From NCBI RefSeq assembly GCF_024398015.1, contig NZ_CP073747.1:506501-570500 (forward strand): a stretch of DNA of 64,000 nt. The letters are read 5' to 3'. This DNA comes from Kordiimonas sp. SCSIO 12610. Lineage in GTDB: Bacteria; Pseudomonadota; Alphaproteobacteria; Sphingomonadales; Kordiimonadaceae. The notes under the pieces were generated by a model that did no database searches, had not been told where the DNA came from, and was given only the letters and a program-made list of their open reading frames with translations. Position numbers and translations under genes: made by a program. Below are positions 1 to 64,000 of this stretch, piece after piece (the stretch's first letter is position 1; every line of letters starts with the position of its first letter).

Positions 1-363
1 TTGTGAACCTAGTCCCAAGAAGTTAACGATGTTCTGACCGATGTTCAGACCAGCTTGGTTACCGTTTGGTGAAGCAGCTGGTGCACCGAATGCAGGTGTT
101 TCGTTAAGTAGATCAGCGATGTTTACAAACGCACGATCATCAAAGTCTTGACGATCAAGTGTAATATTTGGCTGAGCGTTATCGATACCAGAACGTTTAA
201 TACGTGAACCGGTAATAACAACTTCTTCCACTTCGGAATCGTCATCAACAGATGCGTCATCCTGTGCAACCGCGCCAGTGGTACCTAGGTAGCCCATCGC
301 CGCGATAAGAGCTGAAGCTGTACCGTAGCTAAGACGATTCTTCAGCAAATCAAAATTACTCAT
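1..363 (-). CDS. TonB-dependent outer-membrane receptor, N-terminal part (runs off the left edge)
   Basis: Only the first 121 codons are in the window. The translation opens with a signal peptide whose likely cleavage site is just after AVA at residues 31-33, then an acidic linker (DDASVDDDSEVEE) and VVITGSRI at residues 48-55, the usual start of a TonB-box/plug segment. What follows (ITLDRQDFDDRAFVNIADLL) is a typical plug domain in which a named receptor would continue into a 22-strand barrel. The ATG at 361-363 is preceded by GGGAGGAG at 370-377 with a 6-nt spacer, a strong ribosome binding site. The substrate cannot be told from this fragment. The 5' region upstream carries nested inverted repeats (see the 364-672 entry). 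Confidence 0.85.
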   Translation of the reverse strand, partial: MSNFDLLKNRLSYGTASALIAAMGYLGTTGAVAQDDASVDDDSEVEEVVITGSRIKRSGIDNAQPNITLDRQDFDDRAFVNIADLLNETPAFGAPAASPNGNQAGLNIGQNIVNFLGLGSQ

Positions 364-672
364 ATTTCTCTCCTCCCAAGAAAGAAAAAATTAAAACAAA
401 GCACTGGTCAGCCCCTACCAGTAACTTGAGACCCCACCAGGTCACAAAGTTAAACTGTATCTCTTAAGTTTATGAGTAAAGCTAAAGATTATAGTTAAGG
501 TTATAAATCTAGATATTGTTGCAAAAATGTTACGTTTGTATGTGTGGAGCGAGATGCTATTTGCGGTTGAACGATCGTTGCGAATGACTTGTTGCAACGA
601 TCGAAAATTATTAATCTAGAATTGAATAGGAAACTGTGTTTCTCAGGAAATGTGGAATTCAGGTAAGTTTAC
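364..672. other. Intergenic region: receptor 5' leader plus an inverted repeat
   Basis: No gene seen. Reading on the minus strand toward the receptor, two alternative foldings share one segment. ACTGGT/ACCAGT (403-408 with 417-422) forms one hairpin. AACTT/AAGTT (423-427 with 447-451), extended by CAGT/ACTG (419-422 with 454-457) and enclosing GACC/GGTC (430-433 with 440-443), forms another. The two compete for bases 419-422. The ribosome binding site at 370-377 is not in either stem. A separate inverted repeat lies at 572-603. Confidence 0.4.
572..603. repeat. Perfect 10-bp inverted repeat CGATCGTTGC / GCAACGATCG
   Basis: Arms at 572-581 and 594-603 are separated by 12 bases. The left arm with its flanks also contains the self-palindrome AACGATCGTT (570-579 region). 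Neither strand has a T-run after the stem, so a standard intrinsic terminator is not the obvious reading. It lies between the minus-strand gene ending at 673 and the receptor start at 363, so a terminator without a T-tract or an operator for the receptor are both possible. Confidence 0.5.
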
Positions 673-1200
673 CTAGTCTACACGTTTTACCTTGCCACTG
701 CGACCCGAATATTTGGTATTTTTGATCTTTATACTATAGCTGCCGAATAAGCCCTTTTTAATAATCACATTCGTTGGCTTATTTGGAATTGATAGGCTGG
801 ACCCACTTGTTTCTTGCCATATTTGACCATTGTCGAGATAAAATGTGTAACGGCCACGAGCGTTTTTCCAATATCGTTTGAGGCCTGAAGTGATTCTATC
901 AGGTGTTGCTTCCTGATAATATTTTGATGATCGCCCAAAAGCATCGTCGCCGCTGTATCTACGTTTGAAATCAGGCTTTTTTCCTTCGCTTTCACGGCGT
1001 TGTTCGTGAAACGAGTCTGGATCTTCTTTAAGCTTCTCTACGATTGTGTTGAAGCACGCAAGGCGATCTTCTGAATCCTTAATCTGGTCACACTGCAATA
1101 AATCTTGAACCTGACCATCCTGAGCATGTGCAGAGGAAAGTGGACTAATAAACATAAATGTCAATGAAGTCGCAGCGATTCGGATTAATGATTTTGTCAT
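673..1200 (-). CDS. Small secreted protein of unknown function
   Basis: 175 residues. The N-terminus is a clear Sec signal peptide ending in AHA-Q at about residue 26, so the mature protein is probably periplasmic. Mature residues 34-58 contain C37 and C49 in the pattern LLQC(D)xIxDxxxRLACFN, which recurs in many short proteobacterial periplasmic proteins ('reduced to the point where a residue pair may form one disulfide' is my inference). The C-terminal half is rich in Lys, Tyr and Gly (KGLFGSYSIKIKNTKYSGRSGKVKRVD region) and looks like short beta strands. No catalytic motif is visible. I do not assign a function. Confidence 0.7.
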   Translation of the reverse strand: MTKSLIRIAATSLTFMFISPLSSAHAQDGQVQDLLQCDQIKDSEDRLACFNTIVEKLKEDPDSFHEQRRESEGKKPDFKRRYSGDDAFGRSSKYYQEATPDRITSGLKRYWKNARGRYTFYLDNGQIWQETSGSSLSIPNKPTNVIIKKGLFGSYSIKIKNTKYSGRSGKVKRVD

Positions 1201-1379
1201 GGATACACCTTGGATTAAAAACGATAGAACTATATTGATAGATTAAACGAAAAAAGCAAGCACTCACCATATCTAATACAGTTATAAAAATATATTATGT
1301 GCCCGCGGATTTCTCTATTGATACCCGAGTTTATAACTATAATTCCAAATATGCCAATTTCATGAACAGGTAACGTATT

Positions 1380-1766
1380 TTGACAAAATTAATATGGAAC
1401 ATACTCGGTGGTGTTTGTGTTTTTCTGGGAATTTTAGGGGTGATATTACCTCTTCTACCGACAACGCCCTTTGTTCTTTTGGCTGCATTTTGTTTTGCCA
1501 GAGGGTCTGATGTCTTTCATGATTGGTTATTAAACCACAAGGTATTCGGGCCGATTATAAGCGATTGGAATAATCACGGCGTTGTCTCCAGAAAAGCCAA
1601 AACAAGTGCAATTATATTTATGGCCTTTGCCGTTGGTTTGGCGGTTTATTTCAATGTTCCTGCCTTTGTTCTGATTATCCAGATTGCTATTTTATCAGGT
1701 GTTGCCATTTTCCTGTTAACACGACCTTCAAGCGCAGAAGATTTGGCCGAAGATTCGAATGAATGA
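1380..1766 (+). CDS. YbaN/DUF454 family small inner-membrane protein
   Basis: 128 residues with the DUF454 hallmark at the N-terminus: a hydrophobic helix (residues 5-24) running into PLLPTTPFVLLAAFCFARGS, then a short loop with HDWLLNHKVFGPIISDW, and two further hydrophobic helices (about 72-112). Function of the family is unknown. The start is TTG at 1380; the ATG just upstream reads into a stop after three codons, and no other in-frame start keeps the first helix whole. Only a weak ribosome binding site (AGGTAA) is visible. The C-terminus is short and acidic. Confidence 0.85.
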   Translation: MTKLIWNILGGVCVFLGILGVILPLLPTTPFVLLAAFCFARGSDVFHDWLLNHKVFGPIISDWNNHGVVSRKAKTSAIIFMAFAVGLAVYFNVPAFVLIIQIAILSGVAIFLLTRPSSAEDLAEDSNE

Positions 1767-1880
1767 TTCGGCTATGGTGATTAGCTTACATGATTACGGT
1801 CAAATTGACTGATTATTTAACCAGACATTAACGGTAAAAATATAATCTGACCCGACGTTAGAAAAGTATGAGGGATCGTC

Positions 1881-3419
1881 GTGCAGCCTGAGGTGCAGCC
1901 AGAGTTTAGATTATTATTAGTCAAAAAGAATCTGATCGATAAAACGGATGAACGTTTCAAGGCTTTAATGCGTTGGAAGGATGTTGATCTGTTTCGGCAG
2001 CCGCTCAATTTCTTGTTTCCGCCAGATGCGCATGAACGATTGAATAAGTTATTAGAAATTGACAGCGACATATTTAAGCGTGTCACCTTTCCAAAGGTTC
2101 CTCTTCGCTTGAAAACAGGTGGCTATATCAATTTTGACATGAAGATTGAGGCGCTGGAAGGCGAAACGCGTCGCTTAGACTTCTATAAACCGGGGCGCGC
2201 TGATACCGAAGATACAGGCGATGATGTTGCCACAACCGATATGTATAGCTTTTTCAATTTCGTTGAAAAATTACTGGATAGCCCGTTTGACGAAGATCTT
2301 GATCTTACGATGATTGATAGCGCAGCCCTTCGTGATGGGGCTGAGCCAAATTTGAATGAAGATGAGAAAAAGCAGGTTCGCGACGAAATCGAACATGCCC
2401 TTAAAAAGCAAGCGGTTGGCGGGCAGTTGGGTCAGTTGGATGAGGCGAGTTATGGTCTTTTGACTCAAAGCGGTTTCGATGAAGAGGCCTTTGGCCGCGA
2501 AATGCAGGCCGTAGCAGAAAAAACAGGCATATCAGTTGATCAACTTAATATACGAACAGACGCTGTAAAACTTGATGACAGGGACTTATCTTCTGAAAAA
2601 CTACATCAGGCCCTAAACCATTCTCGTGGTGTTTTCCTTGGCGAAGTTGAAGATAAGAATGGGCTCTCTACAATTTCAGCTGTGGTGGACGGTATTGAGC
2701 ATAATAGAAATTTAATCGCTGAGGCCATTAAGAAATATAAATATCGGACAAGCCCGCGAACCATCAATAACAATGTTGAAGCGGTTTCGATTGCAATGTT
2801 GCAGCAAGGGAAGGTGAATTTGGAGGGGCAAATCAGACGCCCGGATGAAATCATTATCTTGCCTGACCATCCTGATATCGCCCTTGCGCATGATATTGCC
2901 CAACTCGAAGACTTGGTCCGAATGCGGACCAAACGCAGTCAGCATGAGCGCGAGAAACCGGATTTTTATGAATTATGTCGGTCAACGCTTGTGCAGCCCA
3001 CTTTTGTTCAAAAACTGGATGCCATGATGCAGCGGCATGGTGAAAACGCTAGTTTAGTCGGTTTCAGGGTTAAGGGTCTTCCTCCTGTAAAAATGGGTGG
3101 GCCGCATTGGGCCGCCATTGATAAGCTTGCTGAGCGTGGCCACCCATTATGGCTTGATCGCTTCGGTGATGCGGTAGTGGCGCCAGAAGCGCTCAAGTGT
3201 CTTCATAAAGGGTTTGTTGAAATGCCACCCAGTTTGATGAAAATGTTAGCCGGGCATTTTGACGGCAAGGACATGATGGGCAAATTGGTTGCGACCTGGC
3301 AAGCCATGAATGTTGGTGTGATTTCTGCTGATTTACCCGATTATGAACTGAAAACGATGGCGCAGGAATTGGGCATTTCAATATCCGTCGAGGATGCTCC
3401 TGAGGCGACTGTTCATTAA
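1881..3419 (+). CDS. Probable catalytically dead EAL-domain protein with PAS-like N-terminus
   Basis: 512 residues, GTG start after GAGGGA. It has no obvious family at first sight, but its order of segments parallels the EAL protein encoded at 25164-26774: an N-terminal PAS-like part (about 1-110), a middle part beginning YSFFNFVEKLLD (compare FFEQLENVFD), a stretch ending AEKTGISVDQLN (compare EKTTGIQLN), then a C-terminal alpha/beta region. In that region LWLDRFGDAV (D426-R427-F428-G429) stands where EAL enzymes have LDDFG, VEMPPSL (446-452) replaces the LKIDG lysine segment, and the E-A-L triplet is not recognisable. This is known for other decayed EAL domains that act as sensors or adaptors. 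The homology is by eye and should be treated as likely, not proven. Confidence 0.55.
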   Translation: MQPEVQPEFRLLLVKKNLIDKTDERFKALMRWKDVDLFRQPLNFLFPPDAHERLNKLLEIDSDIFKRVTFPKVPLRLKTGGYINFDMKIEALEGETRRLDFYKPGRADTEDTGDDVATTDMYSFFNFVEKLLDSPFDEDLDLTMIDSAALRDGAEPNLNEDEKKQVRDEIEHALKKQAVGGQLGQLDEASYGLLTQSGFDEEAFGREMQAVAEKTGISVDQLNIRTDAVKLDDRDLSSEKLHQALNHSRGVFLGEVEDKNGLSTISAVVDGIEHNRNLIAEAIKKYKYRTSPRTINNNVEAVSIAMLQQGKVNLEGQIRRPDEIIILPDHPDIALAHDIAQLEDLVRMRTKRSQHEREKPDFYELCRSTLVQPTFVQKLDAMMQRHGENASLVGFRVKGLPPVKMGGPHWAAIDKLAERGHPLWLDRFGDAVVAPEALKCLHKGFVEMPPSLMKMLAGHFDGKDMMGKLVATWQAMNVGVISADLPDYELKTMAQELGISISVEDAPEATVH

Positions 3420-3436
3420 ACGAATCCTTTTGGGAT

Positions 3437-3480
3437 AGACATCATGCGCCTCTCTGATTTTTGCATGATGTCTGGTTTTA
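3437..3480 (+). terminator. Intrinsic terminator after the EAL-like gene
   Basis: AGACATCATGC (3437-3447) and GCATGATGTCT (3463-3473) form a perfect 11-bp stem with a 15-base loop, followed by GGTTTTA. It lies between two convergent genes and may serve both. Confidence 0.7.
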
Positions 3481-3498
3481 CGGCGAGTTACAAATACT

Positions 3499-4500
3499 CT
3501 ACTGATTATTCCCAAGTTCGCGGTACCATGCTTGGTATGCGATTGTTGGGTATTGGGGATTAAATCTGATCCAGTTTTTTGTTGCTTCGGGGGATATGAA
3601 TATAGCGCCGCCTTCTTCAGCGGTTAGGCCCAACGCATGGGCTTCCTTAGCGCCCTTGTCGATCGCCTCAAGAAGCTCCAGATAAATATCCAGATCTTTT
3701 GCTTTGGCAATGCCGCCGTGGCCACTAACCATGAGGTTATCACCGTTTTTAAAAAGATGTTTAACGGACGGCACTAATTTGGACGGAACGGCGTTCACAT
3801 AATTGGGGAAATACCCTTCCCAAACCAGGTCACTTGCAAAAATAATGTCTGCGTCACTGATATGAACAGCAAGGTCGCTTGGTGTATGCCCTGCTAAGGG
3901 ATCAATTGATATGGACCTGCCACCCAAGTCTAAGGATACTGGTTTACTTTCATCATGCAGAATTTGTGTCGGCCCTAGTAGGCGAATGGGTGGGCGGCCA
4001 AAAATTTCGTTCTCTCTGGGCTCACCTTTGCCGTAGGTTTCAAAAATCAAATCCCGTGTCACTTCGGTCATGATGATTTCCGGGCCTTCGCTTCCTCGCT
4101 GAAAGCCAGCAAGCCCGCCGCAGTGATCCGCGTGAAGGTGCGATACGATCACATGTGTTGGATATCGCCCCGTTAGTTTTTTGGCATGTTCGGATAACCA
4201 CGCGGCACCTTCAGGCCTGAAAAAGGCATCATACACAACAACCTTATCATCACCCATGATCAATCCGGCGTTTGATAATGTTGTGGTTTCAAATCCACCA
4301 TTTGCATTTACAGGGGTCGAGAGTACGGCCCAGACGCCGTCACCAATTTCCTCAAGTCGTGCGAACGATTGTTCATCGATGAGTTTGCCTGATGACTGCT
4401 TGCGTGTTGCAGCACCAAAAACACCTGTTGTCATAAGTGTTGCTGCACCCGTCCCTGCGATAAACGCACGACGAGATGGTTTTGAAAAAACTGAGCCCAT
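3499..4500 (-). CDS. Tat-exported metallo-beta-lactamase-fold hydrolase
   Basis: The chosen start is the ATG at 4498-4500, preceded by AGGGGAT; a reading frame 13 codons longer exists but has no ribosome binding site and would bury the signal. The N-terminus has a twin-arginine signal (SRRAFIAG) ending near GAA. The core has the metal-binding motif SHLHADHCGG (HxHxDH), a later GHTPSD and SGHGG, all typical of the MBL fold. The best-known relatives are quinoprotein-relay and SoxH-like MBL proteins; the substrate is not deducible. It sits downstream of the peptidase gene on the same strand but behind a terminator, so it is probably transcribed separately. Confidence 0.85.
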   Translation of the reverse strand: MGSVFSKPSRRAFIAGTGAATLMTTGVFGAATRKQSSGKLIDEQSFARLEEIGDGVWAVLSTPVNANGGFETTTLSNAGLIMGDDKVVVYDAFFRPEGAAWLSEHAKKLTGRYPTHVIVSHLHADHCGGLAGFQRGSEGPEIIMTEVTRDLIFETYGKGEPRENEIFGRPPIRLLGPTQILHDESKPVSLDLGGRSISIDPLAGHTPSDLAVHISDADIIFASDLVWEGYFPNYVNAVPSKLVPSVKHLFKNGDNLMVSGHGGIAKAKDLDIYLELLEAIDKGAKEAHALGLTAEEGGAIFISPEATKNWIRFNPQYPTIAYQAWYRELGNNQ

Positions 4501-4590
4501 TGAATATCCCCTAAAAACCAAAGTTGCTGCACCATACAAACAGTGGATTATGAAGGGAAGGTGTTCACTAAAAAGTGGTTACAAGAAAAT

Positions 4591-4628
4591 GGCCAAAAGA
4601 AAAGCCGGAGAAAACCCCGGCTTTTTTA
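4591..4628 (-). terminator. Intrinsic terminator of the dipeptidyl peptidase gene
   Basis: AAAGCCGG (4601-4608) pairs with CCGGCTTT (4617-4624). Read on the minus strand the stem is followed by CTTTTCTTTT, and on the plus strand by a run of six T, so it can work in both directions. Confidence 0.8.
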
Positions 4629-4648
4629 TGGTTAGGCGTATCAGACGA

Positions 4649-6973
4649 TTATTGGTCGCGTGGGCCTGCTGGCAGGTTGTTAAGGAAATAATTGGTCTGT
4701 GCTGTCATCATATGACGAACGGTCCCTTTTCCTTCGCGAATACCATGCGTACGGTTGGGGTACGAGATAAAATCAAACTGAATATCGTTTTCAACCAGTT
4801 TGTTAATCAGGCGTTCGCTACCCTGATAATGGACGTTATCATCACCAGTGCCGTGAATCAGAAGCAGTTTGCCTTTCAGATTCTCGGCGTAGTTAATCGC
4901 CACTGCCTTTTCATAATAGGCTTGGTCATCAGGTAAAATGCCGGAGTAACGCTCTTGATAGATACTGTCATAAAGACGGATATCCGGAACGGGGGCCCGT
5001 GAGACACCAACTTTATATACGTCACCGTGGCGGAAAAGTGCATGAAGTGTTGATGTACCACCACCTGAATGGCCCCAAATGCCCACACGGTCTGCATCCA
5101 GGTATGGACGTTCCGCGAGTAGTTTTTTCGCGGCCGCCGCCTGATCATTCACGTTGGTGAGGCCAAGGGTTCTATATATCGATTTGCGCCACGTGCGCCC
5201 CTTGGGTGCTGGCTGCCCGCGGTTATCAACGGTTGCTACAATATACCCTTTTTGGGTCATCATAATGTGCCAAAGGTCATTACGGTTCCAGCTGTCAGCG
5301 GCTGTCATACCAGCAGGTTCACCGTACACGTAAAAGATTACAGGGTATTTTTTATTTGGATCGAAATCCGCCGGGAACCTAAGGATACCTTCCATTGTGG
5401 TATCGTCGGTTGTCACGCTAAAGAATTCGGTCTTGCCGCGGTTAAGTTTGCCGTATGTATCTGCAAGCTTGGCATTGTCCACAAAGCTTTGTGCTTGGCT
5501 ATGGTCGGGCAAGCGCACGAGGTCAATAGCCAGCGGCTTATCTCTGTTGGACCAGCGGTGGAATGCGTATTTTCCGTCATAACTTACAGTATAGCTGTGA
5601 GACCCTTTTTGACTTTCAGGTGTCAAACGCTCGGCGGGTGAACTTCCGTCGATTGCAATCCGGTATAGATACATGCGCTGTGGGTCATCGGGTGAGGCGT
5701 TAAAGTAAATATAGCCGCCTTCCGTATCGATGCGATTGATCCTTACAACATCATAGTCACCTTTGGTGATTTTGGTTCGAGTTTTACCATCTCGGCTGAT
5801 GCGATAAATTTGACGCCAGCCCTCTTGCTCACTAACCCAAAGGAATTCCTTACCGCCGTTAAGCCAACGAAAGTCTGTAACAACATCAAGCCACGCATCA
5901 TCGTTGTCGGTCATGACAACAGCGCTTTTGCCATTTTTGGCGTTCGCTAGAATCATATTATTTGTGTTCTGGCGGCGATTAAGCTGTTGTATGATCACTT
6001 CATCGGAATTATCAGCCCACTCAAGGTAGGCGATGTAATTCATGCGTGGATCACCATCAACCTTCATCCATTTTGTTTTACCGCCGTTTACGGAAACAAC
6101 CCCCACTTTGGCCGCAGAATTTGTTTCGCCAACCTTTGGATAGCTATAGGTGGTAAGTTGGGGATAATTTTCATCAGTGTTGTTGATGAGGGTGAAATCT
6201 TTCACGCCTGACGCATCAAGCTGCCAATAGGCGATTTTACTACCGTCCGGTGACCAGCGGAAGCCGTCACGCAGCCCAAATTCTTCTTCATAAGCCCAGT
6301 CGAAGGTACCATTGATGATCGTTTCCGAACCATCTTTGGTAAGGCGTGTTTGCTTGCCTGATTTCACATCCTCGACATAGATGTCATGGATTTTACGGCC
6401 TGTTTTCTGAACATAGGCAATCTTGCTTCCGTCCGGAGAGAATTTGGCAAACATCAAGGAAGATTCCGGGAAATTAGCCCCAATTTGACGAAGCTTGCCA
6501 TCATTAAGAGATAGTACCCAGTAATCACCTTGTGTGTTTCGGCGCCAGACGCGTTTGGTATTGGTGTAAATCAGGGCAATCTGACCATCATCCGACCATG
6601 TGAAATCGCTAACATCAATCGGCTTGTCTGCGCCTTCAGGAATTAACTGACTTGCAGAGATTAAGACCTCTTTTGCACCGGTTTCCGGATTATAGCGAAC
6701 AACATCCCGGCCACCCTCGACACTTTCAGATTTCTCAATGATTGTGTATCCGCTGTCATCCTTAAGCCAACGTGTGCCACCGAACCAATCACTATCAAAG
6801 TCTTTGGATGCAAATAAGCGTTCTAGTGAAAGAAGGCTCATATCTGTATTTTCTTGTGTTGCTGTTTCCATCTCTGAAGACACTGAATGTGTTTCACTAT
6901 CAATATAGTTAAAAGGGATCAATGCTGCGCTTGCCAATGCAGTAAGACCAAGCAGTCTTGCTTTGAATGTCAT
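4649..6973 (-). CDS. Secreted dipeptidyl peptidase IV (S9B prolyl oligopeptidase family)
   Basis: 774 residues. A signal peptide (residues 1-20) leads into an eight-bladed DPP4-type beta-propeller with repeated FSPDGSKIAYV and WSPDGSKIAYW motifs and the EEFGLRDGFRWSPDG segment that in DPP4 carries the double-Glu motif binding the substrate amino terminus. The alpha/beta hydrolase domain follows with GHSGGG (nucleophile Ser), GTGDDNVH (Asp) and NRTHGI (His). DPP4 cuts X-Pro or X-Ala dipeptides from peptide N-termini, here in the periplasm. The start has GAGGAAT upstream. It fits the peptide-using theme of the window (three exported amidohydrolases and an M16 peptidase). Confidence 0.93.
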   Translation of the reverse strand: MTFKARLLGLTALASAALIPFNYIDSETHSVSSEMETATQENTDMSLLSLERLFASKDFDSDWFGGTRWLKDDSGYTIIEKSESVEGGRDVVRYNPETGAKEVLISASQLIPEGADKPIDVSDFTWSDDGQIALIYTNTKRVWRRNTQGDYWVLSLNDGKLRQIGANFPESSLMFAKFSPDGSKIAYVQKTGRKIHDIYVEDVKSGKQTRLTKDGSETIINGTFDWAYEEEFGLRDGFRWSPDGSKIAYWQLDASGVKDFTLINNTDENYPQLTTYSYPKVGETNSAAKVGVVSVNGGKTKWMKVDGDPRMNYIAYLEWADNSDEVIIQQLNRRQNTNNMILANAKNGKSAVVMTDNDDAWLDVVTDFRWLNGGKEFLWVSEQEGWRQIYRISRDGKTRTKITKGDYDVVRINRIDTEGGYIYFNASPDDPQRMYLYRIAIDGSSPAERLTPESQKGSHSYTVSYDGKYAFHRWSNRDKPLAIDLVRLPDHSQAQSFVDNAKLADTYGKLNRGKTEFFSVTTDDTTMEGILRFPADFDPNKKYPVIFYVYGEPAGMTAADSWNRNDLWHIMMTQKGYIVATVDNRGQPAPKGRTWRKSIYRTLGLTNVNDQAAAAKKLLAERPYLDADRVGIWGHSGGGTSTLHALFRHGDVYKVGVSRAPVPDIRLYDSIYQERYSGILPDDQAYYEKAVAINYAENLKGKLLLIHGTGDDNVHYQGSERLINKLVENDIQFDFISYPNRTHGIREGKGTVRHMMTAQTNYFLNNLPAGPRDQ

Positions 6974-7070
6974 GATAATTCCTCAAATTTACCCACCCAT
7001 CGGAACCGCACTTTGCAATGCGTCACCTAAAAATGCAAGAGAGGTAAGTCGAGATGAAGGTTATTATCGG

Positions 7071-7733
7071 TCAAATTACGAAATAATAGATGCAGATAAA
7101 ATGGCATCCAGCACCAGCCATTACAAATAAGTGCCAGATCGTGTGGGTATACGGAAACTTTTTCAGAGCATAGAAAATTGCGCCGACTGTATAACACAGG
7201 CCGCCAGCGATTACCCAGGTAATGCCCCCTTCTTTTAAGTGGTCGATGAGTTCGCCAATCATGAAAACACTGGCCCAGCCCATGGCTAGATATACCCCTA
7301 GGGAAAGTGGGCTAAATTTTTTTCCGGTTTTCCGAATAAAGGCAGTGACTTTAAAGAAGGTGCCGAAAAATGCAGCCCCCCAAATCCCAATCATTACCCA
7401 CATTCCTGTTATTGTGGGTAATGTAATAAGGGCAAATGGCGTGTAGGTTCCGGCAATTTTGAAATAAATCGCTGAATGATCGAGCATTTTCAGCATAGGC
7501 TGAAGGGGGCTTCCTGGCATACTGTGGTAAAGTGTGGAAAAGCCAAACATCAAAAGCATGCTGACGGCGTAAATAACAACAGCGGTTACCGCAAGCATTC
7601 CCGCACTTTCTGCTTTCAAGGCTAGAATGATCAGCGCAAAAATTGAAAAAGCCGCACCAATTCCATGGGTTGCAGCATGCAAGAACTCCTCACGTGGGGA
7701 ATAATCGCCGGGAATGGAAGGGCTTGTGATCAA
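7071..7733 (-). CDS. Hemolysin III / PAQR family membrane protein
   Basis: 220 residues with seven predicted membrane helices. Conserved PAQR/HlyIII positions are present: EEFLHAATHGIGA near the N-terminus, FSTLYHS, LDHSAIYFKIAGTYTP, and the C-terminal HLFVMAGAGCHF with its HxxxxxxxxH spacing; these His and Asp residues are the metal site in characterised PAQR proteins. In bacteria the family (YqfA, TrhA) has been linked to membrane lipid or energy homeostasis; a haemolytic role should not be assumed. The start is TTG at 7731-7733 with AAGGA upstream; no ATG is available that keeps the conserved Glu/His segment. Confidence 0.88.
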   Translation of the reverse strand: MITSPSIPGDYSPREEFLHAATHGIGAAFSIFALIILALKAESAGMLAVTAVVIYAVSMLLMFGFSTLYHSMPGSPLQPMLKMLDHSAIYFKIAGTYTPFALITLPTITGMWVMIGIWGAAFFGTFFKVTAFIRKTGKKFSPLSLGVYLAMGWASVFMIGELIDHLKEGGITWVIAGGLCYTVGAIFYALKKFPYTHTIWHLFVMAGAGCHFICIYYFVI

Positions 7734-7893
7734 TTGAAATCCTTATTAACAATTTTCTTAATAATACGGTACGGTAACGGATTGGATCAAGCGTGATTGT
7801 ATCACAAGCCCGGCATTATGTGTGTGGTTTCTTGACAAACCAATTGCCTGAACGCAAAAGCACCTGAGGGATTTTGGGAAAAGGGGTGTCAGA

Positions 7894-9600
7894 ATGCGTT
7901 TATCAATTACTTTATCATTGGCTATATTGGGTGCTGCTGTTACGGGTGCTTTATCTTATCCATCCTGGGCAGATGATGGCCCCGGTGTCCATGTGCGGCA
8001 AGAGCATAAAATTGGATCGGCCCCGCATGGTAGCTATCTTGATAATGATACGCTTTATGTAGCCCTGTCTGGTGATGATGCTATCATTGGATTGGACAGT
8101 GAAACCCTTAAGCAAAAATCAAAGTGGCAGGTTGCGGGTACACCGCTTGATATAATCAAGATGGGTGATGATTGGCTTGTAACGGCTTTTGGCAGTGATG
8201 AATTAATCGAAATCAAAGGCAGCAGCGGCCAGGGTGGTGCGCGCTGGAAGGTTGGAAAAGGGCCTTCGCTATTTGCACCCAGAGTGGTTGACGACAAAGC
8301 CTATGTGGTTAGTGAATTTGCTGATCAATTGACGGTTTTCAATTTGAAGGATCGCCGGATTGAGAAAACCTACAAAACAGGCAAGAGGCCGTATCCTGCT
8401 GATGTGACCAAAGATGGTGTTCTCGCCTTCATCCCGAACCGAACCGATAGCACGGTAACGGTGATTGATCTGTTATCTGAACAAACGGTATCCACTGTTA
8501 ATGTATGTAAAAACCCTGAGGGTGGGGCGTTAACGAATGACGACACAACATATTATGTCGCTTGCGGCGGCGACAATAAGGTTGCGTTGATCAACACAGC
8601 GTCTTTTGACGTTATTAAAACCATAGAAACGGGAATTGGAGCGCGACCATTTTCAGTGGCTATGAGCGATGATGGCAACCTTGCTTTTGTCAATAATGCG
8701 GGGGGCAAAACCTTATCGGTTATTGATACAACAAGCCGAAAAGTTGTTGATACTGTTAAGGTCGGTGAGCAGCCTATTGTTATGCGCAGGTCTGCTGGGA
8801 CGCTTTATGTTACAAATGAGGTTAGCGGAACGGTGTCCAAAATTTCAGTTCCACAAGCGCAGTTGCGTACTAAAAACGGTGTTAAAAATGAAGTTATTAT
8901 GCTTGGCATGATCCATAGCGGACATAATACAAGTGATAAATACTCACTCCCTTTCCTGACAAAGTTGATCAAAGACATCAAACCTGACTATGTGTTTACG
9001 GAAATCCCACCAAATCGTCTTGAAGCTGCTTTGGATGGTTTCAAGGCAACTGGCGAATTAAGCGAGCCACGAGTACGTCGCTTTGCTGAATATATTGGGG
9101 CCTTGTTTCCTTTAACAAATGAAATGGACTTTGAAATTATCCCAACAGCCGGCTGGAATAGCTATATGGCAGGATACCGCAGGGATGCGTTGAAACGGAT
9201 TGAAAATGATCCAAAGCGCAAAGCAGAATGGACCGAATATGAAGCCGCAAACAAATGGATGGATGAAGCCATTGGGGAGCGGGGTGATAATCCTTATTTT
9301 ATTCACACCGATGAATATGACGCGATAACAAAAAAGGGGTTAGAGCCCTATGATCGTTTGTTTAATGATGAATTGGGAACTGGTGGTTGGACAACGATTA
9401 ACAAAGCGCATTATGCCCTGATTGAAGAGGCGCTCAATAAATACTCAATGGAAGGTAAGCGAATTTTAATCACGTTTGGCGCTGGTCATAAATACTGGTT
9501 TTTAGAACAGTTACGAAAGCGAAACGATATTGATCTTTTGCCTGTTTCACCATTTCTGGACGCTGCTGGTGGTACTGCGTTCAAAGGTGAGGATGATTAA
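7894..9600 (+). CDS. Exported YVTN-type beta-propeller fused to a TraB/TIKI-like domain
   Basis: 568 residues. Residues 1-26 are a signal peptide (cut near SWA-DD). Residues about 30-330 hold six or seven beta-propeller blades with the YVTN flavour (TDSTVTVIDLLSEQTVSTV, NNAGGKTLSVIDTTSRKVV, TLYVTNEVSGTVSKI). From about residue 333 the protein changes: LGMIHSGH (337-344), FTEIPPNRLEAAL (E370), and FGAGHKYWFLEQL (G529-H532) match in order the GxxH, E and GxGH positions of TraB/TIKI/ChaN-like proteins, a superfamily with membrane metalloprotease members (TIKI) and uncharacterised bacterial members. The propeller could bind a partner or substrate for the C-terminal domain. The second domain call rests on motif order only. 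The next gene starts 1 base after its stop. Confidence 0.7.
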   Translation: MRLSITLSLAILGAAVTGALSYPSWADDGPGVHVRQEHKIGSAPHGSYLDNDTLYVALSGDDAIIGLDSETLKQKSKWQVAGTPLDIIKMGDDWLVTAFGSDELIEIKGSSGQGGARWKVGKGPSLFAPRVVDDKAYVVSEFADQLTVFNLKDRRIEKTYKTGKRPYPADVTKDGVLAFIPNRTDSTVTVIDLLSEQTVSTVNVCKNPEGGALTNDDTTYYVACGGDNKVALINTASFDVIKTIETGIGARPFSVAMSDDGNLAFVNNAGGKTLSVIDTTSRKVVDTVKVGEQPIVMRRSAGTLYVTNEVSGTVSKISVPQAQLRTKNGVKNEVIMLGMIHSGHNTSDKYSLPFLTKLIKDIKPDYVFTEIPPNRLEAALDGFKATGELSEPRVRRFAEYIGALFPLTNEMDFEIIPTAGWNSYMAGYRRDALKRIENDPKRKAEWTEYEAANKWMDEAIGERGDNPYFIHTDEYDAITKKGLEPYDRLFNDELGTGGWTTINKAHYALIEEALNKYSMEGKRILITFGAGHKYWFLEQLRKRNDIDLLPVSPFLDAAGGTAFKGEDD

Positions 9601-9601
9601 G

Positions 9602-10207
9602 ATGACCTGGATTCAAACAATTTCATTCGCTTCGGCTACGGGTAAATTAAAGGATATTTATAAACGTGTAACCGGCCCGGATAATAATGTTGATAATATC
9701 CTTATGGCGCACTCGCTAAGGCCTCATACGCTTGAAGGGCATATGGCGATTTATAAAGCCGTTCTCCACCATTATGGCAATTCTATTCCAAAATGGATGC
9801 TTGAGGTTCTCGGTGTCTATGTCAGCCTCATGAATAACTGTACATATTGTGTGGAACATCACTTTTCAGGGTTATCAAGGCTTTTGAAAGACCAAGGAAA
9901 GGCGGACCAAATTAGAAGTGCTCTTGAAGAACATGCACCTGATTTGGCGTTAGAGGCAAAATATGTTGCTGCTTGTCAGTATGCGAGGAAACTTACAGAA
10001 AATCCGAAAGATATGAGCGAATATGATGTACGTTCGCTCAAAGATGCAGGTTTTGACGATGGTGAAGTGTTGGAAATTAATCAGGTCGTTGCTTATTTTG
10101 CTTACGCAAATCGCACTGTACTTGGACTTGGCATCAATACCGACGGTGATGTTATCGGGCTTTCACCCAACTCTTCGGAGAACCCTGATGACTGGTCACA
10201 TTCCTGA
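9602..10207 (+). CDS. AhpD/carboxymuconolactone-decarboxylase-like peroxidase-related protein
   Basis: 201 residues from the ATG at 9602 (GAGG 9 bases upstream; a second ATG at 9593 is also in frame). The motif C80-x-x-C83-x-x-x-H87 (NCTYCVEHH) preceded by an all-helical ExxxxxxSLMNN segment is the AhpD-family redox motif, in which the two cysteines cycle between thiol and disulfide. Length and the ILMAHSLRPHTLEGHM opening fit the uncharacterised peroxidase-related branch of the family. No signal peptide, so it should be cytoplasmic, whereas the protein encoded immediately upstream is exported. The tight spacing indicates co-transcription with the propeller/TraB-like gene. Confidence 0.85.
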   Translation: MTWIQTISFASATGKLKDIYKRVTGPDNNVDNILMAHSLRPHTLEGHMAIYKAVLHHYGNSIPKWMLEVLGVYVSLMNNCTYCVEHHFSGLSRLLKDQGKADQIRSALEEHAPDLALEAKYVAACQYARKLTENPKDMSEYDVRSLKDAGFDDGEVLEINQVVAYFAYANRTVLGLGINTDGDVIGLSPNSSENPDDWSHS

Positions 10208-10409
10208 AGATCAAGGGCTATAGGGACGGTTATTAAATCGGTTGAGTTGCAAATATTCACTTTGTCGCATGAACTAAACCGCTCACCCCATTTTAGTCGG
10301 GTTGTTGACGTTGCTTCGCTACAAGCAACTGGGAAGTTACATAATAGCGTTTTTATGTTTTTAGTTTACACGATGGGGATAGATTTTGGGGTGGTGGAGT
10401 TCAACGAGT

Positions 10410-12503
10410 ATGCTCGGTAATAATAAGAAAAAGAGCCTATTGTTGTGTATTTTATTGGGTAGTACGAATGTTACAGCACTGAACGCATATACTATCGAAG
10501 ATGATACAACCGAAGCAACGTCGCAAGAGACAAGTAAAGACGGTGGTGAAGACGGAATTGTCGTCTATAAACCTGAATTTTTTGATCAATATTTTCCGGT
10601 AACTGCTCTTGATATGGTGAACAGGGTTCCCGGGTTTGCGATTGACCGTGGCGGTGACGTGCGTGGTTTTGGCGGTGCTGCGGGTAATGTTCTGATTGAT
10701 GGTAAACGCCCCAGTACAAAATCAGATAATATTGAAGACTTGCTTAGCCGTATTAGCAAGGGAAGCGTTGAACGTGTCGAGCTTATTCGCGGTGCTACGG
10801 GCGGTCTCGATCTTGGTGGGCAACAAACCGTTGCTGTGAATGTGGTGCGTAAGGATGATGCTGGTGGGGCTATTCCCTGGGAACTTAGTTTTCTGGGTAG
10901 CCGCGCAGGTTTTGTGCCGCGACTAAATGTGGCTTACAGCAATGAAATAAACCGAACCAGCTATACCATCGGCCTTGAAGGGCGACAGTTTATTTTTCAG
11001 GAAAGAGGCGATGAAAACCTGATTAACTTTGCTGGCCCTAACGAGCTTCGTGAAGAGGTGGAAGATGGCCGATTCAGACGCTTAAGCCTGGATATCAAAA
11101 CCGAGACTGGTTTTGATAATGGTGATATTTTCCGGCTTAATTTTCGAACCAATCGCCGCGGATTTGACGGTGAAGAAAATTCCGATAGGACGCCTGAAAA
11201 TCAGGGCTCAAGCGATTTGTTTCTACAAATTCGCGATAATTCCAACAATGACTTTGAGGTCAGCAGTGATTACGAGCATGATTTCTCAGAAAATTTTGCG
11301 ATCAAGGTTATCGGTCTTATCAACCGACAGTTCCGGGAAAACCTCTCTACGCTTGATATTGACCGCGCTATTGGTGAAGACACGATTAACCAGTCTATTT
11401 CCGACACAACGGAAGGTGAGACTATAGGGCGTCTCGAATTTGATTGGAATGGTTGGAAAAATCATACAATCCAGTTCGGCGGTGAAATCGCCCAAAACTT
11501 TGTTGATAGTGACTTCCAGCTTTTCAATAATGGTGAAGAAATTCCATTACCTGGTTCAAATACGAGAGTGAGTGAACTGCGGGGTGAACCTTTTATTTCT
11601 GACTCGTGGTCGCTGAATTCAAAGCTAACGGCTGATCTGTCGCTTGCTGTTGAAATATCAAGAATTCAGCAAACGGGTGACGTAGAAAACAGCAGAACCT
11701 TTGTTTTTCCAAAACCACGTTTATCCTTTACTTATGTACCAACATCGCAGAGCCAGTGGCGACTGCGTTTAGAACAGGAAGTTGGGCAGCTAAACTTCTT
11801 TGATTTCGTAAGCTCTGCTAACTTTGATGATGCGGACCTTGATTTTGGCAACCCTGATCTGCAACCGGATAGAACGCTTGTCGCTGAAGCAGCTTATGAG
11901 CGCCGCTTTGGTGAAATTGGTGTTGTCTCGTTGACAGTGTTTTATAATTACGTTCAGGACTTGATTGATTTAATCCCGACAAGTGCAACAACGGAAGCCA
12001 CAGGTAATATCGGAAATGGCACGCGGTACGGCGTCGAAGTTGGCTTTACAACTCCGTTTGATTTTATCGGCCTCTCTGATGCGCGTGTGGATGTGAATTA
12101 CCGAATACAGGGCTCAAGTGTCACCGATCTCGTAACGGGTGAAAGCAGACGGTTTTCGAACGAAAGGCCGCAATCGATTGAAATTGACTTCAGGAAAGAA
12201 CTGCCTGGACTGCGTTCTGCAACAGGATTCCGGTACTTTGACCGAAATGACTCGCAGTTTTTTGGTGTTGATGAATTTGTAGTTCAGGAAAACAATGATA
12301 CTCGGTTTAGCATGTTTTGGGAAACAACCTTGCCTGCTGGTATTAAGGTGCGCGGTGAAGTGAATAACCTATTTAATACCAATGAATCGCGTGTACGAAC
12401 CGTCTTTAACGGTTCCCGTTCGCTTAGCGATGTCTTGTTCATAGAAGATCAATTGAGAACTCAGGGCACTGAATTTTTCCTAACCGTGAGCGGTGTTTTT
12501 TAG
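10410..12503 (+). CDS. TonB-dependent outer-membrane receptor
   Basis: 697 residues from ATG 10410, with GGAG at 10396-10399; a TTG eight codons earlier is possible but weaker. A signal peptide ends near TALNA, followed by an acidic linker, a TonB box candidate DGIVVY at about residue 47, and a plug domain (FDQYFPVTALDMVNRVPGF, GAAGNVLIDGKRPS, VERVELIRGAT). The rest is barrel, ending in an aromatic FFLTVSGVF, the usual outer-membrane assembly signal. It belongs to the receptor group with a VLI(D/N)G(K/R)RP plug motif that is frequent in sphingomonads and other marine alphaproteobacteria and whose ligands are mostly unknown. The exported amidohydrolase gene follows 114 bases downstream, so peptide-related ligands are plausible. 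Confidence 0.92.
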   Translation: MLGNNKKKSLLLCILLGSTNVTALNAYTIEDDTTEATSQETSKDGGEDGIVVYKPEFFDQYFPVTALDMVNRVPGFAIDRGGDVRGFGGAAGNVLIDGKRPSTKSDNIEDLLSRISKGSVERVELIRGATGGLDLGGQQTVAVNVVRKDDAGGAIPWELSFLGSRAGFVPRLNVAYSNEINRTSYTIGLEGRQFIFQERGDENLINFAGPNELREEVEDGRFRRLSLDIKTETGFDNGDIFRLNFRTNRRGFDGEENSDRTPENQGSSDLFLQIRDNSNNDFEVSSDYEHDFSENFAIKVIGLINRQFRENLSTLDIDRAIGEDTINQSISDTTEGETIGRLEFDWNGWKNHTIQFGGEIAQNFVDSDFQLFNNGEEIPLPGSNTRVSELRGEPFISDSWSLNSKLTADLSLAVEISRIQQTGDVENSRTFVFPKPRLSFTYVPTSQSQWRLRLEQEVGQLNFFDFVSSANFDDADLDFGNPDLQPDRTLVAEAAYERRFGEIGVVSLTVFYNYVQDLIDLIPTSATTEATGNIGNGTRYGVEVGFTTPFDFIGLSDARVDVNYRIQGSSVTDLVTGESRRFSNERPQSIEIDFRKELPGLRSATGFRYFDRNDSQFFGVDEFVVQENNDTRFSMFWETTLPAGIKVRGEVNNLFNTNESRVRTVFNGSRSLSDVLFIEDQLRTQGTEFFLTVSGVF

Positions 12504-12617
12504 GCCTAGGGTTTCTGGCTTTATCACAAGTCTGTTATTTTTGGCCTGTTTCCTTTTGATCAGCACAAGTTTCGCATAGGCTGCGCACAACTCTTGAAAG
12601 TGGGTAAGGGGTTTAAA

Positions 12618-13940
12618 ATGGGTAATCATAAATTCATGACGCGATTGACCGCAATCATATGTGCGCTCGCTACATTGTCATTCACAGCAAAAGCGCAGGT
12701 TGTTTTCGATGATGTTAACGTTTTAAACATTGAGCACGGCACCGTTGATGAACATCAACGCGTTGTTGTTGACGGTGACCGCATTATTGCAGTTGGATCA
12801 AAGAGCGTTATCAGTATCCCGTCTGGTGCACGCGTGGTTGATGCTAGTGGCAAATATTTGATGCCGGGTCTCGGTGAAATGCATGGTCACATTCCACCCA
12901 TTACATCTGGCAAACAGGCGATTGCGGATACTCTTTTCCTCTATGTATCAAACGGCGTTACGACCGTGCGTGGTATGCTTGGTTCCGAGGGCCAGCTTGA
13001 ATTACGCAAGCAGGCAAATAGTGGTGAAATCACTGCACCCACACTTTACCTGGCTGGGCCAAGTTTTAATGGAAACTCTGTCACATCCCCAGAGCAGGCA
13101 AGCGCTAAAGTTCTAAAACAGGTTGACGAAAGTTGGGACCTTTTAAAGGTTCACCCTGGCCTTACACTGCCGGAATATCAGGCGATGGCAAAGACTGCGA
13201 ATGAGGCGGGTATTGAATTCGGCGGCCATATCCCTGACCAGGTTGGCCTTTTGAATGCGCTGAGTGTAAGCCAGCGCACAATTGATCATTTGGATGGATA
13301 TATCCCCTTTGTTGAAGGCGCTCATAAGCTTGCAGACGATGCAAAGCTCGTAGAGGCGGCAAAATTAACCCGTGAAGCTCGGGTAGGGGTGGTACCAACA
13401 ATAGCTCTTTGGAAGGTGTTGTTGCGGGCAGATAATCTGGACCGGCTAAAGGCCTTACCAGAGCTGAAATATATGCCCAAAGCAACGCGTGAGGGCTGGA
13501 TTAATTATTATAAGCAACCACAGAATATTGCATTTCTGCGTGGAAGTGCTCCTGAAATTCGCCACCAAAATCGCCTTAAATTATTGAAGGTATTATCTGA
13601 TGAAGGCGTTGAAATCCTTTTTGGAACAGACGCGCCTCAGGTGTTTAGTGTACCGGGCTTTTCTATCCATAATGAAATGGCAACAATGCAAGAAGCCGGA
13701 ATGACACCACAGGAAATCCTAAAAAGTGCTACACTTGCGGTTGGCAACTATTTCAAGACTAAGGATCGTTTCGGGCAAGTCAGGGCCGGTTATCGGGCAG
13801 ACCTGATATTATTGAATGGTAACCCGCTGACTGATCTTGAATATATGAAAAACCCTGCTGGCGTTGTTCAACGGGGACATTGGCTTGACCGTAAAACCAT
13901 AGACACAGAACTTGCAGCAATTGAAGCAAGATATAAATAA
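12618..13940 (+). CDS. Exported amidohydrolase (imidazolonepropionase-like group)
   Basis: 440 residues from ATG 12618, which has AAGGGG six bases upstream; the frame opens earlier at a TTG without a site. Signal peptide to about residue 23 (FTAKAQ). The metal ligands of the amidohydrolase superfamily can be followed: EMHGHIPP (HxH), LLKVHPG (candidate carboxylated Lys), FGGHIPD, IDHLDGY, and FGTDAPQ (catalytic Asp). C-terminal RAGYRADLILLNGNPL closes the small beta-sandwich. Relatives studied in related bacteria hydrolyse Xaa-Pro or other N-capped dipeptides outside the cytoplasm. It follows the TonB receptor on the same strand, suggesting linked import and processing. Two other exported family members are encoded at 17339 and 55555. 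Confidence 0.88.
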   Translation: MGNHKFMTRLTAIICALATLSFTAKAQVVFDDVNVLNIEHGTVDEHQRVVVDGDRIIAVGSKSVISIPSGARVVDASGKYLMPGLGEMHGHIPPITSGKQAIADTLFLYVSNGVTTVRGMLGSEGQLELRKQANSGEITAPTLYLAGPSFNGNSVTSPEQASAKVLKQVDESWDLLKVHPGLTLPEYQAMAKTANEAGIEFGGHIPDQVGLLNALSVSQRTIDHLDGYIPFVEGAHKLADDAKLVEAAKLTREARVGVVPTIALWKVLLRADNLDRLKALPELKYMPKATREGWINYYKQPQNIAFLRGSAPEIRHQNRLKLLKVLSDEGVEILFGTDAPQVFSVPGFSIHNEMATMQEAGMTPQEILKSATLAVGNYFKTKDRFGQVRAGYRADLILLNGNPLTDLEYMKNPAGVVQRGHWLDRKTIDTELAAIEARYK

Positions 13941-13990
13941 TTCTAAGACTTAAATTTATTGGGCAACATATAAACTAAGGACCAGACCTT

Positions 13991-14833
13991 ATGATGAAGA
14001 TGATAATGAAAGCGACGCTTGCAGCAGGAACACTGATGTCGGCAACAATGCTTGCAAATGCGGATTTCGACGCAGAGACAGAGAAAAAGTTTGATGCAGT
14101 TCTCGCAGGAAAACACAGAAGCGAAGGCAATGTAGCGCGTGACAAGTATCGCCACCCTAAAGAAACGCTGGAGTTCTTTGGCGTGAAGCCGGATATGACT
14201 GTCGTGGAAATTTGGCCTGGTAGTTATTACACAGAAATTCTTGCGCCGTTTTTGCGTGAAGAAGGCAAGTATGTTGCAGCAGTAAGCAGCGCCGTTAACG
14301 GCAGCGCCCGTGCTCGCCGCGGGATGGCTGGTTATTTGAATACACTTGTTGAAAAAGATGATGTTTTGGGTGCAACCCATGTGTCAGAATTTACATACCC
14401 GGATAGCCTGACAACGGTTCCAGCTGGTACAGCTGATATGGTTTTGACTTTCCGTAATGTTCATAACTGGATGGGTGCAAAGGCAGAATATGGAATTTTG
14501 TCAGCAGCCTTTAAAGCATTGAAACCAGGTGGCATTTTAGGTGTTGTTGAGCACCGTCTTGATGGCGGCGAAGGCGTTGAAGAAGGCCAGAATGCTCGCC
14601 GTGGTTATGTGCGTGAAGGATATGTCATCGAAGTTGCGCGTTCGTTAGGCTTTGAGGTCGTGGATGCAAGCGATGCAAACGCGAACCCAAAAGATAATAA
14701 AAACCACCCACGCGGTGTTTGGACGTTGCCTCCGCGTTTCGCGCTTGGTGATCAGGACCGTGAAAAGTACGCGGCTATTGGCGAATCTGATCGTTTCACA
14801 TTGAAATTCAAAAAACCGGAACAGACTCGGTAA
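13991..14833 (+). CDS. Exported class I methyltransferase-fold protein
   Basis: 280 residues. A signal peptide (residues 1-24, ending MLANA-DF) precedes a Rossmann-type methyltransferase core: TVVEIWPGSYYTEILAPFL stands at motif I (the canonical VxDxGxGxG is altered to EIWPGSYY), then TADMVLTFRNVHNWM, LKPGGILGVVEHR and a C-terminal beta hairpin region. This matches a widespread proteobacterial family annotated as SAM-dependent methyltransferase whose members carry signal peptides. S-adenosylmethionine is not known to be available in the periplasm, so either it binds something else or SAM reaches it by an unknown path. Start ATG 13991 with AGGA about 10 bases upstream. A clear terminator follows. 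Confidence 0.82.
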   Translation: MMKMIMKATLAAGTLMSATMLANADFDAETEKKFDAVLAGKHRSEGNVARDKYRHPKETLEFFGVKPDMTVVEIWPGSYYTEILAPFLREEGKYVAAVSSAVNGSARARRGMAGYLNTLVEKDDVLGATHVSEFTYPDSLTTVPAGTADMVLTFRNVHNWMGAKAEYGILSAAFKALKPGGILGVVEHRLDGGEGVEEGQNARRGYVREGYVIEVARSLGFEVVDASDANANPKDNKNHPRGVWTLPPRFALGDQDREKYAAIGESDRFTLKFKKPEQTR

Positions 14834-14860
14834 TTTGAATTTTAAATCGCATGATTTAAG

Positions 14861-14895
14861 AAAAGCGCTTGAAAGTTTTCAGGCGCTTTTTTGTA
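14861..14895 (+). terminator. Intrinsic terminator after the exported methyltransferase-like gene
   Basis: AAAAGCGC-TTGAAA pairs with TTTCA-GGCGCTTTT around a short loop (14861-14890), followed by TTTTTTG. It also isolates the ornithine decarboxylase leader from upstream transcription. Confidence 0.85.
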
Positions 14896-14989
14896 TTTTA
14901 TTTTCCAAAAATTGCGTGCACGCTGGATAAAAACCATTTGTATCGTCGCGATGTATTTTTTTGCTTGAAAAATCCACAGAATTTCATCA

Positions 14990-15349
14990 TAGAGTTCCGC
15001 TTAGACGTAAAGCGCACGTGCCACGACGCTATCTGCTTAAGGCAGTGCTAATGGGACAGTACGGGAGGCGGCGCAAACGTTCTTTTGTTGGTTGGACTTG
15101 AAGCCTGATGGCTTACTGATTGATGGAAGGAGTTTGCTCGTGGCAACCCTGATCGAAAATAAAACAAAGCGCTTTGACCCTGCATTCAATTTGCAATCAT
15201 TCATATCGCCTGATCTTTTTAAATACTTCTCGTTTGTTTTGAAGCTAAGCCATACGGGCGCACGCTAATCGCGTGCTCGTGTGTTCCCTGCAAGGGGTAG
15301 CCCACACCGCTAAAGTATCCGTATTTTCTTCTGATATCCGAGACTCGTT
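14990..15349 (+). promoter_or_regulatory. Candidate speF-type RNA leader of ornithine decarboxylase
   Basis: About 360 bases with no long ORF before the decarboxylase gene. Several strong local hairpins are visible: AAGCC-TGAT-GGCTT (15101-15114), GCACGC-TAATC-GCGTGC (15260-15276) and GTGTG..CCC-TGCAA-GGG..CACAC (15279-15307). A long conserved leader called the speF motif is known upstream of ornithine decarboxylase genes in alphaproteobacteria, so position, length and target match; I cannot run a covariance search. A possible promoter TTGAAA-N17-CATAGA lies at 14965-14993. A short ORF (15140-15268) sits inside. Confidence 0.6.
15140..15268 (+). CDS. Candidate 42-residue leader peptide in the ornithine decarboxylase leader
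   Basis: A GTG codon at 15140 stands 8 bases after the strong ribosome binding site GGAAGGAG (15124-15131), stronger than that of the decarboxylase gene itself. The frame runs 42 codons and ends ...LSHTGAR-stop at 15266-15268. Its stop codon lies in the loop of the hairpin GCACGC/GCGTGC. The peptide is basic with a Phe-rich middle (DLFKYFSF). In enterobacteria the unrelated speF gene is controlled by the ornithine-sensing arrest peptide SpeFL, which also ends in Ala-Arg; this one lacks the His-Ile-Arg-Arg sensor motif I recall for SpeFL. Whether it is translated is unproven. Confidence 0.45.
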   Translation: MATLIENKTKRFDPAFNLQSFISPDLFKYFSFVLKLSHTGAR

Positions 15350-16594
15350 ATGAGCGATAGTTTTTACACAGGCGCTTCCTGGCAAGCCCCAACAGCTGAC
15401 AATCAAAACACGCATGCGGTGGTATATTTGCCCCATTATGCGTCCATGCAGTTAGCGTTGGAGCATCTGGACCCAAACGATTCGGTCAATGTATTGTTTC
15501 CCGAGGTTCTGGAACATTATGCGAGTGAGTTCGTCAATCGCTTTCCGGGCGATGTTTTATATGCAGTAAAAGCCAACCCGCATCCTTATGTTTTGAAAAC
15601 GCTCTGGAACGCAGGCGTGCGATATTATGATGTTGCGTCCCTTCGTGAAGTCGAGCAGGTGGCACAACTGCTGCCACAGGCAAAACTCTTTATGATGCAT
15701 CCGGTTAAATCTCGTAAAACGATCCTGCGATCATATGAGTTGGGTGTTCGGGAGTTTGCCTTCGATGATATGAGCGAGCTCGAGAAGATCAAACAGGAGC
15801 TACCTGACGCGCTTGATCTCTCATTGCACCTTCGCCTGTCATTACCGTCTGAAGATGCAGCATATTCACTAGAAGGCAAGTTCGGTGCTAGTTTTGAAAT
15901 GGCTGGTCCATTGATAAAAGCAGCAAAGGCATTTGCAAAGTCAGTTGGCGTCACATTTCATGTTGGTAGCCAGTGCATGGACCCAGATGCCTATCGGCGT
16001 GCGCTTGCGCTCTTGCGGGATCTTCTCGATAACGAAGGTTTAGAACTTGATAGCGTTGATGTGGGCGGTGGGTATCCTGTAAATTATCCTGGAATGGAAG
16101 CACCAGACCTTGGTCAATATTTTGAAGTGATCAAAAATGCACTCCATGATTTTGGTTTTGCTGGCCACAAGGTTCTCGGTGAACCCGGGAGGGCTTTGGT
16201 CGCGGAAGGGGGCTCAACTCTTGTGCGTGTAGAAATGCGTCGGGGTAATGAGCTTTATTTAAATGATGGAACTTACGGGGCGCTCTTTGATGCAGGATCA
16301 CCCAAATGGCGTTTTCCTGTCTCAATACTTACAGGGGACGGCCGTGAAACACAGGGCGCATTAGAGGCCTTCAGTTTCTGGGGGCCAACATGCGATGCTA
16401 TTGACCATATGGAAGGGCCGTTTTTGTTACCAGCGGACATTCAGGAAGGCGATTGGATTGAAGTTGGAAACCTGGGGGCATACGGCCAGACCATGGCAAC
16501 AAAATTTAATGGCTTTTACGCAGAACACACAATCACCGTCGATGAAGAGCCCATTGTATGGCGTGGTCCAATTGGCTCGGTAATATCTGGATAA
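15350..16594 (+). CDS. Ornithine decarboxylase, PLP fold type III (possibly also acts on lysine)
   Basis: 414 residues. Alanine-racemase fold decarboxylase: the PLP lysine is in LYAVKANPHP, the PLP phosphate-binding glycines in DVGGGYPVNYP, then GEPGRALVAEGG, and the active-site cysteine loop WGPTCDAIDHMEG, which is the ornithine decarboxylase signature, followed by GNLGAYGQTMATKFNGF at the C-terminus. Decarboxylation of ornithine to putrescine starts polyamine synthesis. Alphaproteobacteria use this eukaryote-like form rather than the large fold type I enzyme. The ribosome binding site is weak (CGAGA), which fits control through the leader upstream. Some family members also decarboxylate lysine; sequence alone does not decide. 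Confidence 0.9.
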   Translation: MSDSFYTGASWQAPTADNQNTHAVVYLPHYASMQLALEHLDPNDSVNVLFPEVLEHYASEFVNRFPGDVLYAVKANPHPYVLKTLWNAGVRYYDVASLREVEQVAQLLPQAKLFMMHPVKSRKTILRSYELGVREFAFDDMSELEKIKQELPDALDLSLHLRLSLPSEDAAYSLEGKFGASFEMAGPLIKAAKAFAKSVGVTFHVGSQCMDPDAYRRALALLRDLLDNEGLELDSVDVGGGYPVNYPGMEAPDLGQYFEVIKNALHDFGFAGHKVLGEPGRALVAEGGSTLVRVEMRRGNELYLNDGTYGALFDAGSPKWRFPVSILTGDGRETQGALEAFSFWGPTCDAIDHMEGPFLLPADIQEGDWIEVGNLGAYGQTMATKFNGFYAEHTITVDEEPIVWRGPIGSVISG

Positions 16595-16674
16595 ATGTAA
16601 TCAATATTGCAAACAATTGACAGCGGATACATTTCATACTGTATTTATACTCTAATAAATTGAGTATAATTATT

Positions 16675-17256
16675 ATGCGAACATTCCATTCTGTTTTTAG
16701 CGCCATTTTGCTGTTTTGCTTATTCGGCTGTGCTGAACACACAAGACTCAGCAAAGGGACAGCCAGAAACAATCCTGTTCGTAGTGCAGATGATTTGACC
16801 CCAGTATTTGAAGACTATCAGGCGGTAAAGTATAGGGACCTTATCGCGAACCCTGAAAAATATCTCAATAAACATGTTACAATGCTGGCTGACCCCTTGT
16901 TAACTGTTGATTATTCGGGAATTCTTAATCCTGAGGAAACAGCAGAACGAGAGGCGTTTCTCAATAAACAAATGAATGCAAAAGAGAATTATGGCTCGCT
17001 CGAGCCGCCTAAACATTGGTTGCCTGAAATGTGTTTCAGTTTCACACATAACCCAGACAAAATCGGTAGATTTCATAAAAATAGAGCTGAACTTATTCGC
17101 GTTTGGGGGCGACTAACATCATATACTGAAGTTTACCCTGGCTCTGTTGAATACCAGCGGGCAGGTAAAGGTAATCCTGATGAAGATGTTATTGTGACAA
17201 CCGGATGTAAAAGCCGCTTTGTATTCGCGGCCGATACAATGGTGCGTATTCGCTGA
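16675..17256 (+). CDS. Putative lipoprotein of unknown function
   Basis: 193 residues from ATG 16675. The N-terminus is a short signal with the lipobox-like LFGC, so lipidation at the Cys near residue 19 is likely. The rest is soluble: a segment YRDLIANPEKYLNKHVTMLA resembles domains that begin with a 'step/period, placed' helix before a beta strand (as in small OB-type lipoproteins), and ends in VTTGCKSRFVFAADTMVRIR. No enzyme motif seen. The ribosome binding site is poor; a TATAAT at 16665-16670 lies so close to the start that it cannot be its promoter unless the true start is further in. Confidence 0.65.
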   Translation: MRTFHSVFSAILLFCLFGCAEHTRLSKGTARNNPVRSADDLTPVFEDYQAVKYRDLIANPEKYLNKHVTMLADPLLTVDYSGILNPEETAEREAFLNKQMNAKENYGSLEPPKHWLPEMCFSFTHNPDKIGRFHKNRAELIRVWGRLTSYTEVYPGSVEYQRAGKGNPDEDVIVTTGCKSRFVFAADTMVRIR

Positions 17257-17338
17257 TCCGGTCACATAAACATGATCAGCTTGACTAAGGGGTGAAATAG
17301 CGTGCACTCTCTCCCCATTATACTTGGGAGGGTATATT

Positions 17339-18712
17339 ATGAAGTTCAAATATTTAGTATCGGCTGCGCTTGCGGTCACCTTATCATTCACAACAATAGC
17401 ACAGGATAAAAAAGCACTCGTTGGTGGGCGATTGATCGATGGCTTTGGGCATCGACCGATCGATAATAGTGTGATTTTAATCAACGGGGATACGATCGAA
17501 AAGGTTGGTCAGGTTGACACGCTCGAAGTGCCCGCCGGATATGAAGTGATCTCTACAGAAGGTATGGATGTGTTGCCGGGCTTGTGGGAAGCCCATGCGC
17601 ATCTAATGTTAAATGGTCACTCAGATTATAGCCATTGGCATCCGACCTATAAGGACCGACTAGCGGACGAAATTATGCCTGCAAGTGCGGTGCAATTATT
17701 GCTCGCCGGCATTACATCTGCGCGCGATCTTGGCGCACCGTTAGACGCTTCTGTTTCGGTAAAAAAGCGTGTTGAAAGCGGTGAAATACCGGGCCCGCGC
17801 TTGTTTATGTCCGGGCCGTTTATCCAGCACAGAGCTTATCCAAACACTGAATTTTACCGGTGGGGTATTGATGGTGTTAAGGATGCACGAGCGAAAGTGA
17901 ATAAGCTTGCAGACGCAGGCATGGATATTATCAAATTGATCGATCATGATAATATGTCCCTTGAGGAGGCGCAGGCTGTTGTGGATGAGGCGCACAAGCG
18001 CGGCCTTAAGGTGGTTGCGCATTCGCACCGCCCAAATGAAATCCGCAGAGGTCTGGAAATTGGCGTTGATAATTTTGAGCATACAGGGCTAACAACCGCA
18101 CCCGCCTACCCGGATGATGTGATTAAAATGTTGAAGGAACGCACCGCAACAGGCCGGATAGCAGGTGGCCCCTTGTTCTGGACGCCAACAGTTGAAGGGC
18201 TTTGGAACTATAAGCTGACTGTAGATAATCCTGAAAAGCTTGACGGCACATGCTGGCACCGTGGTTTGAAGCCGGACACAATTGCGGATATCAAGCAATC
18301 GATCAGGAAGCCTGGCCAGTTTGCTTACTCGCAGCTTGTTCCACTGCGCCGTCCAACGCTTAAGAACAAGATTGCCCAGCTCCGTGAAGCGGGTGTTGTC
18401 TTTATGGTAGGAACCGACAGCGGTATCCCAATGAAATTCCACTGCCAAAGCACATGGAACGAAATGGCAGCATGGGTTGATGTGTTTGGGATTTCCGCGA
18501 TGGAAACAATTCGCGGTGCGACTTACTGGCCGTCTGTTATGATGGGCGTGTCCGATAAGCAGGGGACAGTATCAGCCGGTAAATATGCGGATATCATTGC
18601 GGTAAAGGGTGATGTGCTTCGTTATATCAACCTTTTGCAAAATGTGGATATGGTGATGAAAGGTGGTACAGTTTATAAAATAAACGGTCAGCCGGTTGAG
18701 GAAAATCTTTAA
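17339..18712 (+). CDS. Exported amidohydrolase (imidazolonepropionase-like group)
   Basis: 457 residues from ATG 17339 with GGGAGGG six bases upstream. Signal peptide ends near TIAQ (about residue 22). Superfamily metal ligands: LWEAHAHLM (HxH), DIIKLIDHD (candidate carboxylated Lys), VVAHSHRP, NFEHTG and VGTDSGIP (Asp). C-terminal AGKYADIIAVKGD closes the beta-sandwich. Longer than the other two exported members in the window because of an insertion before the HTG strand (around residues 245-300). Probably a periplasmic dipeptidase-type enzyme; substrate unknown. A strong terminator follows, so it is a single-gene unit. Confidence 0.88.
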   Translation: MKFKYLVSAALAVTLSFTTIAQDKKALVGGRLIDGFGHRPIDNSVILINGDTIEKVGQVDTLEVPAGYEVISTEGMDVLPGLWEAHAHLMLNGHSDYSHWHPTYKDRLADEIMPASAVQLLLAGITSARDLGAPLDASVSVKKRVESGEIPGPRLFMSGPFIQHRAYPNTEFYRWGIDGVKDARAKVNKLADAGMDIIKLIDHDNMSLEEAQAVVDEAHKRGLKVVAHSHRPNEIRRGLEIGVDNFEHTGLTTAPAYPDDVIKMLKERTATGRIAGGPLFWTPTVEGLWNYKLTVDNPEKLDGTCWHRGLKPDTIADIKQSIRKPGQFAYSQLVPLRRPTLKNKIAQLREAGVVFMVGTDSGIPMKFHCQSTWNEMAAWVDVFGISAMETIRGATYWPSVMMGVSDKQGTVSAGKYADIIAVKGDVLRYINLLQNVDMVMKGGTVYKINGQPVEENL

Positions 18713-18740
18713 CCAGATTCGCAATTTGAAAGAATGAGGG

Positions 18741-18775
18741 AGCCATAGCCACTTGTAGGCTATGGCTTTTTTCTT
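18741..18775 (+). terminator. Intrinsic terminator after the amidohydrolase gene
   Basis: AGCCATAGCC (18741-18750) and GGCTATGGCT (18758-18767) form a perfect 10-bp stem with a 7-base loop, then TTTTTCTTTT. It also separates this gene from the convergent export operon. Confidence 0.92.
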
Positions 18776-19954
18776 TTATTCAAAGGCGGTTACAACGGGC
18801 ATTCGGGCCGCCCGGAACGCAGGAAAAAATCCGCCGATCATGCCGATTGATAATGCGAGCCAAAAGCCCTGCTGTAACAGCTCGCTCGATAAGGTGAAGC
18901 TGAAAACAACCTGTGTGAAGCTGGAGCCGATAGTGGCCGTACTCGTGCCGTCAACCATCAGGTAAATTATGGCTATTCCTGCCGCGCCGCCGATCAGCGC
19001 GAGGATTATTGCCTCAGCCACCGTTCCAAAAAATGCTGAAATGTTTGAAAATCCAATCGCGCGCAGGGTTGCAATTTCGCCTGCCCGTGCCGCAACAGAG
19101 GTATACATGGTGTTTAATGCGCCTGCGAGCGCGCCCATGCCCATTATGATGCTGATACCCCAACCAAAATAAACAATATTATTCAACGCATCACCTTGCG
19201 CAGAGAAATAGTCTGCTTCGGTTTCGATTTTGATATTCAGCCTCGGATCGGCCTCAGCATAATCCACAAGGGATTGCACATCGCCAGGTGTTTCCAACTG
19301 AATCCGCATGGTCTGGAAACTGTTACCGCGTCGGAATTGATCCTGTACTGTTCGCGTGTCCGCCCATAGTTCGCTATCAAAAGCAGACCCACCTGTTGAG
19401 AAGACGCCAACAACCTCCCATGTGGTTTTTCCGAATGTTATTTTCTTGCCCAGTTCAAAACCGGAAAACTGCTTGAGTACGCTTTCCCCAACAATTAATT
19501 CGTTACGCCCGGGCGTGAAAACGCGCCCTTCGGTAATAGCCACATTGTCACGCAGGGAAAATCCATCGGTTGAAAGGCCGCGCATGGGAATGTTTACTTT
19601 TGAGCCATTGGTTTTCTTATACCCATCGACAATCACATAGAGTTCGCCAGAATATATGGGGGTTCCCTCATTGTTTCTTGCGACACCGGGGGCATTAGAC
19701 ATTAAATTTATCTGCTCGCGGGATAAAACGCTATTGATCTCTGATTGCGATCCAACGCGCGTTACAACAGCTATATTTTCTGATCCAGCACCCTCTAAAG
19801 TATCCTTAAAACCATTCCCCATTGCTAGGAAAAACAACAGAACGCCGACAACAGCAGCAACCGCGAAAATGGTGGCGAGCGACATTCCCATTCGCTGAGG
19901 GATGCTGCGTAAATTCATGATAATGACGACCCAGATTTGTTCTAATAGTTTCAT
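18776..19954 (-). CDS. ABC exporter permease, MacB/FtsX family (second permease)
   Basis: 392 residues with the MacB architecture: one membrane helix at 20-42, a periplasmic domain of about 220 residues, then three helices in the FtsX domain (ALNTMYTSVAARAGEIATLRAIGFS is the coupling-helix region). Last gene of a four-gene minus-strand operon: adaptor, ATPase, permease, permease. It begins 11 bases after the previous gene, behind AAGGAGG. With its partner at 19966 it would form a heterodimer energised by the ATPase encoded at 21117. Such exporters move peptides, lipids or antibiotics out through a TolC-type channel; the cargo here is unknown. Confidence 0.9.
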   Translation of the reverse strand: MKLLEQIWVVIIMNLRSIPQRMGMSLATIFAVAAVVGVLLFFLAMGNGFKDTLEGAGSENIAVVTRVGSQSEINSVLSREQINLMSNAPGVARNNEGTPIYSGELYVIVDGYKKTNGSKVNIPMRGLSTDGFSLRDNVAITEGRVFTPGRNELIVGESVLKQFSGFELGKKITFGKTTWEVVGVFSTGGSAFDSELWADTRTVQDQFRRGNSFQTMRIQLETPGDVQSLVDYAEADPRLNIKIETEADYFSAQGDALNNIVYFGWGISIIMGMGALAGALNTMYTSVAARAGEIATLRAIGFSNISAFFGTVAEAIILALIGGAAGIAIIYLMVDGTSTATIGSSFTQVVFSFTLSSELLQQGFWLALSIGMIGGFFPAFRAARMPVVTAFE

Positions 19955-19965
19955 TGTTGGCCTCC

Positions 19966-21117
19966 TTATCTTGAGAGCGCTGTTACGATGTTTAATCGAA
20001 GCGCAGATACAGCGGGAATGATCCCGGTTACGAGCCCAAGGCCCAGCATAATGGCGATGGCCTCCAGAATGATTGGACCGTCAATTATCAGTGTTGGGAA
20101 TTGAGGTAATGCTTCCGAAACTGCGGTGATTAAGACCGTTGCCATGAAGAGACCCAGGCCACCACCAATAAGAGCTGTTATCAGCGATTCACCGAGCACC
20201 ATCCTGAAAATGCGACCTGACTGAAAACCAAGTGTTTTCATAACAGCAATTTCGTTTGTACGCTCTCGTATCGCCAAGGCCATAGAATTGCCAACGATAA
20301 CCAAAATGATGAAGAATGCAGCCAAAACCACAAAGGTGATGATCAGGCCAATATTACCGATTTGTTCGATAAAAGCTTTGGTGAATGCCTTTTCCGGCAC
20401 TGTTTCTGTTTCAAATGGTGAATTTGCAAACTGGTCATCGATTGCTGCTATAACCTGTTCATTTAGGCTCGGGTCAGCGGTACGAACACCAATTAAGCCA
20501 ATTGTATTCTGACCAAATGTTCTTGCTTCATCAAAGTATTTGAAATGGAAATATACGCCACTTGTATCTATCTGTGGATCGACGGCGCTGTAGATCGCTA
20601 CAACGTCAAAATCCCAAGTGCTACCACCGGATTTTTTCGAGAAAATGTTTGATGAGATTGGAATACGATCACCAACCTTCCAGCCAAAATTCTGGGCAGC
20701 CTTTTCCCCAACCAGCAAGCCTTGGCGGTTCTTGAGCCATGCCTCTTTTTGCTCTTCTGGCATGACAAGTTCATCATATACATCGAAGAAAGTTTCTTGC
20801 TGAACTGCAAATATTGGCATCGCATTTTGTGGTTCCTGATAATATCCACCGAACCAGTTCTGATGTGAAATACCAACGATGCCGTCGATATTTTGAATGC
20901 GGTTTACATAGGAAATTGGAAGCGATTGCGTGAAGTTGATTTTATTCACCACCACAAGCCTATCATCAGCCGATAGTTCGACCCCAGCGTCCAAAGCACT
21001 TTGAAACGAGGTCATGACACCGTAGATCATAAAGGCAATGAAAGTGGCAAACAGGGTTAAGATCAGCCGTAGTTTTTTACGGGTGATGTTTTTAAATATT
21101 AAATATACATCGCCCAT
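19966..21117 (-). CDS. ABC exporter permease, MacB/FtsX family (first permease)
   Basis: 383 residues with an N-terminal membrane helix, a large periplasmic domain and a C-terminal FtsX domain with three helices (SMALAIRERTNEIAVMKTLGFQS is the conserved cytoplasmic coupling segment). Its ATG overlaps the stop of the ATPase gene by one base (TAATG), which points to translational coupling. It is clearly a diverged paralog of the permease downstream; having two different half-permeases in one operon is the usual sign of a heterodimeric exporter. Confidence 0.9.
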   Translation of the reverse strand: MGDVYLIFKNITRKKLRLILTLFATFIAFMIYGVMTSFQSALDAGVELSADDRLVVVNKINFTQSLPISYVNRIQNIDGIVGISHQNWFGGYYQEPQNAMPIFAVQQETFFDVYDELVMPEEQKEAWLKNRQGLLVGEKAAQNFGWKVGDRIPISSNIFSKKSGGSTWDFDVVAIYSAVDPQIDTSGVYFHFKYFDEARTFGQNTIGLIGVRTADPSLNEQVIAAIDDQFANSPFETETVPEKAFTKAFIEQIGNIGLIITFVVLAAFFIILVIVGNSMALAIRERTNEIAVMKTLGFQSGRIFRMVLGESLITALIGGGLGLFMATVLITAVSEALPQFPTLIIDGPIILEAIAIMLGLGLVTGIIPAVSALRLNIVTALSR

Positions 21118-21833
21118 TATGCTGCATCCTTTTCGACGAACTCGCCTTTATCGAGATGAACAGTTTTGGTTGCGTATTTTGCCGCTTCGGGGTCGTGGGT
21201 TACCATAACAATGGTTTTGCCGTATTCACGGTTCAGTTCCTGCAACATGGTTAGGATTTCGTCGGCGGTTGTCCGGTCAAGGTCACCTGTTGGTTCATCG
21301 CATAAGAGCATTTTAGGGTCAGAAACGATTGCGCGCGCAACAGCGACACGTTGTTGCTGACCGCCCGACATTTCTTTTGGTTTATGGCCAGCACGGTCCT
21401 TAAGGCCAACAAGCTCTAGTGCTGCATCAATGCTTTGTTTTCGACGTTTTTTATTAAGGTTGGTGAGCAGCAAGGGCAGCTCCACGTTTCGTGCGGCCGA
21501 TAGCATCGGCATTAGATTATAAAACTGGAAAATAAAGCCGATATTGGCGGCCCGCCATTTTGCTAAACCGTTTTCAGAGAGCTTATCGATACGTGACCCA
21601 TCGAACCAGACCTCGCCGTCTGTTGGTTGGTCAACACCGCCGAGCATGTTAAGGAGGGTTGTTTTACCAGAGCCTGAAGGCCCCATGATCGCAAGGAATT
21701 CCCCCTTTTTGATGGTCATGTTTAACCCGTCAAAAATTGTGATGCTTTCGCGGCCTTTGGTGAATCGTTTGCTGATCCCATTTAACTGAAACAAGTCTTC
21801 GGTGTTTGTTGTGTGTGTTTCGATGTCAGTCAT
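21117..21833 (-). CDS. ABC exporter ATP-binding protein (LolD/MacB-like)
   Basis: 238 residues. Walker [11 protein letters not shown]-loop [11 protein letters not shown], signature [14 protein letters not shown], Walker [12 protein letters not shown] and the H-loop VTHD are all intact. This is the ATPase type that pairs with MacB/FtsX permeases. Ribosome binding site GAGGGAG five bases upstream of the ATG. It provides the energy for the export complex built from the neighbouring adaptor and permeases. Confidence 0.95.
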
Positions 21834-21869
21834 ATCAGCTCCCTCATCTTATTTAACTTTTGACTGTTT

Positions 21870-22928
21870 TCAGGTTCTATAAAAAGCGACCTTAACGCCC
21901 ATATCAGGTAGTATTCTTGGATCATCGGTTTCAATCCGGATGCGCACGCGAACGGTTGCTTTATCCCTGTTAGCGGTTGGGATGATTGCGATTACGCTTG
22001 CCGGGATATCCCAGTCAGGGTAGGCGTCCAAATTCGCAACGACCTTTTGGCCGTCTGAAACTCTGCCAATGAAGGCTTCATTGACATCAACCTCTATTTC
22101 AAGCGAGGCCATATCCACAATGGTGCAAATTCCGGTGCGGGTGAAGCCCCCACCTGCGGAACCGGGGGCAACGATTTCACCGGGCTGCGCGTTTTTTATG
22201 GTTACGACCCCGCCAAAGGGCGCTCTGATTGTGTGGTCATTAAGGCGTTCCTGCTGTCGGGATACCTCAAGATTGGCAACCTCATAATCTGCTTTGGCGC
22301 GCGCGAGTTCCGCCCTTGATGTTTCAACATTCAACATACTGTTCGTCAGCCGGGCTTCGCTTGAAAAATCGTTTGATTGTAATTTTGAAACGCGGGCCAG
22401 AACACGCTCTGCTTCGCGGAAATTGGCTTCGGCGCTTAAGATACGTGCTTGTGCGGCGCTTGCCTGCGCCTTGGCAAGCTTGAGGTTCACAACAGCGAGC
22501 GCATCATCAAGACGCGCCAAAACCTGCCCTTCCTCAACGCGCATGCCTTCTTCCACAAGAACGTCTGTTATCCTGCCGGTTAATTCCGCTGAAACGGTGG
22601 CCATACGCCTTGCGGTAATATACCCGGAGCCATCTAATACTGTGTCGGAACTATTGGTTTGAATAACGGCAGCTTTTGGTGTGGGTTCAGGCGCTGTTAT
22701 ATCATTTTTGGCTTTTGTGGATGTTTGTGGTTTCAACGTTGCTGACTGTTTGGCTATGGTTTGGTCAGGTTGCTCGGCTGCGTTATCCGGAAAATAAAAC
22801 AATGCTCCACCAACAGCAATCGTACCCGCCAACAGACACGTTAAAAGCAGGGGCGTTTTGTTGCTTTTTGTCTCTTCGCTATCCCGATCGATAGAAAGCT
22901 GCGATAATAAATCTTTTTTGTCTGACAT
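21870..22928 (-). CDS. Periplasmic adaptor subunit (HlyD/MacA-like), first gene of the export operon
   Basis: 352 residues. A cytoplasmic tail of about 26 residues, one membrane helix (about 27-48), then the adaptor layout: lipoyl half VSAELTGRITDVLVEEGMRVEEGQVLARL, a helical hairpin rich in Ala and Arg (about 155-215), the second lipoyl half HTIRAPFGGVVTIKNAQPGE, and a beta-barrel. It lacks the long tail of RND adaptors. It would link the inner-membrane permeases to an outer-membrane channel, which is not encoded here. No dedicated regulator is adjacent. Confidence 0.9.
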   Translation of the reverse strand: MSDKKDLLSQLSIDRDSEETKSNKTPLLLTCLLAGTIAVGGALFYFPDNAAEQPDQTIAKQSATLKPQTSTKAKNDITAPEPTPKAAVIQTNSSDTVLDGSGYITARRMATVSAELTGRITDVLVEEGMRVEEGQVLARLDDALAVVNLKLAKAQASAAQARILSAEANFREAERVLARVSKLQSNDFSSEARLTNSMLNVETSRAELARAKADYEVANLEVSRQQERLNDHTIRAPFGGVVTIKNAQPGEIVAPGSAGGGFTRTGICTIVDMASLEIEVDVNEAFIGRVSDGQKVVANLDAYPDWDIPASVIAIIPTANRDKATVRVRIRIETDDPRILPDMGVKVAFYRT

Positions 22929-23052
22929 TGTATTGAGTACCCCTTTATGACCAACAGTGTGAACTGTGTGGATATTGGTTTAGTACTCGATACGAAAATA
23001 ACCTTACAATCAGACTAGCCGATTTTGTTTTTTTCTTAAACGCTCAAATTTG

Positions 23053-23085
23053 TAGCCCCCTGAAGTTAGGGCCTTCAGAGGGCTA
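23053..23085 (-). terminator. Stem-loop after the phoD-like gene
   Basis: TAGCCCCCTGAAG (23053-23065) and CTTCAGAGGGCTA (23073-23085) pair over 13 bases with one G-T pair around a 7-base loop. The T-tract on the minus strand is poor (CAAATTTG), so termination is likely but not certain. Confidence 0.6.
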
Positions 23086-23110
23086 TGGTGTTGGGTGAAT
23101 TATGTATCAA

Positions 23111-24958
23111 TCAACCGATTTTATGGGCACCATTTTTCACTATGAGGGTCGGGCCATCAATCACGTCATAGGTGGTTTCAAGAACGGTTGACACATAATA
23201 CCAATTGGATGTCACTTCCTCTTGCGTCAGTGCGATTTCCATCCAGCCACGATCTTTGCCGTTGAGGTACTTCAGTTCCGGGTTCTTATCGAGCATTGCT
23301 TTGGTCAGAATTGATGTCTCAACTGGTAAATAGGCTTCCATGCCGGGTGATGAAACCCCAGGCGTTGCAAGCTCAACCGCGATCGCTTCACCCGCATCGT
23401 TCGAAAGATCAAAAGCCCATGCGTTGTGGGTGTCCCCCGCGATTGAGATACAATTGCTTCCGTGTTTCTTAATCATTCCAAACACGCGCTCGCGGCAAGC
23501 ATGGTAACCATCCCATGCATCAAGGTTAAGCGGCAGGTTCAACTGTTCAAGAATGCGGAAAAATCCGATTTGTTGCTCAGTCAAATATTTCGACTTCTCG
23601 ACATCGATGTCTTTCGGGTCCAGTTTAGGAACATTGATTTTACCCATTAATAACTGTTGCCCGAGGATTTGCCACGGACGTGACTTTGTGGCGGCTAATT
23701 CCTGCGCTAGCCATTTTTCTTGTTTCTCGCCCAAGATACTGCGTTTTTCATTCCCCAATATGTCACGCTTGAAGGTTTCTGCGTCTGGAATGTAGCTTAG
23801 GCCTTTGGGTAGGTTTTGCGGGTCGAAAGATTTGATCTTTGACCAATCGGTTACAGGGACCGGTTGGCCTTTTGTGAGGTCAAAAGGAACTTGAATTTCT
23901 TTGATTGTTGCCTTGTTAGCAGCCTTAAAGGCATCAGCGCTTAGTAAAGCCTTTGGATTTTCCGGATCACTAAAATCAAAGGGAATTTTCCGGAAAGGAA
24001 GGTCTTTTTGATATGATAATTGTTCGTCACGCCCAATCAGACGTGTATCCATCATGATGAGCGAAGCAAGATCGCCAAAATTGAAGGTGCGGTAGATTTC
24101 GCCAGTGAGTTCCGGGTCGTTTTCACGGATTGGAATCCATTCATAGAAAGCCTGAATGGCAGCACGCCTGCGGGCATCAAATGGTCCTTCACCTTCGTTA
24201 TGGTTTTCCGCACCATCTTTCCATGTGTCATTTGATATTTCATGATCATCCCACACATTAATGAACGGATGGGCCTGATGAATTGCCTGAAGGTCTTTGT
24301 CGGTTCTGTAGAGGCCGTACCGCATGCGGTAATCTTCAAGCTTGGTTATTTCGTGGGTTGGCTGAACTTTGCGGCCTTTTTTAACAGCCTCTGGGTTTGA
24401 ATAAACACCGTCTGCATACTCATAAATATAGTCGCCTAAGTGAATGACCGCATCAACATCACGTTTCGCGATCTCACCGTACACATTGAAATAGCCTTGG
24501 GGATAATTGGAGCATGAAACAACAGCAAAATTAACCTTGTCAGTTTGTCCGACAGGTAATGTTTTTGTGCGCCCAATCGGACTTTTGATAGCTTGTGACA
24601 CGAAGCGATAATAATACTTTGTATTAGGCGCAAGGCCCGTTGCATCGATTTTAACTGTATAATCACGGTCTGCACCAGTGGTGAACCCACCTTTTGAGAC
24701 AACGGATTTGAAAGCTTTATCCTTCGCCACTTCCCATGTGCCATCGATGTTTGTGTTTTCGCCGCTGCCTGGGATGACGCGGGTCCATATAATCACGCGG
24801 TCCGATAACGGGTCACCACTGGCGATACCGTGCGTGAAATGTGCAGCTGCGTCAGCCATAATTTCATGCCCCCTCAGTGCAATCGCACCGAATGTTGCAC
24901 CGATACCAGCGAGTACGGCCCGTCTGTTAGGAGAAAAGTGTTTGGTTGTCATGATCAT
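23111..24958 (-). CDS. Alkaline phosphatase D family phosphodiesterase/phosphatase, Tat-exported
   Basis: 615 residues. Twin-arginine signal NRRAVLAGIGA at the N-terminus; either of two ATGs (24958 or 24952) could start it. An N-terminal fibronectin-like domain (HGIASGDPLSDRVIIWTRV) is followed by the PhoD metallophosphatase core with SCSNYPQGYFNVYGEIAKR, HLGDYIYEY, WDDHEISND and SIAGDTHNAW, the metal-binding motifs of PhoD. PhoD enzymes release phosphate from phosphodiesters or monoesters in the periplasm, often with Ca and Fe. No Pho-box was identified upstream. Confidence 0.92.
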   Translation of the reverse strand: MIMTTKHFSPNRRAVLAGIGATFGAIALRGHEIMADAAAHFTHGIASGDPLSDRVIIWTRVIPGSGENTNIDGTWEVAKDKAFKSVVSKGGFTTGADRDYTVKIDATGLAPNTKYYYRFVSQAIKSPIGRTKTLPVGQTDKVNFAVVSCSNYPQGYFNVYGEIAKRDVDAVIHLGDYIYEYADGVYSNPEAVKKGRKVQPTHEITKLEDYRMRYGLYRTDKDLQAIHQAHPFINVWDDHEISNDTWKDGAENHNEGEGPFDARRRAAIQAFYEWIPIRENDPELTGEIYRTFNFGDLASLIMMDTRLIGRDEQLSYQKDLPFRKIPFDFSDPENPKALLSADAFKAANKATIKEIQVPFDLTKGQPVPVTDWSKIKSFDPQNLPKGLSYIPDAETFKRDILGNEKRSILGEKQEKWLAQELAATKSRPWQILGQQLLMGKINVPKLDPKDIDVEKSKYLTEQQIGFFRILEQLNLPLNLDAWDGYHACRERVFGMIKKHGSNCISIAGDTHNAWAFDLSNDAGEAIAVELATPGVSSPGMEAYLPVETSILTKAMLDKNPELKYLNGKDRGWMEIALTQEEVTSNWYYVSTVLETTYDVIDGPTLIVKNGAHKIG

Positions 24959-25163
24959 CCTGCCCTTGAAATCGAAATCTTTCCTGTCGCACCCTGCCGT
25001 TCAGATATGGATGTGTCAATCAATTGCCCCAAGAGTAACAGAAACTTCATGAAGTCCTCAAAACGGCTTGAAGATGTTGTTATGTAAAGAATGTATTAAG
25101 AAGTGTGTGCCATACCTTCTTTGAACCTTTTCGATTGATGACTTAGAAAATGCTGACACCAAT

Positions 25164-26774
25164 ATGACGCAAATACCTTTCAGATTTATGGGCTACGCTT
25201 ATTGTATGGGCGACCTTTTGATTGAATTGGATACAGCGTACAAGATTATCAATATTGATGGGGCTGTTAACTCAATGCTTGGTTCTGATCAGGTGTTGAA
25301 AATGGGTGACGACTTTACCCAGTCACTTTCTGACACTTCTAAGCACAAAGTTCTGGCGGCTACAAAAGTTCTTACAGGGCATAATCGTGTCGGACCACTT
25401 GATATAGAAATTTGCTTTGAAATGTCAGATGGTATCGGCGGGAAAGCCATGGCGGTACGCAAGTTTATCGGTTTTTTCTCACACATTCCGCTAAAGAGTG
25501 ACCGATATTATCTCGCGTTAACGCGGCCATCTAAGTACGGTACAAATGTACCCTCAAAGAAAATCGGTGATGTGGCTGATAGTGATCAGCGATCAGATTT
25601 TTTTGAGCAGTTAGAAAATGTTTTCGACGGCGAAGCCGCGGCGGACAATGTTCTTGTTACCGTTTTTGACGATGATAATCAGGAACACAGCGCGCGTGAG
25701 CAGCGTGAAATTCAGAATTGTTTATCCAGTTTCTCATTGGGCGGGAATCATGCAGCAATTCTTGCTGACGGTAAATATGCGGTTGTTCGGGAAAAAGGGC
25801 AGCCTGCTCTTTCCAAAGATGTCATCACGAAGGAAATTGAGAAAACAACAGGAATACAGTTAAATTCGGCAACGCTTGATGCATCTGAGATGGTGATCAA
25901 TAGTGAAGATGGTATGCGGGCTATGATTTTTGGCCTTCAGCAATTCGCGGATAATGTTGAAGAATTTAACGCACAAGCGTTTGAGACAAACGGCACTCAG
26001 CTTCTTGAGGAAGCCTCTAAAAAAGTACAAGAATTTCGCAGTATTATCGAAGGTGACAAATTCAGCCTTGTGTTTCAGCCCATTGTTGATCTGAAAACAG
26101 GTGATACACATCATTTTGAGGCTCTGGCTCGTTTCCAGCATTTGGGCTTATCCAAATCTCCATTCGAAACGATTGTTTTTGCAGAACAAACAGGCTTGAT
26201 CGACGAGTTTGATCTGGCAATTTTGGATAAGGCGCTTGAAAAACTTATTGAACTCGAGAAAAGAAAAAGCCTGAAAAAAATAGCCATCAATGTTTCGGGT
26301 AAATCAATTTCGAGAATAAGTTTTGTTAATCGTTTGATGTCCCGGCTTGAAAAAATGCGGCGTTTTAGTGAGGTTCTCGCTATAGAATTAACAGAGTCCA
26401 CAGTGATCAGTGATATTAAGGCAACTGCTGACGCTGTTAAGAGAATTCGTAAATATGGCTATAAAGTCTATTTGGACGATTTTGGCGCGGGGGCATCTGG
26501 GTTTCAGTATCTGAAAAAGTTGAAAGTTGATGCGCTTAAAATTGATGGTGATTATATCAAAGATGCTCTGAGTTCACGGGAAGATCGCGCGTTTTTAAAT
26601 GCAATGGTGACCCTCTGCAAAGAATTAGGCATCAAAACAGTAGCAGAGTGGGTAGAAACTGATCAGCATGCCAAACTCATGACCGAAATGGGTGTTGATT
26701 ACGGACAAGGCTACTATTTTGGTATGCCCCAAGCGTCGATGATTGGGGCAGGACGTATCCATAAAGCATCCTGA
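25164..26774 (+). CDS. EAL-domain protein, probable cyclic-di-GMP phosphodiesterase with PAS-like sensor
   Basis: 536 residues. An N-terminal PAS-like part (LLIELDTAYKIINIDGAVNSMLG, about 14-130), a middle region of unclear fold, and an EAL domain from about residue 295. Catalytic positions look intact: QPIVD, E319-A320-L321, INVSG, AIELTES, D438-D439-F-G, K459 in LKIDG and E495 (AEWVET, where most have AEGVET). So it can plausibly hydrolyse c-di-GMP to pGpG. No membrane helix or signal peptide: cytoplasmic. The segment order is the same as in the decayed protein at 1881-3419. The start is not well fixed because the ribosome binding site is weak; the ATG at 25206 is an alternative. Confidence 0.85.
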   Translation: MTQIPFRFMGYAYCMGDLLIELDTAYKIINIDGAVNSMLGSDQVLKMGDDFTQSLSDTSKHKVLAATKVLTGHNRVGPLDIEICFEMSDGIGGKAMAVRKFIGFFSHIPLKSDRYYLALTRPSKYGTNVPSKKIGDVADSDQRSDFFEQLENVFDGEAAADNVLVTVFDDDNQEHSAREQREIQNCLSSFSLGGNHAAILADGKYAVVREKGQPALSKDVITKEIEKTTGIQLNSATLDASEMVINSEDGMRAMIFGLQQFADNVEEFNAQAFETNGTQLLEEASKKVQEFRSIIEGDKFSLVFQPIVDLKTGDTHHFEALARFQHLGLSKSPFETIVFAEQTGLIDEFDLAILDKALEKLIELEKRKSLKKIAINVSGKSISRISFVNRLMSRLEKMRRFSEVLAIELTESTVISDIKATADAVKRIRKYGYKVYLDDFGAGASGFQYLKKLKVDALKIDGDYIKDALSSREDRAFLNAMVTLCKELGIKTVAEWVETDQHAKLMTEMGVDYGQGYYFGMPQASMIGAGRIHKAS

Positions 26775-26790
26775 TGTGCTTATACGGCTA

Positions 26791-27399
26791 TTATGCTAAG
26801 AAAAGCTCTTTCGATGTAACATTCAACAAATGCAGTATTTCATTGATTGTTTTCTTCGGCTTATCCTGAAGGCACCAGTGTTTAATGGTAATCACTGACA
26901 GGTCGAACAAAATCGTTCGCCTTACTTTTATCTCTGCAGGTGTCAGATCTGTTAGCATATCATCAAGCATGCTATAGGCTTTCTTGAGGCCCGTTATGCC
27001 AATCTCTTCGATGGCTCGATCAAGACTAAAATCAGGCCTTGTGATTGCCTGCGATAAAAAGATCACATAATCAACACCAGCGTCTTCATGCTCTGCAAGT
27101 TCCGCAAGCGGCCTGATAAAGACATCAAGCAAATCTGTAAGGCTAGGATTTTCTCCAAGCGCGTCCAGCATTTCAATGCGTTTTTCGTCGATTAGCAGGG
27201 TTCGTTCATTAATTGCCGCCCGGATAAGGCCGTTTTTTGAACCGAAATGATATTGTAAAGCCGATTGATTTCTTTGCCCCGCAGTTCGTAAAATTTCCCT
27301 TGTTGAAACGTCAGCAAGCCCCTTAGTTGCAATGAGTTTCTCCGCGGCACGAATTAAAGCAGCGCGTGTTACGTCTGCACGTTTTGGTTTCTCTTCCAT
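26791..27399 (-). CDS. TetR family transcriptional regulator
   Basis: 202 residues from ATG 27399 (MEEKPKRAD); the frame also opens at a TTG 12 codons earlier. Residues 8-60 are a TetR helix-turn-helix (ALIRAAEKLIATKGLADVST, QSALQYHFGSKNGLIRAAI). The C-terminal ligand domain is of unassigned type. The gene is divergent from the PpiC-HupE pair; a 17-bp palindrome lies between them at 27504-27520, and a near-identical one stands in the promoter region of the GST/hydrolase genes at 30822-30836. It may therefore control both units. Confidence 0.88.
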   Translation of the reverse strand: MEEKPKRADVTRAALIRAAEKLIATKGLADVSTREILRTAGQRNQSALQYHFGSKNGLIRAAINERTLLIDEKRIEMLDALGENPSLTDLLDVFIRPLAELAEHEDAGVDYVIFLSQAITRPDFSLDRAIEEIGITGLKKAYSMLDDMLTDLTPAEIKVRRTILFDLSVITIKHWCLQDKPKKTINEILHLLNVTSKELFLA

Positions 27400-27503
27400 G
27401 ATAGTTTTTTGCGTACCCAAACGGTTAATATGCAATAAATCATATTAGATGTCTGGCTTTTTACGCTGTTCTCCTCCATAACAACATAGTCCCAAAATTG
27501 ATG

Positions 27504-27520
27504 TTAATGATTGTCATTAA
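27504..27520. promoter_or_regulatory. Palindromic operator candidate TTAATGA-TTG-TCATTAA
   Basis: Seven-base half-sites with a 3-base spacer, centred 34-50 bases upstream of the ppiC-like start and about 105 bases upstream of the tetR start. The 15-bp core TAATGA-NTG-TCATTA recurs at 30822-30836. TetR regulators usually bind such palindromes in their own divergent region. Confidence 0.55.
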
Positions 27521-27553
27521 TCAATGCAATAAGGAATTTAATCGGGGGTTCGA

Positions 27554-28324
27554 ATGAACGATACGATGCGCAATGGGTTGCTTTGGATAAGTATTGCAAC
27601 TGGTATCATACTTATACTGGTTGGAAGTATGGCGGAATTACCGCCCTTAAGCAAGAGTTTAACATCAAAGGATGAAACGACCCTTGGGTATGTGCATGGG
27701 GTTCCTGTCTCCAAGAGCCTGTATCGAACGATAAAAGGTGAAGAAGCAGACGCAACTGACCCCCAGAAAGTAGAGCGTTTTTTAAGCGAGCAAATTTTGA
27801 TAGAAAACGCTTTAGAACAAGGAGTTATATCGCGTGATCCTGTTTTGCGTGAAGCTGTTCTTGAGGTCATGCGCGAGTTTGTTGTCTCTGAGCAGAAGAT
27901 CGTAAAACCCACAGATCAACAACTTCGCGAATTGTATGCTTTAACTGTTGCTGATTATACGCCGCCAGTACGATATCAGGTAAGGACGCTACAAATTTCA
28001 AATGATGACCTTGCGCCGGACCCTGTTTTCGAAGGTGAAAATACAAGTCGTTTCCTACCACTTGGTATATTGAGGCGTAGTTTGGGTAATGATGTCGTTG
28101 AACAAATACTAACGATGGAAAGCGGTGATGTGGTCTCTCTGGAACGCGAAAATGGTGCAGTATTTGTGAAGCTAGATGGTATTCGCCGGAACGACGCGCC
28201 GGCATTTGAAACCATCAGGAACCGTGTGGAAGAGGCCTGGTACATACAGGAAGAAGAGAAGGCTTTTGATGCGTATCTGAAGTCATTGTTTAGTCAGTCA
28301 CAAGCTCAGAATATTCAAGAGTAA
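27554..28324 (+). CDS. Membrane-anchored PpiC/parvulin-type peptidyl-prolyl isomerase-like protein
   Basis: 256 residues. One N-terminal membrane helix (about 9-28) should anchor it with the bulk in the periplasm. An SurA/PrsA-like helical region (VERFLSEQILIENALEQGVISRDPVLREA) precedes a parvulin-like domain (about 135-215), then a helical tail. The rotamase part is diverged, so a chaperone role without isomerase activity is possible. Start ATG 27554 with a GGGGG ribosome binding site. The next gene (HupE-like) begins four bases after its stop, so the two are co-translated; this suggests it helps fold or mature that membrane protein. Confidence 0.8.
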   Translation: MNDTMRNGLLWISIATGIILILVGSMAELPPLSKSLTSKDETTLGYVHGVPVSKSLYRTIKGEEADATDPQKVERFLSEQILIENALEQGVISRDPVLREAVLEVMREFVVSEQKIVKPTDQQLRELYALTVADYTPPVRYQVRTLQISNDDLAPDPVFEGENTSRFLPLGILRRSLGNDVVEQILTMESGDVVSLERENGAVFVKLDGIRRNDAPAFETIRNRVEEAWYIQEEEKAFDAYLKSLFSQSQAQNIQE

Positions 28325-28328
28325 TATC

Positions 28329-29531
28329 ATGAAAAAAATCACGCTCTTATTCCTTCTTTTTGTTGCTCAATATTTTGTTTTCCAAAATTGTGCATATGCC
28401 CACTCGATTGGTAGGTCTTCGTCTTATTGGACGGTTGGTGCCGACATGGCTGACGTACGGTGGGCCTTATCTGAACGCGAATATCAATCTTTGCTGGCTG
28501 GCTCTGGCCTATCTCAGTTGGATACAGATCAAACCATAAATTTTTTGCAGAAGATTTTTAAAATAGAGGCAGTAAGTGGTACTTGTGATTTGATAAATCC
28601 ACAAGTGACTACTTTGCCGGTCGGTGATGTTGATCTTGGTTTTCAGCTTACTTGTCGGCCCGATAATGTCTCTCTTGAAGGTTTGTTCGCTGAAAGTTTG
28701 CGTCATGTGCATCTGGCGCACATCAAACTTCAAACTGGGCAAACTGTTGACACGCTGATTACAAGCGACCGGGACACATTTGCCATAAGCACTGAGGTTG
28801 GTGAAACAAGCTTTGTCTCAAATGCAGTTGATTACATTAAGCTCGGTTTCCTTCATATCCTTGAAGGCTTTGACCATCTTGCATTCCTGGTTGCGCTTTT
28901 GCTGATTGTTCGTGATGTCAGGTCGCTGTTCTGGGTTATCTCGGGTTTTACTGTCGGACACAGTATAACTTTGATTTTTGGGTCTTTGAACATACTGGCA
29001 GCGACACCAGAAATTATAGAACCACTGATTGCCTTCTCGATTGCCTTTACAGCCTGGGACGCTGTGATTTCCAAATCTGATCAGCCTTACAAGCCGCTTT
29101 TTCTTGGTCTTTTATCGGTTATAGTTTTGTTTGTAATTGATCAAAACATCAATGCGCAAATTCCACTGATTGCTTGGGTTGGTGTTCTTTTGCTCAGTGG
29201 TGGTGTTTGGATGTTCGCGCTTCAGGGCGAAGAAAAATCAAAGAAGATATTGCCTGCTGTTACGATAGGGTTCGGCCTTATCCACGGGTTTGGCTTTGCG
29301 GGTGTATTGGGTGATATTGGTTTACCAACGGATGGCAAGTTTACTGCGCTGCTGGGCTTTAATGTCGGCGTGGAATTAGGCCAGTTGGCCTTTGTTGCTG
29401 CTATGCTGACCATTGCATCACTGGGTACTTTGTTATCGCGAAATTTTGCAAATCTTATGCGTTTGATAATTTCGTTTGCTGTGGTTGGGCTTGGATTATA
29501 TTGGTTTGCAGAACGGGTGTTCCTAAGTTGA
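28329..29531 (+). CDS. HupE/UreJ family membrane protein with periplasmic N-terminal domain
   Basis: 400 residues. Signal peptide to about residue 24, then about 150 residues outside the membrane, then a HupE/UreJ-type membrane domain with FLHILEGFDHLAFLVALL, SGFTVGHSITL and GLIHGFGFAG, whose His and Asp residues form the metal-binding signature of nickel/cobalt permeases in this superfamily. Longer than classical HupE (about 200 residues) because of the N-terminal domain. Likely a transition-metal transporter, but no urease or hydrogenase gene is nearby to name nickel. Transcribed with the PpiC-like gene. Confidence 0.82.
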   Translation: MKKITLLFLLFVAQYFVFQNCAYAHSIGRSSSYWTVGADMADVRWALSEREYQSLLAGSGLSQLDTDQTINFLQKIFKIEAVSGTCDLINPQVTTLPVGDVDLGFQLTCRPDNVSLEGLFAESLRHVHLAHIKLQTGQTVDTLITSDRDTFAISTEVGETSFVSNAVDYIKLGFLHILEGFDHLAFLVALLLIVRDVRSLFWVISGFTVGHSITLIFGSLNILAATPEIIEPLIAFSIAFTAWDAVISKSDQPYKPLFLGLLSVIVLFVIDQNINAQIPLIAWVGVLLLSGGVWMFALQGEEKSKKILPAVTIGFGLIHGFGFAGVLGDIGLPTDGKFTALLGFNVGVELGQLAFVAAMLTIASLGTLLSRNFANLMRLIISFAVVGLGLYWFAERVFLS

Positions 29532-29570
29532 GGCAGGGTGATGTGAGGCCGGGTTTACTGCCTGTTTTTA
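29531..29570 (+). terminator. Possible terminator after the HupE-like gene
   Basis: AGGCAG (29531-29536) and CTGCCT (29558-29563) pair across a 21-base loop, followed by GTTTTTA. The loop is long, so confidence is limited. Confidence 0.45.
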
Positions 29571-29613
29571 CCTGACCTCACTCTTATACCTGACCAAAAT
29601 CACGGGCTTGTTA

Positions 29614-30768
29614 TCAGGCCCATACTTCCTTGAAGTTAACGCGCTCAATACGGCGTTTTGTTCTGAGTGATAAGATATCCTTCAATCCAACCTTTTCAAA
29701 TAATGCTTCAACATCCATTTTGTCTTCAGTGCTGAAATCTGTCACTGTATCAGTAAGGCGTTGCAGCATCCAGACAGAGTAATGACGCGCCATCAAGTCA
29801 AAATCCTGGTCGCGTACTTTTACCCTGAAACCACCAAGTGTTCGGGCATTGCTATCCCTAATCACAGGCTGTTTTGCTTCTATATCAGTGTTCTGTTCAA
29901 GGTGTGTATCAATGAAGTCGCACAAAGCCTTTAATTCCGGTAGATGGTCCTTGGCGATAATCTCCATCACAGGGAATAGTGTTTCGGGTATTTCATCATT
30001 TGCCAGCAGTTCGTTGTCCATGTCTGGGAATTCTGGCATATCATCGCCAACAGCATTCATCCGCTCAACCCAGCGCCAAACCCGATTGGCTTTCGTCTTC
30101 ATGATATGGGCGGGGGCAGGGTCACGTGCCAAATGGGCGTAAAGCGGCCCGATTAAGCCGTAATCAGCGATTGTTGACCTGCCACCAAGAATATAAGGAT
30201 ATTTCAGGAAATGATCGTTGAGAGCGCTTAGAAGCTCCATGTATGCTGCTTCTATTGTTGAAATTGTTGTCTCAGTAATACCAAGGGCGGGAAGATAACC
30301 ACTCATTTTTGCTTTTGATGGCGCGGCCAATTCCTTAGCAAGCGTGTCGTCAGCAACTGGATTCATAAACCTGCCAAATTCCAAAGAAATAAAATCATCA
30401 TTTTCCTCAGGAAAGTTCCACCGATAATGCATGGCAGGACGCAGTAATCCCTCGTCACCAAACAATTCAAACAAATGCGCCACGGCTTTCTGCTTTGGGC
30501 TGGCCGGGATCGCAGGCCGATCAGGGTGGCGTTCTTCAAGGGCATCAATAATTTCTGTTGTATCCTGATAAATAGCGCCGTCATGAGCGTCTAGAATAGG
30601 CATGACCATTCTACCCACAGCAGGTACCATGCGCGTGAAAAACTCAGGATGACTGGGTAAGCGCTCTTGAAAAGGAAGCGCTTTTTTTCTGAGGTAACAT
30701 CTTAGCTTACCACTATAGAGTGAAGGGGGGCATCCATACATGATGTAGGGCGCTGTGCTGGTTGTCAT
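29614..30768 (-). CDS. Glutathione S-transferase-like protein with extended C-terminus
   Basis: 384 residues from ATG 30768 (GAGGG nine bases upstream); an ATG three codons earlier touches that site and is less likely. Residues 8-85 are a thioredoxin-fold GST N-domain (YGCPPSLYSGKLRCYLRKK, YQDTTEIIDALEERHP), about 90-245 the helical GST C-domain (YILGGRSTIADYGLIGPLYAHL). A further 130 or so residues follow that ordinary GSTs (about 210 residues) lack. It may conjugate or reduce a hydrophobic substrate. It is divergent from the hydrolase-SDR-ALDH operon with the shared palindrome between them, suggesting it belongs to the same pathway. Confidence 0.8.
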   Translation of the reverse strand: MTTSTAPYIMYGCPPSLYSGKLRCYLRKKALPFQERLPSHPEFFTRMVPAVGRMVMPILDAHDGAIYQDTTEIIDALEERHPDRPAIPASPKQKAVAHLFELFGDEGLLRPAMHYRWNFPEENDDFISLEFGRFMNPVADDTLAKELAAPSKAKMSGYLPALGITETTISTIEAAYMELLSALNDHFLKYPYILGGRSTIADYGLIGPLYAHLARDPAPAHIMKTKANRVWRWVERMNAVGDDMPEFPDMDNELLANDEIPETLFPVMEIIAKDHLPELKALCDFIDTHLEQNTDIEAKQPVIRDSNARTLGGFRVKVRDQDFDLMARHYSVWMLQRLTDTVTDFSTEDKMDVEALFEKVGLKDILSLRTKRRIERVNFKEVWA

Positions 30769-30821
30769 CTCATTCATCCCTCAATTTATCAGTAATCAAA
30801 CACTGACTGATATTGACTATA

Positions 30822-30836
30822 TAATGAATGTCATTA
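30822..30836. promoter_or_regulatory. Palindromic operator candidate TAATGA-ATG-TCATTA
   Basis: Same core as the palindrome at 27504-27520. It lies 54-68 bases upstream of the GST-like start and about 110 bases upstream of the hydrolase start. On the minus strand a candidate promoter TTGACA (30856-30861) with CTTAAT 17 bases on (30833-30838) overlaps it, as expected for repression of the GST-like gene. Confidence 0.55.
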
Positions 30837-30945
30837 AGGTGTCAGGTGGGTTGATTGTCAAGCTGCGATGCTGGGTTTTCCGGACTGAATAGATCACATT
30901 GAATTTACTCAGTGATTATAATTATCGCGGCTTAAGGAGGGATAT

Positions 30946-31860
30946 ATGTCCATAAGAGCATGGCTGGTACGCCGTACAATTCGTAAAGTTTTTAGAGACC
31001 CTTTGGGGCCAAATGCAACGGAAACGCAGGTTGCAGAGCATTTCCCAAAGGCGCTGAAAGCCGGCGAAAGCAGAATGCCAAAAGCACCGCAGGATACTGT
31101 TGTTGAAAGTGTCGAAGGTGATGGATTTAAGGGTGATTGGGTCTATGCACCCAATACACCGAAAGGCCGTGTGATTTTTTACTGTCACGGCGGTGGCTAT
31201 GTTTGGGGTGGGCCCAAGCAGTACCGTGAATTTGGCTGGCGTCTCTCGGTTGCGAATAAAGCACGTGTGTTTTTGATAGATTATACACTAGCGCCTGAGA
31301 AGGTCTGCCCTACGCAAACGGAAGAAGCCTTAAAGGCATATGATTATTTGTGCGCTCATGATTATGCGACTGAGGGTCTTGTGATTGCGGGCGATTCAGC
31401 GGGTGGACACCTTGCGCTTGCGACCGCTCATCAGATCAGGGATATGGGTAAGCCTGCACTTCAGGCAATTAGCCTTATATCCCCGTGGCTAGACCTTACC
31501 GGAAGCGGAGATAGCGTAAAAACCAACAATAGCTCGGAAGTCATGTTAGACCCGAGAGGCATAGCGATTGCCGGTGAAATGTTTCGTGGTGATATGGCGG
31601 TGGACGACCCAAGGGTTTCCCCATTGTTTGCAGATCAATCGAACCTTCCTCCAATTTTGATACAAGTTGGTTCTGGTGAAATTCTTTTAAGCGATTCAAC
31701 ACGCTTGCAAGAGAAATTGAAATCACTTGGCGCTAAAAGCGACCTTAGGGTCTGGAAGAATATGCACCATGTTTGGCCAATGAGTGCCTCAGTCGTTCCC
31801 GAAGGGCGCAAAGCAATAACTGAAATGGCGGAGCACTTTGCCAAATACTGGAAATCTTAG
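30946..31860 (+). CDS. Alpha/beta hydrolase of the hormone-sensitive-lipase (HSL) type
   Basis: 304 residues. HSL-family oxyanion motif H81-G-G-G followed by the nucleophile elbow GD-S151-AGG, the Asp in EILLSDS and the His in MHHVWP complete a Ser-Asp-His triad. Such carboxylesterases cleave short or cyclic esters and lactones. The ribosome binding site AAGGAGG is strong. First of three tightly spaced genes (hydrolase, dehydrogenase, aldehyde dehydrogenase), an arrangement seen in pathways that open a lactone or ester and oxidise the alcohol to an acid; a Baeyer-Villiger monooxygenase is not encoded nearby. Confidence 0.9.
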   Translation: MSIRAWLVRRTIRKVFRDPLGPNATETQVAEHFPKALKAGESRMPKAPQDTVVESVEGDGFKGDWVYAPNTPKGRVIFYCHGGGYVWGGPKQYREFGWRLSVANKARVFLIDYTLAPEKVCPTQTEEALKAYDYLCAHDYATEGLVIAGDSAGGHLALATAHQIRDMGKPALQAISLISPWLDLTGSGDSVKTNNSSEVMLDPRGIAIAGEMFRGDMAVDDPRVSPLFADQSNLPPILIQVGSGEILLSDSTRLQEKLKSLGAKSDLRVWKNMHHVWPMSASVVPEGRKAITEMAEHFAKYWKS

Positions 31861-31869
31861 GAGAGTAAG

Positions 31870-32691
31870 ATGGCTGAAATAAAAACGGCTTTTATCACTG
31901 GGGCTGCATCCGGTATTGGAAGGGCACTCGCTGAGCAATTGGCAAACGAAGGTGTTGCACTTTATTTAACCGATATTAATGAAGATGCACTCAAAAATGT
32001 TGCGGACGACCTTAAAGCCAAGCAAGTCAACGTCCATTATAGAAAACTTGATGTCGCTAGCAAAGATGATGTCTTTGATACCATCAATTACGCTGAACAG
32101 AAAATTGGCGACCTTGATGCAATTTTCAATAATGCAGGTGTTTCCCTTACCGACAATATCGACACGATGACCTATGATGATTTTGAGTGGTTAATGGACA
32201 TCAATTTCTGGGGTGTGGTTCATGGTACCAAGGCGGTTTTGCCTAAAATGCTGGAACGTGGAACAGGTCACATTATTAATGTCTCGAGTATATTCGGTCA
32301 TATAGGTGTTCCTGGGCAATCGGCTTACTGTGCTGCCAAACACGCAGTGAAGGGATTTAACGAGTCTATTCATTATGACCTTAAAGATACGGGCGTTCAA
32401 ATTCATTCGGTGCATCCGGGTGGTGTCGATACAGGTATCGTTAAAAATGGTCGCCAGCTAAACAATAAAAACGGATCAATCGACCCTGCCGATATGCAAA
32501 AAAGATTTGAGACAATGGCGATTACAACACCAAAGAGGGCGGCAGAAATTATTCTTGAAGGTGTGCGGTCTTCAAAGTACCGAATTTTAGTCGGTAAGGA
32601 TGCAAAATTTGTTGATCGCTTCCAGCGATTTTTCCCTAATCTGTGGCGAAAACGTATGTTAAAGAATACAGGAACTGAAACTGCATTTTAG
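31870..32691 (+). CDS. Short-chain dehydrogenase/reductase
   Basis: 273 residues. Classical SDR: cofactor motif TGAASGIGRALA, NNAG, NVSSIFGH (catalytic Ser) and YCAAK (Tyr and Lys). The acidic D at the end of strand 2 (LTDINEDAL) favours NAD over NADP. The C-terminal extension (MAITTPKRAAEIILEGV, then a basic tail) is like that of acetoin/sterol-type SDRs that sit in hydrolase operons. Starts 9 bases after the hydrolase stop behind GGAGAG. Expected to oxidise an alcohol released by the hydrolase. Confidence 0.9.
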   Translation: MAEIKTAFITGAASGIGRALAEQLANEGVALYLTDINEDALKNVADDLKAKQVNVHYRKLDVASKDDVFDTINYAEQKIGDLDAIFNNAGVSLTDNIDTMTYDDFEWLMDINFWGVVHGTKAVLPKMLERGTGHIINVSSIFGHIGVPGQSAYCAAKHAVKGFNESIHYDLKDTGVQIHSVHPGGVDTGIVKNGRQLNNKNGSIDPADMQKRFETMAITTPKRAAEIILEGVRSSKYRILVGKDAKFVDRFQRFFPNLWRKRMLKNTGTETAF

Positions 32692-32717
32692 CGTGCTAAA
32701 TCATAAGGGATAAGAGT

Positions 32718-34139
32718 ATGCGTATTTTGGACAAGCATTATATTGGTGGTGCGTGGGTTAATCCTTTAGGCAATGACAAACGGGATATCATCAATCCTGC
32801 GAATGCAAAAAAGTCAGGGGAAATGATCCTTGGAACAGACGCAGATGTAGATGCTGCTGTGGTCGCTGCCAGAAGGGCTTTTGAAACCTTCGGGTTTTCA
32901 AGTGTTTCAGATCGTCTGGAGCTTTTACAAAATATTGTTGCTGAATATCAGGCACGTATGACTGAAATGGCTGAGGTTATTACGCTCGAAATGGGGGCGC
33001 CGAAAGCTTGGGCAGAGGGTGCCCATGCGCCGTCCGGCCTTGGCCATCTAATGACAGCGATCGAGGTTTTGAAAACCTATAGTTTTGAAGAAAAACTTGG
33101 GCAGGCAACTGTGAGGAAAGAGCCGATCGGTGTCGTTGGTATGATTACACCGTGGAATTGGCCGATTAATCAGATCACCTGCAAGGTCGCGCCCGCGATT
33201 GCAACAGGCTGCACGATGGTTTTAAAACCAAGTGAGGTCACACCATATAGTGCGCAATTGTTCACTGAAATTATGCACAAGGCAGGTGTGCCTGCGGGTG
33301 TCTATAATGTTGTGTACGGCGAAGGGCCAACGGTCGGCGAAACCATGTCCTTGCATCCTGATATAGATATGATTTCTATCACAGGTTCGGGTCGTGCAGG
33401 TGCCGCCGTTCAGGCCAATGCTGCGAAAACGATTAAGCGTGTCACGCAGGAACTTGGTGGTAAATCAGCGAACATCGTTTTGGATGATGCTGATTTTGAA
33501 AAGGTCGTAGCGCGCAGCGCAATTGGCGTGATGACGAATACTGGGCAAACCTGCACCGCGCTAAGCCGTATGCTGGTACCCAATGATAAGGTTGAGTTGG
33601 CTTCTGAGATCGCGGCAAAAGCGGTTTGCACAGTCGTTTCTGGTGACCCGCAAGACCCGGCAACAACGATGGGGCCGATCGCCCATGAAATTCAGTATAA
33701 AAAAGTTGGCCATATGATCCAGGAAGCTGTCGATGAAGGGGCGACCCTTGTCGCTGGCGGGGCGGATAGACCGGATACAGCACCTGCTGAAGGGTTTTAT
33801 GTCAAACCAACTGTTTTTTCTGGTGTTACACCCGAGATGACTATTGCAAAGGAAGAGGTGTTTGGTCCGGTTCTCGCGATTATGGGTTATGAGGACGAAG
33901 AAGACGCTATTCGTATTGCAAACGATAGTCCTTATGGATTGTCTGGAGCCGTGCAGTCAGGTGACCCTGAGCGTGCGCGACGTGTTGCAGCAAAACTGCG
34001 GACGGGAATGGTGTTGATTAACGGTGCGCGCAATGAATTGATGGCACCGTTTGGTGGCTATAAGCAATCGGGTAATGGCCGCGAATGGGGCCCCCATGCG
34101 TTCGCTGATTTCCTGGAATTAAAATCCGTAATGGAATAA
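32718..34139 (+). CDS. NAD(P)-dependent aldehyde dehydrogenase
   Basis: 473 residues, the usual length of the family. Seen: MITPWNWPINQ, KPSEVTPYSAQ (cofactor Lys), GSGRAGAAVQANAA, the Glu in ELGGKSANIV, the catalytic C279 in NTGQTCTALSR, and EEVFGPVLAIMGY. Third gene of the hydrolase-SDR-ALDH operon, so it probably oxidises the aldehyde of that pathway to the acid. Substrate class not determinable from sequence. A terminator-like hairpin overlaps the convergent thymidine kinase end. Confidence 0.92.
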   Translation: MRILDKHYIGGAWVNPLGNDKRDIINPANAKKSGEMILGTDADVDAAVVAARRAFETFGFSSVSDRLELLQNIVAEYQARMTEMAEVITLEMGAPKAWAEGAHAPSGLGHLMTAIEVLKTYSFEEKLGQATVRKEPIGVVGMITPWNWPINQITCKVAPAIATGCTMVLKPSEVTPYSAQLFTEIMHKAGVPAGVYNVVYGEGPTVGETMSLHPDIDMISITGSGRAGAAVQANAAKTIKRVTQELGGKSANIVLDDADFEKVVARSAIGVMTNTGQTCTALSRMLVPNDKVELASEIAAKAVCTVVSGDPQDPATTMGPIAHEIQYKKVGHMIQEAVDEGATLVAGGADRPDTAPAEGFYVKPTVFSGVTPEMTIAKEEVFGPVLAIMGYEDEEDAIRIANDSPYGLSGAVQSGDPERARRVAAKLRTGMVLINGARNELMAPFGGYKQSGNGREWGPHAFADFLELKSVME

Positions 34140-34165
34140 GCTGGAATAGACAAAGTCTTTTAAAG

Positions 34166-34207
34166 TGGCCTCATCGGTTATGAACTGGTGGGGCCATATA
34201 ATTTTTC
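34166..34207 (+). terminator. Terminator after the aldehyde dehydrogenase gene, overlapping the tdk 3' end
   Basis: TGGCCTCATC (34166-34175) and GGTGGGGCCA (34187-34196) pair over ten positions with two G-T pairs, and TATAATTTTT follows on the plus strand. The convergent thymidine kinase gene ends at 34178, inside the stem. Confidence 0.6.
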
Positions 34208-34768
34208 CATGAAATGCTGCCGACAGAGTGCGATATAGCGATCATTACCGCCAATTTCAATGGAGTCTCCTTCTTTAACTGCGTTGCCGTTTGCATCTAT
34301 CCGCAGGTTCATGCTTGCTTTCTTGCCGCATGTACAAATGGTTTTTAATTCATTCATTTCGTCCGCTAGTGCCAATAGCCATTTACTGCCTTCAAAAAGA
34401 TTTGCCTGAAAGTCGGTGCGAAGGCCGTAACAGAGAACTGGAATTTTTAAAGAGTCGGCAATGGCGGCTAATTGAAAAACCTGATCTTTGTTTAAAAACT
34501 GGGCTTCATCGACGAGAATACAGTGTAAGGGGCGATTTTTTATCGACTCAGCAACTATGGCAAACAGGTCTGTTCCTTCGTCAAAAATATTGGCCTCTGC
34601 GGTAATGCCAATTCTGGATGTGATAACGGGGTCGCCGTACCGATCGTCAATTTTAGCTGTGAACAACATAGTGTTCATGCCGCGCTCGCGGTAGTTAAAG
34701 CTGGACTGCAATAGTGTGGTTGTTTTGCCCGCATTCATTGCGGAATAGTAAAAATATAGCTTTGCCAT
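34178..34768 (-). CDS. tdk: Thymidine kinase
   Basis: 196 residues, type II thymidine kinase. N-terminal ATP loop [23 protein letters not shown] (Walker B/DExQ), GLRTDFQ, and a zinc site made of CTCGKKA and CRQHF near the C-terminus; the substrate lasso RYIALCRQH is also there. It phosphorylates thymidine to dTMP for salvage. It is convergent with the aldehyde dehydrogenase and divergent from the secreted adenosine-deaminase-like gene, so two nucleoside-salvage functions sit side by side. Confidence 0.95.
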
Positions 34769-34902
34769 TCTGATTTTATTTCCTGAACCTGTTCTCTATA
34801 AAATGAACTAATCGTCTTTCAGGATATAGTCCAGTGTTGTTTGAAAGCTGCTGGCGATGTATGGATATTTTCTAATTCAATGCACAGCAAAGGGGCAAGA
34901 AA

Positions 34903-36327
34903 ATGCCGTCAATCACCAAAGCATTCATTCTCTGTGTAATCTTATGCTGCTCGACTTTCAGCCATGTTTGGGCTGATGAGCAATCTGCAGCGACCTATAT
35001 GCAATCGATTAAGTCGGAACGCGCGAAATTACGGCAGTTTATGCAGTCTTTCCCAAAAGGTGGTGATCTCCATAATCATTTGTCTGGTGCAGTTTATGCA
35101 GAAACGATGCTTGATTGGGCAGCGGAGGATGGCCTTTGTGTGTTTTTGGAAACGCCGTCTATCGGTCTTGATGCAGCAGGCGATTGTTCAACCAATGGAT
35201 GGTCTTCTGCTGGGGGTGTCCTATTAAACGCAAATGAACGCCGGCGAATTATAAATGCCTTAAGCGTCAGAAGCTATCACCCCGAGCTTGGTTGGTCAGG
35301 CCATGACCAGTTTTTTGTTACCTTTGAGCGCATGATGGTTAAGCCGTCACGCCTTGCGGATATGCTGGTTGCTGTAAGCGACAGAGCGGCGGCACAGAAT
35401 ATTCAATATCTGGAGTTGATGCAAACCCCTGTCCTGGGTGAATTGATCGGTATGTTATCCGCTGTGGAACTTACTGGTGACCCAGAAAAAGATTATGAAA
35501 TACTGATGCACGGTCCATTTGGCGAAGCCATGCCTTCGCTTCTTGAAAATGCCCGTAAGGCGCGGCGTGATGCTTTTGAACAACGGGCAAAATTGCAAAA
35601 CTGCGGAGAAAAACAAGCTTCTGTAGGGTGTGATGTAGAAATTAAATTCATTCATCAGGTCGTGCGCGAATTTTCGCCCGCTGTTGTATTTGCCCAAATT
35701 ATTCTTGGCTGGGAATTGATGGCTGATGAGGACGGATCTGTGGGGCTTAATCTTGTTGCACCCGAAGACGGATATTTGGCGCTGCGCGATTATACCTATC
35801 ACATGCAAATGATCGACTACCTGTACAGTGCTAAGGGGGAGCGAAATATTACCCTTCATGCGGGGGAGTTGATGCTTGGTCTTGTACGGCCCAAGCAATT
35901 AAAGTTTCATATTCGCGAAGCTATTGAAATTGGACATGCAAAGCGGATTGGGCATGGCATAGCAATCGCTTATGAGGACGATAGTGCAGGCCTTTTACAG
36001 CATATGCATGAAAAAAGTGTCATGGTGGAAATTAACTTAACGAGTAATGATGTCATCCTGGGTGTTAAAGGCAAAGACCATCCCTGGTCTTTGTACCGTG
36101 ATGCTGGGGTCCCAACCGCGCTTTCCACCGATGATGAAGGTGTTTCCAGAATTGACCTAACCTATGAATATATGCGCGCCGTCACAGAACATGGCATAGC
36201 GTATGAAGAACTTAAGGCCTTATCACGCAATAGTATTGTTTATTCATTTCTGCCGAAGCCGAGAAAAAAAGAACTGCTGGATAAGTTAGAACATGAATTC
36301 AAGATGTTCGAAAAGCAATTTGATTGA
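34903..36327 (+). CDS. Secreted adenosine deaminase-like protein (ADGF/CECR1 type)
   Basis: 474 residues. A signal peptide (ends near VWA-DE, residue 25) precedes an adenosine/AMP deaminase TIM barrel: GGDLHNHLSGA (H57 and H59 as metal ligands), ITLHAGEL (His and catalytic Glu), RIGHGIAIA and LSTDDEGVS (Asp pair). The extra N-terminal and middle insertion, and the signal, resemble the secreted ADGF/CECR1 family rather than the 330-residue cytoplasmic enzyme. Predicted to deaminate adenosine outside the cytoplasm as a first step of nucleoside use. The glycosyltransferase gene follows 19 bases on. Confidence 0.88.
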   Translation: MPSITKAFILCVILCCSTFSHVWADEQSAATYMQSIKSERAKLRQFMQSFPKGGDLHNHLSGAVYAETMLDWAAEDGLCVFLETPSIGLDAAGDCSTNGWSSAGGVLLNANERRRIINALSVRSYHPELGWSGHDQFFVTFERMMVKPSRLADMLVAVSDRAAAQNIQYLELMQTPVLGELIGMLSAVELTGDPEKDYEILMHGPFGEAMPSLLENARKARRDAFEQRAKLQNCGEKQASVGCDVEIKFIHQVVREFSPAVVFAQIILGWELMADEDGSVGLNLVAPEDGYLALRDYTYHMQMIDYLYSAKGERNITLHAGELMLGLVRPKQLKFHIREAIEIGHAKRIGHGIAIAYEDDSAGLLQHMHEKSVMVEINLTSNDVILGVKGKDHPWSLYRDAGVPTALSTDDEGVSRIDLTYEYMRAVTEHGIAYEELKALSRNSIVYSFLPKPRKKELLDKLEHEFKMFEKQFD

Positions 36328-36346
36328 GCGCAATAAAGTTTAGACC

Positions 36347-37504
36347 ATGAAAAAATTATTGATTGATAATCAAGGGCTTTCGTCATTTTGCTTTCCCACT
36401 GATGGTGCGCTTAAAAGGGACAGAACGCGGCCGGTAGAATCGCGTGGCCCTAATTATGATCAAGAGTATGATTTTTTTACAGTATTCTATGATGTTTTTT
36501 GGAACGTTGATCATAGTCAAATCGTTATTACGGCGCCTCCTTTTGAGAATTTTAGCGAGTTTGTGAGTGAACAAGCGTTTACTCAGAACGATAGCGGTCT
36601 GAAATTTGACGGGTTTTCCAAAAAAAACTGGTGGAACTATTCTGAGATCAAACTGATGTCATCGAAGTTATCATCGGTAAAAAACGATGCGAGTGTTCTT
36701 TTTGATACGCCTGCCGGCAATAAAACCATCATACCGATCAGGGAAAACCACAGTGAATTGTTTGATAACAAGCGTGTGGTGATGACCATGTTTAAATTCG
36801 ATCATCCTTTATGGATCAAGGATTGGATGGAATTTTATGTTTGGTATCATTCTGCGGATGCTTTCCTGATCTATAACAATGCTTCCCCTTTTGTAACGAA
36901 TGAGGAAATCATTCAAATTGCTTCCGAAATTGTTGGTGTAAAATCCATTGCGGTTGTTGATTGGCCCTTCCTCTATGGCCCTCAGGCTGAAGGAACTGGG
37001 CTTTGGGATTCGGTTTTCACTAAGGCTGGCTTTTTTGAGCACAGCAAACAACGATTTTTGGCTACGGCAAAAAGTGTTTTGAATGTCGATATCGATGAAC
37101 TTGTTGTCACTAAGGATCATCAATCTGTTTTTGAAAAAGTCGAGGAACAGAAAGATGCGTATCTACTGTTTCACGGAATTTGGGCGAGCGCCGAAGTAAA
37201 TATCGAGGAACATCCCTCTGATCGAAGGCATGTCCATTATAAATGTCATGGGCGCATAAATGATGATACAAGGCAATGCCCATCTAAATGGGCGGTTGTT
37301 CCATCAATGTGTCCCGATGATGCTCAATGGACAACACATGATATTCAGCGAATGCCGTATTTTAGTTATGAAAACATAGCTGTTCGATACCGTCATTTCA
37401 GAAACCTGAATATTGGTTGGAAGGGGGATCGCTCGAATCCACTACTGGAATATAATGAAGATCAGCTTTTGATTGAGGCCTATCAGAAAGTCGGTTGGCT
37501 GTAA
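36347..37504 (+). CDS. Glycosyltransferase-like protein (GT92/GT2 type)
   Basis: 385 residues. The core begins near residue 144 with VVMTMFKFDHPLWIKDWMEFYVWYHSADAFLIYNNAS split over strand and helix, the pattern of the glycosyltransferase 92 and related 'Glyco_tranf_2_4' families (KNE-type loop, then WxEYH and YNNxS). The metal motif is DID in LNVDIDELVV. The N-terminal 140 residues are unlike known domains. It may add sugar to a cell-surface polymer, but no polysaccharide locus surrounds it. Family call by pattern only; it ends 3 bases before the convergent LysR gene. Confidence 0.65.
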   Translation: MKKLLIDNQGLSSFCFPTDGALKRDRTRPVESRGPNYDQEYDFFTVFYDVFWNVDHSQIVITAPPFENFSEFVSEQAFTQNDSGLKFDGFSKKNWWNYSEIKLMSSKLSSVKNDASVLFDTPAGNKTIIPIRENHSELFDNKRVVMTMFKFDHPLWIKDWMEFYVWYHSADAFLIYNNASPFVTNEEIIQIASEIVGVKSIAVVDWPFLYGPQAEGTGLWDSVFTKAGFFEHSKQRFLATAKSVLNVDIDELVVTKDHQSVFEKVEEQKDAYLLFHGIWASAEVNIEEHPSDRRHVHYKCHGRINDDTRQCPSKWAVVPSMCPDDAQWTTHDIQRMPYFSYENIAVRYRHFRNLNIGWKGDRSNPLLEYNEDQLLIEAYQKVGWL

Positions 37505-37507
37505 CGT

Positions 37508-38401
37508 TCATCGTCCGATTAATGTGCGCCGTTCACTCGCAATTAAATTTGAAAGAAATGAACTCGCTTTATCGATTACAGGCTGGTTGCTTTGGTCTGC
37601 ATGTATTGATAGCCACAAATCCCGCATGATCGATAATTCCCCTGGTAAAACTGTTGTCAGTCCTGGTATTTGATCACCAACAAAGCATGGCAGAAGCGCT
37701 ATGCCCAACCCCTTTTCAGCAGCGTTTGCTTGTGCCGTAAGGTTTGTGGAACTGAAAACGATGTTTGGGCTTTGGATGGCTTTATCTAGAATATGCAGTT
37801 CCGGTATGGGTAATAGATCATCAACATACCAAATAAAATTATGTTGGCTCAGGTCCGTTAGGCGAACAATAGGGGGATGGCCCTGCAAGTAACTGGGTGC
37901 TGCATATAGGCGCAATCGATAGCTACCAATCTTGGTTGTTTTTAAGCGACCACGTTCTGGTTTCGCGAGTGTAATAGCAATATCAGCGTCGCGTCTGCTC
38001 ATGGTCATATTGGTTGTTTCAGCAACGAGTTCGAACAATATACCTGGATAGTATTTTTGAAAAGCATGGCAGTGTTTGGCTATAAATTGACTACCAAAGG
38101 CTTCTGGTGTTGCCACGCGAATTTTACCTTCAATATTTGTTTCTTTTTGCTCTAGTTCGTTCAAGAGCGAGAGTGAATTTTTCTCCATGGCTTCGGCGTG
38201 AGTCAAAAGCCGGCGTCCGTCATCAGTAAGTTGATAGCTACGATTGATACGTTCAAACAGTTTCAAATTCAGTTTTTCTTCGAGTGCAGTTATGCGCCGC
38301 GCAACGGTCGTATGTTCAACCCCTAGCCTGAGTGCTGCCTTTGAGAGCTTGTTCCGGCGTGCAAGTTCCAAAAAAAACCGCATATCATCCCAATTAAACA
38401 T
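37508..38401 (-). CDS. LysR family transcriptional regulator, probable regulator of the valine genes
   Basis: 297 residues from ATG 38401 (AGGAT seven bases upstream; a longer frame opens without a site). N-terminal helix-turn-helix MRFFLELARRNKLSKAALRLG followed by VARRITALEEKLNLKLFER is standard LysR, and residues about 90-290 are the substrate-binding domain. It is divergent from the mmsA-like gene with 153 bases between starts, and an imperfect inverted repeat with ATGCAT ends lies there (38435-38468), so it is the natural candidate to regulate mmsA. Its effector is unknown. Confidence 0.9.
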   Translation of the reverse strand: MFNWDDMRFFLELARRNKLSKAALRLGVEHTTVARRITALEEKLNLKLFERINRSYQLTDDGRRLLTHAEAMEKNSLSLLNELEQKETNIEGKIRVATPEAFGSQFIAKHCHAFQKYYPGILFELVAETTNMTMSRRDADIAITLAKPERGRLKTTKIGSYRLRLYAAPSYLQGHPPIVRLTDLSQHNFIWYVDDLLPIPELHILDKAIQSPNIVFSSTNLTAQANAAEKGLGIALLPCFVGDQIPGLTTVLPGELSIMRDLWLSIHADQSNQPVIDKASSFLSNLIASERRTLIGR

Positions 38402-38434
38402 CAATTTATCCTGTGTATTTTTGCACAATTAAAT

Positions 38435-38468
38435 ATGCATAACTTCGAAGTGACGTGCAAGTATGCAT
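38435..38468. promoter_or_regulatory. Inverted repeat between the LysR gene and mmsA, operator candidate
   Basis: ATGCATAACTT (38435-38445) and AAGTATGCAT (38459-38468) are inverted copies, one base out of register, around 13 bases that contain the palindrome TTCGAA. LysR proteins bind such dyads; direct evidence is lacking. Confidence 0.45.
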
Positions 38469-38554
38469 GATATATAGTCGCTGCAATTTCAAACATGGGG
38501 TATTGAAAGCACTAGCCCAGCCAGGGTTCGGTGCTTAAAATTTGGAGAATATTT

Positions 38555-40060
38555 ATGTATAGTCGTCATCATTATGTTGGTGGAAAATCGGTTGAGGGAA
38601 CGTCTGGCCGTTTTGGCCCTATCTATAATCCATCAACGGGTGAACAGCAGGGGCAGGTAGCGCTTGCGAGCAAAGAAGAAGTTGAAGCAGCAATCGCCAA
38701 CGCCGAAGCAGCGTTCCCCGATTGGGCAGCAACATCTGTTGTCAAGCGTGCGCGGGTTCTCCAGAACCTTGTTCATATTCTTTACCGCGAAAAAGACAAG
38801 CTGGCTGAAGCGCTAGCGAGCGAGCATGGTAAAGTGTTTTCTGATGCGCAAGGCGACGTGCAGCGCGGCCTTGAGGTTGCTGAATTTGCGGCTGGTATCC
38901 CGCATCTGATCAAGGGTGAATTTAGCGACAATGTCTCTTCTGGCATTGACATGTATTCAATGCGTAAACCGCTTGGTGTGGTTGCAGGCATTACGCCGTT
39001 TAACTTCCCAGCGATGATCCCGCTTTGGATGAGCTGTATGGCGATCGCATGCGGTAATACTTTCATCCTAAAACCATCAGAGAAAGACCCAAGCGTTCCT
39101 TTGATGTTTGCAGACCTATGGAAAGAAGCTGGCTTGCCAGACGGCGTATTTAACGTTGTGAATGGTGACAAGGAAGCAGTTGATACGGTTTGTACCGACC
39201 CACGTGTGAAAGCAGTATCCTTTGTGGGTTCAACGCCGATTGCTCAGTATGTGTATGCAACATCAACAGCCCACGGCAAACGCTGTCAGGCAATGGGTGG
39301 TGCGAAGAACCATATGATCGTAATGCCTGACGCGGATCTTGATCAGGTTACTGACGCCCTTGTGGGTGCAGCCTATGGTTCTGCTGGCGAGCGCTGCATG
39401 GCGATCTCTGTTGCGGTACCTGTTGGAAAAACAGTTGCGGACAAGATGGTTGAAATGTTGAAGCCACGTGTTGAAGCACTAAAGATTGGTCATTCAATGG
39501 ACCCGCAGGCAGAGATGGGCCCGCTTGTAACGGCTGATCATTTGGCAAAAGTGCGTGGCTATCTTGATCTCGCAGAGCAAGAAGGCACAAGCGTTGTCGT
39601 CGATGGGCGCAAGTTTGAATATAATATGCAGGGATTTGAAAACGGCTATTACCTCGGTGGGTCGCTTTTCGATAATGTGAAGCCTGAGATGCGCACCTAT
39701 AAGGAAGAAATCTTTGGTCCAACACTTCAGATCATGCGCGCTGAAAGCTTTGACGAAGCGGTTGCACTTCCAACCAACCATGAATTTGGTAATGGCACTA
39801 CAATCTATACCCGTGACGGCGACACAGCGCGTGAATATGTGAATCGTGTTGAAGTTGGCATGGTTGGTGTCAATGTTCCAATCCCTGTTCCGCTCGCGTT
39901 CCACACATTTGGTGGCTGGAAAAGCTCTGCTTTCGGTGACATTAACCAGCACGGCATGGAAGGGGTTCGTTTTTACACCAAGACGAAAACAGTTACCTCG
40001 CGCTGGCCAACAGGCATCCGGTCTGGTGCAGAATTTGTTATTCCAACATTGAATAGCTAA
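38555..40060 (+). CDS. mmsA: Methylmalonate-semialdehyde dehydrogenase (CoA-acylating)
   Basis: 501 residues from ATG 38555 (GGAG nine bases upstream; the frame opens at a GTG eight codons earlier). Aldehyde dehydrogenase fold of the MmsA branch: YVGGKSVEG opening, KPLGVVAGITPFNFPAMIPLWM, KPSEKDPS, GSTPIAQYVY, catalytic C281 in SAGERCMAIS, and GIRSGAEFVIPT at the C-terminus, all MmsA-specific. It converts methylmalonate semialdehyde to propionyl-CoA (valine, thymine). With the isobutyryl-CoA dehydrogenase, hydrolase and HIBADH genes downstream it completes the distal valine pathway. Confidence 0.96.
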   Translation: MYSRHHYVGGKSVEGTSGRFGPIYNPSTGEQQGQVALASKEEVEAAIANAEAAFPDWAATSVVKRARVLQNLVHILYREKDKLAEALASEHGKVFSDAQGDVQRGLEVAEFAAGIPHLIKGEFSDNVSSGIDMYSMRKPLGVVAGITPFNFPAMIPLWMSCMAIACGNTFILKPSEKDPSVPLMFADLWKEAGLPDGVFNVVNGDKEAVDTVCTDPRVKAVSFVGSTPIAQYVYATSTAHGKRCQAMGGAKNHMIVMPDADLDQVTDALVGAAYGSAGERCMAISVAVPVGKTVADKMVEMLKPRVEALKIGHSMDPQAEMGPLVTADHLAKVRGYLDLAEQEGTSVVVDGRKFEYNMQGFENGYYLGGSLFDNVKPEMRTYKEEIFGPTLQIMRAESFDEAVALPTNHEFGNGTTIYTRDGDTAREYVNRVEVGMVGVNVPIPVPLAFHTFGGWKSSAFGDINQHGMEGVRFYTKTKTVTSRWPTGIRSGAEFVIPTLNS

Positions 40061-40078
40061 GATATAAACCAATATATC

Positions 40079-40108
40079 AAAGTCGGGATTGATCCCGGCT
40101 TTGATTAT
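40079..40108 (+). terminator. Hairpin terminator after mmsA
   Basis: AAAGTCGGGAT (40079-40089) and ATCCCGGCTTT (40092-40102) pair with one mismatch-like T-G and a two-base spacer, followed by GATTATTTAA. Weak T-tract, but mmsA and the peptidase gene appear to be separate units. Confidence 0.6.
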
Positions 40109-40176
40109 TTAAGTTCCGAGTAGAAAAACAAAAATAATACCTACTTTTGTCAACAACCTTGTGGAGGATAGATAAG

Positions 40177-42951
40177 ATGCAAATCAGAAAAACACTTGTA
40201 TCCCTTATGACAGCTACGGCGCTAACAGCGGGCGCAATCACATTACCTTTAAGCGCAGAAAAAAACACATCTCCTGGTATTGAAGCCAAAATACCTTATG
40301 AAAAATTTACGCTTGATAATGGCTTGCGTGTCATTGTGCATGAAGACCATAAGGCCCCTATTGTGGCCGTTGGAGTATGGTATCATGTTGGCTCTAAGGA
40401 TGAGCCAGAGGGGCGCACTGGATTTGCACATCTTTTTGAACATTTGATGTTCAACGGATCAGAAAATTATAATGATGAATATTTCAAACCGTTTGAGGCT
40501 GTTGGTGCAACGGGCATGAACGGAACAACATGGTTCGATCGCACAAATTATTTTGAAAATGTTCCAACGCCTGCGCTTGAAATGGCGCTCTGGATGGAAT
40601 CAGATCGTATGGGGCATTTGCTCGGCGCTGTAACACAGGAACGTCTCGATGAGCAGCGCGGCGTGGTACAAAACGAAAAGCGCCAGGGTGACAACCAGCC
40701 CTATGGTACCGTTCAATATCGTCAGTTAGAAGGCTTGTTCCCCCCTGGGCACCCGTACCGTCATTCAACAATTGGTTCATTGGAAGATTTGGATGCTGCT
40801 TCCCTTGATGACGTAAAAAGCTGGTTCAAGGAATATTACGGTTCTGCAAACACAGTTCTTGTTCTCGCAGGTGACGTAACGGTTGAGAAAGCCAAAGAAC
40901 TAGCACAGAAATATTTTGGTGATATTGCGGCAGGGCCTGCTCTACGGCACCATAAATCTTGGGTCCCGACACGTACGGAAAATACTGTTGAAGAAATGGT
41001 GGACCAGTCAGCGCCACAGGTGCGGATATACCGTGACTGGGCGGTAGCACCAAGAACGTCAAAAGATGCGCAGCAACTTCGGTTGACTGCGGATATTCTT
41101 GGTGGCGGCAAGAATTCACGCCTCTACCAAGCCCTCGTTTATAAAAATCAATTGGCGTCGAATGTGAATGTTTCCATTCAACAGTTTGAACTTGCCAGCA
41201 TGTTTGAAATTGATGTGACACTTAAGGACGGTAGTGATCCTGCCGAGGTTGAACGCCTTATTAATCAGGAAATGGATAAGTTCTTAGCTGAAGGTCCTTC
41301 GATTGAAGAAATCAAACGCTCAAAAACCAAAATTTCAGCCCGGACAGTCCGTGGTTTGGAACAAATTGGCGGCTTTGGCGGGAAGGCAACTGCGCTTGCT
41401 CAAGGTGAGCTATATGCTGGGGACCCGGGATTTGCTGAAAAATCCCTGAATTGGATGAACGCGGCCACAACCGATGACGTTCAAGCTGTGTCAAATGAAT
41501 GGCTCGGTAAAGGGTATTACCAGTTGACGGTTAAGCCTTACGGCAAATATCAGGTTGCTGAAAGCACGGTTGATCGCTCTAAACTTCCTGAAATTGGAGA
41601 ACTGCCGGGTTTAACATTCCCCGAAATTCAGGAAGCCACGCTTAAAAACGGTATGAAGGTTGTGCTTGCAAACCGGACAACGGTTCCGATTGTAAATATG
41701 GCGCTACAATTTGATGCGGGTTACGCAGCAGACTTTGGCCGTGCGCCCGGTACTGCGAGCCTAACGCTAGATATGCTTGATGAAGGTACCAAGAAACGCA
41801 GCGCTCTCGAAATTGCGGCGGAAGCTGAAGGCTTGGGCGCAACAATCAACACGACATCAAATTTGGATATGAGTCAGATTCGAATGTCTGCTCTCAAAAC
41901 CAATTTGAAGGATTCGCTCGACCTGTTTGCAGATGTGGTGCGAAATCCGGCCTTTGATGAAGGTGAGTTTGCTCGTCAGAAACAGTTGCGTTTAGCGCGC
42001 ATCCAGCAAGAAAAAGCGCAGCCTATTGGCCTCGCGCTCCGCAATTTACCGCCACTGATTTACGGCGCTGACCATGCTTATGGTGCCCCGTTTACTGGAA
42101 CCGGAACGGTGGAAGCTGTAAATGCGATGACGACTAGTGACCTCAGCAAGTTTCATAGCGATTGGCTTCGCCCTGATAATGCAACGCTTTTCATTGTTGG
42201 TGACGTAACTTTGGACGAAGCCGTTCCTGCGCTTGAGAAAGCATTTGGGAACTGGAAAGCTCCAGCTTCTGCTATCCCGCAGAAAAATATTGATACAGTT
42301 TCGCTGCCTGATAATGCGCGTGTGGTGATTATGGATAAACCGGGTTCGCCGCAATCCTTTATCCTTGCGGGTCATTTGTTCCCGTCTACAGGGAGTGCTG
42401 ATAATCTCGCATTAACTGCGGCCAATGATATCATTGGTGGTGCGTTTACAGCGCGTGTTAATATGAACCTTCGTGAGGACAAGGGTTGGTCGTATGGCGC
42501 AAGCACGATCAAACTTGATGCCCGCGGTCAGGCAATGTGGATCACATTCGCGCCGGTACAAACGGATAAAACCAAGGAATCTATCATGGAACTGCAAAAA
42601 GAGTTTGCAGGCTACCTTGGGATCACTCCAGCCCGTCAGGATGAGTTGGATAATTCGCGTAACAACAATACAAACAGCCTTCCTGGCCAATTTGAAACAT
42701 CAAATGCGGTTCTTGGGAATTTGCTGTCCAACCAGCGCTTCGGGCGTAGTAACGATTATGTCGTGAAGTTAAAAGGCCGTTATGACGCGCTTGATTTGCC
42801 TGCGGTTCATAAGGCTGCGCAGGATTATATGCACCCTGATCAAATGACATGGTTGATTGTTGGTGATCGCAGCAAAATTGAAGCAGGCATTCGTGAGATT
42901 GGCTTTGATAATATCGAAGTCTGGGATGCGAATGGCAACCGCCTGGATTAA
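40177..42951 (+). CDS. M16 zinc metallopeptidase, secreted, two-repeat (pitrilysin-like)
   Basis: 924 residues from ATG 40177 with GGAGG nine bases upstream. Signal peptide ends near PLSAEK. The inverted zinc motif HLFEH is at residues 85-89 (FAHLFEHLMFNGS), with the third ligand Glu about 75 residues on. Two M16 repeats in one chain: the second half (from about residue 480) has lost the zinc motif, as is normal. Such peptidases degrade short peptides in the periplasm. It sits between mmsA and the acyl-CoA dehydrogenase gene; co-regulation with the valine genes is possible but a terminator precedes it. Confidence 0.92.
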   Translation: MQIRKTLVSLMTATALTAGAITLPLSAEKNTSPGIEAKIPYEKFTLDNGLRVIVHEDHKAPIVAVGVWYHVGSKDEPEGRTGFAHLFEHLMFNGSENYNDEYFKPFEAVGATGMNGTTWFDRTNYFENVPTPALEMALWMESDRMGHLLGAVTQERLDEQRGVVQNEKRQGDNQPYGTVQYRQLEGLFPPGHPYRHSTIGSLEDLDAASLDDVKSWFKEYYGSANTVLVLAGDVTVEKAKELAQKYFGDIAAGPALRHHKSWVPTRTENTVEEMVDQSAPQVRIYRDWAVAPRTSKDAQQLRLTADILGGGKNSRLYQALVYKNQLASNVNVSIQQFELASMFEIDVTLKDGSDPAEVERLINQEMDKFLAEGPSIEEIKRSKTKISARTVRGLEQIGGFGGKATALAQGELYAGDPGFAEKSLNWMNAATTDDVQAVSNEWLGKGYYQLTVKPYGKYQVAESTVDRSKLPEIGELPGLTFPEIQEATLKNGMKVVLANRTTVPIVNMALQFDAGYAADFGRAPGTASLTLDMLDEGTKKRSALEIAAEAEGLGATINTTSNLDMSQIRMSALKTNLKDSLDLFADVVRNPAFDEGEFARQKQLRLARIQQEKAQPIGLALRNLPPLIYGADHAYGAPFTGTGTVEAVNAMTTSDLSKFHSDWLRPDNATLFIVGDVTLDEAVPALEKAFGNWKAPASAIPQKNIDTVSLPDNARVVIMDKPGSPQSFILAGHLFPSTGSADNLALTAANDIIGGAFTARVNMNLREDKGWSYGASTIKLDARGQAMWITFAPVQTDKTKESIMELQKEFAGYLGITPARQDELDNSRNNNTNSLPGQFETSNAVLGNLLSNQRFGRSNDYVVKLKGRYDALDLPAVHKAAQDYMHPDQMTWLIVGDRSKIEAGIREIGFDNIEVWDANGNRLD

Positions 42952-42965
42952 TAAATGAAAATAAT

Positions 42966-42990
42966 GGGGCGGGTTTTCCCGCCCTTTACT
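42966..42990 (+). terminator. Intrinsic terminator after the M16 peptidase
   Basis: GGGCGGG (42967-42973), loop TTTT, CCCGCCC (42978-42984), then TTTA. Compact and G/C-rich. Confidence 0.75.
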
Positions 42991-43047
42991 TAAGCTGTAT
43001 CTCTTGAGGGCACAGTAGCAACCGCAAAAAGAACCAAGGGGGTAATC

Positions 43048-44187
43048 TTGGACTTTAAATTAAATGAAGATCAGCGCGCTATTCAGGATATGGCGCGTAA
43101 TTTCACAAACGACCTTATTGTGCCCGATGCACACAAATGGGATGAAGAGAAAGTATGGCCGCGTGATGTAGCCCTTGCTGCTGGTGAGTTGGGTTTCGGC
43201 AGTATTTATACGAGCGAAGAAGCTGGCGGTTGCGGCCTCAGCCGGGTTGATAGTGTTCTAATTTTTGAGCAATTATCCAAAGGTTGCCCGTCTACGGCTG
43301 CAATGATCTCTATCCATAATATGGCAACATGGATGATTGATTGTTTTGGTAATGAAACGCACCGCGGTAAATGGTTGGATGACCTGGTTACACTCAATAA
43401 AATGGCAAGTTATTGCCTGACTGAACCGGGAGCAGGTTCAGATGCGGCGTCCCTCAAAACCACAGCAAAGCGTGACGGTGATGAGTATGTTCTGAATGGT
43501 GCCAAGGCTTTTATCTCTGGTGGTGGTACATCAGATATTTATGTGGTGATGGCGCGTACAAGCGACGACGGCGCGCGTGGTATCAGCTGCTTTGTTGTTG
43601 AGAAAGACACACCGGGTCTATCGTTTGGCGCTCAGGAAAAGAAACTTGGTTGGCATAGCCAGCCAACATCTGCTGTAATGTTTGATGATTGCCGGATTCC
43701 TGTTGAAAACCTTATCGGCTCTGAAGGGCAGGGCTTTAAGATTGCCATGCAAGGCCTTGATGGTGGCCGTTTGAATATCGCCGCATGTTCCCTTGGTGGG
43801 GCGCAGCGTGCACTTGATGAAGCGATTACTTATACTAAAGAGCGCAAGCAGTTCGGTAAAGCCATCGCAGATTTTCAGGCGAGCCAGTTTAAACTTGCGG
43901 ACATGGCAACTGAATTAGAGGCTGCACGCCTTCTTCTTTACAGTGCTGCACAAAAGGTTAGCGAGAAAGCGCCAGACGCAGGCTCTGCTGCCGCGATGGC
44001 AAAACGCTTCGTAACCGATACATGTTTTGATGTGGTTAATCATTCGCTCCAGCTTCATGGTGGGTATGGATATTTGATGGACTACCCGATTGAGCGGATT
44101 TTGCGCGACCTCAGGGTTCATCAGATTTTAGAAGGTACCAACGAGATTATGCGTGTTGTCATCAGTCGTGAGCTTTTGAAGGATTAG
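43048..44187 (+). CDS. Acyl-CoA dehydrogenase, probably isobutyryl-CoA dehydrogenase
   Basis: 379 residues, TTG start with AAGGGGGT upstream. FAD-type acyl-CoA dehydrogenase: YCLTEPGAGSDAASLKT, FISGGGTSDIYVVMAR, GWHSQPTSAVMFDDCRIP, ERKQFGKAIADFQASQFKLADMATE, QLHGGYGYLMDYPIERILRDLRVHQILEGTNEIMR, with the catalytic Glu in the EGTNEIM motif. Context (3-hydroxyisobutyryl-CoA hydrolase and HIBADH next) makes isobutyryl-CoA the natural substrate, giving methacrylyl-CoA. First gene of a three-gene unit. Confidence 0.88.
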   Translation: MDFKLNEDQRAIQDMARNFTNDLIVPDAHKWDEEKVWPRDVALAAGELGFGSIYTSEEAGGCGLSRVDSVLIFEQLSKGCPSTAAMISIHNMATWMIDCFGNETHRGKWLDDLVTLNKMASYCLTEPGAGSDAASLKTTAKRDGDEYVLNGAKAFISGGGTSDIYVVMARTSDDGARGISCFVVEKDTPGLSFGAQEKKLGWHSQPTSAVMFDDCRIPVENLIGSEGQGFKIAMQGLDGGRLNIAACSLGGAQRALDEAITYTKERKQFGKAIADFQASQFKLADMATELEAARLLLYSAAQKVSEKAPDAGSAAAMAKRFVTDTCFDVVNHSLQLHGGYGYLMDYPIERILRDLRVHQILEGTNEIMRVVISRELLKD

Positions 44188-44190
44188 ATA

Positions 44191-45252
44191 ATGAGTGACG
44201 CAGAAGTATTATTTGAAAATCGCGGCAATATTGGCCTGATTACACTGAATCGCCCAAAGGCGCTTAATAGTCTTACCCACAATATGTGTGTACTCATTAC
44301 TAAGCAATTGCGTGAGTGGGCGATTTCGCCTTCTGTGCAGGCAGTTGTTGTGGTGGGCGCTGGTGAAAAGGCATTTTGCGCTGGCGGTGATGTGGTGAAA
44401 GTTTCCAAATCATTCAAAGATGGTTCGAAAGAGTGGCGCGATTTTTTCCATGATGAGTATGTCATGAACGTACTGATTGACGAATTTCCTAAGCCCTACA
44501 TCAGTTTGGTTGATGGTATCACGATGGGCGGCGGTGTTGGTGTGTCTATCCCCGGTGATTTCTGGGTTGCGACAGAAAAAACACTTTTTGCCATGCCAGA
44601 AACAGGCCTCGGACTGTTCCCGGATGTTGGTGGTGGGTGGTTCCTGCCGCGCTTGCCGGGTGAAAGTGGTATGTATCTGGCGCTAACGGGGGCACGCGCC
44701 AAAGCGCCGGATTTATACGCGCTTGGGATCGCAAGCCACGTCACAAATTCTGATAAAGTTGAGGAAATTATTGAACGCCTGGCTGCTTCGGAAATCAAAG
44801 ATAATGATGATGTCGATGCTATTTTGAATGGCTTCCATATTGACCCAGAGCCTGCGCCAATTGTGCCTGTAATGGATATGATCGACGATCATTTTGATGC
44901 AATACAATTAGAGGATATTTTATCGAGCCTATCGAATGATCAAAGTGATTGGGCGCAGAAACAGCTTTCGATTTTGCAATCAAAATCACCGATGTCGCTT
45001 TTGATTACATTCGAGCAGCTCAAGCGCGGCGCCATGGCTGAGCGCTTCCGGGATAATATGCAAATGGAATTCCGCGTTGTTTGTCGTGCTATGGAAGGGA
45101 ATGATTTCCATGAAGGGGTCAGGGCCATATTGATCGATAAAGACCATACACCGGTTTGGGCGCCAGCATCTTTGCCTGAGATTAGCAGCAGTGATGTGGA
45201 AGCACATTTCAAAACATTTGCCATGGCTGGTGAAGAATTGAATTTAAGTTAA
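44191..45252 (+). CDS. 3-hydroxyisobutyryl-CoA hydrolase (enoyl-CoA hydratase superfamily)
   Basis: 353 residues, longer than a hydratase (about 260). Crotonase fold with AGEKAFCAGGDVV (oxyanion hole), DGITMGGGVGVSIPG, FAMPETGLGLFPDVGGGWFLPRLP (the P-E-T-x-x-G-x-x-P-D-V-G-G motif is specific to HIBCH), and the C-terminal HIBCH extension from about residue 200. Catalytic Glu is in PETGLG. It starts 3 bases after the dehydrogenase stop. It cleaves CoA from 3-hydroxyisobutyryl-CoA; a dedicated enoyl-CoA hydratase for methacrylyl-CoA is not encoded in the window. Confidence 0.9.
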   Translation: MSDAEVLFENRGNIGLITLNRPKALNSLTHNMCVLITKQLREWAISPSVQAVVVVGAGEKAFCAGGDVVKVSKSFKDGSKEWRDFFHDEYVMNVLIDEFPKPYISLVDGITMGGGVGVSIPGDFWVATEKTLFAMPETGLGLFPDVGGGWFLPRLPGESGMYLALTGARAKAPDLYALGIASHVTNSDKVEEIIERLAASEIKDNDDVDAILNGFHIDPEPAPIVPVMDMIDDHFDAIQLEDILSSLSNDQSDWAQKQLSILQSKSPMSLLITFEQLKRGAMAERFRDNMQMEFRVVCRAMEGNDFHEGVRAILIDKDHTPVWAPASLPEISSSDVEAHFKTFAMAGEELNLS

Positions 45253-45275
45253 GAGTTGAAAATAAGGAATTGGGT

Positions 45276-46169
45276 ATGACACAGACAATAGCGTTTATCG
45301 GCCTTGGGAATATGGGCCTTCCAATGGCGACAAACCTGATTAAAGCAGGCTTTAAGGTTAAGGGTTTTGATCTTAGTGATGATGCACGTTCGGCAGTTGT
45401 GGATGCCGGCGGGGAAGCTTTTGACACAGTTTCATCAGCGGTTAGCGAAGCGGATGTGGTTGTAACCATGTTACCCTCTGGTGCGATCGTGAAAGCCGTA
45501 TATGAAGGTGAAGGCGGTGTTTTTGCATCAGCCAAGCCAGGCACTTTAATGATCGATAGCTCGACAATTGATGTGGCGAGCGCACGCACTGTTGCATCAA
45601 ATGCCATAGATAAAGGTTTTGAAATGGTTGATGCCCCTGTGTCAGGCGGTGTTGGCGGCGCGGCGGCTGGAACGCTTGCCTTTATGGTTGGCGGTGAGGC
45701 GGCAACATTTGAGCGCGCGAAACCTGTTTTGGATCCGATGGGCGCCAAGATTGTACACACTGGTGGAAGCGGAAATGGCCAGGCTGCAAAAATCTGTAAC
45801 AATATGCTGCTAGCGATTTCGATGATCGGGACATCTGAGGCATTTAACCTTGGTCGTGCGCTTGGCCTTGATGATCAGGTATTGTTTGATGTGGCATCAA
45901 ACGCATCTGGCCAGTGCTGGTCGCTTACAAGCTATTGTCCTGTCCCGGGGCCTGTGCCAACATCGCCCGCGAATAATGATTACGCACCGGGTTTTGCTAC
46001 AGCCTTGATGCTGAAAGATCTTAAGCTTGCGATGGAAGCCGTAGAAAGTGTTGACGCGAACACGCCGTTAGGCAAAGCGTCCGCAGATATTTATTCTGCT
46101 ATGGATGCCGACGGCCATGGAGGCATGGATTTCTCAGGCGTAATTAAGAAACTGGCGGGCGAGCTTTAA
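45276..46169 (+). CDS. mmsB: 3-hydroxyisobutyrate dehydrogenase
   Basis: 297 residues from ATG 45276 (AAGGA seven bases upstream; an in-frame TTG two codons before touches this site). NAD-binding IAFIGLGNMGLPMATNL, then the substrate motif DAPVSGGVGGAAAGTL and catalytic Lys in GNGQAAKICNNMLL, the HIBADH hallmark. It oxidises 3-hydroxyisobutyrate to methylmalonate semialdehyde, the substrate of MmsA at 38555. A strong terminator follows. Confidence 0.95.
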   Translation: MTQTIAFIGLGNMGLPMATNLIKAGFKVKGFDLSDDARSAVVDAGGEAFDTVSSAVSEADVVVTMLPSGAIVKAVYEGEGGVFASAKPGTLMIDSSTIDVASARTVASNAIDKGFEMVDAPVSGGVGGAAAGTLAFMVGGEAATFERAKPVLDPMGAKIVHTGGSGNGQAAKICNNMLLAISMIGTSEAFNLGRALGLDDQVLFDVASNASGQCWSLTSYCPVPGPVPTSPANNDYAPGFATALMLKDLKLAMEAVESVDANTPLGKASADIYSAMDADGHGGMDFSGVIKKLAGEL

Positions 46170-46194
46170 GTTTTCTGGTCCTTTGATTTAAAAA

Positions 46195-46231
46195 CAGAAA
46201 AGGGCTCCTAACAAGTAGGAGCCCTTTTCTG
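46195..46231. terminator. Bidirectional terminator between mmsB and the LuxR-type gene
   Basis: CAGAAAAGGGCTCCTA (46195-46210) and TAGGAGCCCTTTTCTG (46216-46231) are perfect 16-base inverted copies around a 5-base loop. The stem ends in A/T-rich tracts on both sides, so it can terminate both convergent genes. Confidence 0.93.
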
Positions 46232-46251
46232 TTGAAATATAAATAATCTTG

Positions 46252-46989
46252 TTACGCTACCGTCATTTGCTGCCATGCAGGTGACTTGTCTTGCGGCAGG
46301 CTATTGTTACCGCCTGAAGCACCATAGCGTATGACCGCTTGGGTGCGATTTGATACACCAAGCACCTTAAAGATAGAGTGCATGTGTGCTTTGACTGTGC
46401 CTTCTGCGATATTCAGTCGGGCAGCTATTTCTTTATTTGGAAGTCCGTCTGCTGCCATGGCCAAAATCTGTCTTTGGCGGTATGATAGGCGCTTCAAATC
46501 TACAGTCTTTACATTTTCAGAGTGCTCGTTTGTCACATGACTTTTGAATCTGTTGAACTCTGTATTCAAGAGATTTGAGACCTTAGGTCTGCCCATATTT
46601 GATGAAGCGCAGGGACTATTATAACTATCAAGGGGCAGCTTTAACGAGCTTCTGATCGCTTTTACCATTTCCTGCACAGAAGCAGTTCTGGGCATTGTCG
46701 TATATCTGAAATTGCTTTGATTAGACGTGTAATGCGTGTCTTTTCCAATGCTGATAACCTTAGCATTTGGGTACAGCCTATTCACGAGTTTCAGACAATT
46801 GCCGCCGTCGTCGTGAAGAGTTGCTGGTTGCAGTACTACCAAGTCAAAAAGATCATGACTAGCAGTCATGGATAGAAAATCATGTTCGCTTCCTGCTTCA
46901 ATCACTTCATCGAAATTTGCAGCAGCCGTAATAACTTCCTTCATGGAAATTCTGTATATTTCCTCACCGTCTACTATGAGAGCTTTCAT
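46252..46989 (-). CDS. LuxR/NarL-type regulator with degenerate receiver domain
   Basis: 245 residues. N-terminal part (1-120) follows a CheY-like fold (ALIVDGEEIYRISM, DLFDLVVLQPATLHDDGG) but the phosphoacceptor Asp of DLVVLD is Q54, the second acidic residue of the DD pair is missing, and the switch Lys is absent. Residues about 167-225 are an intact LuxR-type helix-turn-helix (LSYRQRQILAMAADGLPNKEI, GTVKAHMHSIFKVL). So it is probably phosphorylation-independent. No histidine kinase adjoins it. It lies between the valine and arginine catabolic units, convergent with the first and divergent from the second. Confidence 0.88.
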   Translation of the reverse strand: MKALIVDGEEIYRISMKEVITAAANFDEVIEAGSEHDFLSMTASHDLFDLVVLQPATLHDDGGNCLKLVNRLYPNAKVISIGKDTHYTSNQSNFRYTTMPRTASVQEMVKAIRSSLKLPLDSYNSPCASSNMGRPKVSNLLNTEFNRFKSHVTNEHSENVKTVDLKRLSYRQRQILAMAADGLPNKEIAARLNIAEGTVKAHMHSIFKVLGVSNRTQAVIRYGASGGNNSLPQDKSPAWQQMTVA

Positions 46990-47449
46990 TTTTTCCTCGC
47001 TTTTATATGTGCCAAAATTTGGCGTTCTGTCGTTTTTGTTGGCCTAAGGCTCTTATTACACTGATGTCATATTAACATTCAGCGATTTGTTTTTTATTTG
47101 TACTGAAATAGTATCTTATTCAGATAAGCCAATGATGCTAAATTTCAATATCAAATACTTTTGTGTATTATTATTGTTTAGTAACTATAGGTGGTTTTAC
47201 GACCCAGTTTTTTAGCTTGCGATAAACGGTTGGTTTATTGCGATAATCTGCTGTGATAGTTCCAGATCATTCCTAAGTTTACATTCTATTCCCTATTTTG
47301 GCCTATTTGATGCCTATAAATTGTTTGATTCATAACCCTCAATAGTTTTTAGGTAGGCACGCTTTTCCGAAACTTGACCTCTTCAATGTGCTTGCGTAGG
47401 AAGGCTATAGAAATAAAATAATTTTCCCTCTCTCTTTTGGTAGATAAAA
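46990..47449. other. 460-base intergenic region between the LuxR-type regulator and the arginine operon
   Basis: No convincing gene. The region is A/T-rich. A weak promoter TTGACC (47384-47389), 17-base spacer, TAGGAA (47407-47412) points toward the arginine operon. The length would allow a long leader or regulator sites; none is distinctive enough to name. Confidence 0.35.
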
Positions 47450-48724
47450 ATGAAATCTATTCTCGGTGCGATCAGTGATAAAAATAGCGTTAAGGCCATG
47501 CTGGAAGCCTTAGATGCAAAACATGCTGAAATGATTGCCCTTGTTCAGGAATGGTCAGCGATCAATAGCGGTAGCCGTAACCTTGATGGCCTGAAGGTTA
47601 TGGAAGCCGAAATTGTCAGTGCCTTTGCCCCCCTTGGTGCAGAAGTTGAGTTTATCGAACTTGGTGACGGCGAGATTGTCAATAATCAAGGTGAGGTAAA
47701 GATTGTCCCGAATGGTAGATCAATTCGAATTTACAAGCACCCGCAAGCTAATCGCCGGGTTTTGATGACAGGCCATACAGATACTGTTTTCCCTATTGAT
47801 AGTGATTTCCAAACAAGCCGTTGGCTTGACGATAATACATTGAACGGCCCAGGTGTCGCCGACATGAAGGGCGGTATCATTGTCATGCTTTATGCGCTTC
47901 TTGCGTTCGAAGATGGCCCTTTTGCGGGCACTATTGGTTGGGAAGTGATTTTGTCGCCTGACGAAGAAACCGGATCGCTTAAATCAGGCCCTCTATTAAT
48001 GGAGCGCGCCAGATCTGCTGATATTGGGCTGACTTATGAACCTGCACTCGCCGACGGCACACTTGCAGGTGCACGGAAAGGCAGTGGCAACTATACGGTT
48101 GTTGTGCGTGGTAAAGCGACACATGCTGGTCGCGAGTTTCATCAAGGCAGGAATGCGGTTGTTGCTTTGTCAAAAATCATTGTAGATCTTTCAGAACTAA
48201 CTGACGGGCGCCCTGAACTAACTGTAAACCCTGCCGTTATCAATGGCGGCGTCGCGCCCAATATTGTACCGGATATGGCCTGGTGTCGTTTCAATGTCAG
48301 ATTAAAGGCAGCGGAGGACGCTGAGTGGTTTCAAAATCAGTTGGATGCTATTATAAACAAATGGAACTCCGAGGATGGATACACCGCAGAGCTTCACGGT
48401 GGTATTAACCGCCCACCAAAAGATCTAAGTGACGCTAACTTGAAACTGATGGACTTGATCAAGGCATGCGGTGATGACCTAGGTATTGCCATTAATTATG
48501 TAGCGACCGGTGGTTGCTGTGAAGGAAACAATCTGGCTGCGGCGGGTTTGCCTAACGTTGATACATTAGGGGTTCGTGGCGGTGCAATTCATAGCTCTGA
48601 TGAGTTTGTTCTGGTTGATAGTTTTGTTGAGAGAGCGAAACTATCGGCACTAATACTGACAGCGTTTGCAGCGGGTCAGTTAGATGAAGTTATTAATTTA
48701 AAAAATCAAAAACCTGAAAAATAA
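47450..48724 (+). CDS. M20 family metallopeptidase/deacylase in the AST operon
   Basis: 424 residues. M20 zinc-hydrolase motifs: GHTDTVFP (His and Asp), GPGVADMKGG (Asp), LSPDEETGS (catalytic Glu and metal Glu), LTYEP (Glu) and the late His in GGAIHSSDE. Closest in flavour to carboxypeptidase G2-like members. It is the first gene of an operon with astA, astD and astB; the usual succinylglutamate desuccinylase astE, itself a zinc enzyme of another family, is not here. M20 enzymes include ArgE and DapE, which cleave N-acyl amino acids, so a role in removing succinate from succinylglutamate is plausible. Inference, not shown. Confidence 0.8.
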   Translation: MKSILGAISDKNSVKAMLEALDAKHAEMIALVQEWSAINSGSRNLDGLKVMEAEIVSAFAPLGAEVEFIELGDGEIVNNQGEVKIVPNGRSIRIYKHPQANRRVLMTGHTDTVFPIDSDFQTSRWLDDNTLNGPGVADMKGGIIVMLYALLAFEDGPFAGTIGWEVILSPDEETGSLKSGPLLMERARSADIGLTYEPALADGTLAGARKGSGNYTVVVRGKATHAGREFHQGRNAVVALSKIIVDLSELTDGRPELTVNPAVINGGVAPNIVPDMAWCRFNVRLKAAEDAEWFQNQLDAIINKWNSEDGYTAELHGGINRPPKDLSDANLKLMDLIKACGDDLGIAINYVATGGCCEGNNLAAAGLPNVDTLGVRGGAIHSSDEFVLVDSFVERAKLSALILTAFAAGQLDEVINLKNQKPEK

Positions 48725-48739
48725 AAGAGGGGAAACATA

Positions 48740-49786
48740 ATGTTTGTTGTTCGGCAGGCGCGCTCGGAGGATTTGGACGCGTTGATGGGGTTGGCAGCAC
48801 AGACGGGTACAGGGATGACGACCTTCCCAGCTGATGAAGCTGTCTTGTCGAAAAAAATAGCAGACTCGGTTGAGGCTTTTGCTTCCAAGCCACAAGATAT
48901 CGAGAATAAGAAAACAGGTTACCTACTTGTTCTGGAGGATTTGGAAAAGAATAAACTGATCGGTACCAGTGCGATCCTTACAGGAATTGGTTACGATAAG
49001 CCATTCTATAGCTACAGGCTGCTGCATCAAACGCAGGTTAGTCAGGAGCCTGCTATGCGGGTTGATACTGAACTTTTAAATCTATCTAACGACTTTGTCG
49101 GTGCGAGTGAAATTGCAACACTATTTTTGCACCCAGATTATCGTATTGGTCAGTTAGGTAAACTGTTAGCAAAGGCAAGATACCTGCTAATCGCTTCGCA
49201 CCCTGATCGGTTTGCCGATAAAATGATTGCTGAAATCCGCGGTTGGGTTGATGAGAACGAGTCCTCGCCTTTCTGGGAAGCGATTGGCCGCCAGTTCTTT
49301 TGCATGGATTTTGATGAAGCCGATAGAATTAACGGTGTTGGCAACAGCCAGTTCATCGCGGATCTTATGCCCAAGTTTCCAATTTATACGGCCCTTCTTC
49401 CAGAAAGCGCGCGCGCTGTAATTGGTAAGGCCCATGATAATGCCGCCCCGGCCAAGCGCTTGCTTGAGAAGGAAGGTTTCCATTTTTCGGGTGCAGTTGA
49501 TATTTTTGATGGTGGTCCGACCATGGAAGCTCATAAATGGAGTATATGGAGCGTACGCCGAAGCATGAAAGACAAGCTTGGCGGTATCGTTGAAGGGAAT
49601 AGCCATGAACCGAAGCATTTAATCGCCAAAACTGATATTGATGATTTCAGGGTTGCTATGACCAATGTTGTTGAAACGTCAAGCGGCTTTTGGGTGCCAA
49701 GCGATGCTGCTGAGGCCTTGCAAGCCAGTAATGGTGATGAAATGCGATACGTTCCAATTGAACGGCCAAAACCTGCACAGAATTAA
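48740..49786 (+). CDS. astA: Arginine N-succinyltransferase
   Basis: 348 residues, the usual AstA length. GNAT-like fold opening FVVRQARSEDLDALMGLAA, LETSAILTG-like (IGTSAILTGIGYDKPFYSYR), then TLFLHPDYRIGQLGKLLAKARYLLIA and FWEAIGRQFFCMDFDEADR, FPIYTALLPESAR, all characteristic of the AstA/AruG family. It transfers succinyl from succinyl-CoA to arginine, the first step of the succinyltransferase pathway. Starts 15 bases after the M20 gene behind GGGGA. Confidence 0.95.
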   Translation: MFVVRQARSEDLDALMGLAAQTGTGMTTFPADEAVLSKKIADSVEAFASKPQDIENKKTGYLLVLEDLEKNKLIGTSAILTGIGYDKPFYSYRLLHQTQVSQEPAMRVDTELLNLSNDFVGASEIATLFLHPDYRIGQLGKLLAKARYLLIASHPDRFADKMIAEIRGWVDENESSPFWEAIGRQFFCMDFDEADRINGVGNSQFIADLMPKFPIYTALLPESARAVIGKAHDNAAPAKRLLEKEGFHFSGAVDIFDGGPTMEAHKWSIWSVRRSMKDKLGGIVEGNSHEPKHLIAKTDIDDFRVAMTNVVETSSGFWVPSDAAEALQASNGDEMRYVPIERPKPAQN

Positions 49787-49834
49787 GCTGGCATAATTCT
49801 AGAATAATAACATGATTTCAAAGGGATAAAACTA

Positions 49835-51298
49835 GTGAGTTTATATATCAATGGCGAATGGGTTGCAGGTGAAGGCGCAAATTTCACATCGGTAGATCCA
49901 TCATCTGATACGGTTATATGGGAAGGCCAGGAAGCAACCAAAGATCAGGTTGAAAAGGCTGTTCATGCGGCTGCGGTGGCGTTTGAAACATGGTCACTTA
50001 CATCCCTTGAAGAGCGGATTGCTATCGCACGAAAATATTCGGAGCTCCTGGCAGAAAAAAAGGAAAGTCTTGCGGAACTTATCGCCAAGGATGCTGGCAA
50101 AGTTATGTGGGATGCTCTCGGCGAAGCAGGCGCAATGATCAACAAGATCGAAATTTCTGTCACAGCCTACGAAGAGCGTACGGGCTCAAAGGAAAATGTG
50201 AATGGTTCCCTGAAAGCAAAGCTTAGCCATAGACCCCATGGTGTTATGGCTGTTTTCGGGCCATATAATTTCCCTGGCCATTTGCCGAACGGACACATCG
50301 TGCCAGCATTAATCGCTGGGAATACAATCGTGTTCAAGCCAAGCGAAATTACCCCGGCTGTTGCAGAGGTTATGGTGAAAACCTGGGAAGAAGCAGGCTT
50401 GCCGCAAGGTGTCCTGAACTTGGTTCAAGGTGGCCGTGATGTCGGGGTGGCGCTCGTGGCTGCAAAAGCCATTAATGGTCTTTTGTTTACAGGTAGTGCG
50501 AAGACAGGACAGATCATTGCGCGTCAACTTGTGGACAGGCCTGAGGTAATCCAGGCGCTTGAGCTTGGTGGGAACAACCCGCTTATTGTTACAGACGTGA
50601 AAGATAATCGCGCGGCTTCTGTGATGACTGTTCAATCCGCCTTTATAAGTTCGGGGCAGCGCTGCACATGTGCGCGCAGGCTTATTGTACCAGAAGGTGA
50701 GGCAGGTGATGCCTTCATTGATGATCTTTTGAAAACAATGGACGGAATTACCGTTGGTAGTTGGAACGATACAGATCAGGCCTATATGGGGCCAGTTGTC
50801 AGTGCACATGCTGCCGATTTGGTTTTGGCCGCACAGCAGGATTTGTTGGATAAAGGGGCGAAAGTCCTTCGCGAAGTTCAGAAATTACCCCTGGGCGAGG
50901 CATTCTTATCGCCGGGCTTAATTGATGTAACGGGCGTTGATAATGTTCCTGATGAAGAAGTGTTTGGTCCTATGCTGCAATTGATAAGGGTTAAAGATTT
51001 TGATGCCGCTATAAAGGAAGCAAACAACACACGGTTTGGTCTGGCTGCGGGGCTTATTAGCGATAATGCTGATCTTTTTGAATATTTCTTCCCGCGTTCA
51101 CGTGCAGGTATTGTGAACTGGAACCAGCAAACCACAGGGGCCGCGTCCACGGCTCCATTTGGTGGTATTGGACTTTCAGGCAATCACAGACCAAGCGCCT
51201 ATTATGCGGCAGATTATTGTTCTTACGCTGTTGCGTCGATGGAGCAGGCCGAAGGCAAGGTGGCTGTAGCGGCACTTCCAACTGGTCTCAACGTATAA
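49835..51298 (+). CDS. astD: Succinylglutamate-semialdehyde dehydrogenase
   Basis: 487 residues, GTG start with AAGGG upstream. Aldehyde dehydrogenase fold: HRPHGVMAVFGPYNFPGHLPNGH (AstD-specific), KPSEITPAVAE, GSAKTGQIIARQLVDRPE, ELGGNNPLIV, catalytic C277 in SSGQRCTCARR, EEVFGPMLQLI. Oxidises N-succinylglutamate 5-semialdehyde to N-succinylglutamate, fourth step of the pathway. AstC, the aminotransferase before it, is not in this operon; it must be encoded elsewhere or shared with ArgD. Confidence 0.95.
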   Translation: MSLYINGEWVAGEGANFTSVDPSSDTVIWEGQEATKDQVEKAVHAAAVAFETWSLTSLEERIAIARKYSELLAEKKESLAELIAKDAGKVMWDALGEAGAMINKIEISVTAYEERTGSKENVNGSLKAKLSHRPHGVMAVFGPYNFPGHLPNGHIVPALIAGNTIVFKPSEITPAVAEVMVKTWEEAGLPQGVLNLVQGGRDVGVALVAAKAINGLLFTGSAKTGQIIARQLVDRPEVIQALELGGNNPLIVTDVKDNRAASVMTVQSAFISSGQRCTCARRLIVPEGEAGDAFIDDLLKTMDGITVGSWNDTDQAYMGPVVSAHAADLVLAAQQDLLDKGAKVLREVQKLPLGEAFLSPGLIDVTGVDNVPDEEVFGPMLQLIRVKDFDAAIKEANNTRFGLAAGLISDNADLFEYFFPRSRAGIVNWNQQTTGAASTAPFGGIGLSGNHRPSAYYAADYCSYAVASMEQAEGKVAVAALPTGLNV

Positions 51299-51329
51299 TG
51301 AAAATAATAGAAAGTCAGGGATAGTAACC

Positions 51330-52667
51330 ATGGCAAAATGGCAAGAAGTAAATTTTGATGGGCTGGTTGGCTTAACACATAATTATGCGGGATTAAGTTA
51401 TGGGAATGTGGCCTCCGCGAGCAACAAGGGCGGCGTCGCTAACCCAAAGGAAGGTGCTTTGCAAGGGCTGGAGAAAATGCAGCACCTTCGCAGTCTTGGT
51501 ATGATACAGGGGGTATTACCCCCACAAGACCGCCCGCATATTTCAACGCTTAAAGGGCTCGGGTATACAGGTACAGATGCTGAAGTGCTGGCGAACGCTT
51601 GGCGTGATAACCCTGCACTTGTTGCCAATCTATCGTCGGCGAGCACCATGTGGACTGCAAATGCAGCCACTGTCTCACCGTCCCCCGATACTGTTGACGG
51701 ACGTACGCATTTTACCGCTGCTAATCTCGCGGCCATGTATCATCGCTCGATAGAGGCGGATACGACTGCCCGAATTCTAGAAGCAATATTCCCGGAAGGC
51801 GATCGTTTCGCCCATCATGCGCCACTTGATGGCGGTGTTCATATGGGTGATGAGGGTGCAGCAAACCACAATCGTTTCTGCGCTGACTACGGCGAGGAAG
51901 GAATGGCGCTCTATGTATACGGACGCCGCGCCTTTGAAGGAAATACGGATCTAACGTTCCCGGGGCGTCAAACCTATGAAGCCAGCAGCGCGGTAGCGCG
52001 TCAGCACGGTGTCAAGGATGGCAAGGCCTTATTCGTGCGGCAAAATCCTGCCGCGATTAATGCAGGGGCTTTCCATAATGATGTGGTCGCGGTTTCCAAC
52101 AAAAATGTATTTTTCTATCATGAAGAAGCGTTTGTTGACCCTGCTGCTTTGCAGAAAGAATTGCAGGCCGCCATGGGAAGTGTGGAATTGATTTTCATAG
52201 AAGTTCCATCCAGCGAGGTTCCTTTAAAGGACGCCATCACCTCATACCTTTTTAATAGCCAGCTAATCTCGCCAAGCACCCGTGATGGTATGACACTTAT
52301 CCTGCCTAAGGAGGTTGAGGAAACGCCGAGCACAAAAGCTTTTGTGGATCGGATGCTGGCATCGAACGGCCCGATTAAAAATGCAGATTACATGGAAGTT
52401 CGGCAAAGCATGCGCAATGGCGGTGGGCCCGCGTGCTTGCGACAACGTGTTGTTTTGTCTGATGATGATTTGAATGCAATTGACGCCAAGGTCATTATAA
52501 CGGATGAACGTATTGAAGAATTGAAAACATGGGTTAACAAGCATTACCGTGATCGCCTGATGCCGGAAGATTTAGGTGATGTATCCTTGATGGAAGAATG
52601 TTTCACAGCGCTTGATGAACTAACACAGATTTTGAACATCGGTAGTGTTTATGATTTCCAGCGTTAA
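51330..52667 (+). CDS. astB: N-succinylarginine dihydrolase
   Basis: 445 residues, the family's length. Begins WQEVNFDGLVGLTHNYAGLSYGNVAS and keeps the AstB landmarks HHAPLDGGVHMGDEGAANH, RQNPAAINAGAFHNDVVAV, and the catalytic Cys loop MRNGGGPACLRQRV. It hydrolyses succinylarginine to succinylornithine, two ammonia and CO2. Last gene of the operon; ends GSVYDFQR. No terminator with a clear T-tract was seen in the 150 bases before the next gene. Confidence 0.95.
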   Translation: MAKWQEVNFDGLVGLTHNYAGLSYGNVASASNKGGVANPKEGALQGLEKMQHLRSLGMIQGVLPPQDRPHISTLKGLGYTGTDAEVLANAWRDNPALVANLSSASTMWTANAATVSPSPDTVDGRTHFTAANLAAMYHRSIEADTTARILEAIFPEGDRFAHHAPLDGGVHMGDEGAANHNRFCADYGEEGMALYVYGRRAFEGNTDLTFPGRQTYEASSAVARQHGVKDGKALFVRQNPAAINAGAFHNDVVAVSNKNVFFYHEEAFVDPAALQKELQAAMGSVELIFIEVPSSEVPLKDAITSYLFNSQLISPSTRDGMTLILPKEVEETPSTKAFVDRMLASNGPIKNADYMEVRQSMRNGGGPACLRQRVVLSDDDLNAIDAKVIITDERIEELKTWVNKHYRDRLMPEDLGDVSLMEECFTALDELTQILNIGSVYDFQR

Positions 52668-52819
52668 ATATAAAATCTATCTTAGAACGCCACTCTGAAT
52701 GGTATCGATCCAATCAACAGGCTCATCACGTAAAAATTGATTGAATGTTATTGGATCGTATCCGGCCTCGTACCTATCTATGCTCTGATGCATAAATATC
52801 GGTTTGATGGAGTGTTATA

Positions 52820-53776
52820 GTGCTGTTCAAAAAGCGAAATAGTTGGGATGAAACAGAAAACGCGGTTACGAGCGAGAGCGTTTATCTGAACCGGCGGAAA
52901 TTTCTGGGCGCAGCCGGTCTTTCGATTGGGTCTGCCGCTGTTGGATTATCCGCTGTTAGTAATGCCCAGAGCGAACGGCCTTTAAAGGAACTTGCTTACA
53001 AAACGTCTGAATACAGTACGGACGAGAAACCAACCGTTGAAGCCGCAGTTACCAACTATAATAATTTCTATGAATTCGGCACTTCCAAAGGGGAGCCAGC
53101 ACGGAATGCTTGGCGCCTTAAGACTACACCGTGGAACGTAAAAGTTGATGGGCTTGTTGAAAACCCACGCGATTACGCTTTTGAAGATCTGATTGACATG
53201 AACGCCCTTGAGGAGCGAATTTATCGTTTCCGATGTGTTGAGGCCTGGTCGATGGTTGTACCTTGGATCGGTATTCCGCTTGCCAGCATCATTAAAAAGC
53301 TAAATCCGCTCGGCAGCGCGAAATATGTGCGTTTTGAAACGCTTGCAGATAGTGCTCAAATGCCCGGAATACGTTGGCCGGTGCTTGAATGGCCTTATGT
53401 TGAAGGGCTGCGTATGGATGAAGCAATGAACCCGCTCGCGCTCATGGTTGTTGGGCTGTATGGTAAGGAAATTCCGAACCAGAACGGTGCGCCTATGCGT
53501 TTGATTACACCATGGAAATATGGATATAAATCGATCAAATCAATCGCCCGTATAACCTTTACTGAAGAGCAACCTGTGTCCAGTTGGACAAAATCAGCAC
53601 CGCATGAATATGGGTTCTTCTCAAATGTAAACCCTGAAGTTAGCCACCCACGTTGGAGCCAGGCAAGCGAACGCAAAATCGGTAGTTTCGGTCGTGTTCC
53701 AACGCAGAAGTTTAATGGCTATGGTGAACTGGTTGCAGACATGTATGCCGGTATGGATTTACGCGTAAATCACTAA
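52820..53776 (+). CDS. msrP: Protein-methionine-sulfoxide reductase, molybdopterin catalytic subunit
   Basis: 318 residues, GTG start after GGAG. Twin-arginine signal NRRKFLGAAGLSIG; mature protein has the MsrP/YedY fold with the molybdenum-ligating C139 in YRFRCVEAWSMVVPW, PLASIIKKLNP, GMRWPVLEWPYVEGLRMDEA-like segment and KYGYKSIKSIARI. It repairs oxidised methionines in periplasmic proteins using electrons delivered by MsrQ, encoded four bases downstream. Confidence 0.95.
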   Translation: MLFKKRNSWDETENAVTSESVYLNRRKFLGAAGLSIGSAAVGLSAVSNAQSERPLKELAYKTSEYSTDEKPTVEAAVTNYNNFYEFGTSKGEPARNAWRLKTTPWNVKVDGLVENPRDYAFEDLIDMNALEERIYRFRCVEAWSMVVPWIGIPLASIIKKLNPLGSAKYVRFETLADSAQMPGIRWPVLEWPYVEGLRMDEAMNPLALMVVGLYGKEIPNQNGAPMRLITPWKYGYKSIKSIARITFTEEQPVSSWTKSAPHEYGFFSNVNPEVSHPRWSQASERKIGSFGRVPTQKFNGYGELVADMYAGMDLRVNH

Positions 53777-53780
53777 TCTG

Positions 53781-54404
53781 ATGGCTGTTTCAATCCAAAA
53801 TCTTCGCCGGTACGGCAAGCCCGCAGTGTTTGCTTTGCTGGCTTTGCCCGCTCTTTGGCTTGGCCGTGAATGGTATTATGCCTATCAGGGGTTAGAGAGC
53901 GGTCTGGGTTGGAACCCTGTTGAAGCTTTTCATCAGATCACTGGTGATTGGGCCATTCGTATTCTTTTGTTATCTCTTGCTATTAGTCCGCTATCAAAGG
54001 TTATGAAATCGCCAAAACCCATTTTATTCAGGCGTATGATTGGCTTGTTTGCTTTTTTCTATGTGTGTTTGCATCTCTTGGGATATGTGTGGCTTGATAA
54101 GGCATTTGTTTGGCCTGATATTTGGCAGGATATCCTAAAGCGTAAATATATTACCGTTGGGGCGGTTGCGCTTATACTTTTGGTGCCGCTTGCTGTTACC
54201 AGTACACAGGGTTGGATTAAGCGACTGGGCGCTAGAAACTGGCAGAAGCTTCATAAATCGGTATATGTGATTGGTATCTTGGCAGTTGCGCATTTCATAA
54301 TGATGCGCAAGGGGTTTCAGTTGGAACCCCTTGTGTATGCAGGAATATTAGGTCTTTTGTTTATGCTGCGAAGCAAAGCACTAATGAAAAAACTTCGTCC
54401 TTAG
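53781..54404 (+). CDS. msrQ: MsrPQ system heme-binding membrane subunit
   Basis: 207 residues with six membrane helices of the ferric-reductase-like type (MsrQ/YedZ): TGDWAIRILLLSLAISPLS, GLFAFFYVCLHLLGYVW and LHKSVYVIGILAVAHFIMM hold the His residues expected to bind heme b. It passes electrons from the quinone pool or flavin to MsrP. It lies 4 bases after msrP and ends in a 4-base overlap with the convergent gene at 54401. Confidence 0.94.
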   Translation: MAVSIQNLRRYGKPAVFALLALPALWLGREWYYAYQGLESGLGWNPVEAFHQITGDWAIRILLLSLAISPLSKVMKSPKPILFRRMIGLFAFFYVCLHLLGYVWLDKAFVWPDIWQDILKRKYITVGAVALILLVPLAVTSTQGWIKRLGARNWQKLHKSVYVIGILAVAHFIMMRKGFQLEPLVYAGILGLLFMLRSKALMKKLRP

Positions 54405-54832
54405 ATTTTTGTCGATTTACCGAAGTCCAGCTTAAGGTTCATCTCTACTCCGTCACATTCTTTTTCGAGTTTATCTGTAACGGCTTCCAGTCTATCGCCA
54501 AGCTTTTCAAGCTCGCCAAGGGTCATGTCATTTTTAACGACAAAATCCCAAATACCAGAGAAATCCCCGCTGAATGTTAGACCCAAAAATCCCATCATAA
54601 CTTTATAGTCTTCAGGTGTAGCGTCGCGTTTTAGGCCCCCCAGAACACACTCGCATTGTTCGGGATCATTTTTTTTATCGTCGAGACACCCTTTCATCAA
54701 AAGTTTTTCGGCTTCCTCAGGTGTGTAATTTTTACTGTCTGCGGATGCAACTGTAGAGCTTCCAACCAGAAGTACAACTGCTGTAAGCGGGGCTAAGGCC
54801 TTGGCTAAAATTGATTTTTGACTTTTTTCCAT
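54401..54832 (-). CDS. Small secreted protein of unknown function
   Basis: 143 residues with a signal peptide ending near VASA-DS (about residue 32). The mature part is helical and acidic with two cysteine pairs (GCLDDKKNDPEQCECVLGGL, and a late EKECDG), suggesting disulfides. A C-terminal LGELEKLGDRLEAVTDKLEKE helix could be a coiled coil. Not recognised. It converges on msrQ, overlapping it by four bases. Confidence 0.7.
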   Translation of the reverse strand: MEKSQKSILAKALAPLTAVVLLVGSSTVASADSKNYTPEEAEKLLMKGCLDDKKNDPEQCECVLGGLKRDATPEDYKVMMGFLGLTFSGDFSGIWDFVVKNDMTLGELEKLGDRLEAVTDKLEKECDGVEMNLKLDFGKSTKI

Positions 54833-54930
54833 TGTTTCCTCACTGTGATTGAAATTGGCTTTTGCCTTATTGTTATTAACTCCACATAGGAAATTTCATG
54901 CTATTTTCAAGGGCGTTCGGTGTGAGGGGA

Positions 54931-55383
54931 TCATGCGCTTCTTTTGGCAACCATATAATTGCCCTTCATGGTCATTACAATTTCCCCCCTTTGATTAGAA
55001 ACTTCATAGTCCGCTTTTAAAAGTCCGATTTCAGGTCGGCTTTCTGAAGGGCGTTTTTCGGCAACAGTGGTTTTTACCGATAATATATCCCCGGGGAATA
55101 CAGGCTTGCGCCATTTTAGCTCGTCAATTCCTGGCGACCCCATACTGGCAAGCCCTTGCTTTGATAGTTGATCGACCATCATGCGCATTGTCATCGCGCA
55201 TGTATGCCAACCACTTGCACACAGTTTCCCAAACACAGATTGCTTCGCAATTTCTTCATCCAGATGAAAAGGTTGAGGGTCATATTTTTCTGCAAAATCA
55301 AGAATTTCTTCTTTGGTAACAGCGTATGCCCCAAACGTTTCAGTGTCGCCAATATTGATATCTTCGTAGAATATTTTGAACAT
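54931..55383 (-). CDS. MaoC-like (R)-specific hydratase-fold protein
   Basis: 150 residues from ATG 55383, with GAGGA eight bases upstream; the frame also opens 6 codons earlier without a site. MaoC hot-dog fold with the motif FAEKYDPQPFHLDEE, the catalytic Asp/His pattern (D-x-x-x-x-H) of R-hydratases, then GLCASGWHTCAMTMRMM-like segment and WRKPVFPGDILSVKTTV. Members hydrate enoyl-CoA or act in acyl carrier pathways; no partner genes are nearby. Confidence 0.9.
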   Translation of the reverse strand: MFKIFYEDINIGDTETFGAYAVTKEEILDFAEKYDPQPFHLDEEIAKQSVFGKLCASGWHTCAMTMRMMVDQLSKQGLASMGSPGIDELKWRKPVFPGDILSVKTTVAEKRPSESRPEIGLLKADYEVSNQRGEIVMTMKGNYMVAKRSA

Positions 55384-55508
55384 AAATAAGTGTCCTCGCA
55401 CGGAATACCTAAATTAATTACTATCATTATTATACTATGTACGAATTTGTGTTGCTGACAAGCTTTGTCTTGTGTTGACGGCTTTTGCACTTTCGTTGCA
55501 GACTGGCT

Positions 55509-55535
55509 GGGAATTTAATTATGGGAATTTAATTA
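55509..55535. repeat. Two tandem copies of GGGAATTTAATTA
   Basis: Exact 13-base copies at 55509-55521 and 55523-55535, period 14, ending 20 bases before the amidohydrolase start. Could be a double binding site or a chance A/T-rich duplication. Confidence 0.6.
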
Positions 55536-55554
55536 ATAGAGAACAGGGGACGTT

Positions 55555-56862
55555 ATGGGTAATCTCAAAAAATCATTGGTTGGGGCTTTATTAGCTGCGA
55601 CATCAATCGTTAGTTTTGGCTCGGTACTTCAAGCGGATACCAAGGTTATTCACGCTGGTGAATTACTTGCCGTGCCAGGCGAGGCGGCTAAGAAACAGCA
55701 AACAATTGTTGTTGTTGACGGACGCATTACGGAAGTCCGTGATGGCTTCGTATCTCCAACTTCGTTTGGAAATGATGCTAAATATGTAGACCTCAAGGAT
55801 AGCTTTGTTATGCCGGGTTTGATGGATATGCACGTGCATATTCAAATGGAACTTGGCCCACAAAATGATAGCGAGAAACTTCGGTTGTCGGCGGCTGATG
55901 TGGGGATGCAAAGCGTTTATTTTGCTCATAAAACCCTGATGGCTGGTTTCACGACAGTACGCGATATGGGCAATGAATATACCCATTTGAATGCGCTACG
56001 TGACGGTGTAGAAAAAGGCTGGATCGCTGGTCCGCGGATAATCGCGGGGCGCATGGTTGCGGCAACTGGAGGGCACGGCGATATCGACGGTATGCGCCAC
56101 GATCTTCTGGAAAAATATACATCAAGCACGATTTGTGACGGCGCAGATGATTGCCTGCGCGCTGTACGCGAAGCGGTTAAATTCGGTGCTGATGTTATTA
56201 AAATTACCGCAACCGGCGGTGTTTTGTCAGATACGACAACGGGCACCGGCCAGCAAATGACCGACGAAGAAATGAAGGCGATTATGGACACGGCCCATGG
56301 TCTCGGTCGCCGCGTTGCTGCCCACGCCCACTCAGCGGGTGGTATTAACGCGGCACTGCGCGCCGGTGTTGATAGTGTTGAACATGGTACTTACGCCGAT
56401 GAAGAATCGATCCGCTTGTTCAATGAAAATGGTGCTTATCTTGTTCCAACGCTTCTCGCGGGTGACACAGTTGTTCAAATGGCGAAGGCTGGTACAATCA
56501 GTTCACCTGCAATTCGCGATAAGGCCATTCGTGTTGGTGCTGACTTGATCGAAAATTTTGGTCGTGCCTACAAGGGTGGTGTGAAAATCGCTTACGGCAC
56601 CGATAGCGGTGTCTCTACCCATGGCATTAACGCGCAAGAGGCCGTTTTGATGAAACAGGCGGGTATGAGCGAAATGGACATTATCAAGTCTGCAACTGTT
56701 GTGGCTGCGGAACTCGCGGATATGTCAAATAGCCTTGGTACTATTGAAGCTGGGAAGCATGCGGATATTATTGCAGTAGACGGCAATCCGCTTTCAGATA
56801 TCAGCGAACTGCTGGATGTGGATTTTGTCATGAAGGCTGGCACGGTTCATAAAAACCAGTAA
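55555..56862 (+). CDS. Exported amidohydrolase (imidazolonepropionase-like group)
   Basis: 435 residues with AGGGGA upstream of the ATG. Signal peptide ends near VLQA-DT (about residue 27). Metal ligands: MDMHVHIQM (HxH), VIKITATGG (carboxylated Lys), VAAHAHSAGG, SVEHGTYAD and YGTDSGVS (Asp). This fits the well-studied group of Xaa-Pro/Xaa-Arg or Xaa-Lys dipeptidases most clearly of the three exported members in the window. It would act in the periplasm on dipeptides, downstream of the DPP-like enzyme and the TonB receptors. Confidence 0.92.
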   Translation: MGNLKKSLVGALLAATSIVSFGSVLQADTKVIHAGELLAVPGEAAKKQQTIVVVDGRITEVRDGFVSPTSFGNDAKYVDLKDSFVMPGLMDMHVHIQMELGPQNDSEKLRLSAADVGMQSVYFAHKTLMAGFTTVRDMGNEYTHLNALRDGVEKGWIAGPRIIAGRMVAATGGHGDIDGMRHDLLEKYTSSTICDGADDCLRAVREAVKFGADVIKITATGGVLSDTTTGTGQQMTDEEMKAIMDTAHGLGRRVAAHAHSAGGINAALRAGVDSVEHGTYADEESIRLFNENGAYLVPTLLAGDTVVQMAKAGTISSPAIRDKAIRVGADLIENFGRAYKGGVKIAYGTDSGVSTHGINAQEAVLMKQAGMSEMDIIKSATVVAAELADMSNSLGTIEAGKHADIIAVDGNPLSDISELLDVDFVMKAGTVHKNQ

Positions 56863-56874
56863 AGGCATAAACAT

Positions 56875-56918
56875 CTGAAAGTCGGTGGAAACCAAACGCC
56901 GACTTTCAGGTTTAAACT
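56875..56918 (+). terminator. Stem-loop after the amidohydrolase gene
   Basis: CTGAAAGTCGG (56875-56885) and CCGACTTTCAG (56899-56909) are perfect 11-base inverted copies with a 13-base loop, followed by GTTTAAAC rather than a long T-run. Confidence 0.65.
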
Positions 56919-57056
56919 AAAAATAGTTCAAATTGATATGGCAAGTGCGGTGTCAATTAACTCCAGTCATAATTCTGCCCTTAAACTCGCTAAAACTTGA
57001 TACTGGATGTCATTCGGAAAACTCGTTACGCTTAGGCAGCAAGGAGAAGCGTGCTG

Positions 57057-58283
57057 ATGCAAAAACCACAGAAATTTCTTATTCGTATGAGCCTGTTCCT
57101 AACGGCAGTGATTGCAATTGGTGTTGTGCTGAAAGATGCGCTTGCAGAAGCCTTTATTGCCAATATTGCCCTGAACGGTGCAATCCTTGTGGTTTTGTTA
57201 ATTGGTGTTGGTTTTGCGTATCGCCGTGTTTTTGATCTAAATCCTGAAATTGAATGGATAAAGGCGTTCAAGCGGCATGAAGTTGGATCAAGGTCAACGA
57301 ACCCGAAATTAATGGCGCCTGCTGCTGCACTTTTATCGGAGCAGGAAGAAGGCGGTATGCGTTTGTCTGCGCTTTCCATGCGTTCGGTGCTTGATGGTAT
57401 TGTTTCGCGCCTAGAGGAAAGCCGTGAAATTAGCAGATACTTTACGGGCCTTCTGATTTTTATGGGGCTCCTTGGTACCTTTTGGGGCCTCCTCGGGACA
57501 ATCGGCGCTATCGGGAGTACTATTGATGGGCTAACCGTTGATGGCTCTGATGCCGCTCTTATGTTTGATGAATTGAAGTCGGGGTTAGAGGCGCCTCTCG
57601 CGGGCATGGGAACAGCGTTTTCCAGTTCACTATTTGGATTGGCCGGCAGTTTAATTCTTGGCTTTCTTGATCTGCAAGCCAGTCAGGCACAGACCCGTTT
57701 TTATAACGAGGTTGAGGATTGGCTCGCGTCTGTTACCAAATTATCGCGCGGTGAAGCTGATGGTATGTCAAGCCCAAGCGCCTATATGACGGCCCTTATG
57801 GAGCAAACAGCGGATGGGATTGACCGCTTGCAGCGCACGTTAAAACAAGGCGAGGGCGAACGGTATCAGCTTCAGGAAACCATGACATCGATCGCAGAAT
57901 CGCTCGCTGGCCTGTCGGATAAGCTGGGCGGTCAGGAAGCCGTGATCACAGAAAATATTCAGCGATCTGACGCGGGTACGCGTGCGCTCGCTGGGGCCAT
58001 TGAAAAACTGGCAGAGGGCACAGCGCGCGATCAATCCGCGCCGAGCCCTGTTCTTGATGAAGCCAGCAAAAATCATATTCGTAATCTGGATGTTGGTATC
58101 AAGCGCTTGATCGAGGAACAGGGCCGCCAATCGGATATGCTCGCTGAGGAACTAAGAGCCGAAATTAAACTATTGGCACGTACAATCGCTGCGGGATTTG
58201 ATGCACAGTCGTCAGAGGCGAGGCCAGTACAAGCAGATTTATCGGCACAGCGCGATGACATGAACCGAGGTTCTGACGAATGA
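57057..58283 (+). CDS. MotA/TolQ/ExbB-like stator protein with long cytoplasmic tail
   Basis: 408 residues from ATG 57057 (GGAG at 57043-57046, ten bases upstream; a GTG two codons earlier is also possible). Two N-terminal membrane helices (about 8-55), then a cytoplasmic stretch, then the two-helix MotA/TolQ core (LLIFMGLLGTFWGLLGTIGA and APLAGMGTAFSSSLFGLAGSLILGFLDL), then about 190 residues of helical tail (coiled-coil-like: GERYQLQETMTSIAESLAGLS). It is a proton-channel stator subunit whose partner is the OmpA-type gene overlapping it by 4 bases. A similar pair, common in alphaproteobacteria, has no firmly assigned role; it also resembles ZorA. Confidence 0.88.
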   Translation: MQKPQKFLIRMSLFLTAVIAIGVVLKDALAEAFIANIALNGAILVVLLIGVGFAYRRVFDLNPEIEWIKAFKRHEVGSRSTNPKLMAPAAALLSEQEEGGMRLSALSMRSVLDGIVSRLEESREISRYFTGLLIFMGLLGTFWGLLGTIGAIGSTIDGLTVDGSDAALMFDELKSGLEAPLAGMGTAFSSSLFGLAGSLILGFLDLQASQAQTRFYNEVEDWLASVTKLSRGEADGMSSPSAYMTALMEQTADGIDRLQRTLKQGEGERYQLQETMTSIAESLAGLSDKLGGQEAVITENIQRSDAGTRALAGAIEKLAEGTARDQSAPSPVLDEASKNHIRNLDVGIKRLIEEQGRQSDMLAEELRAEIKLLARTIAAGFDAQSSEARPVQADLSAQRDDMNRGSDE

Positions 58284-59374
58284 TTGGTGCCCGCAGGCGA
58301 ATAGGTAGCAGTGGTTCAGACAATAGTTGGCCAGGGTTTGTGGACGCCCTTTCCAGTTTGTTGTTGGTGATTATCTTCTTATTGTCGATGTTTGTCCTAG
58401 CGCAGTTTTTTCTTGGTCAGGCGCTATCGGGCCGCGAGCAGGCGCTGGCGGTACTTCGAAGCCAAGTGGCGGAACTTGGTAGCCTGTTGCAACTAGAGAA
58501 ACAGGCAAATAAATCCTTGAGGGATAGTGTCGCGCAACTTTCGGCGTCCCTGACAGCCGCCAATAGCGACCGCGATGCTCTAAGCGCAGAACTGGGTGAA
58601 CTAAGGACTGCGCTTCAGGCTTCTGATGCACGTTTGAAGGAGTTAACTGAAGCGAGCAGTGGTTTTGAAGCAACCGCAAAGGACCTCGCCGAAAAATACA
58701 AAGTTTCAGAAGAGGCGCTTGCAAATGAACGTGTAATTTCAGAGCGTGCGCAGGCTGAGGTAACACGCCTTCAGAATAATATTACCGCCCTCCGTGAACA
58801 ATTGGCGCGCCTTGAGGCTGCGCTTGATGCCAGTGACGAACGTGACAAGCGTAATCAGGCTGTGATTGTTGACCTTGGCCGCCGCCTTAACCGTGCGCTA
58901 GCAAGTAAAGTTGAGGAGCTTGCGGGATATCGATCAGAATTTTTTGGCAGACTAAAAGAAGTGCTTTCTAACAGATCAGAAATCAGGATTGAAGGTGATC
59001 GGTTTGTTTTTGCGTCTGAACTGTTGTTTTCAAGCGCCAGCGCTGACCTTGGACCAGAAGGGCGCGCTGAACTTCGGAAATTTGCTGAAACTCTGCTTAC
59101 AATTTCATCAGAAATTCCAGCTGAACTCGAGTGGGTTCTGAGGATTGATGGCCATACCGACAAAAATCCAATTTCAACATCACGGTTCCGAAACAATTGG
59201 GAATTGTCATCCGCGCGGGCGATTTCTGTTGTGGAGTTTTTAATCTCTGTTGGTGTTCCAGCCGAGCGATTGGCCGCGACTGGATTTGGTGAGTTTCAAC
59301 CAATTGATCCAGCGGATAATATCTTTGCATACTCGCGGAACCGACGCATTGAAATGCGTTTAACACAGCGGTAA
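58280..59374 (+). CDS. MotB/ZorB-like protein with OmpA peptidoglycan-binding domain
   Basis: 364 residues. N-terminal membrane helix with the ion-carrying Asp in WPGFVDALSSLLLV (MotB/ExbD position), a long periplasmic coiled coil (about 55-215, heptad-like ALAVLRSQVAELG ... LQLEKQANKSL), and a C-terminal OmpA-like domain (IDGHTDKNP, LSSARAISVVEFLISVGVPAERL, SRNRRIEMRLTQR) that would grip peptidoglycan. Start overlaps the upstream gene by ATGA, so the two are translationally coupled. Together they would form a 5:2 stator-type motor that works on the cell wall; its task is unknown. Confidence 0.88.
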   Translation: MIGARRRIGSSGSDNSWPGFVDALSSLLLVIIFLLSMFVLAQFFLGQALSGREQALAVLRSQVAELGSLLQLEKQANKSLRDSVAQLSASLTAANSDRDALSAELGELRTALQASDARLKELTEASSGFEATAKDLAEKYKVSEEALANERVISERAQAEVTRLQNNITALREQLARLEAALDASDERDKRNQAVIVDLGRRLNRALASKVEELAGYRSEFFGRLKEVLSNRSEIRIEGDRFVFASELLFSSASADLGPEGRAELRKFAETLLTISSEIPAELEWVLRIDGHTDKNPISTSRFRNNWELSSARAISVVEFLISVGVPAERLAATGFGEFQPIDPADNIFAYSRNRRIEMRLTQR

Positions 59375-59392
59375 GTCTATTGAGGGAAGTAC

Positions 59393-59419
59393 GCGAACTA
59401 TCTTGTAGCTATAGTTCGC
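59393..59419. terminator. Hairpin between the convergent stator and ABC exporter genes
   Basis: GCGAACTAT (59393-59401) and ATAGTTCGC (59411-59419) pair perfectly over 9 bases with a 9-base loop. T-tracts are weak on both sides (ATTGCTTTATG on plus). It probably ends one or both convergent transcripts. Confidence 0.55.
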
Positions 59420-59431
59420 ATTGCTTTATGA

Positions 59432-61210
59432 TTAGTTTCCACCGAACTGTAAATCTGCTAGGCGCTTATATAGCCCGTCTTGTTTTGACAATTCTTCATG
59501 CGTGCCTTCTGCAACAATTTTACCGTCTTCCATCACAATGATTCTGTCGGCCTTTTTCACTGTTGCCAGGCGGTGTGCGATCACAAGTGTAGTGCGACCC
59601 TCCATCAAACGATCAAGTGCAGTTTGAACCTTGAGTTCAGATTCAGCGTCGAGCGCGCTTGTTGCTTCATCTAGAAGAAGGATTGGCGAATCGCGCAGGA
59701 TGGCTCTGGCAATGGCAATTCGCTGGCGCTGACCACCTGAAAGCCGTGTGCCGCGTTCGCCTAAGAAGGTGTCGAAGCCATCGTCGGTGCGTTCAATAAA
59801 TTCGCGCGCTGCTGCCGCTTCAGCCGCCTTTAGAACCTCATCATCACTCGCGGACTGTCTGCCATAGCGAATGTTGCCCGCAACGGTATCAGCAAAGACA
59901 ATTGTTTCCTGTGGAACGAATGCCAGGTGCTCACGGAAATTAGTTGGGTCTGTCGCGGCAATATCAGTTCCATCAATCGTAATGTTCCCGTTCTGTGGGT
60001 CATAAAACCTAAGGAGGAGTTGAAGAACGGTTGATTTGCCTGCGCCGCTTGGCCCCACGAGCGCCACGGTTTCGCCAGGTTTGATATTGAGAGAGAAGTT
60101 TTTGAGCGCTTGTTCGCTTTGTTTGGATGGGTAAGCGAAATTGACCTTGTCAAAAACAATATGCCCTTTGACTGTATCAGGCATCGCCACTGCATTTGCG
60201 GGTGTTTCAATAGCGGACTCGGCGTTTAAAAGCTCTGCAAGGCGCCCAGCCGCGCCAGCCGCGCGCTGAAGTTCGCTATACACTTCCGACAATGCACCAA
60301 AGGCCCCGGCGACCAAAACAGCGCGGAATATAAAGGCTGTCATTTCGCCGCTTGTCATCACACCAGCACTTACGTCCTGGAAACCTTGATAGATAACGAG
60401 GGCAATGGCCCCGAAAACAAGAAAAATGATGGCGGCGGTTAGAAATGCACGCACTCTTATGCGTCTGCGTGCCGCGAAAAAGGCTTCGTCAACGCGGCCA
60501 CCAAACCTTTTGGCCTCGGTGTTTTCCTGGGTGAAGGCTTGTACAATATTGAGGGCAGACAGCGATTCGGCGGCTTGTGCCCCAACGTCGGCAACTTTAT
60601 CCTGACTGGTGCGCGATAGTGTGCGAACACGCCTACCGACGATCACAATGATCGCAATGATGATCGGGATTACAATTGAAATTAACCCCATCAGTTTTGG
60701 TGACATAATGAAGAGCCAAATCGTGCCCGCAATGGCGATCAGCGTATTTCGAGCCCATATGGAGACACTGGACCCTACAATGCTTTGAACGAGTGTAGTA
60801 TCTGCTGTTAGCCTTGATACGATCTCGCCGGGGCGGTTAACTTCAAAAAATTCCGGCGATAAAGTAATCAGTCGTTCGTAAACGGCTTTTCTGATATCCG
60901 CGACCACACGTTCACCAAGCCAAGTAATGAAGTAAAACCGAAATGCGGTTGCGAGCGCCATTACAATTACGGTGCCCACGAGAAGGGCCAGATAATCATT
61001 TATCGAATTCGATGTGTCTTCGGTGAAACTATCAACAATGCCTTCTAATGCAGATGGGATTGCGAGAACGGTACCGGCTGCAATGATCAGAAAGAAAGAT
61101 GCCAACAGTATCTGGGTTTTGTATGGCAGCATAAAAGACCAGAGTGTTCTGAGGTTTTTTAATTTACCTTTTGGGGGATCAAATTCACTTTTTGTCGCTG
61201 AATCTGACAT
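59432..61210 (-). CDS. ABC exporter, fused membrane and ATPase domains (MsbA/HlyB-like half-transporter)
   Basis: 592 residues. Six membrane helices over about residues 30-330 (type IV exporter fold), then an ATPase domain with Walker A GPSGAGKST, Q-loop FVPQE, signature LSGGQRQRIAIARA, Walker B ILLLDEATSALD and H-loop IAHR. It functions as a homodimer, flipping lipids, peptides or drugs. It is most like the MsbA-type multidrug/lipid A group, but with msbA not told apart from related exporters. ATG at 61208-61210 with GAGG upstream. Confidence 0.9.
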   Translation of the reverse strand: MSDSATKSEFDPPKGKLKNLRTLWSFMLPYKTQILLASFFLIIAAGTVLAIPSALEGIVDSFTEDTSNSINDYLALLVGTVIVMALATAFRFYFITWLGERVVADIRKAVYERLITLSPEFFEVNRPGEIVSRLTADTTLVQSIVGSSVSIWARNTLIAIAGTIWLFIMSPKLMGLISIVIPIIIAIIVIVGRRVRTLSRTSQDKVADVGAQAAESLSALNIVQAFTQENTEAKRFGGRVDEAFFAARRRIRVRAFLTAAIIFLVFGAIALVIYQGFQDVSAGVMTSGEMTAFIFRAVLVAGAFGALSEVYSELQRAAGAAGRLAELLNAESAIETPANAVAMPDTVKGHIVFDKVNFAYPSKQSEQALKNFSLNIKPGETVALVGPSGAGKSTVLQLLLRFYDPQNGNITIDGTDIAATDPTNFREHLAFVPQETIVFADTVAGNIRYGRQSASDDEVLKAAEAAAAREFIERTDDGFDTFLGERGTRLSGGQRQRIAIARAILRDSPILLLDEATSALDAESELKVQTALDRLMEGRTTLVIAHRLATVKKADRIIVMEDGKIVAEGTHEELSKQDGLYKRLADLQFGGN

Positions 61211-61394
61211 ACGGATTGGCCTCTTATTTTTTTAGTTTTCGATTCTGTCATACATATAGCGTTCGAATGAGATCTTTCCAATGAAATGAACCGAATAGTA
61301 TGAATTAAATTTTCGAATAGTTGGTCAGATAGCCGTGATTTGATGGTTTTATTTGGTAATCACGTACAGAATGCGAAAAACTTACGAATCCTGC

Positions 61395-61423
61395 TTGCAT
61401 TCGATGATATTTTCCCCTATACG
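61395..61423 (+). promoter_or_regulatory. Candidate sigma-70 promoter of rpmE
   Basis: TTGCAT (61395-61400), 17 bases, TATACG (61418-61423), 27 bases before the rpmE start. Matches are 3/6 and 4/6, so moderate at best. Confidence 0.4.
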
Positions 61424-61449
61424 AGCGGCTCGTTTTTGGAGATAAGACC

Positions 61450-61677
61450 ATGAAGCAAGATATTCATCCCGATTACCACACTATCAAAGTGGTTATGACT
61501 GACGGGACAACTTTTGAGACTAAGTCAACTTGGGGCTCGGAAGGTGACACAATGACACTTGAGATTGACCCTAAATCACACCCTGCATGGACAGGTGGTG
61601 CACGTGCGGTTCTAGAAGGCGGCCAAGTTGCTCGCTTCAAGAAGCGTTTCAGTGGTGGCCTCTCTCTCAAGAAATAA
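61450..61677 (+). CDS. rpmE: 50S ribosomal protein L31
   Basis: 75 residues. [19 protein letters not shown] opening, [14 protein letters not shown]-like middle and RFKKRFSGG end match L31 of the alphaproteobacterial type without the zinc-binding Cys pair. Short promoter region upstream, double hairpin terminator after it. Expected to be highly expressed and translated from a plain ATG. Confidence 0.97.
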
Positions 61678-61691
61678 GGCATTGCCCGTAT

Positions 61692-61745
61692 ATCGGATTC
61701 AGTATCCGATTGTAAGAAGCACTCCTTTGGGGTGCTTTTTTATTT
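61692..61745 (+). terminator. Tandem hairpins ending rpmE
   Basis: ATCGGAT (61692-61698)/ATCCGAT (61704-61710) makes a first stem; AAGCAC-TCC (61717-61725) with GGGGTGCTT (61729-61737) makes a second, followed by TTTTTATTTTTA, a strong T-tract. Confidence 0.88.
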
Positions 61746-61751
61746 TTATCT

Positions 61752-61779
61752 CTTGAAATGTTGTTTTTCCTTCCCAAAT
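61752..61779 (+). promoter_or_regulatory. Candidate heat-shock (RpoH) promoter of hsp20
   Basis: CTTGAAA (61752-61758), 13 bases, TCCCAAAT (61772-61779). It keeps the CTTGAAA -35 and the CCC-A--T part of the -10 consensus CCCCATnT. It would give a transcript start around 61786 and an 87-base leader, about the length of a ROSE element. Confidence 0.5.
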
Positions 61780-61785
61780 CATAAG

Positions 61786-61872
61786 TACGGTTGCCGCAGA
61801 GCGGGACCGGAATTGATTTAACTGCCTGGCTATATGCAGGCCCAAATTGTCGCTTCTGAAGGAGGACGCACC
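61786..61872 (+). promoter_or_regulatory. ROSE-like RNA thermometer in the hsp20 leader
   Basis: Just before the start, GTC-G-CTTC (61849-61856) pairs with GGAGGAC (61861-61867): seven pairs with one bulged G and a UGAA loop. The left strand contains TCGCT, the conserved U(U/C)GCU motif of ROSE elements, with its G bulged as known from ROSE structures, and the right strand is the ribosome binding site GGAGGA. A second hairpin GCCTG/CAGGC (61824-61828 with 61837-61841) lies upstream. ROSE elements control Hsp20 genes in alphaproteobacteria. Confidence 0.7.
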
Positions 61873-62352
61873 ATGAGAACTTTTGACCTTTCCCCATTAC
61901 TTCGCAGCACTGTTGGTTTTGACCATTTAAATCGCTTGGTCGACTCTGCCCTTAATGCTGATACACCTGCTGCATACCCACCCTACAATATAGAAAAGCT
62001 GGGTGAAGATGATTACCGAATCACCATGGCTGTCGCTGGCTTTTCTGAGGACGAAGTTACAATCACTGTCCAAGAGGGAACACTGTATATTTCCGCCAAA
62101 GCAAAAGATGATGGGGTTGAGCGAAAGTTCCTTCATCAAGGTATTGCAAAACGCGCGTTTGAACGCAGATTTGAGCTTGCTGATACGATCCATGTCGGCG
62201 ATGCGAGCCTTGTAAATGGCCTTTTGGAAATCGAATTAAAGCGAATCATTCCTGATCATAAAAAGCCAAGAAATATCAAGATTACCAAAGCTAAGGCCTC
62301 TGCGAAAACAATCGAACAAGATGCTTCTAAATTGGAAATAGAAGCGGCTTAA
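61873..62352 (+). CDS. Small heat-shock protein, IbpA-type Hsp20
   Basis: 159 residues starting at ATG 61873 (MRTFDLSPLLRSTVGF), the IbpA family N-terminus, directly after GGAGGA. A frame start at 61834 also exists but would place the ROSE-like hairpin inside coding sequence and has no ribosome binding site. The alpha-crystallin domain (PYNIEKLGEDDYRITMAVAGFSEDEVTI) ends with the GLLEIELKR motif. A holdase that binds unfolded proteins during heat stress. Probably single-gene, heat-controlled at both transcription (RpoH-like promoter) and translation. Confidence 0.95.
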   Translation: MRTFDLSPLLRSTVGFDHLNRLVDSALNADTPAAYPPYNIEKLGEDDYRITMAVAGFSEDEVTITVQEGTLYISAKAKDDGVERKFLHQGIAKRAFERRFELADTIHVGDASLVNGLLEIELKRIIPDHKKPRNIKITKAKASAKTIEQDASKLEIEAA

Positions 62353-62471
62353 GTTCTAAATCTATATTTCTCTTTTTCTTCCCTTCCTCGCTGGAAGGCA
62401 GGCTCGGTCTGTGAATTGTGTCATCACGGGTCGGGCCTGCTGCATATACATAAGTATATTATCTAAGATAG

Positions 62472-62666
62472 TTATGATTTAAAGAAAGCTTCAGCGGCTG
62501 CCCGACTTGCATCCTTTGATTTTATCTCTGCTTCTGTGCGGATAATCTCTTCTTTCAAGATATTCACTCTGGCTTCTAATTCAAAAGCGCTCCAGGTACT
62601 TAGGTCTTCTTTGACAACCGATGCTACTGGACTGTCCTTTTTGATAGGCAGATCATCTTCATCCAT
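62472..62666 (-). CDS. DUF1192 family small protein
   Basis: 64 residues from ATG 62666 (GGAG seven bases upstream); a frame of 75 codons opens earlier without a site. MDEDDLPIKK opening and the C-terminal SAFELEARVNILKEEIIRTEAEI, KDASRAAAEAFFK pattern match DUF1192, a conserved alphaproteobacterial family that is divergent from the quinone oxidoreductase gene in many genomes. A short coiled coil is likely. Function unknown. Confidence 0.85.
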   Translation of the reverse strand: MDEDDLPIKKDSPVASVVKEDLSTWSAFELEARVNILKEEIIRTEAEIKSKDASRAAAEAFFKS

Positions 62667-62784
62667 CAAACTACTCCTTTGTTTTGCGTATTCATACATT
62701 GACCCTGACCGTTGTTCCAGACAAACTGCGCACCGAGATAAATATGGGCGTATTCATCAGTGCGCAAAATGCAGGAGAGCGGTA

Positions 62785-63768
62785 GTGAAGGCAGTAGAAA
62801 TAACAGAACCGGGCGGACCAGATGTTTTGGTGCTTGCTGAACGTGAACAACCGAAGCCCGGAGGTGATGAAGTTTTGATCAAAGTTATGGCAGCCGGTGT
62901 TAATCGCCCCGACGTTGTTCAACGCAAGGGCCTGTATCCGCCGCCACCAGGTGCGTCTGATATTCCAGGGCTTGAGGTCGCAGGTGAAATCGCCGAGGTC
63001 GGCTCAAACGTTGATGCATATAAAGTTGGCGACAGAGTGTGCGCGCTGATACCGGGCGGGGGATATGCTGAATATTGTACAGCAAATGTAAACTGTGTTT
63101 TGCCCGTACCGAATGCGATGTCGATGGAAATGGCCGCCGGAATTCCCGAAACTTATTTTACGGTCTGGTCTAATTTGTTTGATCGTGCAGGATTGAAGTC
63201 AGGTGAAACGCTTCTGGTGCATGGCGGTTCGTCGGGTATTGGTGCGACGGCCATTCAACTTGCCAAGGCCTTCGGTGCCACAGTTATCACAACAGTTGGC
63301 AATGATGAAAAAGTTCAGTTCTGCAAAGGGCTTGGCGCGGACTGTGTGATCAATTACCGGACACAAGATTTTGTCGAGCAAGTCAAAGCATTCACAGACG
63401 GAGATGGGGTGAATGTGGTGCTTGATATGGTTGGCGGCGATTATATTCCCAAGAACATTGATCTGTTAGCGCCTGACGGGCGTCATGTGTCAATCGCCTT
63501 CTTGGGTGGGCCACAAGTTGAATTGAATATGTTGCCTGTAATGTTGAAGCGATTAACACTCACCGGAAGCACGCTCCGAGCCCGTGATAATGGTTTTAAA
63601 GGGGATATCGCATCGGCCCTGAAGGCACATGTGTGGTCACTAATGGAAAAGGGTGAAGCAAAACCAATAATTCACAGCACTTTTCCCCTATCAGAGGCAT
63701 CGAAAGCGCATGCCTTGATGGAAGAAAGTCGTCATATGGGGAAAATCATTTTGACAGTATGCGAATAA
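62785..63768 (+). CDS. NAD(P)H-quinone oxidoreductase, zeta-crystallin/PIG3 type
   Basis: 327 residues from GTG 62785 (AGGAG seven bases upstream); the open frame extends far upstream but lacks coding features there. MDR-fold oxidoreductase without zinc-binding residues: EITEPGGPDVL opening, GVNRPDVVQRKGLYPPPPGASDIPGLEVAGEI, HGGSSGIGATAIQLAK (NADPH-binding), and GGDYIPKNIDLLAPDGRHVSIAF. Two-electron reduction of quinones. It is divergent from the DUF1192 gene and precedes trcR, the common alphaproteobacterial order. Confidence 0.92.
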   Translation: MKAVEITEPGGPDVLVLAEREQPKPGGDEVLIKVMAAGVNRPDVVQRKGLYPPPPGASDIPGLEVAGEIAEVGSNVDAYKVGDRVCALIPGGGYAEYCTANVNCVLPVPNAMSMEMAAGIPETYFTVWSNLFDRAGLKSGETLLVHGGSSGIGATAIQLAKAFGATVITTVGNDEKVQFCKGLGADCVINYRTQDFVEQVKAFTDGDGVNVVLDMVGGDYIPKNIDLLAPDGRHVSIAFLGGPQVELNMLPVMLKRLTLTGSTLRARDNGFKGDIASALKAHVWSLMEKGEAKPIIHSTFPLSEASKAHALMEESRHMGKIILTVCE

Positions 63769-63977
63769 AAGCGCGATTTTTAGCGAAATTCTGCATATTC
63801 GCGGTGACAAGCCTGTTTTGAACTGATACAGATTAACCATACGGGAGTATTCCTCTCATCCCTCTTTCGAAAATTTAGAAACGAGGGCAGGTAAGCGCTT
63901 AGTTGTGTTTATCTGAACCGGTATGGTTTTCCCTGTTGGATGATGTGGAATAGAAATAGAATAAGGGATATGTAGGT

Positions 63978-64000
63978 ATGAACCAGCCTTTAATGCCAAT
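63978..64000 (+). CDS. trcR: Cell-cycle transcriptional regulator TrcR (DUF1013), first codons only
   Basis: The window ends 23 bases into this gene. The visible residues MNQPLMP match the conserved start of TrcR/DUF1013 (often M-x-(K/Q)-PLMPK), and the gene lies downstream of the quinone oxidoreductase as in many alphaproteobacteria. TrcR helps RNA polymerase at CtrA/GcrA-type promoters in Caulobacter. The call leans on context; 208 bases of non-coding DNA precede it. Confidence 0.6.

Follow-up and report, generated by a model that had tools for sequence, protein, structure and literature searches.

The speF RNA (RF00518) was described upstream of ornithine decarboxylase genes of the COG0019 type as a long bulged stem–loop of about 80 nt, with the conserved blocks GCACGUGCC and AACGACG and with a pyrimidine strand opposite a purine-rich strand (Corbino et al., 2005; PMC1273637). 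In vitro, the RF00518 RNA showed no binding to ornithine, lysine, diaminopimelate, putrescine, cadaverine or spermidine (PMC1273637). The enterobacterial gene speF, whose product is an inducible PLP fold-type-I decarboxylase, is preceded by an efficiently translated upstream open reading frame (uORF), SpeFL or orf34, that encodes an ornithine arrest peptide, with a hairpin 3' of its stop codon and a weak or masked ribosome binding site at the main gene (PMC6386406, PMC8429421); in Salmonella, translation of orf34 blocks Rho termination and opens up the ribosome binding site of speF, while a ribosome that pauses at the uORF stop blocks a downstream hairpin (PMC6386406). An upstream RNA switch and translation of a uORF are also combined in atypical B12 riboswitches of Mycobacterium tuberculosis (PMC11260477), and a variant of SAM-I, reported from genera of Gram-positive bacteria, serves as a spermidine riboswitch in the leaders of polyamine genes (PMC10853860). 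The locus considered here lies in a stretch of 64,000 nt from Kordiimonas sp. SCSIO 12610 (hereafter the window). It differs from the mycobacterial systems in RNA class and ligand, and an Rfam search of its leader returned no SAM-I match.

The features of the locus are collected in Table 1. Its decarboxylase belongs to a subfamily different from that of the enzymes at RF00518 loci (about 31–36% identity). As the preliminary description of this DNA had it, the start codon at 15350 is preceded by only a weak Shine–Dalgarno-like sequence; in four relatives the AGGA of the decarboxylase is weakly paired with an upstream UCCU, a predicted pairing that is consistent with a masked main site. The leader, 346 nt long as read from the sequence, probably starts its own transcript, as judged from the terminator-like hairpin that lies ahead of it. 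A scan for consensus promoters found none, and TTGAAA-N17-CATAGA at 14965–14993 is promoter-like by eye only. The upstream gene (13991–14833), which is followed by the terminator-like hairpin, matches methyltransferases weakly (PF08242, E 0.055).

Table 1. Features of the decarboxylase leader and its surroundings (positions in the window)
Feature	Position	Strand	Basis
Terminator-like hairpin and T-run closing the upstream gene	14859..14892	+	Pattern scan, one found where shuffles predict 0.6; weak on its own
5' structured RNA, putative divergent representative of the expanded speF superfamily	15004..15142	+	cmsearch with model R1, 78.9 bits, E 4.7e-20 (leader among the training sequences)
Near-perfect hairpin burying the uORF Shine–Dalgarno and most of the start region	15068..15141	+	-28.6 kcal/mol, z -4.0, 0/200 shuffles
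uORF Shine–Dalgarno, GGAAGGAG	15125..15132	+	Read from the sequence
uORF, 42 codons, GTG start, TAA stop	15140..15268	+	Independent matches upstream of the decarboxylase in relatives; codon-phase test, Z 5.4
Hairpin GCACGC/GCGTGC, uORF stop in the loop, last two codons as 5' arm	15260..15276	+	Compensatory changes; Stouffer z -6.4
Second hairpin 3' of the stop	about 15279..15305	+	Weak evidence; z -0.6 alone
Ornithine decarboxylase-like gene, fold type III, 414 aa	15350..16594	+	Pfam PF02784/PF00278; closest solved relatives (PDB) lysine/ornithine decarboxylases, E 1e-44

The 5' structured RNA is laid out as GACGU, GCGCACGUGCC, a variable part, GUACGGG..GGCGGCGC and a Shine–Dalgarno sequestor; across the class, the leaders of this decarboxylase subfamily have GACGY..CGCACGUGCC..GGUUAUGYAACGACG..GCGUCCUUUUUGG..hairpin..GGGAGG..AUG in common. 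A structured speF motif had been expected at this place and a search with the Rfam model proposed. With RF00518, neither the window nor any of 19 leader loci was matched even at E ≤ 1, so that the leader falls below the gathering cut-off, and no other Rfam family rose above chance at the leader, in the window or in relatives; a related RNA was found through a covariance model, R1, built from 19 leaders including that of the window. R1 matched 65 places in 49 of 289 genomes of the class; in a sample of the phylum (200 genomes) five genomes had matches, all five from the same class. Tested RF00518 loci were detected in place by R1 in 8 of 11 cases at E ≤ 0.003 (best 33.1 bits), and outside the training set its matches lie ahead of canonical ornithine decarboxylases, of homospermidine synthases (E 3e-63 by phmmer against solved enzymes of that kind) and of one glutamine amidotransferase. 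Its occurrence before homospermidine synthases indicates that the RNA marks a polyamine regulon and not ornithine decarboxylase alone. Since R1 matches both this leader and RF00518 loci while the Rfam model misses the leader, we assign the leader to an expanded speF superfamily and not to RF00518 as defined. It shares with RF00518 the position upstream of a COG0019 ornithine decarboxylase and the pyrimidine strand opposite a purine-rich strand. Of the two conserved blocks, which occur in the same order in most relatives, the window has the first intact and the second altered to GGCGGCG. A long hairpin is present as well, a possible counterpart of the RF00518 stem. The RNA of the window is followed by a Shine–Dalgarno sequence, a start codon and a uORF, a sequel not found in the RF00518 loci; three-frame translations of RF00518 leaders, inspected by eye, gave no consistent or conserved frame. 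Other members of the decarboxylase subfamily bear different conserved leaders, with CTGCCCCATGGGACTTCCACCGCAAGGCAG in L072 and L076 (Sphingobium/Sphingomonas) and ACATCGGCTCGAGGCTCTGCGCCTTGATTCC..GTACTAACGCCGGATTGGGTTCAACAA in L073, L078 and L092, a set that includes Hyphomonadaceae; these are possibly further unrecognised RNA motifs.

The uORF had been credited with a strong ribosome binding site. The Shine–Dalgarno sequence is indeed there, 7 nt from the GTG, but it sits in the 3' arm of the predicted near-perfect hairpin and is thereby buried. Taken as a whole, the leader has no unusual stability (fold z -0.16). An equivalent masking hairpin is seen again in the majority of a set of 25 leaders (mean z -3.0). 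In a 64-sequence alignment with 63 distinct sequences, pairing in the sequestor helix reaches 97%, and all 500 shuffles fall below the whole structure in covariation score, a score favoured by the fitting of this alignment to the model. A proposed helix P1, between the 5' GACGY and RCGUC, would compete with the sequestor through shared columns and is 90% paired without significant covariation, its sequence being highly conserved; a local GACG/CGUC hairpin is consistent with the alignment, without covariation support. Several lineages have no uORF, and in these (L154, L184, L187/L222, L225, L234, L243 and L249) the decarboxylase itself starts at the Shine–Dalgarno of the motif. This points to an RNA that gates the first open reading frame, whatever its nature. 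In L243, L234 and L249 the frame from this Shine–Dalgarno runs into the ornithine decarboxylase as an N-terminal extension, an apparent fusion of uORF and enzyme.

The uORF encodes the peptide MATLIENKTKRFDPAFNLQSFISPDLFKYFSFVLKLSHTGAR, which matches no family of Pfam or NCBIfam, and ends with TAA at 15266–15268; the 42-codon frame and its stop in the loop of the GCACGC/GCGTGC hairpin are exactly as first described. A search with the peptide alone, the decarboxylase not being used in the query, covered the window's own genome and 60 relatives and gave seven places (the window included), each directly upstream of a decarboxylase homologue; every strong match adjoined the decarboxylase on its upstream side. 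Among 30 Kordiimonadaceae genomes, the peptide was found in 7 of the 9 that carry this decarboxylase (E ≤ 2e-13) and in none of the 21 without it, a result whose new information is the absence elsewhere, because the profile was built from the same seven sequences. A class-wide search with a merged peptide model gave a strong match to the window only; one with the Hyphomonadaceae peptide described below gave no match in a sample that included no genome known to carry it. The preliminary description had asked for codon-level conservation and held that a frame broken or unconserved in relatives, with RNA stems kept, would speak against it. The frame is conserved: over 22 aligned codons from seven sequences, in-frame amino-acid similarity was 2.92 against 1.41 ± 0.28 with permuted columns (Z 5.4, 0/2000 permutations), substitutions fall mostly at codon position 3, and each of the other frames holds 9–10 stops where frame 0 has none. 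We therefore take the frame to be real and selected at the protein level, and this coding signature supports its translation. Short open reading frames are common in the region, a point in favour of a functionless chance frame, but such a frame is already contradicted by codon-phase conservation in two families, with 0/2000 permutations each, and by the exact association of the uORF with the decarboxylase, and we give it almost no credence.

Conservation of the peptide is concentrated in a C-terminal block, F(I/L)(S/P)P(D/E)xxxYFSxVLxLSHxxA(R/H), which adjoins the stop codon, and the N-terminal half varies freely. Conserved C-terminal residues beside the presumed arrest site, in a uORF of a cis leader, are what characterizes regulatory arrest peptides, and their concentration next to the stop is the pattern that would be expected for termination arrest; the uORF is thus probably a termination-arrest peptide. 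The same conservation, together with strict co-occurrence with the decarboxylase, might instead point to a small protein acting in trans, for example a binder or inhibitor of the decarboxylase (antizyme-like) or a protein with another target. We regard this as improbable, given that the N-terminal half is free to vary, that the conservation abuts a stop in a conserved hairpin loop and that the peptide matches no known family.

The stop lies in the loop of a hairpin in all seven peptide-bearing Kordiimonadaceae leaders (arms in the window GCACGC, 15260–15265, and GCGTGC, 15271–15276), and the 5' arm includes the codons for Ala-Arg or Ala-His. The arms covary as GCACGC/GCGTGC, GCACGT/GCGTGC and GCGCAT/ATGCGC, in a comparison where the row of L015 matched more than one place, and over 18 related leaders the stop region folds better than its shuffles (mean z -1.5, Stouffer -6.4). 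In most Hyphomonadaceae leaders, too, the stop is in the loop of a GC-rich hairpin or immediately 5' of one. Of the second hairpin, which had been placed right after the stop, the stem is present, but alone it is no better than chance (z -0.6). The Ala-Arg ending, for which chance had been allowed, is not conserved: it reads AH-x* in four relatives and AR-PQA* in one. We rejected it as a signature because it covaries with the RNA, its codons building the stem, and because Ala-His plus extra residues stand in its place elsewhere; the ending is either chance or dictated by the RNA stem. Hairpins flanking the stop of a leader uORF also bring to mind attenuation of the classical type, in which regulatory codons are decoded slowly, as happens in the leaders of amino-acid operons. 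Here, however, neither Arg codons nor other regulatory codons form a run in the uORF, and a pattern scan found no intrinsic terminator after the stop hairpins since no T-run follows them, and we consider attenuation of this kind very improbable.

The two remaining decarboxylase-bearing genomes of the family, both of one other genus, carry the RNA motif with a different GTG uORF common to both, which reads ..GFxRYTGxMHxxYSATAC... In Henriciella and other Hyphomonadaceae a uORF ending in ..KxxDYxAAVAEL(I/S)RP precedes the same decarboxylase and is coding by the same codon-phase test (Z 4.8, 0/2000); R1 found no match in the Hyphomonadaceae leaders. The blocks of the two families align in register in a profile comparison (P 0.0017, probability 15%), which is suggestive only of a common origin. 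Further lineages have unrelated uORFs after the RNA element, or none. In leaders L151 and L161 a uORF ending in ..SFYLQLQH* is conserved with partly synonymous codons, suggesting another leader peptide conserved at its C-terminus; speF-like RNA also stands before the homospermidine synthase genes of L229 and L246, and L246 and L247 carry short uORFs ending in ..APPPRIER*. By these comparisons the RNA element is conserved separately from the peptides and more widely than any of them. Of the earlier proposal that the motif might include, or even be, a translated peptide, the first part finds support in the conserved coding uORF that follows the RNA, and the second is not borne out. The D-Y-(F/L)-(S/A) core and stop-proximal end of both families' peptides are reminiscent of the fungal arginine attenuator peptide (..QDYLSDHLWRALNA), a lead only, which could be chance.

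The reading we favour, with a probability of about one half, is that this polyamine gene has a cis-regulatory leader of two stages, an RNA gate followed by an arrest-peptide uORF and then the decarboxylase. The anatomy of the first stage is observed. In the gate, a conserved strand of the CGUCCUUU type would pair with the Shine–Dalgarno of the first open reading frame, CGUUCUUUU being the presumed partner of the Shine–Dalgarno strand, and that frame would be translated only after the RNA refolds, a switch that we infer. In the second stage, the nascent chain would act, through the conserved C-terminal block of the uORF, on the terminating ribosome; held at the stop codon, that ribosome would keep the stop-codon hairpin open, and the open hairpin could alter the fold of the last 80 nt, and possibly Rho access to them, before the decarboxylase and thus change its expression. 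Judging from the genes downstream, which are ornithine decarboxylases and homospermidine synthases, the signal is likely to be ornithine or a polyamine; we infer both the ligand and the direction in which expression responds. By analogy, orf34–speF of Salmonella offers a worked precedent for the second half of this mechanism. Against the two-stage reading stands the lineage-specific nature of the peptide, given the different uORF in two genomes of another genus. The suggestive homology of the peptides of the two families, the lack of significant covariation in P1, the ordinary stability of the leader as a whole and the failure of the RF00518 RNA to bind any of six metabolites also count against it. 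The same variety of uORFs among lineages, a motif conserved beyond any peptide, the class-wide masking and the lineages in which the decarboxylase coding sequence itself starts at the masked site would suit a switch made of RNA only, in which the speF-like RNA senses and gates the first Shine–Dalgarno and the uORF is a relay that opens the decarboxylase start by translational coupling, its peptide sequence being irrelevant. Such a relay would not need a C-terminus conserved by amino acid, not by base, in two families; the last two codons have a second role in the stem, yet the conserved block reaches some 18 codons further upstream. We hold this account to be rather unlikely, although the most serious of the alternatives, and continue to prefer the two-stage leader.

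By its placement the uORF resembles SpeFL, with which it shares the position before an ornithine decarboxylase, a hairpin 3' of the stop and a weak or masked main ribosome binding site. It differs in that its decarboxylase is of fold type III (PF02784) and in that its Shine–Dalgarno is masked by the RNA element. As a homologue of SpeFL it was rejected: BLASTP between the two peptides gave E 6.9 over 3 residues. The independent evolution of ornithine sensing by the ribosome, which the preliminary description had raised, is therefore possible, in that a conserved uORF is placed like the enterobacterial sensor and is unrelated to it in sequence, and it stands as a possibility only. We found no published report of a conserved uORF in speF-type leaders in the open-access literature, and what is new here is the combination of such a leader with a conserved and probably regulatory nascent peptide. 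A wider and more tentative proposal, to which we give less than even odds, is that one ancient RNA gate, the widened speF superfamily, stands before alphaproteobacterial polyamine genes and that different nascent-peptide sensors have repeatedly evolved behind it; here the gate would act in series with an arrest peptide that senses ornithine or a polyamine, and ornithine sensing by the ribosome would have arisen independently.

The speF RNA has stayed unexplained since its description in 2005, and the present leader places it in a wider family that is tied to ornithine decarboxylase and homospermidine synthase and whose common feature is a masked Shine–Dalgarno before the first open reading frame. 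In at least two bacterial families that first frame encodes a conserved peptide. A gate and a peptide in series, if true, would account for the failure of the speF RNA, on its own, to bind a metabolite, and if the peptide arrests ribosomes this would be a case of convergent evolution of ribosome-based polyamine sensing. The arrangement suggests a two-step reading of the cell's polyamine state, first through the folding of an RNA and afterwards by the translating ribosome.
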